DNA of 64,000 nucleotides from Diacronema lutheri (lineage: Eukaryota > Haptophyta > Pavlovophyceae > Pavlovales > Pavlovaceae): contig JAGTXO010000047.1 in the NCBI GenBank assembly GCA_019448385.1, forward strand, positions 186,001 to 250,000, in the 5' to 3' direction. Both the position numbers and the translations under genes were made by a program. Position 1 is the first letter of the stretch. Every line of letters begins with the position of its first letter. A model generated the notes under the pieces. The model had not been told where the DNA came from, did not search any database, and saw only the letters and a program-made list of their open reading frames with translations. Of the stretch, positions 1 to 64,000 are shown in pieces.

Positions 1-1955
1 CGCCTCGGCGACCACGTGCTCCGTGCGCGCGCGCATCTGCGCGAGCGCCGTCACGAAAGGCCGGCGTTGCTTGCGTAACCTGCGAAAGGCGAAGTAAGGG
101 GGTTGGTGCGCGTTGCATGGGCGGTGACGGGCGGGCGGGGGAAGGGTGCGACGCGGCCGGGCGGGCGGGCGGGCGGGCGGGCGGCATGTCGCTATGGTGC
201 ACGGCGTGGCGCGAGTCCGGGGGGGAGGAGGGGGAATGGACGGGGATGGGGATGGGGGGCGGGGAGGGGGGGGGGGGGGGGGAAGGGGGAAGGGGGGGAA
301 GGGGGGGGGGGGGGGGGAAAGGGGGGAAATGGAGGGGGGTGGGCTGCGCGCGCACTCGTCGATGGCTGAACGCAGCTTGCGGTTGGTGGCGAGCAGCTGC
401 GACACGCGGCCATGCGTGTCCTCAAGACGCCGCGCCGCGCGCCCCGCCTCCGCGCGCAGCGCCATGTCCTCATCGGCGAGCACGCGCATCGTTCCCGCGC
501 CCGCGCGGAGGAGGGCGTCGACTTGCCGCGCGATGTCCGCCTCGTCGCGTTGGTGCCGCTCGAGCAGCAGCTGCTCTGACGCGATGGCGGTCTCGAGCAT
601 CGCGCTCTCCTCCTCACGCACCTGCGCGCGCAGTCCGGACGGGCGCGGTCCGGACGGGCGCGGTCCGGACGGGCGCAGTCCAGACGGGCGCAGTCCAGAC
701 GGGCGCAGTCCGGACGGGCGCTTTGAGCAGGTACCCCGCTGAGAGCGCAGGGCGCCATCGTGGGCGGGTGGGCTGGCGCGCGCACAGCGCACGCACGCAC
801 GCACGCGCACACGCGCACGATGGCGGCGCGCACGCGCACGATGGCGGCGCGCACGCGCACGATGGCGGCGCGCACGCGCACGATGGCGGCGCGCACGCGC
901 ACGATGGCGGCGCGCACGCGCACGATGGCGGCGCGCACGCGCACGATGGCGGCGCGCACGCGCACGATGGCGGCGCGCACGCGCACGATGGCGGCACGCA
1001 CGCGCACGATGGCGGCGCGCACGCGCACGATGGCGGCACTCACGTTCACTTCAGCAGATGGCGAGCGCAGCGCCTTGACCGCGCGCGAGCGCGGCGACGC
1101 GGCGGCGAACGCGCCCCCTTTGTTGGACGGCGGCGGGCGCGGCGCAACGACGGCGTCGCGCGTACCGTCGGGCGCGGACAGCTTGGCCGCGCCCGCCGAG
1201 CCGACGCTCTCGCCCAGAGCCGCGCGCGTGGCCGCCGCGTCGGCCGGCGCGAGCGAGTCGCCGGTCAAGCTCGGCGACGGGAGCGTCTCAAATGTGGAGC
1301 GCGTGGGCGCGGGCGGCGCGGCGAGGAGCGGGCCGGTGGCGGGGAGCACCGGCGCCGCGGCCGCCACTGCGGCGCCGTGTGCGGGCGCGCCCACCATCAG
1401 CTGCTCGAGCTCGGCGAGCGCGAGGGCGGATCGCACGCCAGGCTCGGCGCCGGCGGACGCGCCCTGCAAGCCTGCGGTCACGGCGGCGGCGATCGCGGCG
1501 CGCTCGGCGTGGAGCGCGTGTGGGTCGCGCGGCGAGCGCGACCTCGCGCCGCCGCGATCGCCGCCGCCGCCGCCACCACCACCGCGCGCGCCGCCTGCGC
1601 CAACGGCCGGCGCGCCGGCCGGGCGCGCCTTGTGCGGCTTCACCGCATACGGCATGAGCTCGGACATCTGGAGGGAGATGCGCGGCGAGAGCGTCGCGTC
1701 AACGTGCGCGTTGGCGGGTGGCTGGCGCACCGGCGCGCGCGCAAGCGTGCTGCCGCCGCCGCCGCCGCCGCTGTTGGGCGTGCCGCGCGGCGAGCGGCCG
1801 GCCATCGCAGCGGGCGGGAGCGGCGGCACGACGGCCGCGCGGCCGGCGCCGGCGGGCGGCGTGCCGCGGAGGTCGATGAGGTGCGCAGGGCCGGCGGCGT
1901 GAGCGGCCGTCGCGCCCCGCGGCGTGGGCAACGGCGGCATCGACTCTGTCGCCAT
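1..1955 (-). CDS. Coiled-coil protein of unknown function, 3' part outside the window
   Basis: Not recognised. Three exons read on the minus strand: 1955-1044 (304 codons), 621-356 and 79 to beyond the left edge. Exon 1 ends AAC before a perfect GTGAGT donor in phase 0. Exon 2 begins GTG CGT GAG in phase 0 and ends GA, completed by the G opening exon 3, so the reading frame holds throughout. Exon 1 is Ala/Gly/Pro-rich and probably disordered. Exons 2 and 3 are charged, Leu/Ala-rich helices with heptad-like spacing, for example LLLERHQRDEADIARQVDAL, so a coiled coil is likely. I start at ATG 1955; an in-frame ATG at 2054 would add 33 residues but comes within 50 bp of the divergent neighbour. 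The first intron carries a 21-bp array at its donor side and a 15-bp array at its acceptor. Confidence 0.6.
633..722 (-). repeat. 15-bp tandem repeat, six copies, next to a 3' splice site
   Basis: Six copies of GTCCGGACGGGCGCR or variants (plus strand) lie just inside the acceptor of the same intron, whose AG is at 623-622. The intron therefore has a different array at each end and no classical polypyrimidine tract. Confidence 0.75.
806..1036 (-). repeat. 21-bp minisatellite, about 11 copies, abutting a 5' splice site
   Basis: On the minus strand the unit is GCCGCCATC followed by GTGCGCGTGCGC. Eleven near-identical copies start within 15 nt of the GTGAGT donor at 1043. Each unit contains GTGCGC, the donor hexamer used by most introns here, and 21 is a multiple of 3, so every copy offers a phase-compatible alternative donor. 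Read through, it would add the heptapeptide AAIVRVR per copy. Confidence 0.8.
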
Positions 1956-2103
1956 CCGGCTGGGGTGGCCCCGGGAGGGGGGTCGAACAGACCCAAACGA
2001 TGGAGCTCCAACGTTTTTGGGAGAAACGGCGGAAGCTAAAAGACGTGCCGCCATCGTGCGTGTGGTGCACCAGCCGGCCGGGGGAATTAAAGCCTTGGCG
2101 TCG
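1956..2103. promoter_or_regulatory. Candidate bidirectional promoter
   Basis: 148 bp separate two divergent start codons. It is less GC-extreme than the flanks and holds ACGTTTTTGGGAGAAACGG. No TATA box is seen. The boundary is inferred from the chosen start codons only. Confidence 0.35.
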
Positions 2104-3599
2104 ATGCCGAGCGGCTCGGCGCCGGGCGGTGGCGGCGGCGGCGGCGGCGGCGGGCGCTCGGGCGAGTGCGTGTCGCTTTCTTTCGACGCCCTCGTTGCGC
2201 AGATCAAGGGTGGCGTCACCTCCGCCGACGTGCTTGCGCGCGTCGATGCGCTCTGCGCCGATTTTGCGGCGAAGCGCGTCGAGCCGGCGAGCATCCAGCA
2301 GCGGCTGTGCCAGATCGTGGGCAAGGCGGTCGTCCGTCAGGCTATCAACGCGCTCACCGGCAAGAGTCGCACGCACGCGCCGGGTGCGCGCCACGCGCCC
2401 GCCATACGCGAGCCGGCGCTCGGCGGCGCGCGCTCACCGCCCACGCGTGGTCGCGCGTCGCGCGCGTCGCGCGCCGCGCGCACTCACGCGCCACGCGCCG
2501 CCGGCGGACGCGCGCGCCGCGCGCCCCGCGCGCCGCACGCCGCACGCGCCGCGCGCAGCTGCCGGCGCCGACGCGACCGACGGAGCGCGCGCGCCAGGCG
2601 CGCGCGCCGGATGCGGCGCACCGCCGTCGCCGTTGCCGGCCGCGCACGCCGACGTGCAGCCGCCGGACGCCCAGGCGTGCGCGATGCGCGTGTGCGCGGC
2701 GGCGGCTGCGAGCCGTGCGCCGGCCGCGCATGGCGCAGCGCACGGCGCGGGCTCGTTCCCGCCGGCGCAGCTGCCATCGCCGCCAGGGCTGCCGGCGGCT
2801 TTGCTCGCAGCGCAGCCCGCTCGCACTGGCCTTCTCACCGCGGGCGCCGGCGCGGGCGAAAGCGTGCCGCCTGCCGCCGCGGCGCCCGCAGCATCGGTGG
2901 CCGTGGCAGTGAGGCCGCGTTCCGACCCGCTGGGTGGCGCGGCGCCGTTACACGGCGAGCGTAACGGCCGTGGCGACGTGGCGCGCTACGCGGCGTCTGC
3001 CGACGCGCGCGCCTTGCTCCCGGCAGCGCCCACACCGCCGCCCGCCGCGCGCTCGCCGAGCGGCGCGGCCACCACATCCCCGCCCGCCACATCCCCGCCC
3101 ACCGCTGCTGCCTTTGGCGCGGGCGATGGCGTCGCTCGCGACTTTGCGGCCTCCGGCATGGCCGGCGTGGCCGGCACGACCGTCACCGCGGCGACGGGCT
3201 CCGATGGCAACGGCGCCGCGCCCGCGGCGGGCGGCGCGGCGGGCGGCGCGGCCGACGCCGGCGCGGCGTTCGGCTTCGGCGCGCGCTCGCGCGCTCTCGA
3301 CCCGCCGCCGCCGCTGTTCGCGTTGCTCCACGCGGCGACGTGCCTCTCCGACGCGTGCGTCGTGCCAGGCTGCGCCTACGCGCGCGCCATGCTACGCTCC
3401 CTCAGGCTGCACCCGCGAGAGTGCGCGGCTGGGCCCAACTGCAGCGCGTGCAAGGTGCGCGCGGGCGGGCGGGGCGCGCCGGGCGTGGCCGGACGGGCGC
3501 GCGCGCGCGCGCACGACACGCCAGCCGCGCGCGTGACGCGCGCGGCGCGCGTGGCGTGTGCCACGCCCCCCCTCCCCATTTCTTCCCCGTGTGTCCCCG

Positions 3600-3630
<31 letters not shown>

Positions 3631-6600
3631 CCCTTCCTTCCCCCGTGTGCCCCTCCCACCCCCCCTTCCCGCCGCACGCCTGCGCCCGACTCGGCCTGCG
3701 CCAAATTTAGTTTCCGCCGCCCGTGTCGCCCCTGCGGAGGCGGGAGCGGCGGATGCCGAGCCGCGCCCGCCCAGCGCCCATCGTGGACTGCGGCGCCGCC
3801 CGCTCACACGCTGTCGCTCTGTGCCGCCGCCGCGCCATTACGCCCCGCCATGCCGCCGCGCCGTTACGCCCCGCCATGCGCCGTTACGCCCCGCCGGTAG
3901 GTGCGCGCGGCGCTTGGCCCCCTGGCGGAGCCGGCCGCCGCGGCCGGCGCGGCCGGCGCGGCCGGCGCGGCCGGCGGCGCCGGCGGCGCCGGCGGCGCCG
4001 GCGGCGTCGGCGCGGCGCTGCCGCAGCCGCTGCCCCTGCCCTACTTCCTCGCCACCAGCCCATCGGCCGCGGCGGTGGCTGCGGCCGCGGCGGCGGCCGC
4101 CGCCGGAGCGCCGCCGCCGCCGCTCCCGCCGCTCGGCGCGCCGTGCAAGTCCGGCGCGCTCGGCGGCGTGCCCGGCGCGCTTGGCGGCGTGCCCGCGCAA
4201 ACGCTCGCGCAGGGCGCCGGCGGGGGCGGCGCGCCCGCCGGCGGTGCGGGCGCGCCGCCTGGCGCAGTTTTGGCGCCGCCCCCGCCGCCGCCTCTTCAAG
4301 CGGCGGCTGTAACGGTTGGGCCGCCATCGTATGTGGCCGCGCTTGCCGCGCGCGCCGCTGGCCTCGCGCCGCCGCCCGGCGCGGCTGCAAGTGGCGGCAG
4401 CGGCGCCGCCGCCGTCTCCGCCGCGCTCGGTGCCTTGTACGCCGGCGGCGGGCTGGGTGGCGGGCTCGGCGGTGGCGGGCTGGGCGGTGGTGGGCTGGGC
4501 GGCGGGCATGGCGGCGGGCTTGGCGGCGGGCTTGGCGGCGGGCTCGGCGGCGGGCTCGGCGGCGGGCTTGGCGGCGGGCTTGGCGGCGGGCTTGGCGGCG
4601 GGCTGGGTGGCGGCGGCGGGCTCGGCGGCGGGGCGGCGGGGCTGGGGCTGGGACTCGGCGGCGCGCTCATTGGCGGCAGCGGCGCCGCCGCCGCCATCGC
4701 GTCGAGCACGCCAAGCGGGCTTGGGCCGCCATCGTTTCCCGCCAATTTTGCGCCGCCGCCGCCCGCGTGGATGCTCGCGCCCACCTCCTGCGCAGCGGCC
4801 GCGGCCGCGGCCGCGGCGGCGAGCGGCGGAGGCCTCGTGCCGCCATGGGCGGCGCCGGGTTTTGAGCGGCCGCTCTCCGTGGAGGAGCTCTTCGGCCCGT
4901 CGCCGCCGTCGCCGCCCGCGCCGCCGATATTCGGCGGGGCCGCGACCGGCGCGGTCGGCGCGCTGGGCGGGGCGGCGGCCGGTGGTGCGGGCGGCGCTGG
5001 CGGCGGCGGCGCGCGTGGCGCGCGCGGCGCGCGCGCGAGCGTCGGTAGCATGTCGGGTGGGTTTGGCGCCACTCCGGGCGCGCTGAGGGCAAGCGACAGC
5101 GGGCAGTACGGGGGCACAGACCGTGGCGGCAGCAGCGGCTTTGGCCTCGGGCCCGCGCCCGTGTCGCCACGTTCGATGGTTGACCTCTCGTCCAAGCTGG
5201 CGGGCTACTCCTCGCTCGACGCCTTCATGCTCTCCGCGTGCCTCGAGGAATCCGCGCTCGCCAGCGCTGGCGCCGGTGGTGGCGGTGGTGGTGGCGGTGG
5301 TGGCGGCGGTGGTGGTGGCGGTGGTGGTGGCGCGAGCGCGTGCGGCGGGTGCGGCGTCGGCGGCGTGGACGGCGGAGGCGCGGGCGGAGGAGGCGGCGGC
5401 TATGGCGCCAACAGCGCCGCTGCGGGCTACGCCGGCCGCAACGTGCCGCCCTCCGCTGCCGCCGTGGCCGGTGGCGTGGGCGGCTGCTGCGCGGGCGGGC
5501 GCGGCGGCGGTGGCGCGGGCGGCGGCGGCGCGCGCGGCGCGCGCGGCGGCGGAAGCGGCGGAGGCGGAGGTGGAGGCGGAGGCGGAGGCGCGGGCCAGAA
5601 GCGGCAGCTCGGCCCTCGCCGCTCGTCCGAATTCGTCAACGCAAAGTCGAAGCGCTCGGCCAAGGCGAGCAGGCTCAGCGGCGCCGACGGCGGCGCGGCC
5701 GGCCGCGCGGGCGCGCGCCTCGGCGCGGGCGCGACGGGCGCGGGCGCGGCAGGCGGCGCGGCGGGCGGGCCGGCCGCGGGCGTCGACGGCGACGGCGGCG
5801 GCGGCGAGGCGGAGGAGGAGGTGGAGACGCAGGACTACGACGACGGCGCGCTCGTCGACGTGCTGGAGGGCGAGGGAGCGGAGCGGCGGGGTTGGTCGCC
5901 GGCCATCGTCATCTCCTTCTTGCCCGCGAGCACGGCGGCCGGCGCGGCCGGCGCGCCGGGCGCGCGCGCGGGCGGCGGCAGCGGCAGCGGCGGCAGCGGC
6001 GGGAGCGCGCGGTATGAAGTGGCCGTGCATCGCGCGCCGCCGGCGGGCAGCGGCGGCGGCACCGGCGGCGGCGCGCCGGGCGGCGCGCTCGCCACTTCCG
6101 AGAAACTTCTCGTCCCCGTGCATCGGTTGCGGCTGCGCTGCTGGCAATGCGAGAGGCACGTCCTCGAGGTGCGCCGCGCCGCGCCGCGCCGCGCCGCGCC
6201 GCGCCGCGCAGCTGCCGCGCGCCGTGTACGGCGGCGCGCGGCACGGCGCAGGCCCGCCCCACGCCTGTCCTCTCTCACCCGCTCCCACCCCCGCCGCGCT
6301 GCGCCGCGCCCCACCCGCGCCCCACCCGCCCCTCGCCCGCACCGCGTGCACCGCGCAGGTGGCCAACGTGCCCAACCACTGCGATGCGTGCGCGCGCGCG
6401 CTGCGCCACCCGCTACGCGCCTACTTTGAATTCGTCGCGGATATGGCGTTCGCCTGCCTCTCCGGCTCAGGTCTGACTGGCGCGCGTCTCTGCCCCGCGT
6501 GCTTTAAGGAGCTGGCGGGCGAGCGCACAAACAGCGCTCGCCCGGACGGCGCGCCCGGTGCCCTCGTCGCGGGTGGTGGCGGAGGCGCGGGCGGCACGGC

Positions 6601-7087
6601 GGGCACAGCGACCTCCGTCGGCGGCGGCGGAGGCGGCTTGCCGACGGCGCTCGTGGCGGAGCTTGTGAGCCCGACGCCGTCGCCGTCGCCGACCGCGCCG
6701 CACGCTGCGGCGGCCGCCGCCGCCATCGCCGGCGGCACCGGCGCGTCCGGCGCGGGCGCGCCGCCGGGCGGCGGCGCGGCGGGCGGCGCGGTCAGCGCGA
6801 GGAGCGCGCCGGGCGCGGCGCAGCCGGGCACCGCCGCGACCGGCGCGCGCCCGAAGCTGATCACCCTCGCCGGCGCGCAGGTGCCCGCGTCGGCGTTCCG
6901 CGAGGTCCCGCTGCGTCGGCGACGGTCCGATGCTGGCGAGGCGGAGGGGACGCGCGAATCTCAGAACTGGGTGCAGTGCGACTTATGCCACCGCTGGGCG
7001 CACTGGGTGTGCGCGCTGTACAACCACGTCGCGCACGCGCGCCCGCTGCAGCCTGTGCTCGCCGCTAACGCCGACGGCGCGGCCACG

Positions 7088-7122
<35 letters not shown>

Positions 7123-8532
7123 AGCGGGCGGGCTCGGCGGCGACGGCGGCGGCGGCGACGACGTTGCCTTCCACTGCGCGGCGTGCTGCGCGGCGCGCGG
7201 CGTGAGCCGGCCCGTCCCGCTCGCGTCCGTCGACGAGCTGCCTCAGACCACGATGGGGGCAGCCATGGAGGCGGCTGTCGCACGCGCGCTCGCGACCGCC
7301 GGCGTCGACGCGCCGCCCGTCCGCGTGCGCGTCACGTCGGCGCAGCGCGAGAGCGCGTGCGCCAAGCAGCCAATGATTGAGCGCCAATGGTCGAGCGGCG
7401 AGCAGTACCCGTGCGCGCGCCGGCGCGGCGCAGCGCGCGCGCCGCCGTGCCGCCGCGGCGCCGCGCGCACGCGCCGCCGGCGCGCGCGCCGGCGGCGCGG
7501 CGGCGCGCGCGCTGCGCCGCGCTTGCGACTTTTGCGGCGAGCGTCCACGCGCATGCCCTCCACCCGGCCGCTCGCCTCCGCGCTCGCGCCCCGTCGCCGC
7601 TTCGTGCGCCGACTCTCCCCGCCCTTTCTTGCACACTGCCCCCCCCCCCCCCCCCCCCTTTCCCCTTTCCCCCTTTTTCCTTTCCCTTTTCTCTTGCGCT
7701 GCCCTGCGCATCGCTGCCCCCTCTCCCTCTTTCCCCTTTCGCCTTCCCCCTTCCCCCTCTCCTCTTCCCCCTTTCTCCTTTCCCCTTTCGCTTGCGCTGC
7801 CCTGCGCATCGCTGCCCCCTCTCCCTCTTTCCCCTGCCCCTCTCCCTCGTTCCCCTTCCCCCTTTCCCCTTTCCCCTTCCCCTCTCCCTTTCCCCCTTTC
7901 CCCTTTCTCTTGCGCTGCCCTGCGCATCGATGCGCGCACAGGTCGGAGTTCCCGTACGTCTCGCGCTGCGTCGTGGGTGTGCAGCAGCAGGCGGAGGCGG
8001 AGGTGCTCCTCTTCTGCATGTGCGCGCTGCTGAACCTTCCCGCCCCCCCCCCTCCTTCTTTTTCCCGATCCTATCCCCCCCCCCCCTACCCCCCCCCCCA
8101 CCACCCCTTCCTACCCCACCCCACCCCATCCCACACCACCGCATCCCATCTCCATCCCCATCCCCATCCCCATCCCCATCCTTATCTCAACCCACCGCAT
8201 CCTACGCATCCCACGCAACCTCACCCTCATCCCATCCCGCCGCCTAATTCACCCTCCCCCAATTGAATGTTGTGCACTTTGCACTCCGCTCTGCGCAGGT
8301 ACGTGCAGGAGTACGGCGCGGACTGCCCTGCGCCCAACACCAACCGGCTGTACATCTCCTACCTCGACTCCGTGCGCTACCTGCACGCGCAGCCGCCGGG
8401 GCAGCGCACGCTCGTCTACCACGCGATGCTTGTCGAGTGCGCCGCTGCTGCTGCTGCTAAGGGGGGGGGGGGGGGGGGGGGGGGGGGATACCACGCGATG
8501 CTTGTCGAGTGCGCCGCTGCTGCTGCTGCTAA

Positions 8533-8575
<43 letters not shown>

Positions 8576-8692
8576 TACCACGCGATGCTTGTCGAGTGCG
8601 CCGCTGCTGCTGCTGCTAAGGGGGGGGGGGGGGGGGGGGGGGGGGGGATACCACGCGATGCTTGTCGAGTGCGCCGCTGCTGCTGCTGCTAA

Positions 8693-8725
<33 letters not shown>

Positions 8726-9846
8726 TACCACGCGATGCTTGTCGAGTGCGCCGCTGCTGCTGCTGCTAAGGGGGGGGGGGGGGGGGGATACCACGCGATG
8801 CTTGTCGAGTGCGCCGCTGCTGCTGCTGCTAGGGGGGGGGGGGGGGGGGGGGATACCACGCGATGCTTGTCGAGTGCGCCGCTGCTGCTGCTGCTAAGAG
8901 GGGGGGGGGGGGGGGGGGGAAGGGGAATGGGGGAAAGGGGGGGAAGGGGGAAGGGGGTGAACAGGAAGGGGGGCAGGAAAAAAGCGCATGGATGGGACTT
9001 TTGTAAGTCGCTTCCCTTGGACTTTTGAAAAGTCCACGCCCATCCGATCCAACTGGAAGCAGCCCCGCCCCACCCCATTTTATACCACCTCATCCCACCC
9101 CCTTCCAGTTCTCTCAACCCATCATATCCCATCCCAACCCACCATATCCCATCCCACCATATCCCATCCCATCCCTCCTCTGCGCAGATACCTCCGCTGC
9201 GCGCGACTGCGCGGCTTCCAGGCGGTGCACGTGTGGGTCGAGCCGCCCAAGAACGGGCAGGAATACATCTTCCACTGCAGGCCCGCCGCTGACAGGCGAG
9301 CCATGAAACGCGAGGTGCGTCCCATACCCCGCGACCCGACGCAGCGGCCCAACGCAGCGGCGCGGCGCGCGGCGCGGCGTCAGGCGTGGCGTCAGGCGCG
9401 GCGTCAGGCGCGGCGTCAGGCGCGGCGCGTCCGGGCGTGTGGCGGCGCTGGTGATCCGCGTCCAAACCCATTTCCGTACTCCGATCCCGTCCGATCCCGT
9501 CGGACCCCTTCCGATCCCGTCCCGTCATCCGATCCCGCCTACCCGCGATCCCATCCCCTCGCGATCCCATCCCCTCGCGATCCCATCCCCTCGCGATCCC
9601 ATCCCCTCGCGATCCCATCCCCTCGCGATCCCATCCCCTCGCGATCCCATCCCCTCGCGATCCCACGCCGATCCCTCATCCGCGCGGGATCTGCGCAGGT
9701 GCTGCACGGCTGGTACGTCAAGATGCTGATGGCTGCCAAGGAGGCGGGCGTGGTGCTGCGATTTGGTGGCATGGCGGAGGAGTTTGCAACTATCACGTCC
9801 GGTGCGCGGCGGCTGGCCGGACAAAGGACGGGAATGGGAAATTTGG

Positions 9847-9880
<34 letters not shown>

Positions 9881-12824
9881 GCGGGAGCTTGCGCTGCGGG
9901 CGGCGGGGGCAGAGGGGCGCAGGTGCGGGACCCGTTCGCTGCGCGCGGTGCCTTCGCGCGCAGCACCGGCTCGGCAAAGGACGCGCTCGTACCCTCCGTC
10001 CGCCTCCGTCCGCCTCCGTCCGTCCCCTTCCCTCCTCCGTCCGCCCCTGCTCGCGCGCTCCGCGCCATCGCGTGGCCTCTGCCCCGCCCGGCCCCCGGCC
10101 CGCCGCGCCGTCCGCACGTCCGCGCGCCCATTTTTAAAAAAAAAAAAACAACACCCGCCCGCGCACGCCGTCTGCGCGCCACCCCCTTTTATCGCAGCCT
10201 CGCAAATTCCGATGTTTTCCGGTGACCAGTGGGAGGTCACAGTGCCGGACCTGGCCAAGCAGCAGCAGAGCTCGCGCCCGAGGCACGCGCCGAGCGGCGG
10301 CAGCGGCGGAGGCGGAGGCGGAGGCGGAGGCGGCGGTGGCGGCGGCGGCGCGGCCGTGACGGCGGTGGGCCTTTGCGCGCCAGGCGCCAGTGTCTGCTAC
10401 GCGGCATGCGCTGCAGACACTGGCGCGGCCGACGGCACGCTCGCCGCCGCTGGCGCGTGCGAGCGGACCGCCGCGCCCGCCGCCGCCGACGACGACGACA
10501 ATGGGAGCGGCGACGGCGTGGCCTCTGTGCAGGTCGACAACGCGGCGTTCGACGCGGCGGGCGCGCGCGCAGCCGCGCCCGCGCCGCCGTCGGCGATGCC
10601 GCCGCCAGCCGCCCCGTCCGCGCCGCGCCTATCGCTGTCCGCCGCCTGCTGCGGCGCCGCCGCCGCCGCCGCCGCCGCCGCAGCCGACGGCGTGGGCACG
10701 CCGCGCGCGGGTTGCGTCGGCTCGTGCACGCCGCGCGGCGCCCGCTTGGTCGGCGTGGAGATGTGCAAGGCGACGTCAAAGGACCTGGTCTCGCAGCTGC
10801 ACAAGGCGATGCGCAGGCGCGCGCTGCCCTGCGCTGCCCTGCCCTGCCCCGCCCTGCGCTGCCCTGCCCTGCCCTGCCCTGCCCTGCCCCGGCCTGCCCT
10901 GCCCTGCCCTGCCCCGCCCTGCGCTGCGCTGCCCTGCCCTGCCCTGCCCTGCCCCGGCCTGCCCTGCCCTGCCCTGCCCTGCCCCGGCCCTGCCCTGCCC
11001 TGCCCTGCCCTGCCCTGCCCTGCCCTGCCCTGCCCTGCTTTGCCCCACCCCGCCCCACCCCGCCCCGCTTTGCCCCACCCCGCCCCACCCTGCCCCACCC
11101 TGCCCTGCCCTGCCCCACCCCGCCCCAACCCGCCCCACCCCGCCCCGCTTTGCCCCGCCCCGCCCCACCCCGCCCCACTTTGCCCCGCCCTGCCCCACCC
11201 CGCCCCCACCCCGCCCCACCCTGCCCTGCCCTGCCCCACCCCGCCCCACCCCGCCCCACCCCGCCCCACCCTGCCCTGCCCTGCCCTGCCCTGCCCTGCC
11301 CCGCCCCACCCCGCCCCACCCCGCCCCGCCCCACCCTGCCCTGCCCTGCCCCGCCCCACCCCGCCCCACCCCGCCCCGCTTTGCCCCGCCCTGGTCTGGC
11401 GCTGCCCTGCGGCGTCTCGTCTTGAGCGCACGCTGCCCCATCTGAGCCAATCCTCCCTCGCCCATCTGACCCATTTTTCCCTCACCATCTGAGCCAACCC
11501 CATCCCACCCCATCTGATCCCATTTGATCCCATCCCAATCCCATCTCATTTCATCCCATCTCGTCCCGTCCCATCCCGTCCCATCCCGTCCCATCCCGTC
11601 CCATCCCGTCCCATCCCTCCGCAGGCTGCAGGGCCATTTCATCGTCGGCACGCTCGCGCCCCTCGCGCCGGGCGAGGCGCGCGCCGACTGCGCCGGGGAC
11701 GACGCGACGGTCCAATCATTGATTTGTCCGCTCATGCAGAGCCGCTCGCGCCTCCTCGCCTTCTGCCAGGCGCACTCGCTTCGCTTCTGTTCGCTCCGGT
11801 GAGCTCTTCCCCTTCCCTTCCCCTTCCCCGTCCCCGCTTTCGCCTTTTCCCGTCCCGTCCCGTCCCGTCCCGTCTTCGTCCTTTCCTTGCCCCCTGTGGC
11901 GAGACTGACCCCATCCCCGTCCCCGTCCCCGTCCCCTCGCCCCCGTCCCTGATTCGCTCCACGTCCCCATCCCCGTCCCCGACCCCGCTCCACGTCCCCG
12001 CCCCGACTCGCCTCACCGCAGCTACGCGCAATATTCAACGATGCGAATTTTGCACGAGCTGCTGCGCGGCTCAGCGCACGCCTCGCCCGCACCTGGCGGC
12101 CATGCTGACCTGCGCACGGATTATTGCACGCCCAGCTGCTCACACGGCAGGCGCGACGACGGCGCGCTCATGGTGGCGTGCGACGGCTGCGACAACTGGT
12201 TCCACGTGAGCTGCTGCGCCTTCTATCACCACCACACCTTCTTCCACACAATCCCCCCCCCCTCCCCCATTTCCCATCCCCCTCGGGTTCCACGTGAGCT
12301 GCTGCCCTTTCGAACACCACTCCCCCCCCCCCCCCCCCCCCCCCCCCCCTCAGCCCCTCCATTTCCCTTTCGCTTTCCCTTTCCCTTGCCTTCCTTCGCC
12401 CTCCCCAAGGGGGAAGCTCCTTTCCCAAAAAAGGCGCGCGTTGGCATGGCCGCGACACGTCCATCTGCGCCACCGGCGCTTTAATCACCATCGCCCCCAA
12501 TCCTGAGATTCCCCGCCCCTGCGATGGCCCGATCGCCAACGCGATAATCGCGCACGCACCTGTTCGCCCTCACCCTCGCCCTCGCCCTCACCCTCACCCT
12601 CACCCCCACCCTCGCCCTCACCCTCGCAGCCCGAGTGCGTCGGCCTCACTGGCGCCGAGAAAGCCGCGGCCGCGTACACGTGCCCGACGTGCAGCGTGGA
12701 CGGCGTTTTGGAAAGCGGCGCCGACGCCGTGCAGCCGGCCAGCAGCGCTCGCGCGGGAGCTGCGCGGGCTCAGACGGACGACATTGCTGGTGACGTCGAC
12801 ATGGCAGAGCCGGCTCTGCAATGA
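2104..12824 (+). CDS. CBP/p300-type histone acetyltransferase (KAT11 domain)
   Basis: Nuclear acetyl-CoA-dependent lysine acetyltransferase of the p300/CBP (plant HAC) family. Exons: 2104-2383, 2559-3454, 3901-6168, 6359-7410, 7942-8019, 8299-8436, 9188-9314, 9699-9801, 10198-10816, 11625-11798, 12022-12205, 12630-12824; 6,114 nt, 2,037 residues. Order: N-terminal helical segment; TAZ-like half-finger (HAATC, NCSACK) ending exon 2; long Gly/Ala-rich linker; Tudor/Agenet-like segment and Cys-rich motifs across exons 3-4; PHD-like finger (CDLCHRWAHWVC); acetyltransferase core; C-terminal PHD finger (CDGCDNWFHPECVGLT). Splicing restores family motifs: YPSEFPY, YVQEYGADCPAPN, YISYLDSVRYL, YHAMLVEYLR, YIFHCRP. 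The Trp of HVWVEPP and the Trp-Tyr of HGWYVKML match catalytic p300 residues. The ZZ and TAZ2 modules usual after the core are not seen; a PHD stands there. Donors are GTGCGC/T or GTGAGC, with one GC donor at 10817. Confidence 0.88.
8417..8898 (+). repeat. Seven tandem copies of exon 6 tail plus its 5' splice site, separated by G-runs
   Basis: Copies begin at 8417, 8489, 8576, 8649, 8726, 8789 and 8854. Each has the last 20 nt of exon 6 (TACCACGCGATGCTTGTCGA), then GTGCGCC, (CTG)n, CTAAG or close variant and a G-run of varied length. The first is the true exon end; the rest lie in the intron 8437-9187. Candidate donors are 8437, 8509, 8596, 8669, 8746, 8809 and 8874. Units are 63-87 bp, the differences being G-run length. 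Confidence 0.92.
9544..9660 (+). repeat. 16-bp minisatellite in intron 7 of the acetyltransferase gene
   Basis: Seven to eight copies of GATCCCATCCCCTCGC lie just upstream of the acceptor at 9697-9698. The pyrimidine-rich unit may serve as the polypyrimidine tract. Confidence 0.75.
10825..11400 (+). repeat. Pentanucleotide satellite (CCCTG / CCCCG / CCCCA)n in intron 9
   Basis: Nearly 600 bp of CCTGC-type pentamers grading into CCCCA and CCCCG pentamers fill most of intron 10817-11624. All frames stay open through it, which makes spurious long reading frames on both strands. The intron begins with a GC donor. Confidence 0.85.
12198..12305 (+). repeat. Duplicated exon 11 tail plus 5' splice site
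   Basis: The 20-mer GGTTCCACGTGAGCTGCTGC spans the exon 11/intron junction at 12198-12217 and recurs exactly at 12286-12305 inside the intron. The copies are 88 bp apart, so the second donor (12294) would shift frame. A long C-run follows the second copy. Confidence 0.85.
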
Positions 12825-12848
12825 ACCTTTTCCTTCTCAGGTTCTTAG

Positions 12849-12861
12849 GCTCAAATTGAGC
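12849..12861. other. Palindrome GCTCAAATTGAGC between convergent genes
   Basis: A perfect odd-centred palindrome lies in the 167-bp spacer between the stop codons at 12824 and 12992. It could end either transcript or bind a dimeric protein. A one-base-longer relative occurs at 53227-53240. Confidence 0.4.
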
Positions 12862-12991
12862 ACAATCTCATCCCCGCCCCCGGAGCTAGGGCGTTACTGC
12901 GCCCCGAGAGCGCCGCGCGCCGGGACTGGGCACGGCCCCACAGTGAAGCGCCCCTCACCCCACCCCCCACACCCACACACTGGCGGCGTCC

Positions 12992-15382
12992 TCACTCAGA
13001 GCCGACATCGAAATCCGAGGTCACGAACTTCACCACGCGGTACCTTGGCGCCGCACCGGCGGAGTCCGCGCGCTCGACGGGCGCCGCGCGCGAGTCCGCA
13101 TACCCACCATCGCCTCGCCGCTCGCCACCGCCGCCGCGCCGCTCGCCGCCGCCATCGCGTGGCGCCTGCCGCCAGCCGCCGCCGCCGCCGCCGCCCGTGC
13201 GCGCAGCCACGCGCCGCTCGTAACCGTCGCGCGGTGCGTCGTCGTAACGGCCGGCGGACGGCGCGCGCCCAGCACGGCGTCGATCAAAGCCGCCGCCGCC
13301 GTCGCCGCCGCCCATGCGGCCGCCGCCGTCAGCGCCGGGTGGACGATACACGCGCCGTCCCTCGCGCGGCGCCGACCGGCCCGCGCCCGCAAAGCGCCCG
13401 CCGGTGTAACCGCCGGTGTAACCGCCGGTGTAACCGCCGTCGGACTGGGCGGTGCGCTCGCGGTAGCCGGGCCCGCCCGGGTCATCACCGCGCGGCGGCC
13501 GGTAGTAATTGGACGCACCCTTGCCCAGGCCCGAGCCGCGGTCGTAGGGCGACTTGCGCGGGCCAGGCCGATCGGTCGAGAGCTCGATGCGTACCTCCCG
13601 CCCGGCGAACTTGCGCCCCGAATAGCCCAGCGCGGTGCTCGCGCCGTTGGCCGAGTCGAAGCCCACGTGCGCGAAGCCGCGCGACCGCCCCGCCTCGTCC
13701 TTGGGCAGCGCGACGCGCCGGATCGCGCCGGCGCTTTGAAAAAGGGCGCGCACCTCGTCCTCGGTCACATCAAAGGGCAGGTTTGCGACAAAGATTGTAC
13801 AGCCGGCGGGCTCGGGCGAGCCACGGCCCGCGCCGTCGCCGCCATCGCTGGCGCCGCTCAACGCCGCGCGCTCGCCGCCCCGCCGATCCGCGCTGCGCGC
13901 GCCCGCACCCATCCCCGCGCCGGCGCCGGCGCCGGCGCCCGCCAGCGGCGCGAGGAGCGCCTGCCGCAGGCCCTGGCGTGACGGCCGCGACTCGGCGGGC
14001 CAGAACTCGAGGACGCGGCCGCCGAGCGTCGCGAGCGGCGAGAGCGCCGTCGCCTCCGCGTCGGCGCCGCCGTCGGCAGCGTCCCCGGCCTGTCCACCGC
14101 CCGCGCCGGCGGCGGGCGCGGCGGGCGCGGCGGCGGCGGCGCCCTCGCCACCCGCCCCGCTGTCGCCGCCGACGCCGTCGTCGTCGTCGTCGTCGCCATC
14201 GCGCAGCGCCTGGAGGGCAAAGTCAAAGGCGAAGCCGTCGTCATCGTCGCCAAACGCCTCGTCGTCGCCCGCCTCCACCGCCCCAGCCGCAGCGCCGCGC
14301 GCGCCGCCAGCGCCGCCGTCCGTGGGCGCGGGCTTGCCGAGCGCGCGGTGCGCCACCTCGGGCGGGCACGCGTCGATCACGGCGCTCGCCGAGGCCGCGT
14401 CCGCAAACTGCAGCCACGCGCGGCCCGATGGTCGGCCGTCCGCGCCCTCCAGCCCGCGCACGGAGACAAGCCAGTCATCCGTAACACCCGTCACACCCGT
14501 GACCGTGGCCGTGACCATCTCGCGTGCCGCGCGCGTCGCGGGCGCGAGCGGATGGTGCGCGCGGATATGGGCGGCGAGCTCGGCGGCGGTGATCGAGAAG
14601 GGCAGGCCCTGCACGTACACCACGCGGTCCGACGTCGCGTCGAGCGCAGCCCGATCGGGAGCGGTTGAGCCGTCGGTGACAGCCGCGCCCCGCGCGCCCT
14701 TGCGCCCGCCCGCGGCCGCTGTGGCGTCGGCGCCCGCGCTCGCGGCGAGGCGGATCTCCGTGGCGGTGGGCCGCTCGATCAGTCCCGCTTTCCACAGCGC
14801 GCCCGCCGCCGCCTTGAACTGCGCCTTTGAGATGGAGAGCGCGGCACGCACCGCTTCCGGCGGAGACGTGTCGCCGAGTTTGAGCGATCTGCTCGGCTCG
14901 GCCAGCAGCGCGAGGAGGAGGGCAGCGCGCGCGGCCTCGGCCTTGGCAAAGCCGAAGCGGCGGAGTGACACGTCCAGCTTGCCGTCGTCGCGCACCTGCG
15001 ACACGTACCCCGAGACCACGTCCCCGCGCCTCAGCGGCACGTCCGTCCAGTTGCCCAGGCGCGGCGGGTACGCGAGCTCCGACTGGAAGATGAGCCCCTC
15101 GCGCGCGCCATTGACGCGCACGTTGCAGCCGAGCGGCGAGAAGCCGAGCACCTCGATGCGGACGTGCTGCCCGAGCGCGAACTCGGCGCCGTCCGCCGCG
15201 ACGCCGTCGACGTCGCCCTCGTCATCCGCCGCCGCGAGGGCGTGCGGCGCGCGCGCGCGCGCGCGATGCGACGCGCAGCGGCCGAGGGCGCCGCGCGGGT
15301 GGACGGTCGCGGCGCGCGGGCTCGCGTGCAGCGCGCCCGCGGCCGTCGCCGCAAGCAGCAGTGCGAGCACGTGCGTGCGCAT
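12992..15382 (-). CDS. Predicted plastid RNA-binding protein with S1-like and RRM domains
   Basis: Single exon, 796 residues from ATG 15382. The N-terminus (MRTHVLALLLAATAAGALHA) reads as a signal peptide followed by an Arg/Ala/Ser-rich stretch, the bipartite plastid presequence style of algae with secondary plastids. Residues about 65-140 form an S1-like fold (GQHVRIEVLGFSPLGCNVRV to KLDVSLRRFG), then a winged-helix-like segment, the arrangement of bacterial CvfB/YitL proteins. A degenerate RRM follows (VVYVQGLPFSITAAELAAHI), then an acidic/Ala linker and a canonical RRM with RNP2 TIFVANLPF and RNP1 RGFAHVGFD. The C-terminus is an RGG/Gly/Tyr/Arg tail with three YTGG repeats. Plastid RNA processing or translation is inferred from the domains and leader, not shown. 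Confidence 0.8.
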   Translation of the reverse strand: MRTHVLALLLAATAAGALHASPRAATVHPRGALGRCASHRARARAPHALAAADDEGDVDGVAADGAEFALGQHVRIEVLGFSPLGCNVRVNGAREGLIFQSELAYPPRLGNWTDVPLRRGDVVSGYVSQVRDDGKLDVSLRRFGFAKAEAARAALLLALLAEPSRSLKLGDTSPPEAVRAALSISKAQFKAAAGALWKAGLIERPTATEIRLAASAGADATAAAGGRKGARGAAVTDGSTAPDRAALDATSDRVVYVQGLPFSITAAELAAHIRAHHPLAPATRAAREMVTATVTGVTGVTDDWLVSVRGLEGADGRPSGRAWLQFADAASASAVIDACPPEVAHRALGKPAPTDGGAGGARGAAAGAVEAGDDEAFGDDDDGFAFDFALQALRDGDDDDDDGVGGDSGAGGEGAAAAAPAAPAAGAGGGQAGDAADGGADAEATALSPLATLGGRVLEFWPAESRPSRQGLRQALLAPLAGAGAGAGAGMGAGARSADRRGGERAALSGASDGGDGAGRGSPEPAGCTIFVANLPFDVTEDEVRALFQSAGAIRRVALPKDEAGRSRGFAHVGFDSANGASTALGYSGRKFAGREVRIELSTDRPGPRKSPYDRGSGLGKGASNYYRPPRGDDPGGPGYRERTAQSDGGYTGGYTGGYTGGRFAGAGRSAPREGRRVYRPPGADGGGRMGGGDGGGGFDRRRAGRAPSAGRYDDAPRDGYERRVAARTGGGGGGGWRQAPRDGGGERRGGGGERRGDGGYADSRAAPVERADSAGAAPRYRVVKFVTSDFDVGSE

Positions 15383-15639
15383 CGAGGTCGGCGACGGCAG
15401 ACGGCCGGGGGCTTGGCCTCGTGCTCGTCGCGAGGAGAAGGGCGAGAATGCAACGCCCGCTTTTGAAAAGGGGCGCAACACGTCGCTCGGCACGCACGAT
15501 GGGAGGGAAGGCGAAGAAGGGGAGGGACGAAGCGGAGGGGGAGGAGGAGGAAAGGGAGGGGGAGGAGGAGGAGGAGAGTGTCGGTGCGCGCGCCATTTGA
15601 GCGCTCGCCGCCGCGATTCCCCTGCGCGCGCGCCTGCCA
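15383..15639. promoter_or_regulatory. Candidate bidirectional promoter with CTTTTGAAAAGG
   Basis: 257 bp between the S1/RRM gene (-) and the SPC25 gene (+). Near 15458-15470 it holds CTTTTGAAAAGG, close to the TTTTGAAAG/CTTTCAAAA elements of the 35.9-kb promoter. The half nearer SPC25 is a purine-rich GAGGAGG stretch (about 15530-15580). Confidence 0.4.
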
Positions 15640-16356
15640 GTGGCCGCGCACTCGGCGGCGCGTGCCGATGTCTCGCCGCGCGCGCCCCGCGCGCACGCTG
15701 CGTCACGCACGGGCGCAGAGCACGTCAAGACGACGGTACTCGGCGACACCGCGACGATAAAGCGACTGCTCGATGACCACGTGGCCGAGGTGCTGCAGGG
15801 CGAGCTCAAGTACGAGGAGGACGTCGCGCTCTCCAACGTGAAGCTCGTCGTCGGCTTTGCAGGCGTCGGCGCGGCGCTCGCGTCGCACGTCTACCCGAAG
15901 CCGTTCCCGCACAACTGGTGGGTGCTGCTCGGCTGCTGCGCGTGGTACTTTGCCATGTCGGGCGTCCTCCAGTTCCTCCTCTCGTACGTCGAGCTCGAGG
16001 CTTTCTTGCAGCTCAAGCCGCGCGCCGCCCAAACTGCCGGGCTCAACATCGCCTCGTCGCTTCCCCGCTTCTCGGATCGTTACTCGCTCGCGATCTCGCC
16101 GCTGCCGCACGGCTCGCTCTCAATGTGGTCGGCGCCAAAGTTTAGGCACGTGCCGGGCGGCGCCGACGGCGTCTACGCCGCCGAGGAGTCCGTCACGCGC
16201 TTCTTTGACGAGGACGGCGTCTTCGTCGAGGCGCCGTTCGCTGACTGGGTCAAACAGCTCGTCAAAGCGTACGAGGCGGGGCAGGCGCAGGCGCAGGGGC
16301 ACGGGCAGGGCCGGGCGGGCGGCGGCGGTGCGGGCAAGTCAGTGAAGGCGGAATGA
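15640..16356 (+). CDS. SPCS2: Signal peptidase complex subunit 2 (SPC25)
   Basis: Non-catalytic subunit of the ER signal peptidase complex, which removes signal peptides from secreted and membrane proteins. 238 residues if translation starts at ATG 15640. Family features in order: the N-terminal TIKRLLDDHVAEVLQ helix; two adjacent membrane segments (about residues 68-86 and 91-115, the second containing WWVLLGCCAWYFAMSG) with a short loop; then a cytosolic domain with SSLPRFSDRYSLAI and VTRFFDEDGVFVEAPF, matching the RFDDKYTL and FFDHSGTLV motifs of animal SPCS2. The C-terminus is Gln/Gly-rich and ends KSVKAE. The first 30 residues are Ala/Arg-rich and a GCGCAG at 15713-15718 could be an acceptor, so an upstream first exon is possible. 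Confidence 0.88.
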   Translation: MAAHSAARADVSPRAPRAHAASRTGAEHVKTTVLGDTATIKRLLDDHVAEVLQGELKYEEDVALSNVKLVVGFAGVGAALASHVYPKPFPHNWWVLLGCCAWYFAMSGVLQFLLSYVELEAFLQLKPRAAQTAGLNIASSLPRFSDRYSLAISPLPHGSLSMWSAPKFRHVPGGADGVYAAEESVTRFFDEDGVFVEAPFADWVKQLVKAYEAGQAQAQGHGQGRAGGGGAGKSVKAE

Positions 16357-16478
16357 GCCTGACAACCGTACCCATCCCCTAGACAGGCTAGACTCAATAA
16401 TTACAATCTGCGATCCCCCCCTCACCCCCTCTTTCCCCCCTCACCGCGCGCCGCCTCGCAACGACACCCGTCGCGCGC

Positions 16479-17435
16479 TCATCCGCGCGCGCCGCCCGCC
16501 GCCTCCGCGCGCGCCGCCGCCTCGTCGACGCGTCGGATCGCCTCGCCCAAGTATTCCGCCACGACGCTCTGCACGAGCGAGCCGGACGGCAGCTCGAGGA
16601 CGAGCTGCGCGAGCTCCTCCTTGAGCACCTGCGCGATCTCGTCGGCGGACACGCTGCCGCTCGCGCTGCCGCCGCTCGCGCCACCGCCGCCCGTCACGAG
16701 CTGAGCGTCGAGGAGCGTATCCCACGCGTCCGCGTCGGTCAGCAGGAGCGCGCTGACCGCGTCGCGCAGGTCAGGGCGGAGGCCGCGGCTCATCGCGAGG
16801 AGGCGCTCCGATGCGTACACCTGCAGCACCTTCTGCAGCACGACCACCATCCCGCCGAGCGAGTCGTCGACGCACTTTTTCAGAAACGCGCGGAGCGTCG
16901 TGACGAAATTCTCGTCGTGCGAGCCAAGCTCGTCGCGCACGCGCGCGCGCATCGCGGCGAGGCGGTCGGGGTGGATGGGCGTGGCAAAGTTGCCCTCCTC
17001 GTCCGCGAGCAGCGCGATGATCTGCTGCGCCTGCGCGCTCTTTGCGTCCGCGAGCGCGTCGGTGCTCTCGACGGCGACGCGGAGCGTGCGCGCGACCGTG
17101 TCGGCGAGATCCGAGAGGCGCGCCTTCTCGAGGCGGTCGTCGGTCGAGTCGGCAAGTTCGGCGAGGCGGAGGAAGAAGCTCGTATCGATCAGCTTGATGT
17201 TCTCCGCCACGAGCTTTGACAGCTGCGACGACGTCGTCGTGCGCATCCGCAAGATGAGCTCGTCAAGGCGCGTCGGCGCGGACGACGCGCTGAGCCACGC
17301 GAGCGCGCGTGTGGGTGGCCTGAGGAAGACGGAGCGGCGTGCGAGCAGGCGCGGGTCGCTGACCGGCGGCGTGTACCCCGACGCGATGCACCCCCACGCG
17401 CCAAGCGACGCGACCATGGTGAGCGGCAGCCTCAT
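16479..17435 (-). CDS. Predicted plastid or secretory helical protein, unknown function
   Basis: Not recognised. 318 residues from ATG 17435, which opens a good signal peptide (MRLPLTMVASLGAWGC); ATG 17459 would add eight residues. A plastid-style leader reaches about residue 55. The body is alpha-helical and acidic: LDELILRMRTTTSSQLSKL, a central SDLADTVARTLRVAVESTDAL block, VTTLRAFLKKCVDDSLGGM and a helix around KEELAQLVLELPSGSLVQSV. No cysteine pair, nucleotide-binding or catalytic motif is visible. It converges on the SPC25 gene with 122 bp between stops. Plastid location is inferred from the leader. Confidence 0.72.
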   Translation of the reverse strand: MRLPLTMVASLGAWGCIASGYTPPVSDPRLLARRSVFLRPPTRALAWLSASSAPTRLDELILRMRTTTSSQLSKLVAENIKLIDTSFFLRLAELADSTDDRLEKARLSDLADTVARTLRVAVESTDALADAKSAQAQQIIALLADEEGNFATPIHPDRLAAMRARVRDELGSHDENFVTTLRAFLKKCVDDSLGGMVVVLQKVLQVYASERLLAMSRGLRPDLRDAVSALLLTDADAWDTLLDAQLVTGGGGASGGSASGSVSADEIAQVLKEELAQLVLELPSGSLVQSVVAEYLGEAIRRVDEAAARAEAAGGARG

Positions 17436-17455
17436 CCTGGTGGATCGAGCACGAG

Positions 17456-17475
17456 GCAATTATTGGCCAACAATT
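17456..17475. promoter_or_regulatory. Imperfect palindrome centred on TTGGCCAA in a 58-bp spacer
   Basis: The AT-rich spacer between two same-strand genes holds CAATTATTGGCCAACAATTG, symmetric at 18 of 20 positions with an inverted CCAAT-like core. It abuts the start of the gene ending at 16479 and is the likely promoter element. Confidence 0.35.
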
Positions 17476-17517
17476 GCGCCCGATATTTTTGACTGTCGGG
17501 CCGTCGGACCGACTCGG

Positions 17518-18861
17518 TCACTCGGACGCTTGCGTAGCAGGTGCGCCGCACGCCCCAAGCCATCGAGGCGCGCGGGACACGAGCAGCTCGTCCCCGACCG
17601 CGCGCCGGCGCGCGCGCGCGCCGAGCGTGGCGCCAACCTGGGCAAGTGCCGCCGCAAGCGCGCAGTGCGCGGCGAGCCCAACGGCGGCGAGCCCGAGCGT
17701 GCGCGCAGCCCAGGCGGGCATCACGCCATGCGCGGCCGCACCGCCGCCCGTCGAGCGGCCCGCGCAGCGCAGGTCGAGCTGCGTGGGAAAGGGCGACCAC
17801 TCGCGCTCAAATGACGCGGCCATGCCGACGATTGAGCGCGCGTCCAGCGCGAGCGGTGCGAGCACGCCGAGCGCGCACGTGAGCGCAAGACGGGCAGCCG
17901 CGACCTTGACAACGAGCAGGCTGTCGCCCGCGTCGTGACGCATGCTGTCCCGCGTCCGCCACAGGCGGAGGCGCGGTTCGGCGAGGCGAATGGCCAGCAC
18001 CTCATCGCCCAGCATGAGCGCGTCGGCGCCGCATCCAAGCGGCGCGTGCGCAAGTAGCCCGCTGGCCTGGTGGACGCCGTGCGCGCGCGCCATCGCGCGG
18101 CACGCGAAGAGAAGGCCCGACGCGCCGGCGAACGGCACTAGCACTGCGAGCACGGCGACGAGGTAGGCGGCGGGCTCGATCGCGCCGAGCGCCTGCTCGC
18201 GGCCACGCGCGTCCGTGCAGCTGCGCACGCGCGCGATCGGAACGAGGAGCAGCAATGGCGCGACCGTGTGGGCGACCCAGGTGGCGAGCCAGCGCGCGGC
18301 GAAGAGCGCGCGCCCGGCCCCACCATCCGCGCGGCAGGGCGCCATCGCCCACGAGCCACCCAGGCTGTGGTCCCACGGTGCGCGCGGCGACCATCCGCTG
18401 GCCGCGCAGCGAAGCGTCGCGTGCTCGTGCGCGACGAAGAAGGCGGCGAGTGCCGCGGCGAGGACGAGCGTGCGCAGCGACGCGATCGGCACCCACGGCA
18501 GCGCAGCACGCGCCGCGACGAATGCGAGAGCGGGCGCGGCGCCGAGCAGCGCGCCGCCCAGCGCGCTCGCGCGCAGTGCAGCGACGAGCGCGGCCTCGAG
18601 GTATTGCACGAGGACATTGTCGAACGGGCACGCCGCGCGCAGCTCCGCGCTGCTGCGCCAGCAGAGGTAAAGAGAGGCGAGCGGGGCGAACAGCAGGCTG
18701 CTCGCCGCGACGGTGCATGCGAGCGCGGCCTCGTGAGTCGACGCGGCGGAGACGGCGATGGCCGTGGCTGCGAGCGGGAGGATCGCGACGGCCGTGGGCA
18801 CGCGCACGACAGTCTGGCCGTCAACTGCGCAGACGACCTCGTAGTCGGCGAGCAGGGACAT
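17518..18861 (-). CDS. Polytopic membrane protein of unknown function
   Basis: Not recognised. 447 residues from ATG 18861 (MSLLADYEVVCAVDGQTVVR). An upstream in-frame ATG at 19017 would add a basic leader of 52 residues. I count eight or nine hydrophobic segments: AVAILPLAATAIAVSAAS, ALACTVAASSLLFAPLASL, two or three around residues 85-150, VAHTVAPLLLLVPIARV, YLVAVLAVLVPFAGASGL, a segment near LALTCALGVLAPLAL and LGLAAVGLAAHCALAAAL. Loops are Arg- and Cys-containing. No transporter signature is visible. It sits upstream of another minus-strand gene with only 58 bp between. Confidence 0.65.
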   Translation of the reverse strand: MSLLADYEVVCAVDGQTVVRVPTAVAILPLAATAIAVSAASTHEAALACTVAASSLLFAPLASLYLCWRSSAELRAACPFDNVLVQYLEAALVAALRASALGGALLGAAPALAFVAARAALPWVPIASLRTLVLAAALAAFFVAHEHATLRCAASGWSPRAPWDHSLGGSWAMAPCRADGGAGRALFAARWLATWVAHTVAPLLLLVPIARVRSCTDARGREQALGAIEPAAYLVAVLAVLVPFAGASGLLFACRAMARAHGVHQASGLLAHAPLGCGADALMLGDEVLAIRLAEPRLRLWRTRDSMRHDAGDSLLVVKVAAARLALTCALGVLAPLALDARSIVGMAASFEREWSPFPTQLDLRCAGRSTGGGAAAHGVMPAWAARTLGLAAVGLAAHCALAAALAQVGATLGARARRRAVGDELLVSRAPRWLGACGAPATQASE

Positions 18862-19413
18862 GCGGTGCGGCGCGCGGGGGCAGGCGGCTGTCGCGCGCGC
18901 GGCCAGCACGTAGGGCTTTGCGTCGTACGACGCGCGACAGGGGCCACGACGCGGGCGGTCGGATGACCACGAGTCGGCCTTCTCTGCCAAAGGTGCTGCA
19001 CATCTTTGTGCATGCACTGGGTGACACGGTGCATGCGTCGCGGCCGAGTGCGCGCTTCTGAGGTGCCGCTCCGCGGTGGCAGTCGCTGGTGGCCCCTCCT
19101 GAGGACCCAGCGGTGGTGAGTGCCGCGTCGGCTTCGCCGCCTCGCTTTGCGCAGCGACGCGGCGCGGTGCGGCCGCGAAAGCTGGCGCGCGGCGCGGGCG
19201 CGCAGCGCTGCGCTCCGAGATGCGGCGCGGCGTGGCGCGGCGCGGCGCAACATCTCATCGGCCAGTTTGCGCAAGTGGGCGCGTGAAGAGCGCGAGCAGG
19301 TGAGGGAAGAGCGCGAGCAGGTGCGGGGAGAGCGCGACAGCTGGTGCGGCCGTCACAGACTCACAAAAGGTGTCCTGGGCGCACTTGCGGCTTTCCTCCC
19401 AAGCGAACAAAGG
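18862..19413. other. Intergenic region between divergent genes
   Basis: About 550 bp separate the start codons at 18861 and 19414. It includes a short imperfect tandem repeat of GAAGAGCGCGAGCAGGTG type (19285-19335) just before the downstream gene. No convincing coding sequence or RNA gene was seen; reading frames here are shadows. Confidence 0.4.
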
Positions 19414-22400
19414 ATGGCGGCGGACGGGTGGGTCATCGCCTGGGCGGCCCTCCGTTGGACGGGCGCGCTGGCGTACTACGCGCTTGAGCTGGCGCTACTG
19501 CTCGTGCTGCTCGTGTGGCTGCTCCGCACCTCCCTCCTCCCGGTCCTCGTTGCCGCCGCCTCGCCCGTCGACATCTCGATTGACTCGCTCGCGCTCGCCG
19601 TTCGGTGGCACGACGCGCCGCTCCGCCGGCTGCGCCGGCTCGACGCGCCCTTCGACACGCTCACCGTGCGGATCGGCGGGCTCATCGCATATTCGCCACG
19701 CGCACCGTCCGCGCCCGCGCCCGCGCCGACCGCCGCGCACGAGACCGCGGAGCTCGCCGCGCTCGCCGCGTGCGCGCGCGGCGGCGCCGCTGCGCGCGCG
19801 CCGCCGGCCGCACCGCCATCGCCGCCGGCCCCATCGGCGCGGCCGCGTGCGGGCTCGCTCGACGCGCTGCGCGCGCCGCGCGAGCCTCTCGCCTGCGTGC
19901 GTACCGTTCGCGTCGAGCTCCGGCGCGCATGCCCCCGGTTCTTCATCGCGTGCGTGCACGTCGAGGACGCGGACGTTCACTTTGTGGGCTACGACCGAAG
20001 GTGCGCAGCCCGGGAGGGGAGGGGAGTGGGCTACGACCGAAGGTGCGCAGCCCGGGAGGGGAGGGGAGTGGGCTACGACCGAAGGTGCGCAGCCCGGGAG
20101 GGGAGGAGAGTGGGCTACGACCGAAGGTGCGCAGCCCGGGAGGGGAGGGGAGTGGGCTACGACCGAAGGTGCGCAGCCCGGGAGGGGAGGGGAGTGGGCT
20201 ACGACCGAAGGTGCGCAGCCCGGGAGGGGAGGGGAGTGGGCTACGACCGAAGGTGCGCAGCCCGGGAGGGGAGGGGAGTGGGCTACGACCGAAGGTGCGC
20301 AGCCCGGGAGGGGAGGAGAGTGGGCTACGACCGAAGGTGCGCAGCCCGGGAGGGGAGGGGAGTGGGCTACGACCGAAGGTGCGCAGCCCGGGAGGGGAGG
20401 GGAGTGGGCTACGACCGAAGGTGCGCAGCCCGGGTGGGGAGGGGAGTGGGCTACGACCGAAGGTGCGCAGCCCGGGAGGGGAGGGGAGTGGGCTACGACC
20501 GAAGGTGCGCAGCCCGGGAGGGGAGGGGAGTGGGCTACGACCGAAGGTGCGCAGCCCGGGAGGGGAGGGGAGTGGGCTACGACCGAAGGTGCGCAGCCCG
20601 GGAGGGGAGGGGAGTGGGCTACGACCGAAGGTGCGCAGCCCGGGAGGGGAGGGGAGTGGGCTACGACCGAAGGTGCGCAGCCCGGGAGGGGAGGGGAGTG
20701 GGCTACGACCGAAGGTGCGCAGCCCGGGAGGGGAGGGGAGTGGGCTACGACCGAAGGTGCGCAGCCCGGGAGGGGAGGGGAGTGGGCTACGACCGAAGGT
20801 GCGCAGCCCGGGAGGGGAGGGGAGTGGGCTACGACCGAAGGTGCGCAGCCCGGGAGGGGAGGGGAGTGGGCTACGACCGAAGGTGCGCAGCCCGGGAGGG
20901 GAGGAGAGTGGGCTACGACCGAAGGTGCGCAGCCCGGGAGGGGAGGGGAGTGGGCTACGACCGAAGGTGCGCAGCCCGGGAGGGGAGGGGAGTGGGCTAC
21001 GACCGAAGGTGCGCAGCCCGGGTGGGGAGGGGAGTGGGCTACGACCGAAGGTGCGCAGCCCGGGAGGGGAGGGGAGTGGGCTACGACCGAAGGTGCGCAG
21101 CCCGGGAGGGGAGGGGAGTGGGCTACGACCGAAGGTGCGCAGCCCGGGAGGGGAGGGGAGTGGGCTACGACCGAAGGTGCGCAGCCCGGGAGGGGAGGGG
21201 AGTGGGCTACGACCGAAGGTGCGCAGCCCGGGAGGGGAGGGGAGTGGGCTACGACCGAAGGTGCGCAGCCCGGGAGGGGAGGGGAGTGGGCTACGACCGA
21301 AGGTGCGCAGCCCGGGAGGGGAGGGGAGTGGGCTACGACCGAAGGTGCGCAGCCCGGGAGGGGAGGGGAGTGGGCTACGACCGAAGGTGCGCAGCCCGGG
21401 AGGGGAGGGGAGTGGGCTACGACCGAAGGTGCGCAGCCCGGGAGGGGAGGGGAGTGGGCTACGACCGAAGGTGCGCAGCCCGGGAGGGGAGGGGAGTGGG
21501 CTACGACCGAAGGTGCGCAGCCCGGGAGGGGAGGGGAGTGGGCTACGACCGAAGGTGCGCAGCCCGGGAGGGGAGGGGAGTGGGCTACGACCGAAGGTGC
21601 GCAGCCCGGGAGGGGAGGGGAGTGGGCTACGACCGAAGGTGCGCAGCCCGGGAGGGGAGGGGAGTGGGCTACGACCGAAGGTGCGCAGCCCGGGAGGGGA
21701 GGAGAGGGGTTGGGGGGGGTTGCGACGCAGCTTGGGTGGTGGGCACGAAGGGTTGGGCAGAGGCAAAAAGTGCAGCCTGGCCTGGCCCTCTGCTTTTGAC
21801 TGAATGGCGGGAGAAGGGAGGAGCGTATGGCAGGCTGGGACGCGACGGGCATGAAAATGGCGGCAGATCGCCCCGCGCCCCCTTCTCGAGGGTTTTCTCA
21901 ATCCAGCCGCGTCGCGTCGCATGACCGTGCGTTGCCGCAGGTTCCGCGACACCAACGTGAAGCGCCTTGCCGACGCGCTCGCCGCTGCCGACGCAGCCGC
22001 ACGTGCCGCGCGCGCAGCCGCGCGCGCAGCCGCCGCTGAGCGCGCGGCATCCGCCTCAGCATGGCGGCCGACGCGCTGGTGGAGGCGGTCACCATCGCCG
22101 CCGTCGAACGTGCGCCCGCCACTGTCAGCTTCATCGCCACATCGAGTACCGCCTTTGGTACCGTCGTCGCCGCCGTCGCCGAGGCCGCTGCTGCAACCGA
22201 CAACATCGCCGCAGCCACCGCCACCATTGCCGCCCGTCGTGGTCGAGGCGATCGTGTTGCGTCGGCTGTCCGTGCACATCGAGCGTAACGTCTGCGGAAA
22301 GGCGGGGGGCGCGCGCGCGGTGCTGCCGCCAATCACGATGGTCGAAGAGCGCCTCGAGACGGCCAAGCTCGCGGCAGCGGGCGCGGCGGCCGGCGGCGGC

Positions 22401-24327
22401 GGTGGGGGCGGGAATGGTGGCGGTGGCGGTGGCGGTGGCGACGCCCTTTCACTGGGGCTGCTCGTCTGGCTCAATTCGCTCGTCTTCCGTACCCTCGCAT
22501 CGACGTGTGTGCGCCCTCGCCACGCTCGGCGCGCGCGCGTGCGCCGAGTTCCCGCGCGCGCCCGTTTCCCGTTTGCTCCCTTTCCCCCTTTTGCTCCCTT
22601 TCCCCCTTTTGCTCCCTTCCCCCTTTTGCTCCCTTTTTCCCCTTTGCTCCCTTTCCCCCCTTTGCTCCCTTTCCCCATTTGCTCCCTTTCCCCCGTTTGC
22701 TCCCTTTCCCCCTTTGCTCCCTTTCCCCCGTTTGCTCCCTTTCCCCCGTTTGCTCCCTTCCCCCCTTTGCTCCCTTCCCCCCTGCCGCTGACACCGCGCG
22801 CCATGCCGCCCGCCCCGCCGCACACTCCGCCACCCGCTCCGCCGTGCGCTCCGCCGCGTGGCACAGCTCAATTGACGCGGTGCGCACGTCCATCGGCTAC
22901 GCGACGCAGCAGGCGGGCGCCGCGCTCGGCCGCACGATCGACCTCGTCGACAGCGCCAACCGCGCGCTCGCCCTTCCGTCGCTGCCCGGCGGCTCGGTGG
23001 TCGCCGGCGCGACGGACGCGGCGCGGCTCGTCATCGAAGGCGCGCTCGAATCTTCCGCTGCCATCGTCGACGGCGCAGCGGAGGGTGCGGACGCACGCGT
23101 TCGCGTCCGCGTCCGCGTCCGCGCACGTGCCCTCCGTATGGTGCCCGCGCCGCGCGAGCGCGCGCCGCTCGCTGACGCGCGCGCGCGCGCGCGCGCGCGC
23201 GCCGCGCAGGCGCCAAGCACGTCGCGCTCTCGTTGTCGTCAGGCTCGGCGAGCGGCGTGCTCCGCGGTGTACGCCGTGGAGCCGTCGAGCTGCGCCGCGG
23301 CATCGACGAGGGCTCGCGCTCGTTTGGCGAAGCAGCGGCGGGCGGCGCCGCGTTACTCGCGGCAAGCGTTGACCGTTCAGTTGGACACATGGGACCTACT
23401 GGGTTGGCCGTGAGCGGCATGGCGGGCGGCGCGCAGCTCGTCGTCACGGGCCTCTCAGACTGCACCTTCGCCGTCATCGGCGGCGTCGCGACCGGCTCGG
23501 CGCTCGCAGCCGGCGGCGTGGTCGGCGGCGCGTCGGTTGGCGCGTGCGGCCTCGTGGCGGGCGACGCTGCGGCGGTCGCATGCGGCGGCGCACTGGTGGT
23601 TGGTGGCGTGCTGCGCGGCACGGGCGCGGCGGTTGGTGGCGTTCTCGACGGCGTTGGCATTGCACACGCGGGCGTCGAACGCGGCGTGGGCTCTGTCGTC
23701 GCCGGTTTGGACGCCGCGCGCGCCGAGCGCCGCGAGGCCACCGCCGTGCGCTTGCGCTCGCCCAGCGCGGCGGGCGAGGCGGGTGGGGCGGAGGCGACGC
23801 GCCCGCCGCCGGACGCGCGCGCACGTGCGGAAGCGAGCGCGCCGCGCGTCGCCGGCTCGCGTGGCGAGCTCGCGCGTGCGATCCCGCCCGCCGACGGCGC
23901 TCCGCGCGGCGCGCTGGGCGCGCTCATCCGCAGCTTGCGCTTCGAGCGCGGCGTGCCCGCGCTCCTCCTGCGTCGGCGTGCCGCGCGACGCGCGCTTGTC
24001 GCTTCCGGCGGTGCGGGCGCGGGCGCGGGCGTGACGCGTGACGCCGACGGGCGGGGCGGCGCCGTCGCAGGCGCGTCGCGCGTGGGCGGCGCGCCGGCCG
24101 AGGGGGAATGCGAGGTCCGCACGATGGCTTCCGATGCAGCGTTTCGAATTGCGACGGCTGGTGGCGAGTGCGCCGCGTCGCCTTCCGCGGGCACGGCGGG
24201 CGGCTGCGGGTCGGCCGCGGCGCCTGCGGCACCGGGCTGCATGCCAACCGACGCGCGCGCGAGGACGCGCGACAAGATCGGCGAGGCGTGGCGCTTCCGC
24301 GCGCACGAGCTTCGCGGGCCCGTGTGA
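19414..24327 (+). CDS. Membrane-anchored protein, possibly lipid-transfer-like; unknown function
   Basis: Four exons: 19414-20000, 21941-22504, 22867-23084, 23210-24327; 2,487 nt, 828 residues. Exon 1 encodes one strong N-terminal membrane segment (LELALLLVLLVWLLRTSLLPVL), then strands such as VDISIDSLALAVRWHD and LTVRIGGLIAYSP. A membrane anchor followed at once by beta-rich sequence is the layout of bridge-like lipid-transfer proteins, but the similarity is weak and I do not assign a family. Exon 2 has an Ala-rich helix, a Pro-rich spacer and VVVEAIVLRRLSVHIERN. Exon 4 is dominated by Gly/Ala/Val-rich sequence (LAVSGMAGGAQLVVTG) and ends in an Arg-rich tail. Exon 1 ends two bases into an Arg codon completed by exon 2, so phase is sound. 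The exon 2/3 junction is least certain. Intron 1 consists mainly of a 41-copy array. Confidence 0.6.
19984..21705 (+). repeat. 42-bp minisatellite, 41 copies, each an exon tail plus a 5' splice site
   Basis: Unit starts fall exactly every 42 bp from 19984 to 21664. Each unit is the last 17 nt of exon 1 (GTGGGCTACGACCGAAG), the donor GTGCGC, AGCCCGGG and two or three G-runs. Copy 1 is the real exon/intron boundary (exon ends 20000); the other 40 are intronic. Because 42 is 14 codons, every copied donor is in phase and read-through adds GYDRRCAAREGRGV per unit without a stop. Few variants exist: GGAGAG for GGGGAG in copies 3, 8 and 22, CGGGTGGGG in copies 11 and 25. Confidence 0.95.
22560..22785 (+). 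repeat. Pyrimidine-rich repeat in intron 2 of the same gene
   Basis: About a dozen copies of a 16-18-bp unit, CCCTTTCCCCCGTTTGCT and variants, lie within intron 22505-22866. It is a ready polypyrimidine tract. Confidence 0.75.
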
Positions 24328-24407
24328 CGCATGGTATTGCCTAGCCGTCGGCAACATCCCCCCCCCCCCCCCCCCCCCTTTCCTTCCCTTCGGTCCGGAC
24401 ACGGGTC

Positions 24408-25064
24408 AGGAGACTGCGCTGCGCGCGCACGAAACGCCGCTCGACATCGCAACGGCGGAGCAGCTCTGGTCTGTCGGCGCCAAGCTGAGGTACCGCTCGC
24501 GACTTTGCCGCGCGGCTGCGCGTCTTCAAGCTGGGCGAATGTTGCCGAGCACAACGCGCGCGGCGGCTGCTGGATCGTCAGGGACGGGATGGTGCTCGAT
24601 GTCGAGCGTTGGCGCGAGCACATCATCCCGCAGCAGGTGAGACGCGCGCAGCGCAGCGCCGCTCGTGGAGCGCGCTCGCCGCGACGCGCAGCGGCGCACT
24701 CACCCGCCACTCGTTGTCATTCGCCCACGGCCGGGCCGCGCGCAAACGTGAACCCCCCCCCCCCCCCCCCTTCCCCCCCCCCCCCCCCCCCCCCCCCTCC
24801 CCCCCCACCCTAGCACGGTCTGAGCTATTTCAAAGAGTGACAACTCAAACCAGACCCGCGCGGAGGACCTGCGCGGAGGACCCGCGCGGAAGACCTGCAC
24901 GCCGTGCCGAGAGCGACGGACGCGCTCGGCTCTGGCAACGCGGCGGGCACGGCTTCGAGCGAGTTCAGCTGCGTGTAGGTGGCTTGTGCGACCCATTCCG
25001 GATTGGCAACTCAGGCGCGGTGCAGCGCGACGCCCAGCCGATGGGCATGTACAAGAGCTTCTGA
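24408..25064 (+). pseudogene. Cytochrome b5-like heme-domain gene, decayed or with unresolved introns
   Basis: VAEHNARGGCWIVRDGMVL and the following DVERW at about 24540-24610 match the first half of a cytochrome b5 heme domain (HN..DDCW.I..G.VYDV). Upstream, LDIATAEQLWSVGAKLR and RVFKLGE are in another frame relative to it, so a -1 shift lies near 24538. Downstream, after C-runs, GGLCDPFRIGNSGAVQ and the end MYKSF (stop 25062-25064) look like a real C-terminus. The HPGG heme-ligand motif is missing. I favour a broken host gene; unrecognised small introns could explain part of it. Confidence 0.4.
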
Positions 25065-25289
25065 GGAGAAAGCGGGACGCATCGGCCTCGAGCGGCTGCG
25101 CGCGCAAGATCGACATGATGGCACACGTAAGCCACGATCTAAGCTTTGTTGGGCCATAAGTTTTCGCCCAAGTTCCCCATCCGAGATCAACCTCGTCCAA
25201 ATTCGAGATCGCATATGGGGGGCAGCCATCATGCCTCTCATCGGAAAAGCGCTCGCACCGGGGAAAGCGCCCGCAGCAGCTTGCGCGCG

Positions 25290-25526
25290 CGTACGCTTTT
25301 CAGCACCAAGGCGCTCAAAAACGCGCACGCCGTCGGCCTTGACCCGCGCCCACTGCGACGTTTGACGTCGACGAGGTCGACGGCATGGTGATCGTCGCGT
25401 GGGAGCTCTCGAACGATGCGCCTCGGCAGCTGCCTGACTCTCGGCCCAAGCTGGCATGGCCTCGCAGACCGGTAGCTGACAGCATCGTCAACCGACCTCG
25501 TCGCGTCGGTGGGCGACGTGCGCGCG

Positions 25527-25572
<46 letters not shown>

Positions 25573-26417
25573 AGACGAGCTGGCGCAGCTCGGCAGGCGG
25601 CACGCGCGAGACGCATCGGCGCTCGAGCCGCCTTCAGCCTCGCCCACCGACGAGCGAACGGGCTGTGGTGCGCGCGCGCTTGGGCACACGCGCTTTACCC
25701 CAACGGGTTGCGCGCCCGGCGCCAGCTGCTCGGAGGAGGTGAGGGACGCGCAGCTGGCGAGGTGCGCGCAGCTGCACGTTCGCGGCTCCGACAGCGCAGC
25801 GCCAAGCGTGCCCGTCGCGTGGAGCTGCTGGGCGAGCGAAGGCATGCTGCACGACGCCGCGCCGCCGCGAGCGGCCCTGCCGCCGAGCCCGAGCATTGCA
25901 CCACAGCTGCCCGCGTGCGCGACCGGCGCGTGGCCGGCGTCGACGGCGCCACGGATGGCCCCGAAGAGGGCCGTGGCGGCGCACGCAGGCCTCAACGCCC
26001 GGCAGCAGCAGGCTGTCGCCTTGTGCACTGCGGACATGAGATTGGTGCGGCACGCCGGCGGGGGTTGCCGTTGTGTCTCAACGCCGCTGGCGCCGCCCGC
26101 GGCGTACTGGGCAATGTGCTTGACGCCGCGGCCGCGGCACTGCTTCTACTCGTGGCCGAACGGGTGGGTCTACGCGCCAGCAAACTGCGATTATAACGTG
26201 CCGCGCGACGCGGCCCTGCACGCAGCCACGGACTCGCCGGGCTACGGCGAGCCACACGTGGTCAAGTACGTGACGCAGCCGCAGCTGACGAATGCCACGC
26301 CGTCTCCGTACGGCGCGGCCCGGACCTGTCCGCCCCCCCCCCCCCCCCCCTCCTCCACCTTCCCCCCTCTGATGACTCAATTCGGCAATGGATGGGGAAC
26401 CCCCTCCCCCCCGCGCC

Positions 26418-26462
<45 letters not shown>

Positions 26463-26600
26463 AAGGCTGGGGGCCGGCGTGGAATGCGGGCAATCGACGC
26501 GCGCGACGTGCAGCGCGAAAGCTATGCGGTGCCTCCTCGTGCCACCCCGGAATGCGGGCAAGGGGGGGGGGGGGGGGGAGGGGAGAATGGCACGCACGCT
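25290..26600 (+). pseudogene. Decayed second copy of the orphan gene at 29032-30738
   Basis: Two segments match the downstream orphan in order. DVDEVDGMVIVAWELS (about 25365-25412) matches DVDEIDGLLIVAWELP, and AIDARDVQRESYAVPPRA (about 26490-26543) matches AIDARDVQRESYAMPPRA with near-identical DNA. Between them the copy is broken up by a run of more than 40 G (25528-25571) and C-runs near 26333 and 26420-26458, and the two blocks are in different frames. Function unknown. Confidence 0.6.
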
Positions 26601-26705
26601 GCGGGAGTGCGCGTGGTGAGCACAACTGACGCGACCGCTCAGGCGAGCACACCGTGTGCCGGGGCGACTTGTCCCAGCCGTCCCCACTGCCGGCGTGCAG
26701 AGGGT

Positions 26706-26737
26706 CGCCGCCCTGACTTTCCAAAGTCAGGGCGGCG
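26706..26737. repeat. Perfect hairpin, 15-bp arms, 2-nt loop
   Basis: CGCCGCCCTGACTTT (26706-26720), CC, then its exact reverse complement (26723-26737). It lies about 180 bp upstream of the PDI gene and 80 bp from a second perfect hairpin. Confidence 0.8.
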
Positions 26738-26816
26738 GGGTCAGCACCAGCTGCGGGGGAATCGAGCAGCCACCATTGTCACGACGAGTTACGTCAGGAG
26801 TCAGGACAGCGGGCGG

Positions 26817-26845
26817 AACGTGCGGGCCCAAAGGGCCCGCACGTT
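26817..26845. repeat. Perfect hairpin, 13-bp arms, AAA loop
   Basis: AACGTGCGGGCCC (26817-26829), AAA, then GGGCCCGCACGTT (26833-26845). Flanking sequence at about 26775-26800 and 26865-26885 is also partly self-complementary, so the hairpin may be the centre of a fold-back of about 110 bp. Confidence 0.8.
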
Positions 26846-26916
26846 GTGCCTAACCGCCGCGCGCTGCCGGTTACGATCGTGATACCATGCCGTCCTCGCG
26901 AATTTAAAAGAGGCGC

Positions 26917-27642
26917 ATGGCGGCGCGTTTTCGCGGGGAAATGGTCCGTCGGCGGCAGCAGCTGTTGGGCGCGCTTCTCTTCGGGGCGTGCCTGATTGGC
27001 GGCGTCAGCATGGCGCGCGCTCACGATGAGCACGCGCACGAGGGCCCCGAAGACGACGTTGTCGAGGTGGACAGCACAAATTACGCGGACGTTGTGCTTA
27101 GCAACCCGTGAGCGCTCGCGCGCAGCGCGCGCACGCACCACAGCGAGCGGCGCACCCATGCCGCCGCGCGGCCCGCGCGCGCGCAGGTACGCATGGCTCG
27201 TCGAGTTCTCGTCCAAGCATTGCCAGAGCTGCAAGGAGTTTGCGCCGCGCTGGCACGAGCTCACGCATGAGTTCGAAGCCGAGCTGCTCTTCGCGCACGT
27301 GAGCGTCGACTCGGCCGAGGGCAAGGCGCTCGCCAAGGAGCTCGGCACGTTGCGCGAGGTGCAACGGCGCGCGCGCGCGCGACGCGCACCGCGCCGCTGG
27401 CCGGCAGCCTGACCTCGGTGCGAGCCCCCGCGCCGGCGCGCTCGCCGCGGTGTCGTCCGCCACAGGGCATCCCCAACCTCAAGCTTGTCGTGTCAGCCGA
27501 CGCGCAGCCGCACCCCATCTTTGCCGGGGAGCACGCGCACAAAATTGCGCCTAGCCTGCGGGCGGCGCTCAACTTGCTCGGCCGCGATGCGGAAGGGCGT
27601 GCGCTGAAGCGCGGCGCGGCGGCTCCCAAGGGCGAGCTGTGA
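26917..27642 (+). CDS. Small ER thioredoxin-fold protein (PDI-like)
   Basis: Three exons: 26917-27107, 27187-27358, 27466-27642; 540 nt, 179 residues, phase consistent. A secretory leader (LLGALLFGACLIGGVSMARA) precedes an acidic stretch and a thioredoxin core: YAWLVEFSSKHCQSCKEFAP carries an active-site C-X-X-C (CQSC) in the position of the CGHC of protein disulfide isomerases, followed by FAHVSVDSAEGKALAKELG and GIPNLKLVVSAD, the cis-Pro strand region. It ends KGEL, resembling the KDEL-type ER retrieval signal. Oxidation or isomerisation of disulfides in the ER is inferred. CQSC is not the standard PDI pair, so redox strength may differ. ATG 26941 is an alternative start nearer the hydrophobic leader. 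Confidence 0.82.
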
Positions 27643-29031
27643 CGGGGTTGGGGCTGGGGAAGGGGGGGGGGGGGGGGGGGGGGGGGCGCAAGCTCTGGGC
27701 GCGGCTGCGGCGGAGGCGATGACGCGCCGCCAGATCGCGGCTGCGTACCTTCGGTGCAAAAAGCACGCGTACGGGGGGGGGGGGGGGGGGGGGGGGGTCT
27801 CTGGCCGGCGCGCCGCGGCGGCCTTCAGTTCTGGCGCCCGTGCAGCGTAGGCCGTCCGATGTGCGATGTCTCAAACCTAGGCTGAAATGGGCACCTCGTT
27901 TACGACTGCCACAGCTTGAAGCCAGCCAGTCTGCAGTCGCTTCGCTGCTGCACGGCATGCACCGGGACGTCAAGTCCCCCGCGCGTCAAATGGCCACTGG
28001 CCAGCCAGGCCCGGAGCGCGCCCCGTATAGCTCATCTGCGAGCGGCGGCGAGCGCGCCTCACCTCGGTCCGCGCGCTGGTCATCGGCTCGTTTAGCGAGT
28101 GGTCGGCCGGCCTCGCCGACCTGCTCGCGACTTTCTCGCGACCTTCTCGCACATGGGCGCGGACGCGTGGATGGCGCGCATGGGCGCACCCTCGCGCGAC
28201 GTCGCCTAGGTGGCGCTCAAGCGGCACATGCGCCTTCAGTTCGCAGCGCACGTCGTGCGCGGGCACGCGCAGATCCTGCTCACGCGCGCTCAGATGGCGC
28301 GCGGACCGGCGCCGACGCAGCGCCGTGCCGACCGCAGCGTGCAGGCTGTCGTGGACGCCTGCGGCGGTGTGGACGGCGCCTTCCGCCGGCGCGGCGGCGG
28401 AGGCCCGGGCGTGGGGGTATCCACCCCTGCCGCGTCCTGTTGCGTGCTTCCCGTTCCTGCCGTCCCCGCTGTCGCCGTGCATAGGGTTGTCGCCTCGCCG
28501 TCGGACCTGTGCTGCGCGCTCTCTTTCGCTCGCCATGTTCGTTCCCCCGCTAACTCGCCCGAAAGCATCTGGGCTTGGGTGTTGATGAAGCTCCACGGCA
28601 CGTCCAAGCTGATTTCAGCTTTGCGGCGAGCGGCGCGCGCTCGTGCGCGCGTGCTCGCGCCAGGGCCGGCGAGCACGCCCGATACCGAGGGCGGGGCACA
28701 TCCAGCTGCGATCCGACGTGAAGCCAAGCTGCTCGGACTTCAAACGTCGGCACTGCGCTCTTGCGACGGCACAGGCAGGAGCGTGGGGCTCACGAGGGCC
28801 TTGCGGATGTGTCAACCGGACAAGCTCTCCCTGCGCGCAAAGCTAGAGGATACCACCGCGCGTAGGCGCGCTCTCCGGCGCGCGCGCGAGCGCACCTGAC
28901 GCTGCCAATCCGCGGGTAAACACTTTAGACCTAAGTCATGGTTGCATTCGTTTTTCGCATGAATCGTTCATGATTGTTTTAACGTACAGTTGCGCCGCCG
29001 TGCTCACCTAAAGCCTCGCTTGGCTCCGAGG
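27643..29031. other. Gene-poor spacer with G-runs and an unrecognised decayed reading frame
   Basis: G-runs lie at about 27661-27686 and 27775-27797. From about 28070 to 28310 on the plus strand there are coding-like stretches (VIGSFSEWSAGLADLLATF, KRHMRLQFAAHVVRGHAQIL) that do not form one open frame; it looks broken and I cannot name its family. An AT-rich stretch at 28910-28990 contains CATGAATCGTTCATG, a small inverted repeat, just upstream of the orphan gene and may be its promoter. Confidence 0.4.
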
Positions 29032-30738
29032 ATGTCAACTCGACCTCGCCACAGCGCCAGAGCGCGCGTGCCAAGCGAGAAAGCGCGACAGGTGGTGGAC
29101 TCAGCGGGCCTGCGCAAGCACTGGCTGCTACCGGCGCCCAACGATGCGCTTGATGTTGACGAGATCGACGGGCTGCTGATCGTCGCGTGGGAGCTTCCGG
29201 GCGAGATGCGGCGACAGCTGCAAGGCGACACGAAGCGCCGTCCGTTGGCGCGCGCTAACGAGGCCGCTTTTCACGCGCGCGTGCCCGACGCACCGAGCTT
29301 GGCGCCCAACCTAAGCGAGCGGCCCGGGCAGATCGCGCGCAGGGAGGCCGAGGCGGACGGCGGCGATCCCACGGCGGACGGCGCCATCGACGCTCACGCC
29401 GGCAACGAGGTGGTGGCCGATGCGCACGCGGCCGAGGAGAGCGCGCTCGTGCACGCGGCCTCGCCGACCACTACCCGCGACCTCGCGCAGCACGCGGACG
29501 ATTCGTCGGTGGCGCGCTGCTGGTCGGCGACCGACCCGCCGCCGTCGGACAGCGGCGTCGGACGACGTGTCTTCGAGCCCGAGCCCGAGCAGTCGCGCGG
29601 GCTTTCCGCCGTACGTGCGGGCCGGGTTGGCGTGCACGACGACGCACACCGGGCTGGATGGGACGTGCAACGCGCGCCGCCTGCGCCGTCTCCGTGGACG
29701 GCGGGCGGCACGCGTCACCAGCATGGCTCCGCTTGGGCAGCGACGGGCGGCACGTGGTTTTGCGAGCCGCGCGCGGCGGCCAGCAAGGCGGCAATCGACG
29801 CGCGCGACGTGCAGCGCGAAAGCTATGCGATGCCTCCTCGTGCCGTCGACGGCGTGCGCTACGACGCCGCCCCGGCCGCCATGGCTGCTTTCGTGCGGCC
29901 CCGAGCGGAGGATCTCGTTGCCATGCGCCACGCCCCCGAGATTGGGTGCGGTTGGCCGCTGGCGGGCGTGCCCACGCAGCCGGACCGCGGCGCGTGGGGT
30001 TCACCTGCTCGCGACAGTTGCACTTTTGCGGCGGAGCGCATCGCGCCTCCGCACGAGCCATGGCTCGCACCGCACGTGCCCGCGTGCATGCCGACGACGC
30101 GCGGCCTGCCGTGGCCGCCGACGATTCTCGAGCAGCACTGGCAGCCACGCGCACGGCCGGCGGTGATGCACTGCGCAGCGGCGGCGCACCATGCGCCAAT
30201 GCCGCCCGCCCGCCGAGCCCCGTTCGCCCAGCCATACGGCTCGCCCATGTATCCTGCGCCGCCCACCGAACACGCCGGCTATGCGGTATACGGCGGCGGC
30301 TGGTACGCGGATGGCGGCGCCTACGTGGGCGGCGGCGCGTGCGCGTGCGCGCGCGCATGTGCCGGCCGCTTGCATGTCAGTGCCCACGCGAGCGGCGGCC
30401 GCGGCGGCTGCGGCGCCTGTCTCGGTGGCGGCCGCGCCTTCCCAAGTGGCTGCGGCGCGTACCCGGGCGCCGCCGCGTGCCCGAACCACCCGGCACTGGT
30501 CGCGAATGGCCTCGCGCCGAGCTACCTGGACCGCGGCACGATCGTCGTCGAGTGGGACGGCAGCGGCGCAGCGCAGGCGCGCGAGGCCATCATCAACCCG
30601 CTCGTTCAAATCCGCCCCGACATGCTCGCAGCCGGGACGCCGACCATCACGTGCCATTCGCGCGTCGCGAGCCGCCCCAGCACGGGAGCGTACATGCCCA
30701 GCGTTTTCCATGGCACGTCTTCAGATTTGGCGCGTTGA
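29032..30738 (+). CDS. Orphan protein of unknown function, 568 residues
   Basis: Not recognised. Single open frame from ATG 29032. Residues about 15-65 form a compact, probably folded segment (SEKARQVVDSAGLRKHWL, DVDEIDGLLIVAWELPGEM). The middle is Ala/Arg/Pro-rich with AIDARDVQRESYAMPPRA. Residues about 430-510 are rich in Gly, Cys and Tyr with CxC and CGAC spacings, perhaps metal-binding or disordered. The end carries GTIVVEWDGSGAAQ. An AT-rich 80 bp upstream may be the promoter. A decayed copy lies at 25290-26600, so this belongs to a duplicating family. It sits in a gene-poor block but its open frame over 1.7 kb suggests it is alive. Confidence 0.55.
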   Translation: MSTRPRHSARARVPSEKARQVVDSAGLRKHWLLPAPNDALDVDEIDGLLIVAWELPGEMRRQLQGDTKRRPLARANEAAFHARVPDAPSLAPNLSERPGQIARREAEADGGDPTADGAIDAHAGNEVVADAHAAEESALVHAASPTTTRDLAQHADDSSVARCWSATDPPPSDSGVGRRVFEPEPEQSRGLSAVRAGRVGVHDDAHRAGWDVQRAPPAPSPWTAGGTRHQHGSAWAATGGTWFCEPRAAASKAAIDARDVQRESYAMPPRAVDGVRYDAAPAAMAAFVRPRAEDLVAMRHAPEIGCGWPLAGVPTQPDRGAWGSPARDSCTFAAERIAPPHEPWLAPHVPACMPTTRGLPWPPTILEQHWQPRARPAVMHCAAAAHHAPMPPARRAPFAQPYGSPMYPAPPTEHAGYAVYGGGWYADGGAYVGGGACACARACAGRLHVSAHASGGRGGCGACLGGGRAFPSGCGAYPGAAACPNHPALVANGLAPSYLDRGTIVVEWDGSGAAQAREAIINPLVQIRPDMLAAGTPTITCHSRVASRPSTGAYMPSVFHGTSSDLAR

Positions 30739-31329
30739 TTGTATAAGTACCCCCATAATTGGAATGCCGCGGGGCGAACATCTCGCAGTATGGGTACGGA
30801 ATACTCGCCATCCCGCCTTGAACGAATGCCCCTGCTTTTCCTCGTCTTCGACTGGCGTATGGCATGAGCGCGGTGCCCTCGCGAGCGCATTGATGACGGC
30901 CAGTGCTACGGCATGGCGCGATGCCCGCGTGTGTGGCCTTGCCGTATGAATGTTACCCATGCACCCAGTGCACGCTCCGCGTGGCGCCGCTGCTCGTCCG
31001 TGCGAGCGCGGAAATCGGCGAGGAGGGTAATTGTGCACGCTAGGCTAAGGAGTCGACGAGATGTTTTGCAAAACGCCGTCGACATTGTGCTTGTCGCGAT
31101 TGAAGCATTCCGTGCGTTGGGCTATGGTCGCGCGCAGCGCGCGCGCGCGCTGACGGTGCCTTGATAGAGTGGCGATGACGAGCTGCTCAGGGATGGGCGC
31201 CGTCCTTCATCGGTTCAGACGCGCCTCGCATTGGCAACAGTGCAGAGCAAAGGCACGTCCGCGCTGCGAAAGCCTTCGCTTAGCAGGCTCTCAAACTTGC
31301 TTCCTTTCTCCCTCTTTGCAATCCTCGGC
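30739..31329. other. Spacer without recognisable genes
   Basis: About 590 bp of moderate GC with no coherent coding frame. It follows the orphan's stop with GTATAAGTACCCCC, and a (GC)n stretch lies near 31135-31150. Confidence 0.3.
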
Positions 31330-32340
31330 TCAGTCGCCAGGCCCTGCAAGGCCACCGTGCTCACTTCCGACGAGGAACGACCGCAGCTTCTCCTCGATTA
31401 TTGGCGGCGCGATCAGATCGGAGAGCTGCATGGCGAGGCAAAGGTCGGCGACTAGCCATTTCTCCAGGTCGTCGACCTTCTCACCCGCGGCCAAGCGCTC
31501 GATGAGCACGTCGGCGGAGAGCTGAGCGTGCGTCTTGCCCTACGGTCGGTGAAAGGGTTGATATTTCGCGGGCGCCGCGCGCGCTAAGCGCCGGTAACAT
31601 GCCGAGGATGGACGTAAATGTGCATTGGGGCGCGCCGCGGAGCCGGTGCGTTGCGCACTCATGGCGAAAGAGAACACCGCCCAAGCCGCGCGCGGCGTCG
31701 CGCGCGCTGCGTGGCTCGTGCGTAACGTGCGCAGAGGGGGCGAGAGCATGTCGCGACGCACGCCAAGGTCTTGCGAGTTGGCGGCGAGCATCGCAATGAA
31801 CTCGCGCGAATCGATTCAACCGTCATAATGTAGGTCGTACGGCGTGAGCATCTCCTGAGGCGGCGCGGTGAGGCACGCCGGATAGAAGGCACGGTGGAGA
31901 GCGGACGCGTGCCGAACGGAGGCCGCGCGCGCGCGTGCACGCGCGCAAGGGATTAGCAGGGGTGAGGGTGAGCGGCTGCGCGCACGCGCGCCTCGAAAGG
32001 CCGACGAAGCGAGCGACGCGTGCGAAGGGCGCCGCGGCGCGTACGGCGCGCACGGGCGGCGGGCAGTGCCTCAGCGAGCCGGGCGGCACGCCACTGGTGG
32101 GAGCGGACGAAGCTGAGGACGGGAGGGCTGCGCGCGCGGCGCCATGGGCGCATCCTGACGCGCGTCACGCCCAAACCGTGGCCGAGTGGCTTGAGCATCG
32201 CCGCGAGCTCCTCCGCCTCGAGAAACCCCGAGCAGTCTGCGACGCATTCGGTAATGTCTGCCGTGGACCGCGCCGGCATGTTCAGCAGCTTTATCCTTTG
32301 AATCGACTGCGCGCGCATGGCCGGTGCGAGGTGCGCGACG
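31330..32340 (-). pseudogene. Decayed EF-hand calcium-binding protein gene
   Basis: Read on the minus strand, three coding-like blocks occur in order. Block 1 (about 32290-32175) has ADCSGFLEAEELAAMLKPLG, an EF-hand loop whose first acidic ligand is Val. Block 2 (about 31860-31780) has DLHYDG then IDSREFIAMLA, an EF-hand loop interrupted by one in-frame TGA at a tolerant position, as a CGA-to-TGA change would give. Block 3 (about 31527-31340) reads LSADVLIERLAAGEKVDDLE and on to LRSFLVGSEHGG before a stop. The blocks could be exons of one gene. I read it as a recently dead host gene; stop read-through is a less likely alternative. Confidence 0.5.
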
Positions 32341-32929
32341 CGGCGTGGCGCGTCAGGGTGATCAGCGCGGCGGTCGCCATGCGAATTCTCGCACCATCTC
32401 GCACGGCGTCCCGCTTGCCGGTGCGCACGCGTCGGAATCCCGCGCTGGCACTCGGTGCTGGCTTGCGGCACCGGCGCGTCAGTGCGCGGCTTGCCAACCG
32501 CGCGGCCAAGCAAAGCGCGAAAGGTGCGATGGCGAGGCGCGACACACGGCACTCGCGCACCCGTAGGATTGGCGAGAGCGGCTGCGTGACAATCTCGCCC
32601 GTGAGAGGGTGCTTCTGCCCGAACTGCGTAGCCGGGACGCGCGCGCGCGCGCAAGCGTCGCGCCGGCTCACGCATGTCAGGCAGGGCGCGCGGCGACAAG
32701 CAGAGCAACACGTGAGCGCGAGCGTGCGTGCTCGCCGCACGGCGCGGCCATGCCGCGCCCGAGCGCGCCCCCTCGTGCAGGCCTACACGCGTGCGCGCCT
32801 GGCGCGCGCAGGCGCAGAGGTGGGAGACTAGGGAAGGCGAGGGAGGCGTGATTCAGTGGCTTGGCGCTGCGCTCACATTTGTTTTTGGGCGGAGCGGGTT
32901 GTGCTGCTCGAGCGCGATCGCTCGGTGTG
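32341..32929. other. Spacer without recognisable genes
   Basis: About 590 bp, GC-rich with Arg/Ala-coding shadow frames on both strands. Nothing convincing seen. Confidence 0.3.
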
Positions 32930-33190
32930 CGCCGCCGGGACATGATGATTGTAAACCCAGCTGAGGATACCGCATGGGCATTAGTGATAAAATATGAAAA
33001 GCTATGCACGAGGAACGCTTTTCACAAAATACGGAACCAACGTGGAGGTAGACTTTCTTCACATACAAATGGTTTATTTCGCATCATTCGTATCATGGCA
33101 GGATTGATATACTAACGACGCTTCCGATTGATATGACTATGCCCTCTCCATTTTGTGAGGTCGTTAGTATTAATTTTGTGAGGTCGGACA
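32930..33190. other. AT-rich island with inverted and direct repeats
   Basis: Roughly 260 bp of clearly lower GC than anywhere else in the window. It contains the inverted repeat ATACTAACGAC (33109-33119) and GTCGTTAGTAT (33160-33170), and a direct repeat ATTTTGTGAGGTCG at 33150 and 33173. It lies at the right end of the gene-poor block, beyond the 3' end of the RING-ligase gene. Confidence 0.55.
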
Positions 33191-33463
33191 CTGAGAGCCT
33201 TCCAAACCCTTGCGCCGGCTCCGGCGTGAGCAATGGACGGCACCGGCGCCTCCGTACGCATCCATGGCAAACGCCGGCGAGTGTTGCGGTGTGCAGCGTG
33301 CACGGTGCATCCCCCCGAGTGACGCGTGCGTTTGGGACCCCGCGTCCCTTGCGCGCACGCGTGCTCAGCAGTCAAGGTCCCCGGGGAGGTGCCTGGCCCC
33401 CAAGCGAGGTATGCGGAACGCCTCCGCGCGCGCGCCCCCTCCCCTCCCCCGTTCGTACGTAGA

Positions 33464-35867
33464 CTACATGCGAGAAGGGAAGAAGAAGGCATCAATCTTG
33501 CGCTGCGCCCCGATGGCGTCATGCGCCGCCGCCGGCGCGCGCGCGCGCGCCATGCCGGCAAACACAGGCGATGGCGCGCTACGCGCGCAGGCGCCGGCTG
33601 GACGCGCGACTGCCGGGCCGGAGCGCGGCGGCGCGCTGATGCCATTGCCCGACACCGAAGGTGCGCACGACCGCCTCGTCTCGCCCGTCGTGGCGCCACT
33701 GCCGCCCGCCAGGCCAGCGCACGCCGCCGCCCAGCCGCCCGCCCGTGGCAAGAGCGCGTGGCGCAGGGACCCATCGCCCAGCGCGAGCGCCGCGGCACGG
33801 GCCATGGCGCTCATCGCGCCGCCCGCGCCTACGCGAGGCTCGGGCGCGCCGCCGCCGTGGGTCGCCAGCCGGACTGGCGCGTCGCGGCAAGTCGCCGGCG
33901 CGCCGCCGCTGGTGCGCCCGCCCTGGAGCGCGCCAACGCCGCCGCCGTCCGCCATCGTGCACGTCCACCCGCCGCCGACATGCTGCGCAGAGGCTCGCGG
34001 CGCGTGCGCGCGAGCGAGCGCCGCGGCCGCATGCGGTGCGCGCGCGGCCGGCACGTGGTGCGGCAGCGCGGCCGGCACGTGGTGCGGCAGCGCGGCCGGC
34101 AAATGGTGCGGCAGCGCGGCCGGCACGTGGTGCGGCAGCGCGGCCGCGCCGGCGGCAAGCGCGCGCGGCGCGTCGCGCGACTGCTCGAGCGCGGCCGGCT
34201 CGGCCTCGCCGCGCCGCCGCTTGGCGCCGCGGCCGGCGCCCGCGCTGCGCGGCTCGCCAACCGCGCCGGCGGCGCGCGCGGAGCGCGGCGGCGCGAGCAG
34301 CGGCACGCGGTGCGGCGGTGCGAGCGCGCGGTGCGGTGCGGCGCCCGCGCCCGCGCCCGCGCCGTTATCAACGCCGCCGCCTGCGCCGGTTCCGCCGCGT
34401 GATGAGGCCCAGACGTGGCCATCGAGCAGGCCGCCCAGGCTTGCACAGTGGGCAAGAGCGCGTCCCTTGGCCTCGGCTGCGCGCTCGAGAAGGCCTAGCG
34501 GGCCCGTGCGTGGACGCGGCCTCGCGCCGGCGCGCGCACGATGTGCGCCCACGCCCACGCCCGCGCCCGCGCCCGCGCCCACGCCCGCGCCCGCGCCCGC
34601 GCCCTCGTCGGCGCCGACCTCCGCCACCGCCATTCTCGTCGGTGCCGCCGCCGCCGCAACGCGCGCGCGCGCCGTGCGCTTGCGAAGCCGTGACAGCGCA
34701 ACACGTTGCGTTTGAAGGGACAAGGTGAGAGAGACATGCGCGTCTCGTAATCGGTCGACCGCCGCGGCGCGGCGCGCGGCGTCGGCGCGCGCGGCGGCGA
34801 GCTGCGCCGTCCGGCGCGGCGCCACGAGCTCGTCGAGCAGCTGCTCGACGCCGGCGAGCACGAGCGCGCCGCGCGCGCCGTGCCTTCGCGTGCCGGCGCC
34901 GCCGGCGCCGCTAGCGCTTGCGGCGGCGGCGGCGACGGCGTCGTCGAGCGGCGCGCCGGCGGGCGCGCGCGCGTGCGTAGGCGGCGCCTCGAGCTCACCG
35001 AGCAGCTGCACGAGCCCGTCGGACGTGGCGGCGAGGCCGCGCAAACGCGCGAGCTCCGCGTGCGCCGCGTGGCGCTCGGCGGCGTCGTGTACATCCCGCA
35101 GGCGCGTCTCGGCGGCGGCGAGGCCGGCTTCCAGAGCTTCCGTCGATCGGCGCGCCTCGTCGAGACGCGCGTTCGCGCCATCGAGCTCGAGCGCGAGCGC
35201 CTCGGCGTCGTCGCGCTCCACCTCCACGCGCGAGCGCAGCGCGCGCATCGCCTTGCCGTCCGCCTCGCGCGCGTCGCGTTCGACGGGCGCCCAAAAGGCC
35301 CTCCAGCGCTCGCGCGTGTCCGCGCAGCCCGGACGGGCGCGCGCGCGCTGCTCCGCGCGCCGTGCAGCGTCGCAGCCGAGCACGGCGCACCGCGCCGCGC
35401 CGCATGCCACGTGCGCCACATGGCCGCACGTCAGCACGACCACGTCGTCGCCGCGCAGTAGCCAGCGCGAGCACGCGGCGCAGCCAAACGGCTCGCTCGT
35501 GCGCGCGTCGGCCGCGTCGGCGAGCGCGCACGGCGCGTGCGCGTGCGGCACGCGCGCGCCGGCGAAGGTAGCGCGGTGGGCGCGCGCCCGGCCGTCGCCG
35601 CCATCTGCGCCCTCCCCCCCCCCCCTCCTCCTCCTCCTCCTCCTCCTCCTCCTCCTCCTCCTCCTCCCCATGCTCGTCGTAAAGGCCCTCATCGCCCTCG
35701 TCGCCCTCGTCGTCCTCGTCGCCCTCGTCGTCCTCGTCGCCGTCAGAGCCAAACGACCAAATGCCAGAGCGCTCCATGTCGAGCGCATTGCCGAGCGTGA
35801 CGCCGTACTCGCCTTGCGACGCGTCGCAGTCGTCCCGCGGGCCGACGATCGCCCCGCCGTCTTCCAT
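33464..35867 (-). CDS. TRAIP-like RING E3 ubiquitin ligase with C-terminal PIP box
   Basis: Predicted nuclear E3 ligase acting with PCNA at replication forks. A RING-like finger (CAACSRWLLRGDDVVVLTC, then GHVAHVACGAARC and AVLGC) is followed by a coiled coil (about 200 residues from RALRSRVEVERDDAEALALE), an Ala/Arg-rich region with four near-identical ALPHHVPA-type repeats, and a C-terminus ending QRKIDAFFFPSRM. QRKIDAFF is a textbook PCNA-interacting PIP box. RING, coiled coil and extreme C-terminal PIP box is the TRAIP/NOPO architecture. The start is unsettled. ATG 35867 opens an acidic N-terminus that reaches the RING frame only through an intron (GC donor AAG|GCGAGT near 35812, acceptor GCGCAG near 35606, phase fits) or a slip in the (GAG)n tract. 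ATG 35671 gives one frame beginning with poly-Arg, 735 residues. Confidence 0.68.
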
Positions 35868-35921
35868 TTTGAAAGGCCGCGCCAGCTTTCAAAAGGCAGA
35901 GCGCATCGCATCCAAACCAAA
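35868..35921. promoter_or_regulatory. 54-bp bidirectional promoter with TTTTGAAAG / CTTTCAAAA inverted repeat
   Basis: The two ATGs are 54 bp apart. TTTTGAAAG (35867-35875) and its reverse complement (35886-35894), with a 10-nt spacer, face outward, so each gene has a CTTTCAAAA or mirror element near its start. Similar elements occur near 15460, 60663 and 63483. Confidence 0.5.
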
Positions 35922-36971
35922 ATGGTGTGGGCCCTCGCGCTCGCGAGCCTGGCGCTCGTCTCGCCCGCGAGGCAAGCCGGTGTGATGCGCGGCGGCGCGG
36001 CGGCGCCCAGCTTCGTGAACGCGGCAGTGGCTCGCGCGCCGCGTGACGGCGCGCCGCGCGTGCACATGGCATCATGCGCCAAGCTGACGGAGGCGGCAGC
36101 GCTGCTGGACTCGGTCGACGTCTTCATCTTCGACTGCGACGGCGTGATCTGGAAGGGCGACTCGCTGATCGAGGGCGTGCCCGCGGTGCTCGACATGTTG
36201 CGCAAGGCCGGCAAGCGCATCTTCTTTGTCACCAACAACTCGACCAAGTCGCGCAAGGGCTATGTCGGCAAGTTCACATCGCTCGGCCTCTCTGTCGAGC
36301 CCGAGGAGATCTTTTCAAGCAGCTTTGCGGCGGCGGCGTACATGGAGCAGATCAAATTCAAGGCGAGCGGGAAGAAGGTGTACGTTGTCGGCGAGGTCGG
36401 CATCCAGGAGGAGCTCGACCTCATCGGCGTTCCGCACATTGGCGGCCCGGCCGACGCCGGCGCGCAGATCGAGCTGAAGAATGGCGGGATGGTGCATCAC
36501 GACCCGGACGTGGGCGCGGTGATCGTGGGCTTCGACCGTTACATCAACTACTACAAGATCCAGTACGCCCAGCTCTGCATCAACGAGAACCCGGGCTGCC
36601 TCTTCGTCGCGACCAACCTCGACGCCGTGACGCACCTCACCGACGCGCAGGAGTGGGCGGGCAACGGCGCGATGGTCGGCGCGATCAAGGGGTGCACCAA
36701 GCGCGAGCCGGTGCTCGTGGGCAAGCCGTCGCCGCTCATGATCGACTACATTGTCGACAAGTACAAGATCGCCTCGCGCAACCGGATCTGCATGGTCGGC
36801 GACCGCCTCGACACTGACATCCTCTTCGGCCGCGACAACGGGCTGCGCACGTGCCTCACGCTCTCGGGCGTCACGACCGAGGCCAAGCTGCTCTCCCAGG
36901 AGAACCAGATCGCGCCGGACTATTACGTCGGCTCGATCGCCGAGTTTGCCGGCGCAGGTGTCAAGGCGTGA
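35922..36971 (+). CDS. Phosphoglycolate phosphatase, HAD superfamily, plastid-targeted
   Basis: Dephosphorylates 2-phosphoglycolate from Rubisco oxygenation to glycolate, the first step of photorespiration. 349 residues, single exon. A hydrophobic leader (MVWALALASLALVSPARQAG) and Ala/Arg-rich stretch suggest secondary-plastid import. HAD motifs are intact: motif I DCDGVIWKG (nucleophile Asp), motif II FVTNNSTKSR, motif III lysine in VGKPSPLM, motif IV GDRLDTDI. The C2 cap between motifs II and III has the length typical of plant and animal PGP/4-nitrophenylphosphatases. Codons are clean and there is no intron. Other members of this family act on different small phosphates; the leader and the algal setting favour photorespiratory PGP. 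Confidence 0.9.
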   Translation: MVWALALASLALVSPARQAGVMRGGAAAPSFVNAAVARAPRDGAPRVHMASCAKLTEAAALLDSVDVFIFDCDGVIWKGDSLIEGVPAVLDMLRKAGKRIFFVTNNSTKSRKGYVGKFTSLGLSVEPEEIFSSSFAAAAYMEQIKFKASGKKVYVVGEVGIQEELDLIGVPHIGGPADAGAQIELKNGGMVHHDPDVGAVIVGFDRYINYYKIQYAQLCINENPGCLFVATNLDAVTHLTDAQEWAGNGAMVGAIKGCTKREPVLVGKPSPLMIDYIVDKYKIASRNRICMVGDRLDTDILFGRDNGLRTCLTLSGVTTEAKLLSQENQIAPDYYVGSIAEFAGAGVKA

Positions 36972-37189
36972 GACCGTGACGCGCGAGCCGATTCAGAATA
37001 AGCATAGTCAGGGTCTGTCACGGAGGACGTGGCCGCGCGTCTGCAGCTGACCGCGGCGGCGACCGCGCGACGTCCAACGTCAGGACAATCAATGTCCGGC
37101 CAGCGGTAATCGATGCCTTTTGATCAACGTTGGAAAGACGTGGAAACGTCCTCCGCAGCAGGCGCGAAAGCGTGTCTCCCCCGAGGAGT
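36972..37189. promoter_or_regulatory. Spacer and probable promoter of the giant cell-surface gene
   Basis: 218 bp of moderate GC between a stop codon and the next ATG on the same strand, including GATTCAGAATAAGCATAG and CAGGACAATCAATGTCC. No defined motif recognised. Confidence 0.3.
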
Positions 37190-40100
37190 ATGCCCCACGC
37201 CAGAGCGCAAGCTGGCGCTCGCGCGTTCGCGCTATCGACCGCCTACGCGTTCTTCAAGGTGGCGCTCATCGCGATGCCCGTCGGCACTCTCGCCGTGGCG
37301 CCCGTCGGCGCTGTAGCCATGGGGCGCGCGGAGGCGGCAAGCGCCGCGCTGATTGCGGCCGTTCAGTCGGTGCCCGCGGCGGAGACTTTCCCGCGCCGGC
37401 AGCTGACGGCGGTGCCGCTCTCGGCGATTGAGTCCTTCGACCCCGCTTCGACCGTCTGCCCAAGAATCGGCCCGCTCGAGCTGCGCGTCACAGTCGAGGG
37501 CGGCAACTTCAGCAACGGCAACGTGAGCTTCTTCTTCTTCCCGCCGATCGGCCCCGACGTATGGAATGTGACGCAGCTGACGCCGATGCACAACATGTCT
37601 GGGTGCGCCTCTAACGGCTGCGTGACCGTCAGGAACACGCCGCCGCCCCCGCCCGTCGACTGCCCCGACCAGGTCCTCGTGAACGAATACCTCACGCCCC
37701 CGACGGACGCGGGCGACGGCTGCCTCCTCTTCCTCTTCGACGTGCCGACGCATGTCCTGTCGGGGATGCCGCCGGGCTGCCTCTTTGAGATCAGCTTTAC
37801 CGTCTTTGAGCACCCCGTGGACGGCGCGTACATCTCCGGCCTGTCCGGCGGCTGGTCGGATTCGCGCGTCTTCCAATGCTCCTACTCGCCATCAAGAGGC
37901 GTCTCGTGCAGCGGGCCGCTCGCGCCGACCGTCCCGCCGCTGCCCTACATGATCTTCAACCGAATCCCATGCGCGCTCTCGCCGAGCCCACCGCCAAGCC
38001 CGCCGCCGCCAAGCCCGCCGCCAAGCCCGCCGCCGAGCCCGCCGCCGCCGAGCCCGCCGCCGAGCCCGCCACCGCCGAGCCCGCCGCCGAGCCCGCCGCC
38101 GCCGAGCCCGCCGCCGAGCCCGCCGCCGCCGAGCCCGCCGCCGAGCCCGCCGCCGCCGAGCCCGCCGCCAAGCCCGCCGCCGCCGCTCGCGCCACCGCCG
38201 GGCGGCGGCCTGTTGCCCGACGGCGGGGGCGGGGGCGACCCGCTGCCGCCCGCCCCACCGCCGAGCCCGCCGCCGCCATTGTGCAGCGCCGTTGGTGAGC
38301 TCAAGCTGACGATCAACGTGCGCGGCAACATCCGTGGCGCCGGCCAGCACATCAACGTGTCCTACTTCCCGCCGATCGGGCCCGACCTGTGGGACTGGGC
38401 GAACCCGGGCCCCGTGCCCGGTCTGCAGCACTGCGCCAACGGCACTTTCTCCCAGTCGGCCACGTGTGGCTCAAGCTTCGATGCAAACTTCGAGCAGACA
38501 CTGAACACGATCGAGTGCCCGCTCATGCCCACAGTCAACGAGTACCTCACGCCGCCCACGTCCGAGGGCCTCTCGTGCCTCGCCTTCCTCTTCACCGTGC
38601 CGAGCGGCGTGATCCTCACAGAGACCTCCTCGTGCCCACTCGAAGTCACCGCCACCGTCACCGAAATCAATGGGACCTACAGCTCGGCAATCACGGCCGG
38701 CTCGCGGAGCGGCGACGTCACGTTCATGTGCTCGAGCGTGACGGCCACGTGCACCGTGCGCGTCATCTTCGCCACCATCCCGTGCGACCGCTCGCCGCCG
38801 CCGCCCAGCCCGCCGCCTCCCAGCCCGCCGCCGAGCCCGCCGCCCAGCCCGCCTCCCAGCCCGCCGCCTCCGCCGCTCTGCCCCTTCGTCGGTGACCTTG
38901 CGCTCACCATCTTCGTGCGAGGCGATTTGAACAACCCGCTGCCCGCCGGCGTGGGCAAGTACGCCGACGTGTTCGCCTACGTGCCCGCCGGCCTCGACTA
39001 CGAGAGCGGCTTCAGCAATGACACGGCGCTCCTCATCGACAAGTGCGCGGACGCGCCGCAGAATGTGTCGCGCTGCTCGGTCGTGCCCGAGCCGGCGTAC
39101 TCGTGCCCGGGCGCGCCGCTCGTCAACGACTTCTTGCTGCCGCCGGGCGTGGACGGGCTGACGGCGCTCAAGCTCAAGGTGTGCATCAGCGACGAGGTCG
39201 AGCTGCGCACGTGCGACCCGTTCAACAGCTGCGCCTTCTCCGTGCGCGCGCGCCTCGCCAAGGTGGCGGGCACGGGTGGCGCCGGACTCCCAGGCTACGT
39301 GCGGAACGCCCCTAGCAACCTCGCGAGCGTCTTCCAGATCGCTGAGGATCCCGGCTCGTGCACGACGGCGGGCCCGCCGCCGAGCCCAACACCGATGCCG
39401 CGGTGCACCGACATTGAGATTCCGCAAATTCTCTGCGTCCCTGCACCACCAAGCCCGCCGCCAACCCCGCCGCCGAGCCCGCCGCCGAGCCCGCCGCCAA
39501 GCCCGCCGCCGCCGAGCCCGTCGCCGCCTAGCCCTCCGCCCAGCCCACCGCCGAGCCCGCCGCCAAGCCCGCCGCCACCCAGCCCGCCGCCACCGAGCCC
39601 GCCGCCGAGCCCGCCGCCGAGCCCGCCGCCGAGCCCGCCGCCGAGCCCGCCGCCGAGCCCGCCGCCGCCGAGCCCACCGCCACCGAGCCCGCCACCGAGC
39701 CCGCCACCGAGCCCGCCACCGAGCCCGCCGCCAAGCCCGCCGCCGCCAAGTTCGCCGCCACCAAGGCCCCCGCCGAGCCCGCCGCCGAGCCCGCCGCCAA
39801 GCCCGCCGCCGCCCAGCCCGCCGCCGCCGAGCCCGCCGCCCAGCCCGCCGCCGAGCCCGCCGCCGCCCAGCCCGCCGCCACCGCGCCCGCCGCCAAGCCC
39901 GCCACCGAGCCCGCCACCCAGCCCGCCGCCACCAAGCCCACCGCCGCCGAACCCGCCGCCTAGCCCGCCGCCCAGCCCGCCGCCGCCCAGCCCGCCGCCG
40001 CCCCGCCCGCCGCCGAGCCCGCCACCGAGCCCGCCGCCCAGCCCGCCGCCAAGCCCGCCGCCGAGCCCGCCGCCGAGCCCGCCGCCAAGCCCGCCGCCAA

Positions 40101-43100
40101 GCCCGCCGCCGAGCCCGTCGCCAAGCCCGCCGCCAAGCCCGCCACCGAGCCCGCCACCGAGCCCGCCACCGAGCCCGCCACCGAGCCCGCCGCCGAGCCC
40201 GCCACCGAGCCCGCCGCCGAGCCCGCCGCCTAGCCCGCCACCGAGCCCGCCGCCAAGCCCGCCGCCAAGCCCGCCGCCCAGCCCGCCGCCGCCCAGCCCG
40301 CCGCCGCCGAGCCCGCCGCCGAGCCCGCCGCCAAGCCCGCCGCCAAGCCCGCCGCCGAGCCCGCCGCCGAGCCCGCCGCCAAGCCCGCCGCCAAGCCCGC
40401 CGCCGAGCCCGTCGCCAAGCCCGCCGCCAAGCCCGCCACCGAGCCCGCCACCGAGCCCGCCACCGAGCCCGCCACCGAGCCCGCCACCGAGCCCGCCACC
40501 GAGCCCGCCGCCAAGCCCGCCGCCAAGCCCGCCGCCCAGCCCGCCGCCGCCCAGCCCGCCGCCGCCCAGCCCACCGCCGAGCCCGCCGCCGAGCCCGCCG
40601 CCGAGCCCGCCGCCGAGCCCGCCGCCGAGCCCGCCGCCGAGCCCGCCACCGAGCCCGCCACCGAGCCCGCCACCAAGCCCGCCACCGAGCCCGCCGCCAA
40701 GCCCGCCGCCAAGCCCGCCGCCCAGCCCGCCGCCGCCCAGCCCGCCGCCGCCCAGCCCACCGCCGAGCCCGCCGCCGAGCCCGCCGCCGAGCCCGCCGCC
40801 GAGCCCGCCGCCGAGCCCGCCGCCGAGCCCGCCGCCGAGCCCGCCACCAAGCCCGCCGCCGAGCCCGCCGCCGAGCCCGCCGCCGAGCCCGCCGCCGAGC
40901 CCGCCGCCGCCGAGCCCGCCGCCGCCCAGCCCACCGCCGAGCCCGCCGCCGAGCCCGCCGCCGAGCCCGCCGCCGAGCCCGCCGCCGAGCCCGCCACCAA
41001 GCCCGCCGCCGAGCCCGCCACCAAGCCCGCCACCGAGCCCGCCACCGAGCCCGCCACCGAGCCCGCCGCCAAGCCCGCCGCCGCCAAGCCCGCCGCCGCC
41101 AAGCCCGCCGCCGAGCCCGCCGCCGAGCCCGCCACCGAGCCCGCCACCGAGCCCGCCACCGAGCCCGCCACCGAGCCCGCCGCCAAGCCCGCCGCCAAGC
41201 CCGCCGCCAAGCCCGCCACCAAGCCCGCCACCAAGCCCGCCGCCCAGCCCGCCGCCGCCCAGCCCGCCGCCGCCAAGCCCGCCGCCGAGCCCGCCGCCGA
41301 GCCCGCCGCCAAGCCCGCCGCCAAGCCCGCCGCCAAGCCCGCCGCCAAGCCCGCCGCCAAGGCCGCCGCCGAGCCCGCCGCCAAGCCCGCCGCCAAGCCC
41401 GCCGCCAAGCCCGCCGCCAAGCCCGCCGCCAAGCCCGCCGCCAAGCTTGCCGCCAAGCCCGCCACCAAGCCCGCCACCAAGCCCCCCGCCGAGCCCCCCG
41501 CCGAGCCCCCCGCCGAGCCCGCCGCCGCCAAGCCCGCCGCCGCCGAGCCCGCCGCCAAGCCCGCCGCCAAGCCCGCCACCGAGCCCGCCGCCAAGCCCGC
41601 CGCCAAGCCCGCCGCCAAGCCCGCCGCCGAGCCCGCCGCCGAGCCCGCCGCCAAGCCCGCCACCGAGCCCGCCACCGAGCCCGCCACCGAGCCCGCCACC
41701 GAGCCCGCCACCGAGCCCGCCACCGAGCCCGCCACCGAGCCCGCCGCCAAGCCCGCTGCCAAGCCCGCCGCCCAGCCCGCCGCCGCCCAGCCCGCCGCCG
41801 CCGAGCCCGCCGCCGAGCCCGCCGCCGAGCCCGCCGCCGAGCCCGCCGCCGAGCCCGCCGCCGAGCCCGCCACCAAGCCCGCCGCCCAGCCCGCCGCCGA
41901 GCCCGCCGCCGAGCCCGCCGCCGAGCCCGCCACCGAGCCCGCCACCGAGCCCGCCGCCAAGCCCGCCGCCAAGCCCGCCGCCAAGCCCGCCACCGAGCCC
42001 GCCGCCAAGCCCGCCGCCAAGCCCGCCGCCAAGCCCGCCGCCAAGCCCGCCGCCAAGCCCGCCGCCGCCCAGCCCGCCGCCGCCGAGCCCGCCGCCTAGC
42101 CCGCCACCGAGCCCGCCACCGAGCCCGCCACCGAGCCCGCCACCGAGCCCGCCACCGAGCCCGCCGCCAAGCCCGCCGCCAAGCCCGCCGCCGAGCCCGC
42201 CGCCGAGCCCGCCGCCGAGCCCGCCGCCGAGCCCGCCACCAAGCCCGCCACCAAGCCCGCCACCAAGCCCCCCGCCGAGCCCGCCGCCGCCGAGCCCGCC
42301 GCCGCCGAGCCCGCCGCCAAGCCCGCCGCCAAGCCCGCCACCGAGCCCGCCACCGAGCCCGCCGCCAAGCCCGCCGCCAAGCCCGCCGCCAAGCCCGCCG
42401 CCAAGCCCGCCGCCAAGCCCGCCGCCAAGCCCGCCGCCGCCCAGCCCGCCGCCGCCCAGCCCACCGCCTAGCCCGCCGCCGAGCCCGCCGCCAAGCCCGC
42501 CGCCAAGCCCGCCGCCAAGCCCGCCGCCAAGCCCGCCGCCAAGCCCGCCGCCGAGCCCGCCGCCGAGCCCGCCGCCGAGCCCGCCGCCGAGCCCGCCGCC
42601 GAGCCCGCCGCCGAGCCCGCCACCGAGCCCGCCACCGAGCCCGCCGCCGAGCCCGCCGCCGAGCCCGCCGCCGAGCCCGCCACCGAGCCCGCCGCCGAGC
42701 CCGCCGCCAAGCCCGCCGCCGGGCCCGCCGCCGAGCCCGCCGCCGAGCCCGCCGCCGAGCCCGCCACCAAGCCCGCCACCAAGCCCGCCACCAAGCCCCC
42801 CGCCGAGCCCGCCGCCGCCGAGCCCGCCGCCGCCGAGCCCGCCGCCAAGCCCGCCGCCAAGCCCGCCACCGAGCCCGCCACCGAGCCCGCCGCCAAGCCC
42901 GCCGCCAAGCCCGCCGCCAAGCCCGCCGCCAAGCCCGCCGCCAAGCCCGCCGCCGCCCAGCCCGCCGCCGCCCAGCCCACCGCCTAGCCCGCCGCCGAGC
43001 CCGCCGCCAAGCCCGCCGCCAAGCCCGCCGCCAAGCCCGCCGCCAAGCCCGCCGCCAAGCCCGCCGCCGAGCCCGCCGCCGAGCCCGCCGCCGAGCCCGC

Positions 43101-46100
43101 CGCCGAGCCCGCCGCCGAGCCCGCCACCGAGCCCGCCACCGAGCCCGCCACCGAGCCCGCCGCCGAGCCCGCCACCGAGCCCGCCGCCGAGCCCGCCACC
43201 GAGCCCGCCGCCGAGCCCGCCGCCAAGCCCGCCACCGAGCCCGCCACCGAGCCCGCCACCGAGCCCGCCACCGAGCCCGCCGCCAAGCCCGCCGCCAAGC
43301 CCGCCGCCGAGCCCGCCGCCAAGCCCGCCGCCAAGCCCGCCGCCGCCCAGCCCGCCGCCGCCCAGCCCGCCGCCCAGCCCGCCGCCGAGCCCGCCGCCGA
43401 GCCCGCCGCCGAGCCCGCCGCCGAGCCCGCCGCCGAGCCCGCCACCAAGCCCGCCGCCAAGCCCGCCGCCAAGCCCGCCGCCAAGCCCGCCGCCAAGCCC
43501 GCCGCCAAGCCCGCCGCCGCCAAGCCCCCCACCGCCGAGCCCACCGCCAAGCCCGCCGCCAAGCCCGCCGCCCAGTCCGCCACCGAGCCCGCCGCCAAGC
43601 CCGCCGCCGAGCCCGCCGCCGAGCCCGCCGCCAAGCCCGCCGCCGCCCAGCCCGCCGCCGCCGAGCCCGCCGCCGAGCCCGCCACCGAGCCCGCCACCGA
43701 GCCCGCCACCGAGCCCGCCACCGAGCCCGCCGCCGAGCCCGCCGCCAAGCCCGCCGCCAAGCCCGCCGCCAAGCCCGCCGCCAAGCCCGCCGCCAAGCCC
43801 GCCGCCGAGCCCGCCGCCAAGCCCGCCGCCAAGCCCGCCGCCAAGCCCGCCGCCAAGCCCGCCGCCGCCAAGCTCCCCACCGCCGAGCCCACCGCCAAGC
43901 CCGCCGCCAAGCCCGCCGCCCAGTCCGCCACCGAGCCCGCCGCCGAGCCCGCCGCCAAGCCCGCCGCCAAGCCCGCCGCCAAGCCCGCCGCCGCCAAGCC
44001 CCCCACCGCCGAGCCCACCGCCAAGCCCGCCGCCAAGCCCGCCGCCCAGTCCGCCACCGAGCCCGCCGCCAAGCCCGCCGCCGAGCCCGCCGCCAAGCCC
44101 GCCGCCAAGCCCGCCGCCGAGCCCGCCGCCGAGCCCGCCGCCGAGCCCGCCGCCAAGCCCGCCGCCGCCCAGCCCGCCGCCGCCGAGCCCGCCGCCGAGC
44201 CCGCCGCCAAGCCCGCCGCCAAGCCCGCCGCCAAGCCCGCCGCCAAGTCCGCCGCCAAGCCCGCCGCCGCCCAGCCCGCCGCCGCCCAGCCCGCCGCCCA
44301 GCCCGCCGCCAAGCCCGCCGCCAAGCCCGCCGCCAAGCCCGCCGCCAAGCCCGCCTCCAAGCCCTCCTCCAAGTCCTCCACCTCCGAGCCCCCCGCCGCC
44401 CAGCCCGCCACCGAGCCCGCCGCCAAGCCCGCCGCCGAGCCCGCCGCCAAGCCCGCCGCCAAGCCCGCCGCCAAGCCCGCCGCCAAGTCCGCCGCCAAGC
44501 CCGCCGCCGCCCAGCCCGCCGCCGCCGAGCCCGCCGCCAAGCCCGCCGCCAAGCCCGCCGCCAAGCCCGCCGCCAAGCCCGCCGCCAAGCCCGCCGCCAA
44601 GCCCGCCACCGAGATCGCCACCGAGATCGCCGCCAAGCCCGCCGCCAAGCCCGCCGCCAAGCCCGCCGCCGCCGAGCCCGCCACCACCGAGCCCGCCGCC
44701 CAGCCCGCCGCCCAGTCCGCCGCCCAGCCCGCCGCCCAGCCCACCGCCCAGCCCACCGCCGCCCAGCCCGCCGCCACCGAGCCCGCCGCCAAGCCCGCCG
44801 CCGCCGAGCCCGCCACCACCGAGCCCGCCGCCCAGCCCGCCGCCCAGCCCGCCGCCCAGCCCGCCGCCCAGCCCGCCGCCCAGCCCGCCGCCGCCCAGCC
44901 CGCCGCCGCCAAGCCCGCCGCCAAGCCCGCCGCCAAGCCCGCCGCCAAGCCCGCCGCCGCCGAGCCCGCCTCCACCGAGCCTGCCGCCAAGCCCGCCGCC
45001 AAGCCCGCCGCCCAGCCCGCCGCCGCCCAGCCCGCCGCCGCCCAGCCCACCGCCGAGCCCGCCGCCGAGCCCGCCGCCGAGCTTGCCGCCGAGCCCGCCG
45101 CCGAGCCCGCCGCCGAGCCCGCCGCCAAGCCCGCCGCCAAGCCCGCCGCCGAGCCCGCCGCCGAGCCCGCCGCCGAGCCCGCCGCCGAGCCCGCCGCCGC
45201 CGAGCCCGCCGCCGCCCAGCCCACCGCCGAGCCCGCCGCCGAGCCCGCCGCCGAGCCCGCCGCCGAGCCCGCCACCGAGCCCGCCACCGGGCCCGCCACC
45301 GAGCCCGCCACCAAGCCCGCCGCCGAGCCCGCCACCGAGCCCGCCGCCAAGCCCGCCGCCGCCAAGCCCGCCGCCGCCAAGCCCGCCGCCGAGCCCGCCA
45401 CCGAGCCCGCCACCGAGCCCGCCACCGAGCCCGCCACCGAGCCCGCCACCGAGCCCGCCACCGAGCCCGCCACCGAGCCCGCCGCCAAGCCCGCCGCCAA
45501 GCCCGCCACCAAGCCCGCCGCCAAGCCCGCCGCCAAGCCCGCCGCCGCCCAGCCCGCCGCCGCCCAGCCCACCGCCGAGCCCGCCGCCGAGCCCGCCGCC
45601 GAGCCCGCCGCCGAGCCCGCCGCCGAGCCCGCCGCCAAGCCCGCCGCCAAGCCCGCCGCCGCCGAGTCCCCCACCGCCGAGCCCGCCGCCAAGCCCGCCG
45701 CCGAGCCCGCCGCCAAGCCCGCCGCCAAGCCCGCCGCCAAGCCCGCCGCCAAGCCCGCCGCCGCCCAGCCCGCCGCCGCCCAGCCCGCCGCCGCCGAGCC
45801 CGCCGCCGAGCCCGCCGCCAAGCCCGCCGCCAAGCCCGCCGCCAAGCCCGCCGCCAAGCCCGCCGCCAAGCGTGCCGCCGAGCCCGCCGCCAAGCCCGCC
45901 GCCAAGCCCGCCGCCAAGCCCGCCGCCAAGCCCGCCGCCAAGCCCGCCGCCAAGCCCGCCACCAAGCCCGCCACCAAGCCCGCCACCAAGCCCGCCACCA
46001 AGCCCCCCGCCGAGCCCCCCGCCGAGCCCGCCGCCGCCGAGTCCCCCACCGCCGAGCCCGCCGCCAAGCCCGCCGCCGAGCCCGCCGCCAAGCCCGCCGC

Positions 46101-49100
46101 CAAGCCCGCCGCCAAGCCCGCCGCCAAGCCCGCCGCCAAGCCCGCCGCCGCCCAGCCCGCCGCCGCCAAGCCCGCCGCCGAGCCCGCCGCCAAGCCCGCC
46201 GCCGCCCAGCCCGCCGCCGCCGAGCCCGCCGCCAAGCCCGCCGCCGAGCCCGCCGCCAAGCCCGCCGCCAAGCCCGCCGCCAAGCCCGCCGCCAAGTCCG
46301 CCGCCAAGCCCGCCGCCGCCCAGCCCGCCGCCGCCGAGCCCGCCGCCAAGCCCGCCGCCAAGCCCGCCGCCAAGCCCGCCGCCAAGCCCGCCGCCGAGCC
46401 CGCCGCCGAGCCCGCCGCCGAGCCCGCCACCGAGCCCGCCGCCAAGCCCGCCGCCAAGCCCGCCGCCGCCGAGCCCGCCATCACCGAGCCCGCCGCCCAG
46501 CCCGCCGCCCAGTCCGCCGCCCAGCCCGCCGCCCAGCCCACCGCCCAGCCCACCGCCGCCCAGCCCGCCGCCACCGAGCCCGCCGCCAAGCCCGCCGCCG
46601 CCGAGCCCGCCACCACCGAGCCCGCCGCCCAGCCCGCCGCCCAGCCCGCCGCCCAGCCCGCCGCCCAGCCCGCCGCCCAGCCCGCCGCCGCCCAGCCCGC
46701 CGCCGCCAAGCCCGCCGCCAAGCCCGCCGCCAAGCCCGCCGCCAAGCCCGCCGCCGCCGAGCCCGCCTCCACCGAGCCTGCCGCCAAGCCCGCCGCCAAG
46801 CCCGCCGCCCAGCCCGCCGCCGCCCAGCCCGCCGCCGCCCAGCCCACCGCCGAGCCCGCCGCCGAGCCCGCCGCCGAGCCCGCCGCCGAGCCCGCCGCCG
46901 AGCCCGCCGCCGAGCCCGCCGCCAAGCCCGCCGCCAAGCCCGCCGCCGAGCCCGCCGCCGAGCCCGCCGCCGAGCCCGCCGCCGAGCCCGCCGCCGCCCA
47001 GCCCGCCGCCGCCCAGCCCACCGCCGAGCCCGCCGCCGAGCCCGCCGCCGAGCCCGCCGCCGAGCCCGCCACCGAGCCCGCCACCGGGCCCGCCACCGAG
47101 CCCGCCACCAAGCCCGCCGCCGAGCCCGCCACCGAGCCCGCCACCGAGCCCGCCGCCAAGCCCGCCGCCGCCAAGCCCGCCGCCGCCAAGCCCGCCGCCG
47201 AGCCCGCCACCGAGCCCGCCACCGAGCCCGCCACCGAGCCCGCCACCGAGCCCGCCACCGAGCCCGCCACCGAGCCCGCCGCCAAGCCCGCCGCCAAGCC
47301 CGCCACCAAGCCCGCCGCCAAGCCCGCCGCCAAGCCCGCCGCCGCCCAGCCCGCCGCCGCCCAGCCCACCGCCGAGCCCGCCGCCGAGCCCGCCGCCGAG
47401 CCCGCCGCCGAGCCCGCCGCCGAGCCCGCCGCCAAGCCCGCCGCCAAGCCCGCCGCCGCCGAGTCCCCCACCGCCGAGCCCGCCGCCAAGCCCGCCGCCG
47501 AGCCCGCCGCCAAGCCCGCCGCCAAGCCCGCCGCCAAGCCCGCCGCCAAGCCCGCCGCCGCCCAGCCCGCCGCCGCCGAGCCCGCCGCCGAGCCCGCCGC
47601 CAAGCTTGCCGCCAAGCCCGCCGCCAAGCCCGCCGCCAAGCCCGCCGCCAAGCCCGCCGCCGAGCCCGCCGCCAAGCCCGCCGCCAAGCCCGCCGCCAAG
47701 CCCGCCGCCAAGCCCGCCGCCAAGCCCGCCGCCAAGCCCGCCACCAAGCCCGCCACCAAGCCCGCCACCAAGCCCGCCACCAAGCCCCCCGCCGAGCCCC
47801 CCGCCGAGCCCGCCGCCGCCGAGTCCCCCACCGCCGAGCCCGCCGCCAAGCCCGCCGCCGAGCCCGCCGCCAAGCCCGCCGCCAAGCCCGCCGCCAAGCC
47901 CGCCGCCAAGCCCGCCGCCGCCCAGCCCGCCGCCGCCAAGCCCGCCGCCGAGCCCGCCGCCAAGCCCGCCGCCGCCCAGCCCGCCGCCGCCGAGCCCGCC
48001 GCCAAGCCCGCCGCCGAGCCCGCCGCCAAGCCCGCCGCCAAGCCCGCCGCCAAGCCCGCCGCCAAGTCCGCCGCCAAGCCCGCCGCCGCCCAGCCCGCCG
48101 CCGCCGAGCCCGCCGCCAAGCCCGCCGCCAAGCCCGCCGCCAAGCCCGCCGCCAAGCCCGCCGCCGAGCCCGCCGCCGAGCCCGCCGCCGAGCCCGCCAC
48201 CGAGCCCGCCGCCAAGCCCGCCGCCAAGCCCGCCGCCAAGCCCGCCGCCGCCGAGCCCGCCACCACCGAGCCCGCCGCCCAGCCCGCCGCCCAGCCCGCC
48301 GCCCAGCCCGCCGCCCAGCCCACCGCCCAGCCCACCGCCGCCCAGCCCGCCGCCACCGAGCCCGCCGCCAAGCCCGCCGCCGCCGAGCCCGCCACCACCG
48401 AGCCCGCCGCCCAGCCCGCCGCCCAGCCCGCCGCCCAGCCCGCCGCCCAGCCCGCCGCCCAGCCCGCCGCCGCCCAGCCCGCCGCCGCCAAGCCCGCCGC
48501 CAAGCCCGCCGCCAAGCCCGCCGCCAAGCCCGCCGCCGCCGAGCCCGCCTCCACCGAGCCTGCCACCAAGCCCGCCGCCAAGCCCGCCGCCCAGCCCGCC
48601 GCCCAGCCCGCCGCCGCCGCCTGTTTGCCCATTTGTCGGCGATGTCGAGCTGACCGTGCAGGTGGGCGGCGACCTGGACGACCTGGACGAATGGGTTGAC
48701 ATCTTTCCTTTTCAGCCCGACTTTGGGTCGCCCGGCGATTGGCTTGCTGAGCCCGAGACGTCACCAATCGTCGTGGAGTGCGCGCGGGTGGGCGGGCCAT
48801 CTTGCGCCTCGCAAGCGCGTATCACGTGCGCACTCAAGCCGATCGTGAGCGCGTACCTGCAGCCGCCCGACGCACTCAGCGGCAACTCGTCGCTCAAGTT
48901 TTTGGCGTGCACAACTGCGGCATCCGAGCTGCGCACGTGCAGTGGCGTCAACGGCTTTTATGATGGTTGTGAGTTCAGCTACGTGATGAGCGTCACGACG
49001 GTACCTGGAACGGGAGGGAACGGATTGCCGCCGTGGCAAAGCACCGTCGGACCATTGCAGGTGTCCGAGCCGCTCGCCTTCTCGCCGGCAAGTTGCGACG

Positions 49101-52100
49101 CCTTCGACAACCCGCCGGAGCGCAAGTGCGGCACGGTCATCATCACGCGGATCCCGTGCGTGTCGCCTCAGCCCAACCCGCCGCCGAGCCCGCCGCCACC
49201 GCCTGTTCTTTCGCCGCCTCCTGCCGGCTTTGTCCCCGACGGCGGCGGCAACGTCGGTTCGCCGGCGCCCCAACCGCCACCCAGCCCGCCGCCGAGCCCT
49301 CCGCCGCCACGGCCGCCACCCAGCCCACCGCCTCCCAAGCCGCCGCCCAGCCCGCCGCCGCCGAGGCCGCCGCCGAGCCCACCGCCGCCCAGGCCGCCAC
49401 CCAGCCCGCCGCCGGGCAGCAGCAGCCCGCCGCCGAGCCCGCCGCCGCCCCCGCCGCCCACGCCGCCGCCGAGCCCACCCCCGCCCAAGCCGCCGCCCAG
49501 CCCGCCGCCGCCCAAGCCGCCGCCGAGCCCGCCGCCGCCACGGCCGCCGCCCAGCCCGCCGCCGCCACGACCGCCGCCGAGCCCGCCGCCGGGCAGCGGC
49601 AGCCCGCCGCCCAGCCCGCCGCCTCCCCCGCCACCAACCCCGCCGCCGAGCCCGCCGCCGCCACGGCCGCCGCCGAGCCCGCCGCCGCCGAGGCCGCCGC
49701 CGAGCCCACCGCCGCCGAGGCCGCCGCCGAGCCCGCCGCCGCCCAAGCCGCCGCCGAGCCCACCGCCGGGCAGCGGCAGCCCGCCGCCGAGCCCGCCGCC
49801 CCCCCCGCCACCCGCTCCGCCGCCGAGCCCTCCTCCGGCCAGCCCGCTTGCGCAGTGCCTGTGCTACGTGCGCGATGGCTTCACCGGCTGCAGCCCCGGC
49901 ACGTACAAGCACAGGACGCGACTGTGGCCAACATTCATCTCCTACTCGCTCAACGCCGGCGCTATCAGCTACCACCGCGCCTTCAACCCGCCCGGGTTCT
50001 GCTCGGGCAACTGGGCAAGCGCCTGGTGCTTCGCCGGCGCCTACACGTTCAACGACCTCGTCTTCCCGGAGCGAAGCGCCTGGCAGCGCGCGGCGCTCAC
50101 AAAGGTCAGCTCGTCACTCACGCTTCACACCATGGTGAACGACGAACGCGCTCGCTACGCGCAATTTCACCTCAGGCGAAGCAGCTCGTGGCGCAACTTT
50201 TACCGGCACGGCGCAACCGCCATCCTTAACGCTGCCGCCAGGGTGCAAGACGCAGCGCGCACCGGCGAATACGTCAATTTCCCATACGACGTTGCGCAGG
50301 TGGTCACCGCGATTCGCGCGGCGCTGCTGCAGTACGCGACGACCGGCTCGACGCAGCTGCTGGTCGCGCAGGCGACCGAGTTCGAGCGCATGTCCGATGC
50401 GCGCATCAAGAATGGCGACGAAACGTGCCACTGCCACGAGCTGCACGTCGGCTACGGCCAGAGCGGCACGCCGTGGGGCGGCGAGATCGAGCAGCGGTGC
50501 ATGGACAGCGGAGCGCTTGCGCCGTGCGCGTGCAATGCGCCGCCCAGCCCGCCGCACTGCCCGCCATTGTACGTCGACTTTAGGCTGAGGGGGCGGCGAT
50601 GGAGGTATCACCGGACTCTTTCCGAGCTCAACGAGACGGTGCCGTCGGACGAACTGGGTGACGCCCCGCCTTCGCCGCCGATTGCATCGAACGACACTGC
50701 GCTCTTTGGCGAGCTGGGCGAGGTGGCGCTGGTCGTGAGCAGCTCGATCGCGTCGCTCGCGAACGTGTCCAACGAGAGCGTCGCAGTGATCGACGCGCAG
50801 GAGAACGATGATCTGCAGCTGGTGCGCACCGCGCCTGTCATGCGTACTGATGCGTTCTGTCTTACGCGCCCAGTGGCGAGGCGCCTGCGCGCGTAACCGC
50901 GCCCGCGTGCGCGCTCACGGCCTGCTCGCCCGCCGCGCCCGCGCCCATTCGTTCGTCATGCGCAGTACGAGCTTGTGGTTGTCATCTTTGTGCAAACTTT
51001 GGAAGAGCAGGCGCGGCTGTCGAATCTCCTCCTCGTAAGCACGGATGTCAGTACGTTCGAAGCGCTCTTTGGCCTCGAGCTTGACGAGCCGCCAAAGCGA
51101 GGGCGTGCGGGCTGCACGGACGAGCTCGCCGCAAACTACGACGCGCGCGCGCTCGTCGACGATGGCACTTGCGTGCACCGCGTCTCGGCCGGCGATCCGA
51201 AGGCCCTGCCCGACACCGACGGCGCCAGCGGTGCGTCTGGCCGCGCCGACGGTGATGACGACGGCGGCGGCGGTAACGGCGGCCCTGCGCTCACCTCGAC
51301 GGGCGGCCTGCTCGGCGTGGACCTTGCGCAGGCGACCGAGAGCAACGCAGCGCCCTACTTCGTCGGCGCGATCGCCGCGCTCGTCGTGTGCTGCTCGGCT
51401 TCGCTCTGCGTGTGCGTGCGACGCAGGAGGCGCCTCGCCTCCGCAAAGCTCGTGCCGCCTCACCTCGCAGGGCCGCGCGGCGCGGACAGCACGCTCGCTG
51501 TGAGCGCGGGCCGGAGCGCGGCGGGCACGCTCGCCTGGACGGACAATGCGGGCGGTTACGACCGAGGCACGGACGAGCGGCTGCGCCGCGATGCCGCGCA
51601 GGCCGCGGGCCGCACCGCGCCGTCCTCGCAGGCGCCGCGAGTCGCAAGCGGCGTGCGCGCGCTCTGGCGAATGGTGGTGGCGCTCGTGCCATTCGCTCAG
51701 ACGGACAAGGTGGCGCCCGCGAGCCGACGCTCGCGCAAGAGCGCGCGCGCGGCCCGGCAGAGCCGCCGGTCGCTTGGCGTCGGGCTCGAGGGCGGCCGGT
51801 GCGGCGGCACCGACGCGGACGGTTACGTTGTCGGCGCGGGCAGCCAAAGCCGCCGCGGCTCTATGAACGGGGCCGGGATGCGCTTTCGACGCGCCTCGCG
51901 AAACTCGTGCGACGAGCCGCCGCCGGTGGAAGTCGTGCGCGCAGAGCAGCGCGAGCAGCGCCAGCAGGCGCCGCCGCCGCCGCCGTGCCGCTCGGCACCG
52001 CTCTCGTCGCCCAGCGCGCCGCGGCCCGTGCCGCCGTTCGCCAGCCCGTCGGCCCCAGCCGCCACCGCCGCGCACGCGGCGAGCGGCCGCCGGAGCGCGC

Positions 52101-52669
52101 GCGCGCGCGAGCAGGTCGCCGCCGCGCAGACGCCGATCGCCACCGCTGCGCCGCAACTGCCGCGGGCGGGCAGCGACGAGCGCGCGGCCGTCGCCGCGTC
52201 GCGATTGGCGGGTGCGCTTGGTGAGTTCTCACCGGAGCGCGCCGAATCCGGGCTCGGCGCACCGAAAGGCAACACGCCGCGCTTGCCCAAGCCCGTCGTC
52301 CGCCGCGCGGGCCCGAGCTGCGAAACAACCTTCTTCGTGAGCGGCGCGTCGTCGCAGCTCGTCGTCGACGGCGCGTCGTCGCAGCTCGTCGTCGAGGGCG
52401 CGACGCCGCGCGCTTCGCGCGCGGCTCGAGCGGACAACGACGAATCCTCTACGCCAAACTCGCCGTGCCCGGCACCGCCGCCGGCGCCGCCGGCGCCGCG
52501 CCCGCCCGGCGCGTCGCTGCTTCCCGAGCGCGGCCCGCCGCTGCGCGCGACGGAGCCCGCGCAGGCGCTTCGCCGCGCGTCGAGCGGCGCGGCGACGGAG
52601 CGCGCGCCCTCGCCGCAGCGCGTCGTCGTGCACATCGACAACGAGGGAGATCGCGATCTCGAGATTTGA
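37190..52669 (+). CDS. Giant pherophorin-domain, Ser/Pro-rich single-pass membrane protein
   Basis: Predicted cell-surface or extracellular-matrix protein of about 5,111 residues. Two exons, 37190-50821 and 50966-52669, join in phase 0 with a GTGCGC donor. Order: signal peptide (FKVALIAMPVGTLAVAP); three pherophorin-like (DUF3707-type) domains, each with GPLELRV/GELKLTI/GDLALTI openings, VNEYLTPP or VNDFLLPP and closing IPC or ILC, separated by SPPP linkers; a huge SPPP tract (39448-48618); a fourth pherophorin domain (CPFVGDVELTVQVGGDL); PPPR/PPPK linkers; a Cys-containing globular region (CLCYVRDGFTGCSPGTYKHR); after the intron a conserved GCTDELAANYD...DDGTC motif; membrane helix YFVGAIAALVVCCSASLCVCV with RRRRR stop-transfer; and a cytosolic tail of about 400 disordered residues. 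Pherophorins of volvocine algae are secreted Hyp-rich wall glycoproteins; a membrane anchor and long tail suggest a wall-to-membrane linker or receptor. Confidence 0.85.
39448..48618 (+). repeat. 9.2-kb (Ser-Pro-Pro-Pro)n coding tract
   Basis: About 3,050 residues of SPPP with interspersed SPPPP pairs and rare substitutions (Arg, Leu, Gly, Val, Asn). Ser is almost always AGC and Pro is CCG, CCA or CCC, so the 12-bp unit is AGCCCGCCNCCN. No frame is interrupted in any of the six readings, so long Gly-rich or Ala-rich frames on the other strand are by-products. The product should be a rigid, heavily glycosylated polyproline-II rod, in the range of 0.8-0.9 micrometre if fully extended at about 0.3 nm per residue. 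Confidence 0.93.
43200..48618 (+). repeat. Higher-order repeat of about 1.8 kb inside the SPPP tract
   Basis: Rare variants recur at constant offsets. TCCACCGAGC followed by CTGCC (Ser-Leu) is at 44971, 46768 and 48550 (offsets 1,797 and 1,782). CCACCGGGCC (Pro-Gly) is at 45284 and 47081 (offset 1,797). Offsets are multiples of 3. This indicates two recent in-frame duplications of about 600 codons. The left limit is approximate. Confidence 0.75.
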
Positions 52670-52741
52670 GTGGAAGTGTGCATGCGTGCATGGGAGCGAG
52701 AGCGTGAAATCCGAGAAATCGACAAGAACTTTCAAGAACTT

Positions 52742-54168
52742 TTAAGGAAAGTGATTTTCAATTGACTGTCGCTCAATCCAGTCCGTGACGGCGCGAGAGG
52801 CTTCGCTCTGCTGCGCGAGCTCGAGGCACGCGCCGCGATCCCACGGACAGCCACTCCGCACGAGCCACTCGAGGACCGTCGGCTCGGCAAGCCCCACAGC
52901 CGCCATGCACGCCTCCGCACCGATCGGGCAGCCGTGCTCGCGCAGCCACGCGAGCGACTCGAGACGGCCGTGCCTCGCCGCCATGAGCGCCGCGCTCTCA
53001 TCGCACGGCGCTCCGTTCTCGCGCGCCCACTGCAGCACGTGCAGCTGGCCGCCGGCCGCCGCCCACGCGCACACGCGCTCGTCCCAGGGACAGCCGTGCT
53101 CGCGGAGCCAGCGGAGCAGCGGCAGGTGGCCGCCGCGCGCAGCCTCGGCGGGGGTGCGCGCGTACCTGCCGCGCGCGCGAGGGATGGGGGTGTGGGGCGG
53201 CAGGGGGGGGGGGGGGGGGGGGGGAGGCTCAAATTTGAGCGCTCGGTGGACAAAGCGGTGCACGGCCGTACGGCAGGGGCACGGGGGGCGCACGCAGAGG
53301 CCCCTCACCAGCTGAAGCCGCGCGAGTGCAGGAATGCCATCACGCGCACGTCACCGTGCGTGGCAGCCAGGTGGCACGCGAGGGAGTCGGTCGGGCAGCC
53401 ATGCTGATCGGGCAAGTAACGGGGGATGCGCCCGCGCGCCGCGCCCGTTGGGCGGGCGCCGTACGGCGCGTGACAGGCGCACGGACCCGAGGGCGAGCCC
53501 GGCGGAAGTGCAAGCGAGGCGCGCGCGCACGCGCGCGCGTGCGCGCGCATGCGCACCTCCACCGCCCAGCGCAGCACGTCGAGGTGGCCGTGGAGGCACG
53601 CGGTGTTGGTGACGGTGACGCTCCAGGCGCAGCCGCGCGCGCGCAGCCACGCAAGCGCTCGCACGTGGCCGCCGGCCGCGGCCGCCTCACAGAGGGCGAA
53701 GCCGTCAACGTGCATGGGGAGCGCACGCTCGTCAGGCGTTGCGGCCTCGAGCTCGCGTGGCGGCCAGTGCGCGGGCCACACGGGTGCTCGCGGCGCGCTC
53801 GGCGCGTTCGCGGCCGGCTGCAGGTGCCAAAGGTGCTCGAGTGACGCGACGTCGCCCGCCTCGGCGGCCCAAGAGAGGGCGGACGGATACACGGGGCAGC
53901 GCGCATGCTCGAGCGCCCAGCGCAAGCGCGCAACGGGCGAGATGTACGCGCGCGCGCGTGTCCGCAGGAGCGGCGGGCGCGGCGCGGCGCGCGGCGCGCT
54001 CTTGCGCGGCGCGCCGGCAGCAAGCGTGCCCGTGAAGACGGCGTCGCGCAGCGCGCGGCAAACGAGCGCGACGCTGATCGCGTCGTCCGCCCCAACGAGG
54101 TCGGTGATCAGCCGGAGCGCGTCCGACTCGTACAACGCCGTCAGCGCGCCGACCGCTCCGACCGCCAT
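52742..54168 (-). CDS. Ankyrin-repeat protein with F-box-like N-terminus
   Basis: Three minus-strand exons, 54168-53557, 53403-53309 and 53165-52742; 1,131 nt, 376 residues, phase consistent (TG plus G makes the Trp at exon junction 2/3). Residues about 8-45 (LTALYESDALRLITDLVG to VALVCRALRDAVF) resemble an F-box. The rest is ankyrin-type repeats of the WLREHGCPWDE form common in algae, protists and giant viruses: ALRWALEHARCPVYPSAL, ALAWLRARGCAWSVTV, VLRWAVEHGCPTDSLA, LLRWLREHGCPWDERV, VLQWARENGAPCDESA, SLAWLREHGCPIGAEA, VLEWLVRSGCPWDRGA. A substrate adaptor for an SCF ubiquitin ligase is a reasonable inference, not shown. Intron 2 carries a C-run in the sense direction and a palindrome at 53227-53240. 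Confidence 0.8.
53227..53240. other. Palindrome GCTCAAATTTGAGC in an intron
   Basis: Perfect 14-bp palindrome in intron 2 of the ankyrin gene, beside a G-run (C-run in the sense direction). It resembles GCTCAAATTGAGC at 12849-12861. Confidence 0.4.
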
Positions 54169-54318
54169 CGTAGGTCAGCAAGGGCGGTGTTGGCCTCGGT
54201 CGACGTCGCTCGTTCCTCCGACCGGCAGCCTCCGCGTGCGCGCCGCGCGGCGTACCGCGCGCAGGGCGCCATTGCGCGCTCCCTCTTCCTCGCTGCCTGC
54301 TCGCTCGGCGCGCGCGCC
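54169..54318. promoter_or_regulatory. Candidate bidirectional promoter
   Basis: 150 bp between divergent start codons of the ankyrin gene and the Sua5 gene. No TTTTGAAA-type element found. The part near Sua5 could encode an N-terminal extension (ARSLFLAACSLGARA) but has no in-frame ATG. Confidence 0.35.
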
Positions 54319-55524
54319 ATGTCCCTGCCGCCCGCGCCGGCCAGCGGGCGCGCGACAGTCCTTGCCGCTGACGCGGCCGGGCTCCGGCGCGGCGGCGAGC
54401 TGCTGCGTGCGGGCAAGCTCGTCGCCTTCCCGACGGAGACGGTCTTTGGGCTGGGCGCGAACGCGCTCGACGAGGAGGCCGTCCTCGACATCTTCCGCGT
54501 CAAGGGCCGGCCGCTCACCGACCCGCTGATCGTGCACGTGCCGGACGCGGCGGCCGCGCCCGCGCTCTTTGCGCACGACGACGCGACGCGCGCGGTCGTC
54601 GATGTGCTCGCCGCGGCCTTCTGGCCGGGCCCGCTGACCATCGTCGCGCGCGCCTCGCCGCGCCTTCCGCTCTGCGTCTCCGCGGGCACCGGCTTTGTCG
54701 GCGTCCGCTGCCCGGCGCACGCCGTCGCCGTGGCGCTCCTGCGTGAGGCCGCCATCCCCGTCGCCGCGCCGTCCGCCAACCGTTTCGGGCACGTCTCGCC
54801 AACGAGCGCGCAGCACGTGCTCGACGACCTCGGCGCGCACGACATCGCCGTGCTCGACGCGCCCGGCTGCGACGTCGGCATCGAGTCGACCGTTGCGCGC
54901 ATCGACGTATCTCAGGCGCAGCTGCTCGTCCTGCGGCGCGGGGGGATCTCCGAGCGCGCGCTCCGCGCCGCGCTCGCGGCGGCGGGGCTCGAGCTCGAGG
55001 TGGTCGCGAGAGCGGCGGAGCACACGCCCGCCGCGCTCGCTGATGGCGTCGCCGCGCACGCCCCCGGCCAGCTCCTTACACACTACGCGCCAGACGTGCC
55101 CACCTTCCTCGCGCTGCCCCAGCGCGGTGTGGACGGCGGCGGTGCGGGCGGCGGCGGTGTGGGCGGCGGCGGTGTGGGCGGTGGCGGTCCCAACGACGCG
55201 AGCACCGCCGCCGAGCCTGCCGCCACCGCCGCCTCCGCTGCGCCCACCCTCGCGGCCACGTGCGTCATCGACTTTGGCGGCGCTTTTGCTCCGCTCATCG
55301 GCCGTTGCGCTGCGTATCGCGACCTCTCGCCGTCGGGCTCGGTGGGCGAGGCGTCGCGCCGGCTCTTCGAGACGCTGCGCTGGGCGGAGAGCACGGCGGG
55401 CGCGCGCCGCGTGCTCATCGCCGACGTGATGGCACTGCGCGTCGAGGACGAGCATGTGGGCGCGCTCTACGACCGGATGTTCCGCGCGGCCTCCGGACGG
55501 CGCGTGCTCATGCCCGACGAGTAG
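54319..55524 (+). CDS. SUA5: Threonylcarbamoyl-AMP synthase (Sua5/YrdC family)
   Basis: Makes L-threonylcarbamoyl-adenylate from Thr, bicarbonate and ATP, the first step of the t6A modification at tRNA position 37. 401 residues, single exon. The YrdC domain spans about residues 20-205: LVAFPTETVFGLGANA, KGRPLTDPLIVHV, FWPGPLTIV, VGVRCPAHAVAVALL and SANRFGHVSPTSAQHV. The C-terminal SUA5 domain follows the linker containing HAPGQLLTHYAPDVPTF, with a Gly-rich insertion (GGGGVGGGGVGGGG) and LSPSGSVGEASRRLFETLRW. The two-domain form marks it as Sua5 rather than short YrdC. Upstream sequence encodes a hydrophobic/Arg stretch without a Met, so the cytosolic form is the default. Confidence 0.9.
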   Translation: MSLPPAPASGRATVLAADAAGLRRGGELLRAGKLVAFPTETVFGLGANALDEEAVLDIFRVKGRPLTDPLIVHVPDAAAAPALFAHDDATRAVVDVLAAAFWPGPLTIVARASPRLPLCVSAGTGFVGVRCPAHAVAVALLREAAIPVAAPSANRFGHVSPTSAQHVLDDLGAHDIAVLDAPGCDVGIESTVARIDVSQAQLLVLRRGGISERALRAALAAAGLELEVVARAAEHTPAALADGVAAHAPGQLLTHYAPDVPTFLALPQRGVDGGGAGGGGVGGGGVGGGGPNDASTAAEPAATAASAAPTLAATCVIDFGGAFAPLIGRCAAYRDLSPSGSVGEASRRLFETLRWAESTAGARRVLIADVMALRVEDEHVGALYDRMFRAASGRRVLMPDE

Positions 55525-55708
55525 GCGCGGGGAAGGGCGGAGGGCAAGGGTGGGGCCGTGGGCGAGGCGGACGGGCGGGCTTGCGAAACATGCGAGCGTG
55601 TTCTTTGGCCGTGACCGATGACGAAATACGAATTGCTCGTTTTCTTTGCAAAAAAACAAAAGAAAAGAAGTAAACGAAAAGCGGACACACACGCGAGGTG
55701 CCTGAGAC

Positions 55709-58700
55709 TCACCCTCCGCCGCCCTGTGCCGCGCCCACCTCCTCCTCTTCCCGCCCAACGCCCGCCGTCTCCGCCTGCGCGACGCCTTGCTGCGTCCACG
55801 TCGTCCGCCCGCTCAGCTCGCGCACGTACTCGTCCGCCGACGGCGAGTCGTCGCGCGGCAGCGCGGCGATGACAACCGTCGGCCGCTCCGTGGTGCGGTG
55901 CTGCAGCCCGGGCGTGTGGTGGTCGAGCATCTCGTCCCACGGCAGCGACTGCGGCGCACAAGGTGGGCGCGCGTTCGCCAAGCCCGACGGGCACGCGGGC
56001 GCGCGCGCGCGCGCGTCGGGGCGAGCGGGCGCGCGCGCAGGGGCCGGGGCGGTGGGACGCAGGCCGCGCGCGCGCCACGGCGCGCGCCGCGCGTCTGCGC
56101 GCGCCTCTGAATATGTGTAGGGCGAGACGCCGTCGATCTCGAGCAGGTCGACCCAGTAGACGTGGTAGCCGAGCTGGCGCACCTCGCGCACGTACCCCGA
56201 CGCGTGGCAGTGCGCGTCGTGCACGTAGGTGCCGCCGCCGGCGCGCTGCTCGCCAGCCGCCGCGACCGCGGCGGCGGCGGCGGCGGCGGCGGCGCCGTCT
56301 ACGGTGCACCCGGCGGCGGTGGCGGGCGGCGCGGCGGCGAGCGTGCAGCCGGCGTGCACGACGGCGATGCGCATGTGTGCGGCGAGGGCCTCCGCCTGCG
56401 CCTGGATCTGCGCGATCAGTTGCTCGCTCGACGCGGCGGACGTGGACGAGGCGGAGACGAAGAGCGCGTCGCAATAGACGACCGGCTCGAGCGTGTCGGA
56501 GCGGAGGAGGAGGCGAATGAGCGAGCGCGCGAGCACGCGCTTGACTGAGTCAAAGACGACGAGTAGGCGCACATGTGACTGTAGGCAGTAACCCATGAGC
56601 GCTCGGTTGAATTTGTTCTTCAGCGTGCCGATCACGCGAAGGCACGAGCCGGCATCCTCGCCCACCATGAAGAGCGTCCGGATCGATGCGGTGCCCGGAC
56701 AGTTCTCCTTGTCGTACCAGCGCGCGAGCACATCCGCCGGGATTGCGGACAGGTGGCGCACGTTGGCCGGGTCGCGCCTGCGGATGTCGCGCAGGCTCTC
56801 AGCTGACGCGCCGAAGATGGCGCGGAGCCACCGGATGACGACGGGGCGCATCTCCTGCGAGGGGCAGGGCAGGCGGCGGGGGAGCGCGCGCGTCCTGCGA
56901 GGTTGGTTCGCTGCGGCGCGGCGCACACTCGGTGGCTGGGCGGTTGGCGCGTGGGAGCCAGCGCGGCTAGAAATGGCGGCGCAGCAGCCCGTCCGCCGGC
57001 GCCCCCAGCCGCGACGCGTAGCCAATACACGGCGGTGCGCGTCTAGCGTGCCGGACGAGGACGAGAACAAGGCAAAGCGCGGGGTGCGGCGTACCTCGTC
57101 GCCGAGGTTGTCCTCGTAGTAGCGGAAGAGGAGCTCGGGGTTGCGCCATTCGAGCATCGCCTCGTGCACCTGCACAGCGGCGAAGGCGGCGGGCAAGGGG
57201 CCCGATCCACGGCGGTGGGCGGATCGGTTGGCACGCACGGCGCAAGGCGGTCGGCAACGTGGGGCGGGCGGTATGGGGGTATGCGCCGCGCAAAGGCGGT
57301 GCATGCACGAAGCGGAGAAAAAGGCGGGGAAAAAGGCGGGGAAAAAAGGCGGGGAAAAAAGGCGGGGAAAAAAGGCCGTGGGGCGGTTGCGCCGCGCAAG
57401 GGCGGTGCATGCACGAAGCGGAGAAAAAGGCGGGAAAAAGGGACGGGAGAAAAAGACCGTGGGGCGGAGCGCGCGCCTCGGCCCTGCGCGTGCGCAACGC
57501 GTCGACGGGCGTCTCGAGCAGCACGGAGAGCGCGCCAAAGCCAGCCGCCTCGACCATCGAGTAGGGCAGCGCGGGCACGCCCGACACCGCCGCGGCGGCG
57601 AGCGCGCAGTCGTACTCGATCATCAGGCTCTCGACGCGCGGCGCGAGCTGCGCGGACCAGCGACCGGCAGCGCCCGCATCGCGCAGCCCCTGCATGAGCG
57701 TCGTATGCGCCGCGACCACCTTTGCGAGCGCGAGCAGCTGCGGCCCCGTCGCGTCCCCGCGCGCCGCGCGCACGAGCGTACCCACGTGCCTGCCCACGTC
57801 GGCGAGCGACGCGAACATGTGCGCGCGCGAGGGGGCGCATTCGAGCAAGAATTGGGTGCGTGGCAGCTGCAGCGCCTCGTGCGACGTGAGTGCGCGCTTG
57901 TAGAGCAGGTCCAAAACCCAGTACATGAGCGAGTTGATCGTCTTCTCCTCGGGGTTCGCCTCCGTGATCAGACGGCGCAAGAGGAACGGCACGCCGTCCA
58001 CGTCGTAGCCGCTGTCGATCTGCGCGCCGCCCGCGCCGTCGGGCGCGGCGCCGAGCGCGTGCAGCGCGCGAGCGAACACCGCGTCCAGGTCAGCGTCCGC
58101 GCCCGCGGGCGGCGTCGGCTGCGCGGCGACGTCGGCAGCGACGCCGCCGCCGCCGTCCGCGTCGGCGGCGTGCCGTGCGCCGCGCGCCTGCGCGGCCGCG
58201 ACGGTTGAGCATGAGGCTGTGGGCAGCACGATCTGCCCGGCGGCGGGCACCTCCTGCGTCTGCGCCGCCAGGTAGCACAGCTGCAGCGGCCATGGCAGAT
58301 GCAAGCAGGAGGACGGGCGCGGGCGGGAGAGGAAGGGGGGTGGGGTGGGGGTTGGGTTTAAAGGGAGGGGGTGGGTGGGGTGGGAAGGGGGGAAGGGGGG
58401 GGGGGGGGGGGATGGGGATATGCAAGGCACCTGCAGGAACGGGAAGACCATTCGCATCCGCTCCCAACCCGTACGACCACGCGGGTCATCCGCCCACTCG
58501 GAAAAGCGGAGGGGCGCTCCCCCGGCGGGCACCGCCCCGCTCCCGCCACGCGCGCCCGTCACACCGCCGACCGCGCCGCCAACCGCCGCCGCGCGCCGGC
58601 CGACCGCGTAGCCACCGCCCGCCGACGCGACGCGCAGGGCGCCCGACGCGATCGCCGTGGCGGTCCGCCGCGCGCGCGCGGCGGCCGTCGCCGCCTCCTC

Positions 58701-60363
58701 CTCCTCCGCCATCGTGTCAAAGGCCTCCCGAAAGGATAAACATTCCACGGTCGGCCGGAGCGGCGAGAAGTGGGCAAAGGCGCCGACGCACAGCGTTTCG
58801 AGGGCGCGCGTGCGATGATCGGTTTTCACTTTCTCGACAACGACACGCGCGCACCTTTGTCGCGTCAAGTGGCGGGATAAGGGAGGGAGGGGGGGGCGGG
58901 GGGGGGGGGGGTGGGTTGGGGGGGGGGGGGGGTTGGGGGGGGGGGGGATGGAGGGATGGGGGCGGGGTGGAGATAAGGCGTGGCGTGGTGCGAGGGGCTG
59001 GCCGCGTTGAGGCGCGCATGCGCGAACACACTGCGTCGGTGCGATGGCGGCGCAGCCAGCGCACCAGAGCATCTCATTGGCCAATTCGCGTGGCAGCGTC
59101 ACATATGTGACGGTGAGGAGGAAGCACTGGTTGAATGCGCGCCGCACCTGCGGGCGGGAAACAAGGAAGAGGGGGAGGGGGGGGGGGGGGGGGGGAGAGG
59201 GGGGGAGAGGGGGGGAGAGGGGAGGGGCTTGCAGCGGTGGGAATCGGGCTGCAAGTTGCCCGCCGCGCAGGGGAGCGCGCGCCGTCCACGCCAAAGCAAA
59301 GAGAGCGAAGGGCAGAGCAGGGCAGGGCAGGGCAGGGCAGGGCAGGGCAGGGCGGGGCAGGGCGGGGCAGGGCGGGGCGGGGCGGGGCAGGGCATGGCAG
59401 GGCAGGGCAAGGCAGGGCAGGGCCTGGCCTGGCCAGCGCGGACATCTCGGTTGAGGCTCTCAAACTCGCGCGGCGCCATGCTGTCCAACCCGAGGTCAGT
59501 GTCGCCAGAGTCGAGCTTTGCAAGCAACGGGTTGAGCCCATTCTTCTTGGGGATGAATTTAATCACGGCGCCGAGCTTGGGGTAGCGCGCACGGCAGCCC
59601 GCCTGCAGCTGTGCGATCGCCGCGAGCGTCGCGCGCGTGCACTCGACGGACTGTGTCGATGCTGCAAGCGTGCACGAGCGCGCGCCGTCGGCTAAGGCGG
59701 AGCGGCGCGCGGCCGCGTCCTGCGTGGGGTGGAGGGGGGGCAGGGGGAGGGGGGGGTTGTGGGTAGTGGGATGGGGTAGAGAGGGGGGTTTGGGGGGGGG
59801 GGGGGGGGGGGGGGCGAAATGTGATGATGATTGGAGGCATGACGAGGGGTGTGGCTCTGGCAAAGCACGCAGACGGCGTCAGCCGTACGCCCGCGCGCCA
59901 CCCCTCGCGAACAGGGAGCTCACGGCGCAGGCGCAGGCGCATGCAGGGGCGCGTGTGGGGCGCGCGCCTGCTCGTCGTAGGGCGCAAGGATGGCGGAGGC
60001 GACAAAGGAGCGCCACGCCCACGCCGCCTCGCGCCACTTGACAAGGCCTGTGCTCACCTCGCCGTTGTTTAAAAAGTCGTAGCTGCGCAGGAAGGCGCGC
60101 GCGCGCGCCATCGGCGGCGTCGCGCGTGGCTTCGCGCGACCGTGCGAGCCAGAGACGCGCGCGGCGCACGACCGCGCGCGCGCGCGCGCACGTCCGCTCG
60201 GCGCCCATCACGGGGACGGGGACGGAGAGCAGCATGGCTGACATCGTGCGCATCACGGCGCCCGGCTCCCACGGCTCGTCGGGCTCGGGGAGGGGCGGCC
60301 ATTCCGGATAGACGCCGCACGAGCTAGGCGCGCCTTTCCCCTTTCCTTTCACCTTTGCCTTGC

Positions 60364-60415
<52 letters not shown>

Positions 60416-60637
60416 GTCGGCGGCGCCCGCGCGAGCGGCCGGCGCTTGCGGCGCGCGCGCGTCGCCCGCCGCCGGCGGCGCGGTCGCAGCGGCCGTGACG
60501 GAAAGGCGTGACGGATGGCGTGCAAGACGTCGCTGTGGCGCTGCGCCGCCCGCCCATGCCGCGGGACGCGGTGCGAGCGCGCGCGCTCCCGCGCCGGCGC
60601 AGAGCAACAGCGCCGCGCAGAGGCGCGCCATCATCAA
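55709..60637 (-). CDS. Predicted plastid or secretory protein of unknown function, nine exons
   Basis: Not recognised. Minus-strand exons: 60637-60192, 60082-59968, 59719-59444, 59147-59065, 58854-58431, 58280-57477, 57169-57095, 56854-56105, 55948-55709; 3,213 nt, 1,070 residues. Leader MMMARLCAALLLCAGAGARA plus an Arg/Pro stretch suggests secondary-plastid import. Later segments look folded: YPEWPPLPEPDEPWEPG, YDFLNNGEVSTGLVKWREAA, KLGAVIKFIPKKNGLNPLLA, VRRAFNQCFLLTVTYVTLPR, NSLMYWVLDLLYKRALTS, LLEWRNPELLFRYYEDN-like VHEAMLEWRNPELLFRYY, and a C-terminal domain around SAIPADVLARWYDKENCPGT, NKFNRALMGYCLQSHVRLLV and RSLIRLLLRSDTLEPVVYC. No enzyme motif seen. Introns 2, 6 and 8 are best explained by GC donors (AG|GCGCGC). 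The acceptor of exon 5 (AAAG) is unusual. Confidence 0.68.
57289..57440 (-). repeat. Duplicated block of about 45 bp plus (CCCCGCCTTTTTT)n in intron 6
   Basis: CGGTGCATGCACGAAGCGGA and its flanks occur near 57299 and near 57401, about 102 bp apart, with short GGCGGGGAAAAAA repeats between. On the sense (minus) strand this is pyrimidine-rich. Confidence 0.65.
58385..59220 (-). repeat. Several C-runs (sense strand) in introns 3 to 5
   Basis: Long G-runs on the plus strand at about 58398-58411, 58890-58946 and 59176-59220 are C-runs in the sense direction of this gene and lie near acceptors, so they act as polypyrimidine tracts of its introns. Confidence 0.6.
59313..59440 (-). repeat. (CCTGC)n pentanucleotide satellite in intron 3
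   Basis: About 25 GGCAG/GGCGG pentamers (plus strand) fill the donor half of the intron between 59443 and 59148. It is the same pentamer family as in the acetyltransferase intron at 10825-11400. Confidence 0.7.
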
Positions 60638-60683
60638 TGGCCGCCTTTGGACGGCTGCCGTTGGTTTGAAAAGCGAGCAGAGA
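60638..60683. promoter_or_regulatory. 46-bp bidirectional spacer with TTTGAAAAG
   Basis: Only 46 bp separate two divergent ATGs. It holds GGTTTGAAAAGCGAGCAG, again the TTTGAAAA element. Either start codon could be internal to a longer 5' leader overlap. Confidence 0.4.
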
Positions 60684-63445
60684 ATGAGTGATCGGAGACA
60701 GGAGGCGGAGCAGAGACGGATGGATGACGAGGCGAAGGCGGGCTACCTGAAGAAGAAGGCGGCTAAGGGCCTGCAGGGCTTCAAGCAGTGGAAGCGGCGG
60801 TGGATCGTGCTCGATGGCGCCAACCTCTCCTGGGCCGACTCGGCCACGTCGCGCGAGAAGGGCCGCATCGACGTCGACGGTGCGTGGCTCGCGCGCCTGT
60901 CCGATCCGGCCGCGGCACGCTTCGAGGTGGGCGACGACAAGGAGCTGCTCGCGCTGCAGGGGGCCGACGCGACGGAAGCGCGCGCGTGGACAGACGCGCT
61001 CATCGCCCGCCGCGCCCGCCGCACCTCGCGTTGGGACGACCGGCTGCTGGGCAAGGTGGGCGCGTCCGCCGGCGACCGCGAGCGGTTGCGCGCCGTGTGC
61101 GAGACGTGGCAGGACGGGCACCTGACGGTGCTGCGCGAGCGCGCGCCCGAGCTGGGCGCGGCGCTCAACGATGGCGCCGCCGAAGCGGCCGCCGCGATCG
61201 CCGCGACCGCCGCCGCCGGCGCGGACGGCACGGCGGCCGGCTCGGCGGCGGCGACGCCCGGTCATCGGCTGTGGTGCGTGCTCGACCGCTCGACGCTGTG
61301 GATCTCGTCAGGGCCTCGCACGGCAGGCACACCCCTCGGCTATATTGCGCTCGACGCCGTCGAAGCCGTGCGCGCGCTGCCCGGCCAGCGTTGTGTCGTG
61401 CTCGCCAGTGAGCGCGGTGATACAGTCACACTGACTGCAGACACTCGCCGGCAGCTCCTCGACTGGAACGTGGCGCTCGCGCGCTCGCACTCGGCGGCAC
61501 GGCAGCTGCTGCGCGCGCAGGTGCTCCGGCGCCTCGACACCGCCGCCGAGCGCGAGCCGCGCGCGCCGCCGCGCCCGCCGCCCGTCTCGGCGGCCGCGGC
61601 AATGACCGCAGAGCGTGACGCGCGCGCGCTCGCCGCCGGCGTGCCGTGCGGGCCGGACGGGCGGCCGCTGCCCGGCGCGGTGCCGGACGGCGGCGTGCTG
61701 CACGTCGGTGTTACACCGCCCGTCATCTCCGCGACGCGCGCCGGCGCAGCCTTTGGCGCGTGCGGCGTCGGGACCGGCTGTGGAGGGGGCGGCGCCCATT
61801 TTGAAATGCAGGCGCAGCGGATGGGGGGCGCCGTAGGCATGGCGGGCGCGGGTGCGTGTGGCGCGGCAGGCGTGGGTGGCGCGGCGGACGGCGGTGAGAG
61901 CGTCGGCGCGATGGCGAGCGCGGCGCAGCGCGCGTCGGCGAGCGACGCGGCCGGGGCGGCCGCCGAGGCGGCGGAGGAAGCGGCCGCCTTTGCGGAGTGG
62001 GAGGCGGAGATGGCGTCGGTGAGGTCAGGCGCGCACGCGCAGGGCGTGGGCGTCGCGTGCGCCTTTTGGTGCGCGCGGCTGCCGAGGCTGCTGCTGCACG
62101 CGGCATGTCTCTTCTGCCCACGCCGCATGCGAACCCGCACAAGGCGCACGTTGCGCACGGCGGACGCACAGGTGCGCACCGCCGGCCAGCGCGCGCTGCA
62201 CTCAGCGGCAGAGGCGGCACAAGCCGTCGACGCCAAGCTGCTCGGTGGGAAGGGCGGGACGGGCGTCGCGGCGATCGGCTCGGCGATCCACTCGCTCTCC
62301 GAGGCCGCCGACGGCGCAGATGGCGGCGGCGCTGGCGGCGGCGGCGTGTCTGGCGCTGACCTGGTGTCGCGTGTCGTTCCCGTCATCGAGCGGCGCGGCG
62401 ACGGCGCGGAGCTGACGATCGCGTCGGCGCGCGACGCGCTCGATCATCACGTGGGCCACCGTGCGTGGCTTCTCGTCTGCGCCCATCGTATCCCAATTTC
62501 GAATCGGTGGTCCAAAAAGGTGCGAAGCGCGTGCCGCGTGCCGCGCGCTCGGCGGTGGCGCCGGCGGCGCGTGCGCGGCGCGGCGCGGCGCGGCACAGCT
62601 CGGGCTGACGCGCGCGCGCACGCGCCCTCGCGCCCTCGCCCCCCCCTGGGACCCCCGTCTCTCCCCCTCCCCCCCACGCGGCGAACCCGAGCCTGGCGCA
62701 GGTTCTGGGGACGCGCATCTCCGCCGAGCTTGAGCACGAGCTGTGGGCCTACGCGCGCAACCTCGCGCGCCTCGGCGCGGCGCACGCGCGCGCGACGGGC
62801 CAGCCGATGGGCGGCGCGTGCGGCGCGCGCGTGCTGCGGCCGCCGCCGCGGCTCGCGAGCGCGGCGGGCGCGCACGCCGCCGGCCGGCCGCACGCGCACG
62901 TGCCCCTCGGCCACTTTTTAATGTTGGTGCACACGCTGCCGTTGGTGCTGCCCTCCGGGCAGTTCTTTGGCTTTGACGCGCTCGCGGCGGAGGTGGCGGC
63001 GGGCGGCGCGAGCGGCGACTTCGACGCGGGCGCGGGCGGCGCGGGCGGCGGCGGTGCAGGCGGTGCAGGCGGTGCAGGCGTGTGGGCCGGCGGGCGCGAC
63101 ACGTGCGCCGAGTTGCCACCCGGTGCGTCGGCGGCGTACGCGCCGCCGGGCGCGCTGGGCGGTGCCGGCGGTGCGGGTGGCCATGGTTCGGATCTGGCGT
63201 TCGTGCAGCCGCTCATTGAGTGCGCCGACCCGACGGCGTGCAAGGACGCCTTCTTCAAGGCGGTCGGCGCGCTGCAGGCGGCACTCGCGCCCGTGCACCG
63301 CGCGCGGCTCGCCGAGCTCGACGAGGCGGAGGCGACGCGCATCGCCGCGTTCGTCGCGAACGCGTGGCAGCGCGTGCTCGACGCGGGCGCCGGCGCGCCG
63401 GCCGGCGGCACGCGCGTGAGCGTGGGCGTGCCGGATCGACTGTGA
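60684..63445 (+). CDS. Pleckstrin-homology-domain protein
   Basis: Three exons: 60684-62018, 62172-62519, 62702-63445; 808 residues, all junctions phase 0. A canonical PH domain spans about residues 18-110: AGYLKKKAAKG, WKRRWIVLDGANLSWADS, and the closing helix with the invariant Trp (EARAWTDALIARRA). A second PH-like segment (HRLWCVLDRSTLWISSG to LLDWNVALARS) spans about residues 190-270. A Gly/Ala-rich linker follows, then helical segments (AGQRALHSAAEAAQAVDAKL, SAELEHELWAYARNLARL, LAELDEAEATRIAAFVANAW). No GAP, GEF or kinase domain is visible. Phosphoinositide binding and membrane recruitment are inferred from the basic beta1-beta2 region. Confidence 0.8.
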
Positions 63446-63515
63446 AGGAAGAGCCCGCCGAGATTAAAACCATTGAATATTCCTTCAAAATTCCAGGCCG
63501 CCCGCCGGCTGGGCG
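63446..63515. promoter_or_regulatory. 70-bp AT-richer spacer
   Basis: GATTAAAACCATTGAATATTCC and CTTCAAAATTCC precede the ATG at 63516, the second resembling the CTTTCAAAA element seen at other starts. Confidence 0.35.
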
Positions 63516-64000
63516 ATGCGGAAGGACGCGAGCGCCAACTCGCGCAAGCGTGCTGAGAGTAGCCGACTCGACACGCGGCTGCCCGTCACGCTGCTCTCGG
63601 GCTTCCTCGGCGCGGGCAAGACGACGCTTCTCCGCGCGATCCTCAAGGCCGCCGGCCATCGCGGCCTCAAGGCCGCCGTGCTCGTGAACGACATGGCGGA
63701 GCTCAACATCGACGCACGCGACGTCGCCGCGCTCGTCCAGCGCGAGGAGTCGCTTGTGCGACTGCAGAACGGCTGCATTTGCTGCGACCTGCGCGCAGAC
63801 CTCGTCGAGGAGGTTGGCCAGCTCGCGCGCGCCGGCCGCTTTGACTTCCTCGTCATTGAGAGCACGGGCATCTCGGAGCCGATGCAGGTCGCCGAGGCGT
63901 TTGCGGCCGACGTGCCGCCGAGCGCGCTCGCGGCCGACCCGGCGGCGGGCGCGGCGCTCGGCCGGCTGGCCGACGTGGCGCGGCTCGACACGTGCGTCAC
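63516..64000 (+). CDS. COG0523 / CobW-family metal-chaperone GTPase, 3' end outside the window
   Basis: N-terminal 161 residues of a G3E GTPase of the CobW/Nha-like family, which deliver metals such as zinc or cobalt to client proteins. Visible: Walker [22 protein letters not shown], the region that coordinates Mg and nucleotide; the family metal site CxCC in NGCICCDLR; and Walker B-like [12 protein letters not shown]. The start at 63516 ([18 protein letters not shown]) gives a short basic N-terminus without a clear targeting signal. In eukaryotes this group includes the zinc chaperone ZNG1, a plausible assignment that needs the missing C-terminus. Confidence 0.9.

Follow-up and report, generated by a model that had tools for sequence, protein, structure and literature searches.

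Splice-junction minisatellites in the alga Diacronema lutheri, including 41 tandem copies of an exon end with its putative 5′ splice site

The stretch analysed here, referred to throughout as the window, comprises 64,000 nucleotides of the Diacronema lutheri genome (C97:186001-250000) and was picked for a 41-copy tandem array, which lies in the predicted first intron of a four-exon gene. For strain NIVA-4/92, a passage of the genome report gives 43,502,671 bases in 103 contigs with 73.25% GC (PMC8379373); the assembly searched here holds 43,492,796 bases in 103 contigs. On the same strand, the window also contains a segment of a p300/CBP-type histone acetyltransferase gene with a second array of the same anatomy, which the preliminary description of this DNA had missed. 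Two further repeats are prominent: about 117 copies of a 5-bp unit (CTGCC) at 10824-11410, and a 9.2-kb array of about 766 copies of a 12-bp unit at 39449-48615, which possibly codes for a very long low-complexity protein, either rich in Pro, Ala, and Lys or, on the other strand, rich in Gly and Ala.

Table 1 Features of the two array-bearing genes in the window
Feature	Position	Strand	Basis
Exon of p300/CBP-type histone acetyltransferase gene, donor TTGTCGA|GTGCGC	8299..8436	+	Pfam HAT_KAT11 4e-20; CREB-binding protein alignment
Seven-copy tandem array, each unit with the final 20 nt of the exon, GTGCGC donor, and G-run	8417..8919	+	TRF, copy comparison
Next exon of p300/CBP-type gene	9188..9314	+	Pfam, CREB-binding protein alignment
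Exon 1, probable N-terminal membrane helix	19414..20000	+	Open frame, codon score, P0001 alignment
41 × 42-bp array	19984..21705	+	TRF, genome-wide probe, copy-by-copy comparison
Intron 1	20001..21940	+	Junction ungapped in P0001 and two paralogues
Exon 2	21941..22504	+	tblastn of P0001, gene model
Pyrimidine-rich 18-bp minisatellite inside intron 2, touching no splice site	22568..22782	+	TRF, gene model
Exon 3	22867..23084	+	Gene model, tblastn of P0001
Exon 4 to stop codon	23210..24326	+	Gene model, tblastn of P0001

The 42-bp unit is repeated head to tail, and TRF calls the array at 19984-21706 with a period of 42, 41.0 copies, and 99% matches. Every unit consists of 17 nt of exon end followed by the GTGCGC 5′ splice site and then G-runs. 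Thirty-five of the 41 copies are identical; four have a G>A change at unit position 40 and two an A>T change at position 32, both changes lying within the G-rich part, while the exon end and donor, at positions 1-31, are invariant in all copies. An exact 27-base probe finds 41 matches in the 43.5-Mb genome, all of them within this array. Each unit together with its neighbor forms G-quadruplex-type motifs, of which the array contains 37 without overlap; we claim no function for them. Compared with shuffled sequences, the unit shows no advantage in hairpin formation (z = −0.47 and 0.25 for one unit, −1.24 and −0.49 for three units). Variants fall at copies 8 and 11 and again at 22 and 25, as though a block of 14 units had been duplicated; by a rough manual estimate such a coincidence has about a 1-in-5 chance, and we made no use of it.

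Tandem repeats are prone to assembly error, which raises the question of whether the array or its copy number, read from one assembly, is an artefact. At 1.7 kb, however, the array is short relative to long reads, and the point variants in six copies are scattered along it. The PacBio reads, at a coverage given as approximately ×315 in a passage of the genome report (PMC8379373), also argue against an artefact, which we regard as extremely improbable.

The final 17 nt of exon 1 lie within the first copy, which places the putative donor at 20000|20001 and the acceptor at 21940|21941, so that intron 1 measures 1940 nt with the first donor and 260 nt with the last. Joining the four exons yields a protein of 828 residues. 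A metagenomic protein of 682 residues, P0001 (E = 2.8e-89), matches all four exons by tblastn and is the sole relative among 7988 candidates scored. Two paralogues in the same genome, on C27 (787 residues) and C4 (566 residues), their start positions picked by hand, are single uninterrupted frames across all three intron positions. No gap occurs at the first junction in P0001 (HFIAYDRRFRDTNVQRL) or in the paralogues (FVSYDHRFADTNVRRL and FVAYDRSFKDTNVQRL). Homology to these three proteins, each uninterrupted through the junction, supports a predicted exon end at position 20000; among donors 1, 2, 3, and 41, which were checked, only donor 1 gives a protein of the relatives’ form. The preliminary description had proposed that an exon end, together with its donor, was amplified in tandem inside an intron, with all copies in one frame; TRF, the copy-by-copy comparison, and homology confirm the array itself and, as far as homology reaches, its reading as a series of putative splice sites.

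In the searches made, this gene family was found only in D. lutheri and in the one metagenomic protein, and the paralogues (L060 and L061) are intronless. A profile search that scored 7994 candidates found no further relative, and the viral contigs contained none. The array-bearing gene has no match in a Pfam search and only weak matches by sequence in the PDB (best E = 0.27); the predicted structure of P0001 is unusable, with a mean pLDDT of 48.8. In the product of the array-bearing gene, an N-terminal hydrophobic stretch suggests a possible membrane anchor. The array-bearing gene groups with P0001 (98/96) in a small tree of four sequences, and on the simplest reading the introns would be gains in the array-bearing gene. 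One feature counts against the gene model, namely that the codon score within exon 2 (about 22020-22200, windows at about 22021-22141) is better in another frame; the exon 2 frame was kept because P0001 matches it on both sides. Across the two gene models of the window, six of seven donors start with GTGCG and the seventh with GTGTG.

Translation can run from the ATG at 19414 through the entire array until it meets a TGA (21922-21924) that lies 16 nt short of the intron end. The preliminary description had drawn attention to this stop-free read-through, and the frame is indeed open, yet its openness is uninformative: five of the six frames of the unit are open, as is the read-through frame in 78% of 5000 composition-shuffled units, and the frame argument therefore carries little weight. 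A period divisible by three, such as 42, has a 1-in-3 chance. The open frame, together with the short 260-nt intron left by the last donor, would also fit an array that is itself exon, encoding a protein with about 41 repeats and an intron only at the array’s end or absent altogether. Stop-free frames are expected by chance, however, the array is absent from all three relatives, and the codon score, positive in exon 1 up to the array, drops to about −15 per 120 bases within it (a score trained on 3821 codons of the window and often similar on both strands). An exonic array is quite unlikely on this evidence.

The second array lies within the p300/CBP-type gene, where its seven copies are spaced by 72, 87, 73, 77, 63, and 65 bp and the G-run varies in length. 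Splicing of exons 7941-8019, 8299-8436, 9188-9314, and 9699-9801 gives a p300/CBP-type acetyltransferase segment that matches HAT_KAT11 (4e-20) and CREB-binding protein (1.5e-30), the latter in an alignment that runs ungapped across the array-bearing junction. The conserved protein results from donor 1. Splicing at donor 2 or donor 3 would add 24 or 53 in-frame residues, respectively, to the acetyltransferase core; donor 4 gives a frameshift, and donors 5-7 run into a stop. Because all six downstream donors insert residues, shift the frame, or meet a stop, an intact acetyltransferase core needs donor 1.

These outcomes bear on the possibility that several of the 41 donors are used to make a functional series of proteins differing in steps of 14 residues (VGYDRRCAAREGRG). 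The donor and the 42-nt period are kept in all copies, and the four donors checked all give open in-frame junctions; a passage of PMC4526556 reports that two downstream repeat units serve as donors in human IFI6. Recent homogenisation explains the lack of mutations equally well, however, and an insert would interrupt a stretch (YDRRFRDTN) that the relatives conserve. Since four of the six downstream donors of the p300/CBP-type gene lead to a frameshift or a stop, such protein series are not a shared property of these arrays. We consider the proposal unlikely.

Splice-junction arrays recur in other genes of the genome, at both donors and acceptors. Within C97:250001-300000, Pfam matches to Glyco_transf_20 and Trehalose_PPase fall on two same-strand exons, from whose order we infer a single trehalose-phosphate-synthase/phosphatase-like gene. 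A 34-bp unit in this gene (13.6 copies by TRF) forms an array that begins 2 nt before a donor (C97:261957), with GTGCGGC kept in 14 copies and the full GGGTGGGTGCGGC in 11; the same gene has two 86-bp copies of an acceptor that include 47 nt of exon (C97:256736). Both junctions were placed by reading of the frame. A carboxypeptidase-like gene on C33 carries eight copies of a polypyrimidine tract, acceptor, and the first 26 nt of an exon, at 530-1033 of L051 (C33:592600-594400). Peptidase_S10 matches its downstream exon, and the PDB alignment stops short of the junction. Pyrimidine-rich minisatellites (on the coding strand) that almost reach an acceptor occur at 9115-9175 of the window and at 784-890 of the reverse complement of L045 (C28).

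In the window, with 39-50 kb excluded, 13.1% of the sequence lies in tandem arrays with a period of at least 11; the share is 12.7% for C97:250-300k, 4.2% for C9:500-550k, and about 10% for the sampled sequence overall. With arrays this dense, some overlap with splice junctions is expected, and we state the recurrence with no claim of enrichment over chance. Our survey covered the 139 arrays of these three stretches (58, 55, and 26, respectively), and its filter flagged five donor-type and six acceptor-type rows. Three donor-type cases (8417, 19984, and C97:261957) and one acceptor-type case (C97:256736) were accepted; none was accepted from the 26 arrays in the 50 kb of C9. We interpret the array at C9 24243, which was flagged as both donor-type and acceptor-type, as a duplication of coding sequence at a C-terminus; the 19984 row among the acceptor types is the 41-copy array itself seen in antisense. 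The rows at C9 49761, window 49262, and C97_250k 9351 and 40812 (the last three acceptor-type) stand outside this division into accepted and rejected cases. Misses are likely because the filter’s codon score rests on the same 3821 codons and is often similar on both strands.

Pattern searches extended the survey to the genome. Three occurrences of AGGTGCG with gaps of 10-40 were found at 77 places, versus 20 for the reversed-pattern control, and correspond to 13 distinct arrays; eight of the 12 others were read (C23, C82, C93, and C101:101833 were left out). The AGGTGAG pattern gave 44 matches, versus 36 for its control, and eight distinct arrays, of which four were read. By the rough codon score, the arrays on C74, C6, and C28 and at C101:146056 lie in opposite-strand genes, and those on C9, C19, and C36 and at C47:196967 look like coding repeats. 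Among the AGGTGCG and AGGTGAG arrays read (C86, C43, C54, and C47:46334 being unassigned), none was judged to be a second sense-strand donor array. A GAGTGCG pattern with gaps of 46-76 gave 99 matches, versus 225 for its control; it recovered the 8417 array and pointed to the C33 carboxypeptidase gene, a case that says nothing about frequency given the larger number of control matches. An array on C30 from the same search was judged to be antisense.

Minisatellites are abundant in the introns of this genome, and in the introns read here they are G-rich toward the 5′ end and C/T-rich toward the 3′ end. We favor, with a probability of about 0.75, the reading that the 41-copy array is a minisatellite that grew across the exon–intron junction and was tolerated with the exon-proximal site in use. 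Slippage or unequal exchange would take in the last exon bases together with the donor. The extra copies would then sit downstream of the real donor and become intron, provided that the spliceosome stays with the exon-proximal site; growth would for this reason be close to neutral, and a young intron could lengthen to about 2 kb. Acceptor arrays would be the mirror image. We infer that mainly the first donor is used, and since all 41 are identical in sequence, such a preference would have to stem from position or from the upstream exon. If splicing favors short introns, the last donor, with its 260-nt intron, would be preferred instead and would add 560 residues.

The array could also have made the intron in the first place if an exonic AGGT segment had been duplicated in tandem, as in the Rogers/Hellsten model. 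The intron is absent from the two paralogues and the one relative and occupies an AAG|GTT proto-splice site, both of which agree with this model, yet the copies that it requires do not appear by eye when the intron start (GTGCGCAGCC) is compared with the flanking exon (GTTCCGCGAC) or the intron end (GTTGCCGCAG) with CTACGACCGAAG. The array fits amplification after the intron already existed, and its origin as the source of the intron is very unlikely. Introner elements were also considered and set aside: the 3′ part of the intron (21706-21945) has one match in the genome, itself, and the unit occurs only at this array, in a search that would miss old, diverged copies.

Engineered constructs are the usual means of studying how one of several identical 5′ splice sites is chosen. 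The gene described here offers a natural test of such choice, with 41 identical putative donors at equal spacing and all in frame. The p300/CBP-type gene adds seven copies, for which four of six wrong choices break the protein, and the acceptor arrays provide the mirror image. These arrays also suggest one possible way for recently gained introns to grow. A broader proposal, which we regard as rather doubtful, is that recurrent tandem amplification of donor and acceptor junctions in this genome is a standing route by which new introns lengthen, that position lets the spliceosome choose reliably among tens of identical donors, and that leaky choice in the 41-copy gene would give proteins graded in 14-residue steps.

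The human gene IFI6 (G1P3, 6-16) has a minisatellite that reportedly consists of about 26 copies of a 12-bp unit. This minisatellite gives multiple splice donors (Turri et al. 1995, as described in a passage of PMC4526556 and cited also in PMC2572611). In human segmentally duplicated genes, internal tandem repeats at exon–intron boundaries alter splicing, with units of 30 bp and four repeats on average and with transcript evidence (passages of PMC2812944). The preliminary description did not know tandem amplification of an exon–intron boundary on this scale as a described class, yet the idea that the class is undescribed does not survive these two precedents in print (PMC4526556, PMC2812944). 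Tandem-duplication intron gain, as outlined in part of PMC4974935, includes the 24-bp AGGT units of fission yeast, vertebrate ATP2A1, and potato RdRp, where the duplicated piece spans an intron–exon boundary. Among the matches listed in a literature search of titles and abstract beginnings, with few subscription journals, none reports such arrays in Diacronema or another haptophyte.

As in IFI6 (PMC4526556, in part), tandem repeats supply several splice donors: the array overlaps an exon end and holds a 5′ splice site in each unit, as it also does in a second gene. Unlike IFI6, the host is an alga, the 42-bp unit is present 41 times with 17 nt of exon in each, and similar arrays occur in other genes. 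With the human boundary repeats (PMC2812944, in part), the D. lutheri arrays share a minisatellite unit that spans the exon–intron boundary, placed by homology for 19984 and 8417 and by reading for the others; they differ in reaching 41 copies, in extending to acceptors, and in being known here from DNA sequence. Tandem-duplication intron gain is similar in that copies hold splice signals, the site is AAG|GTT, and relatives lack the intron, and dissimilar in that here the intron ends are no copies of the flanking exon and the array copies lie inside an existing intron. The kind of array is known; what looks new is how many copies there are and that such arrays recur at both ends of introns within a single genome.
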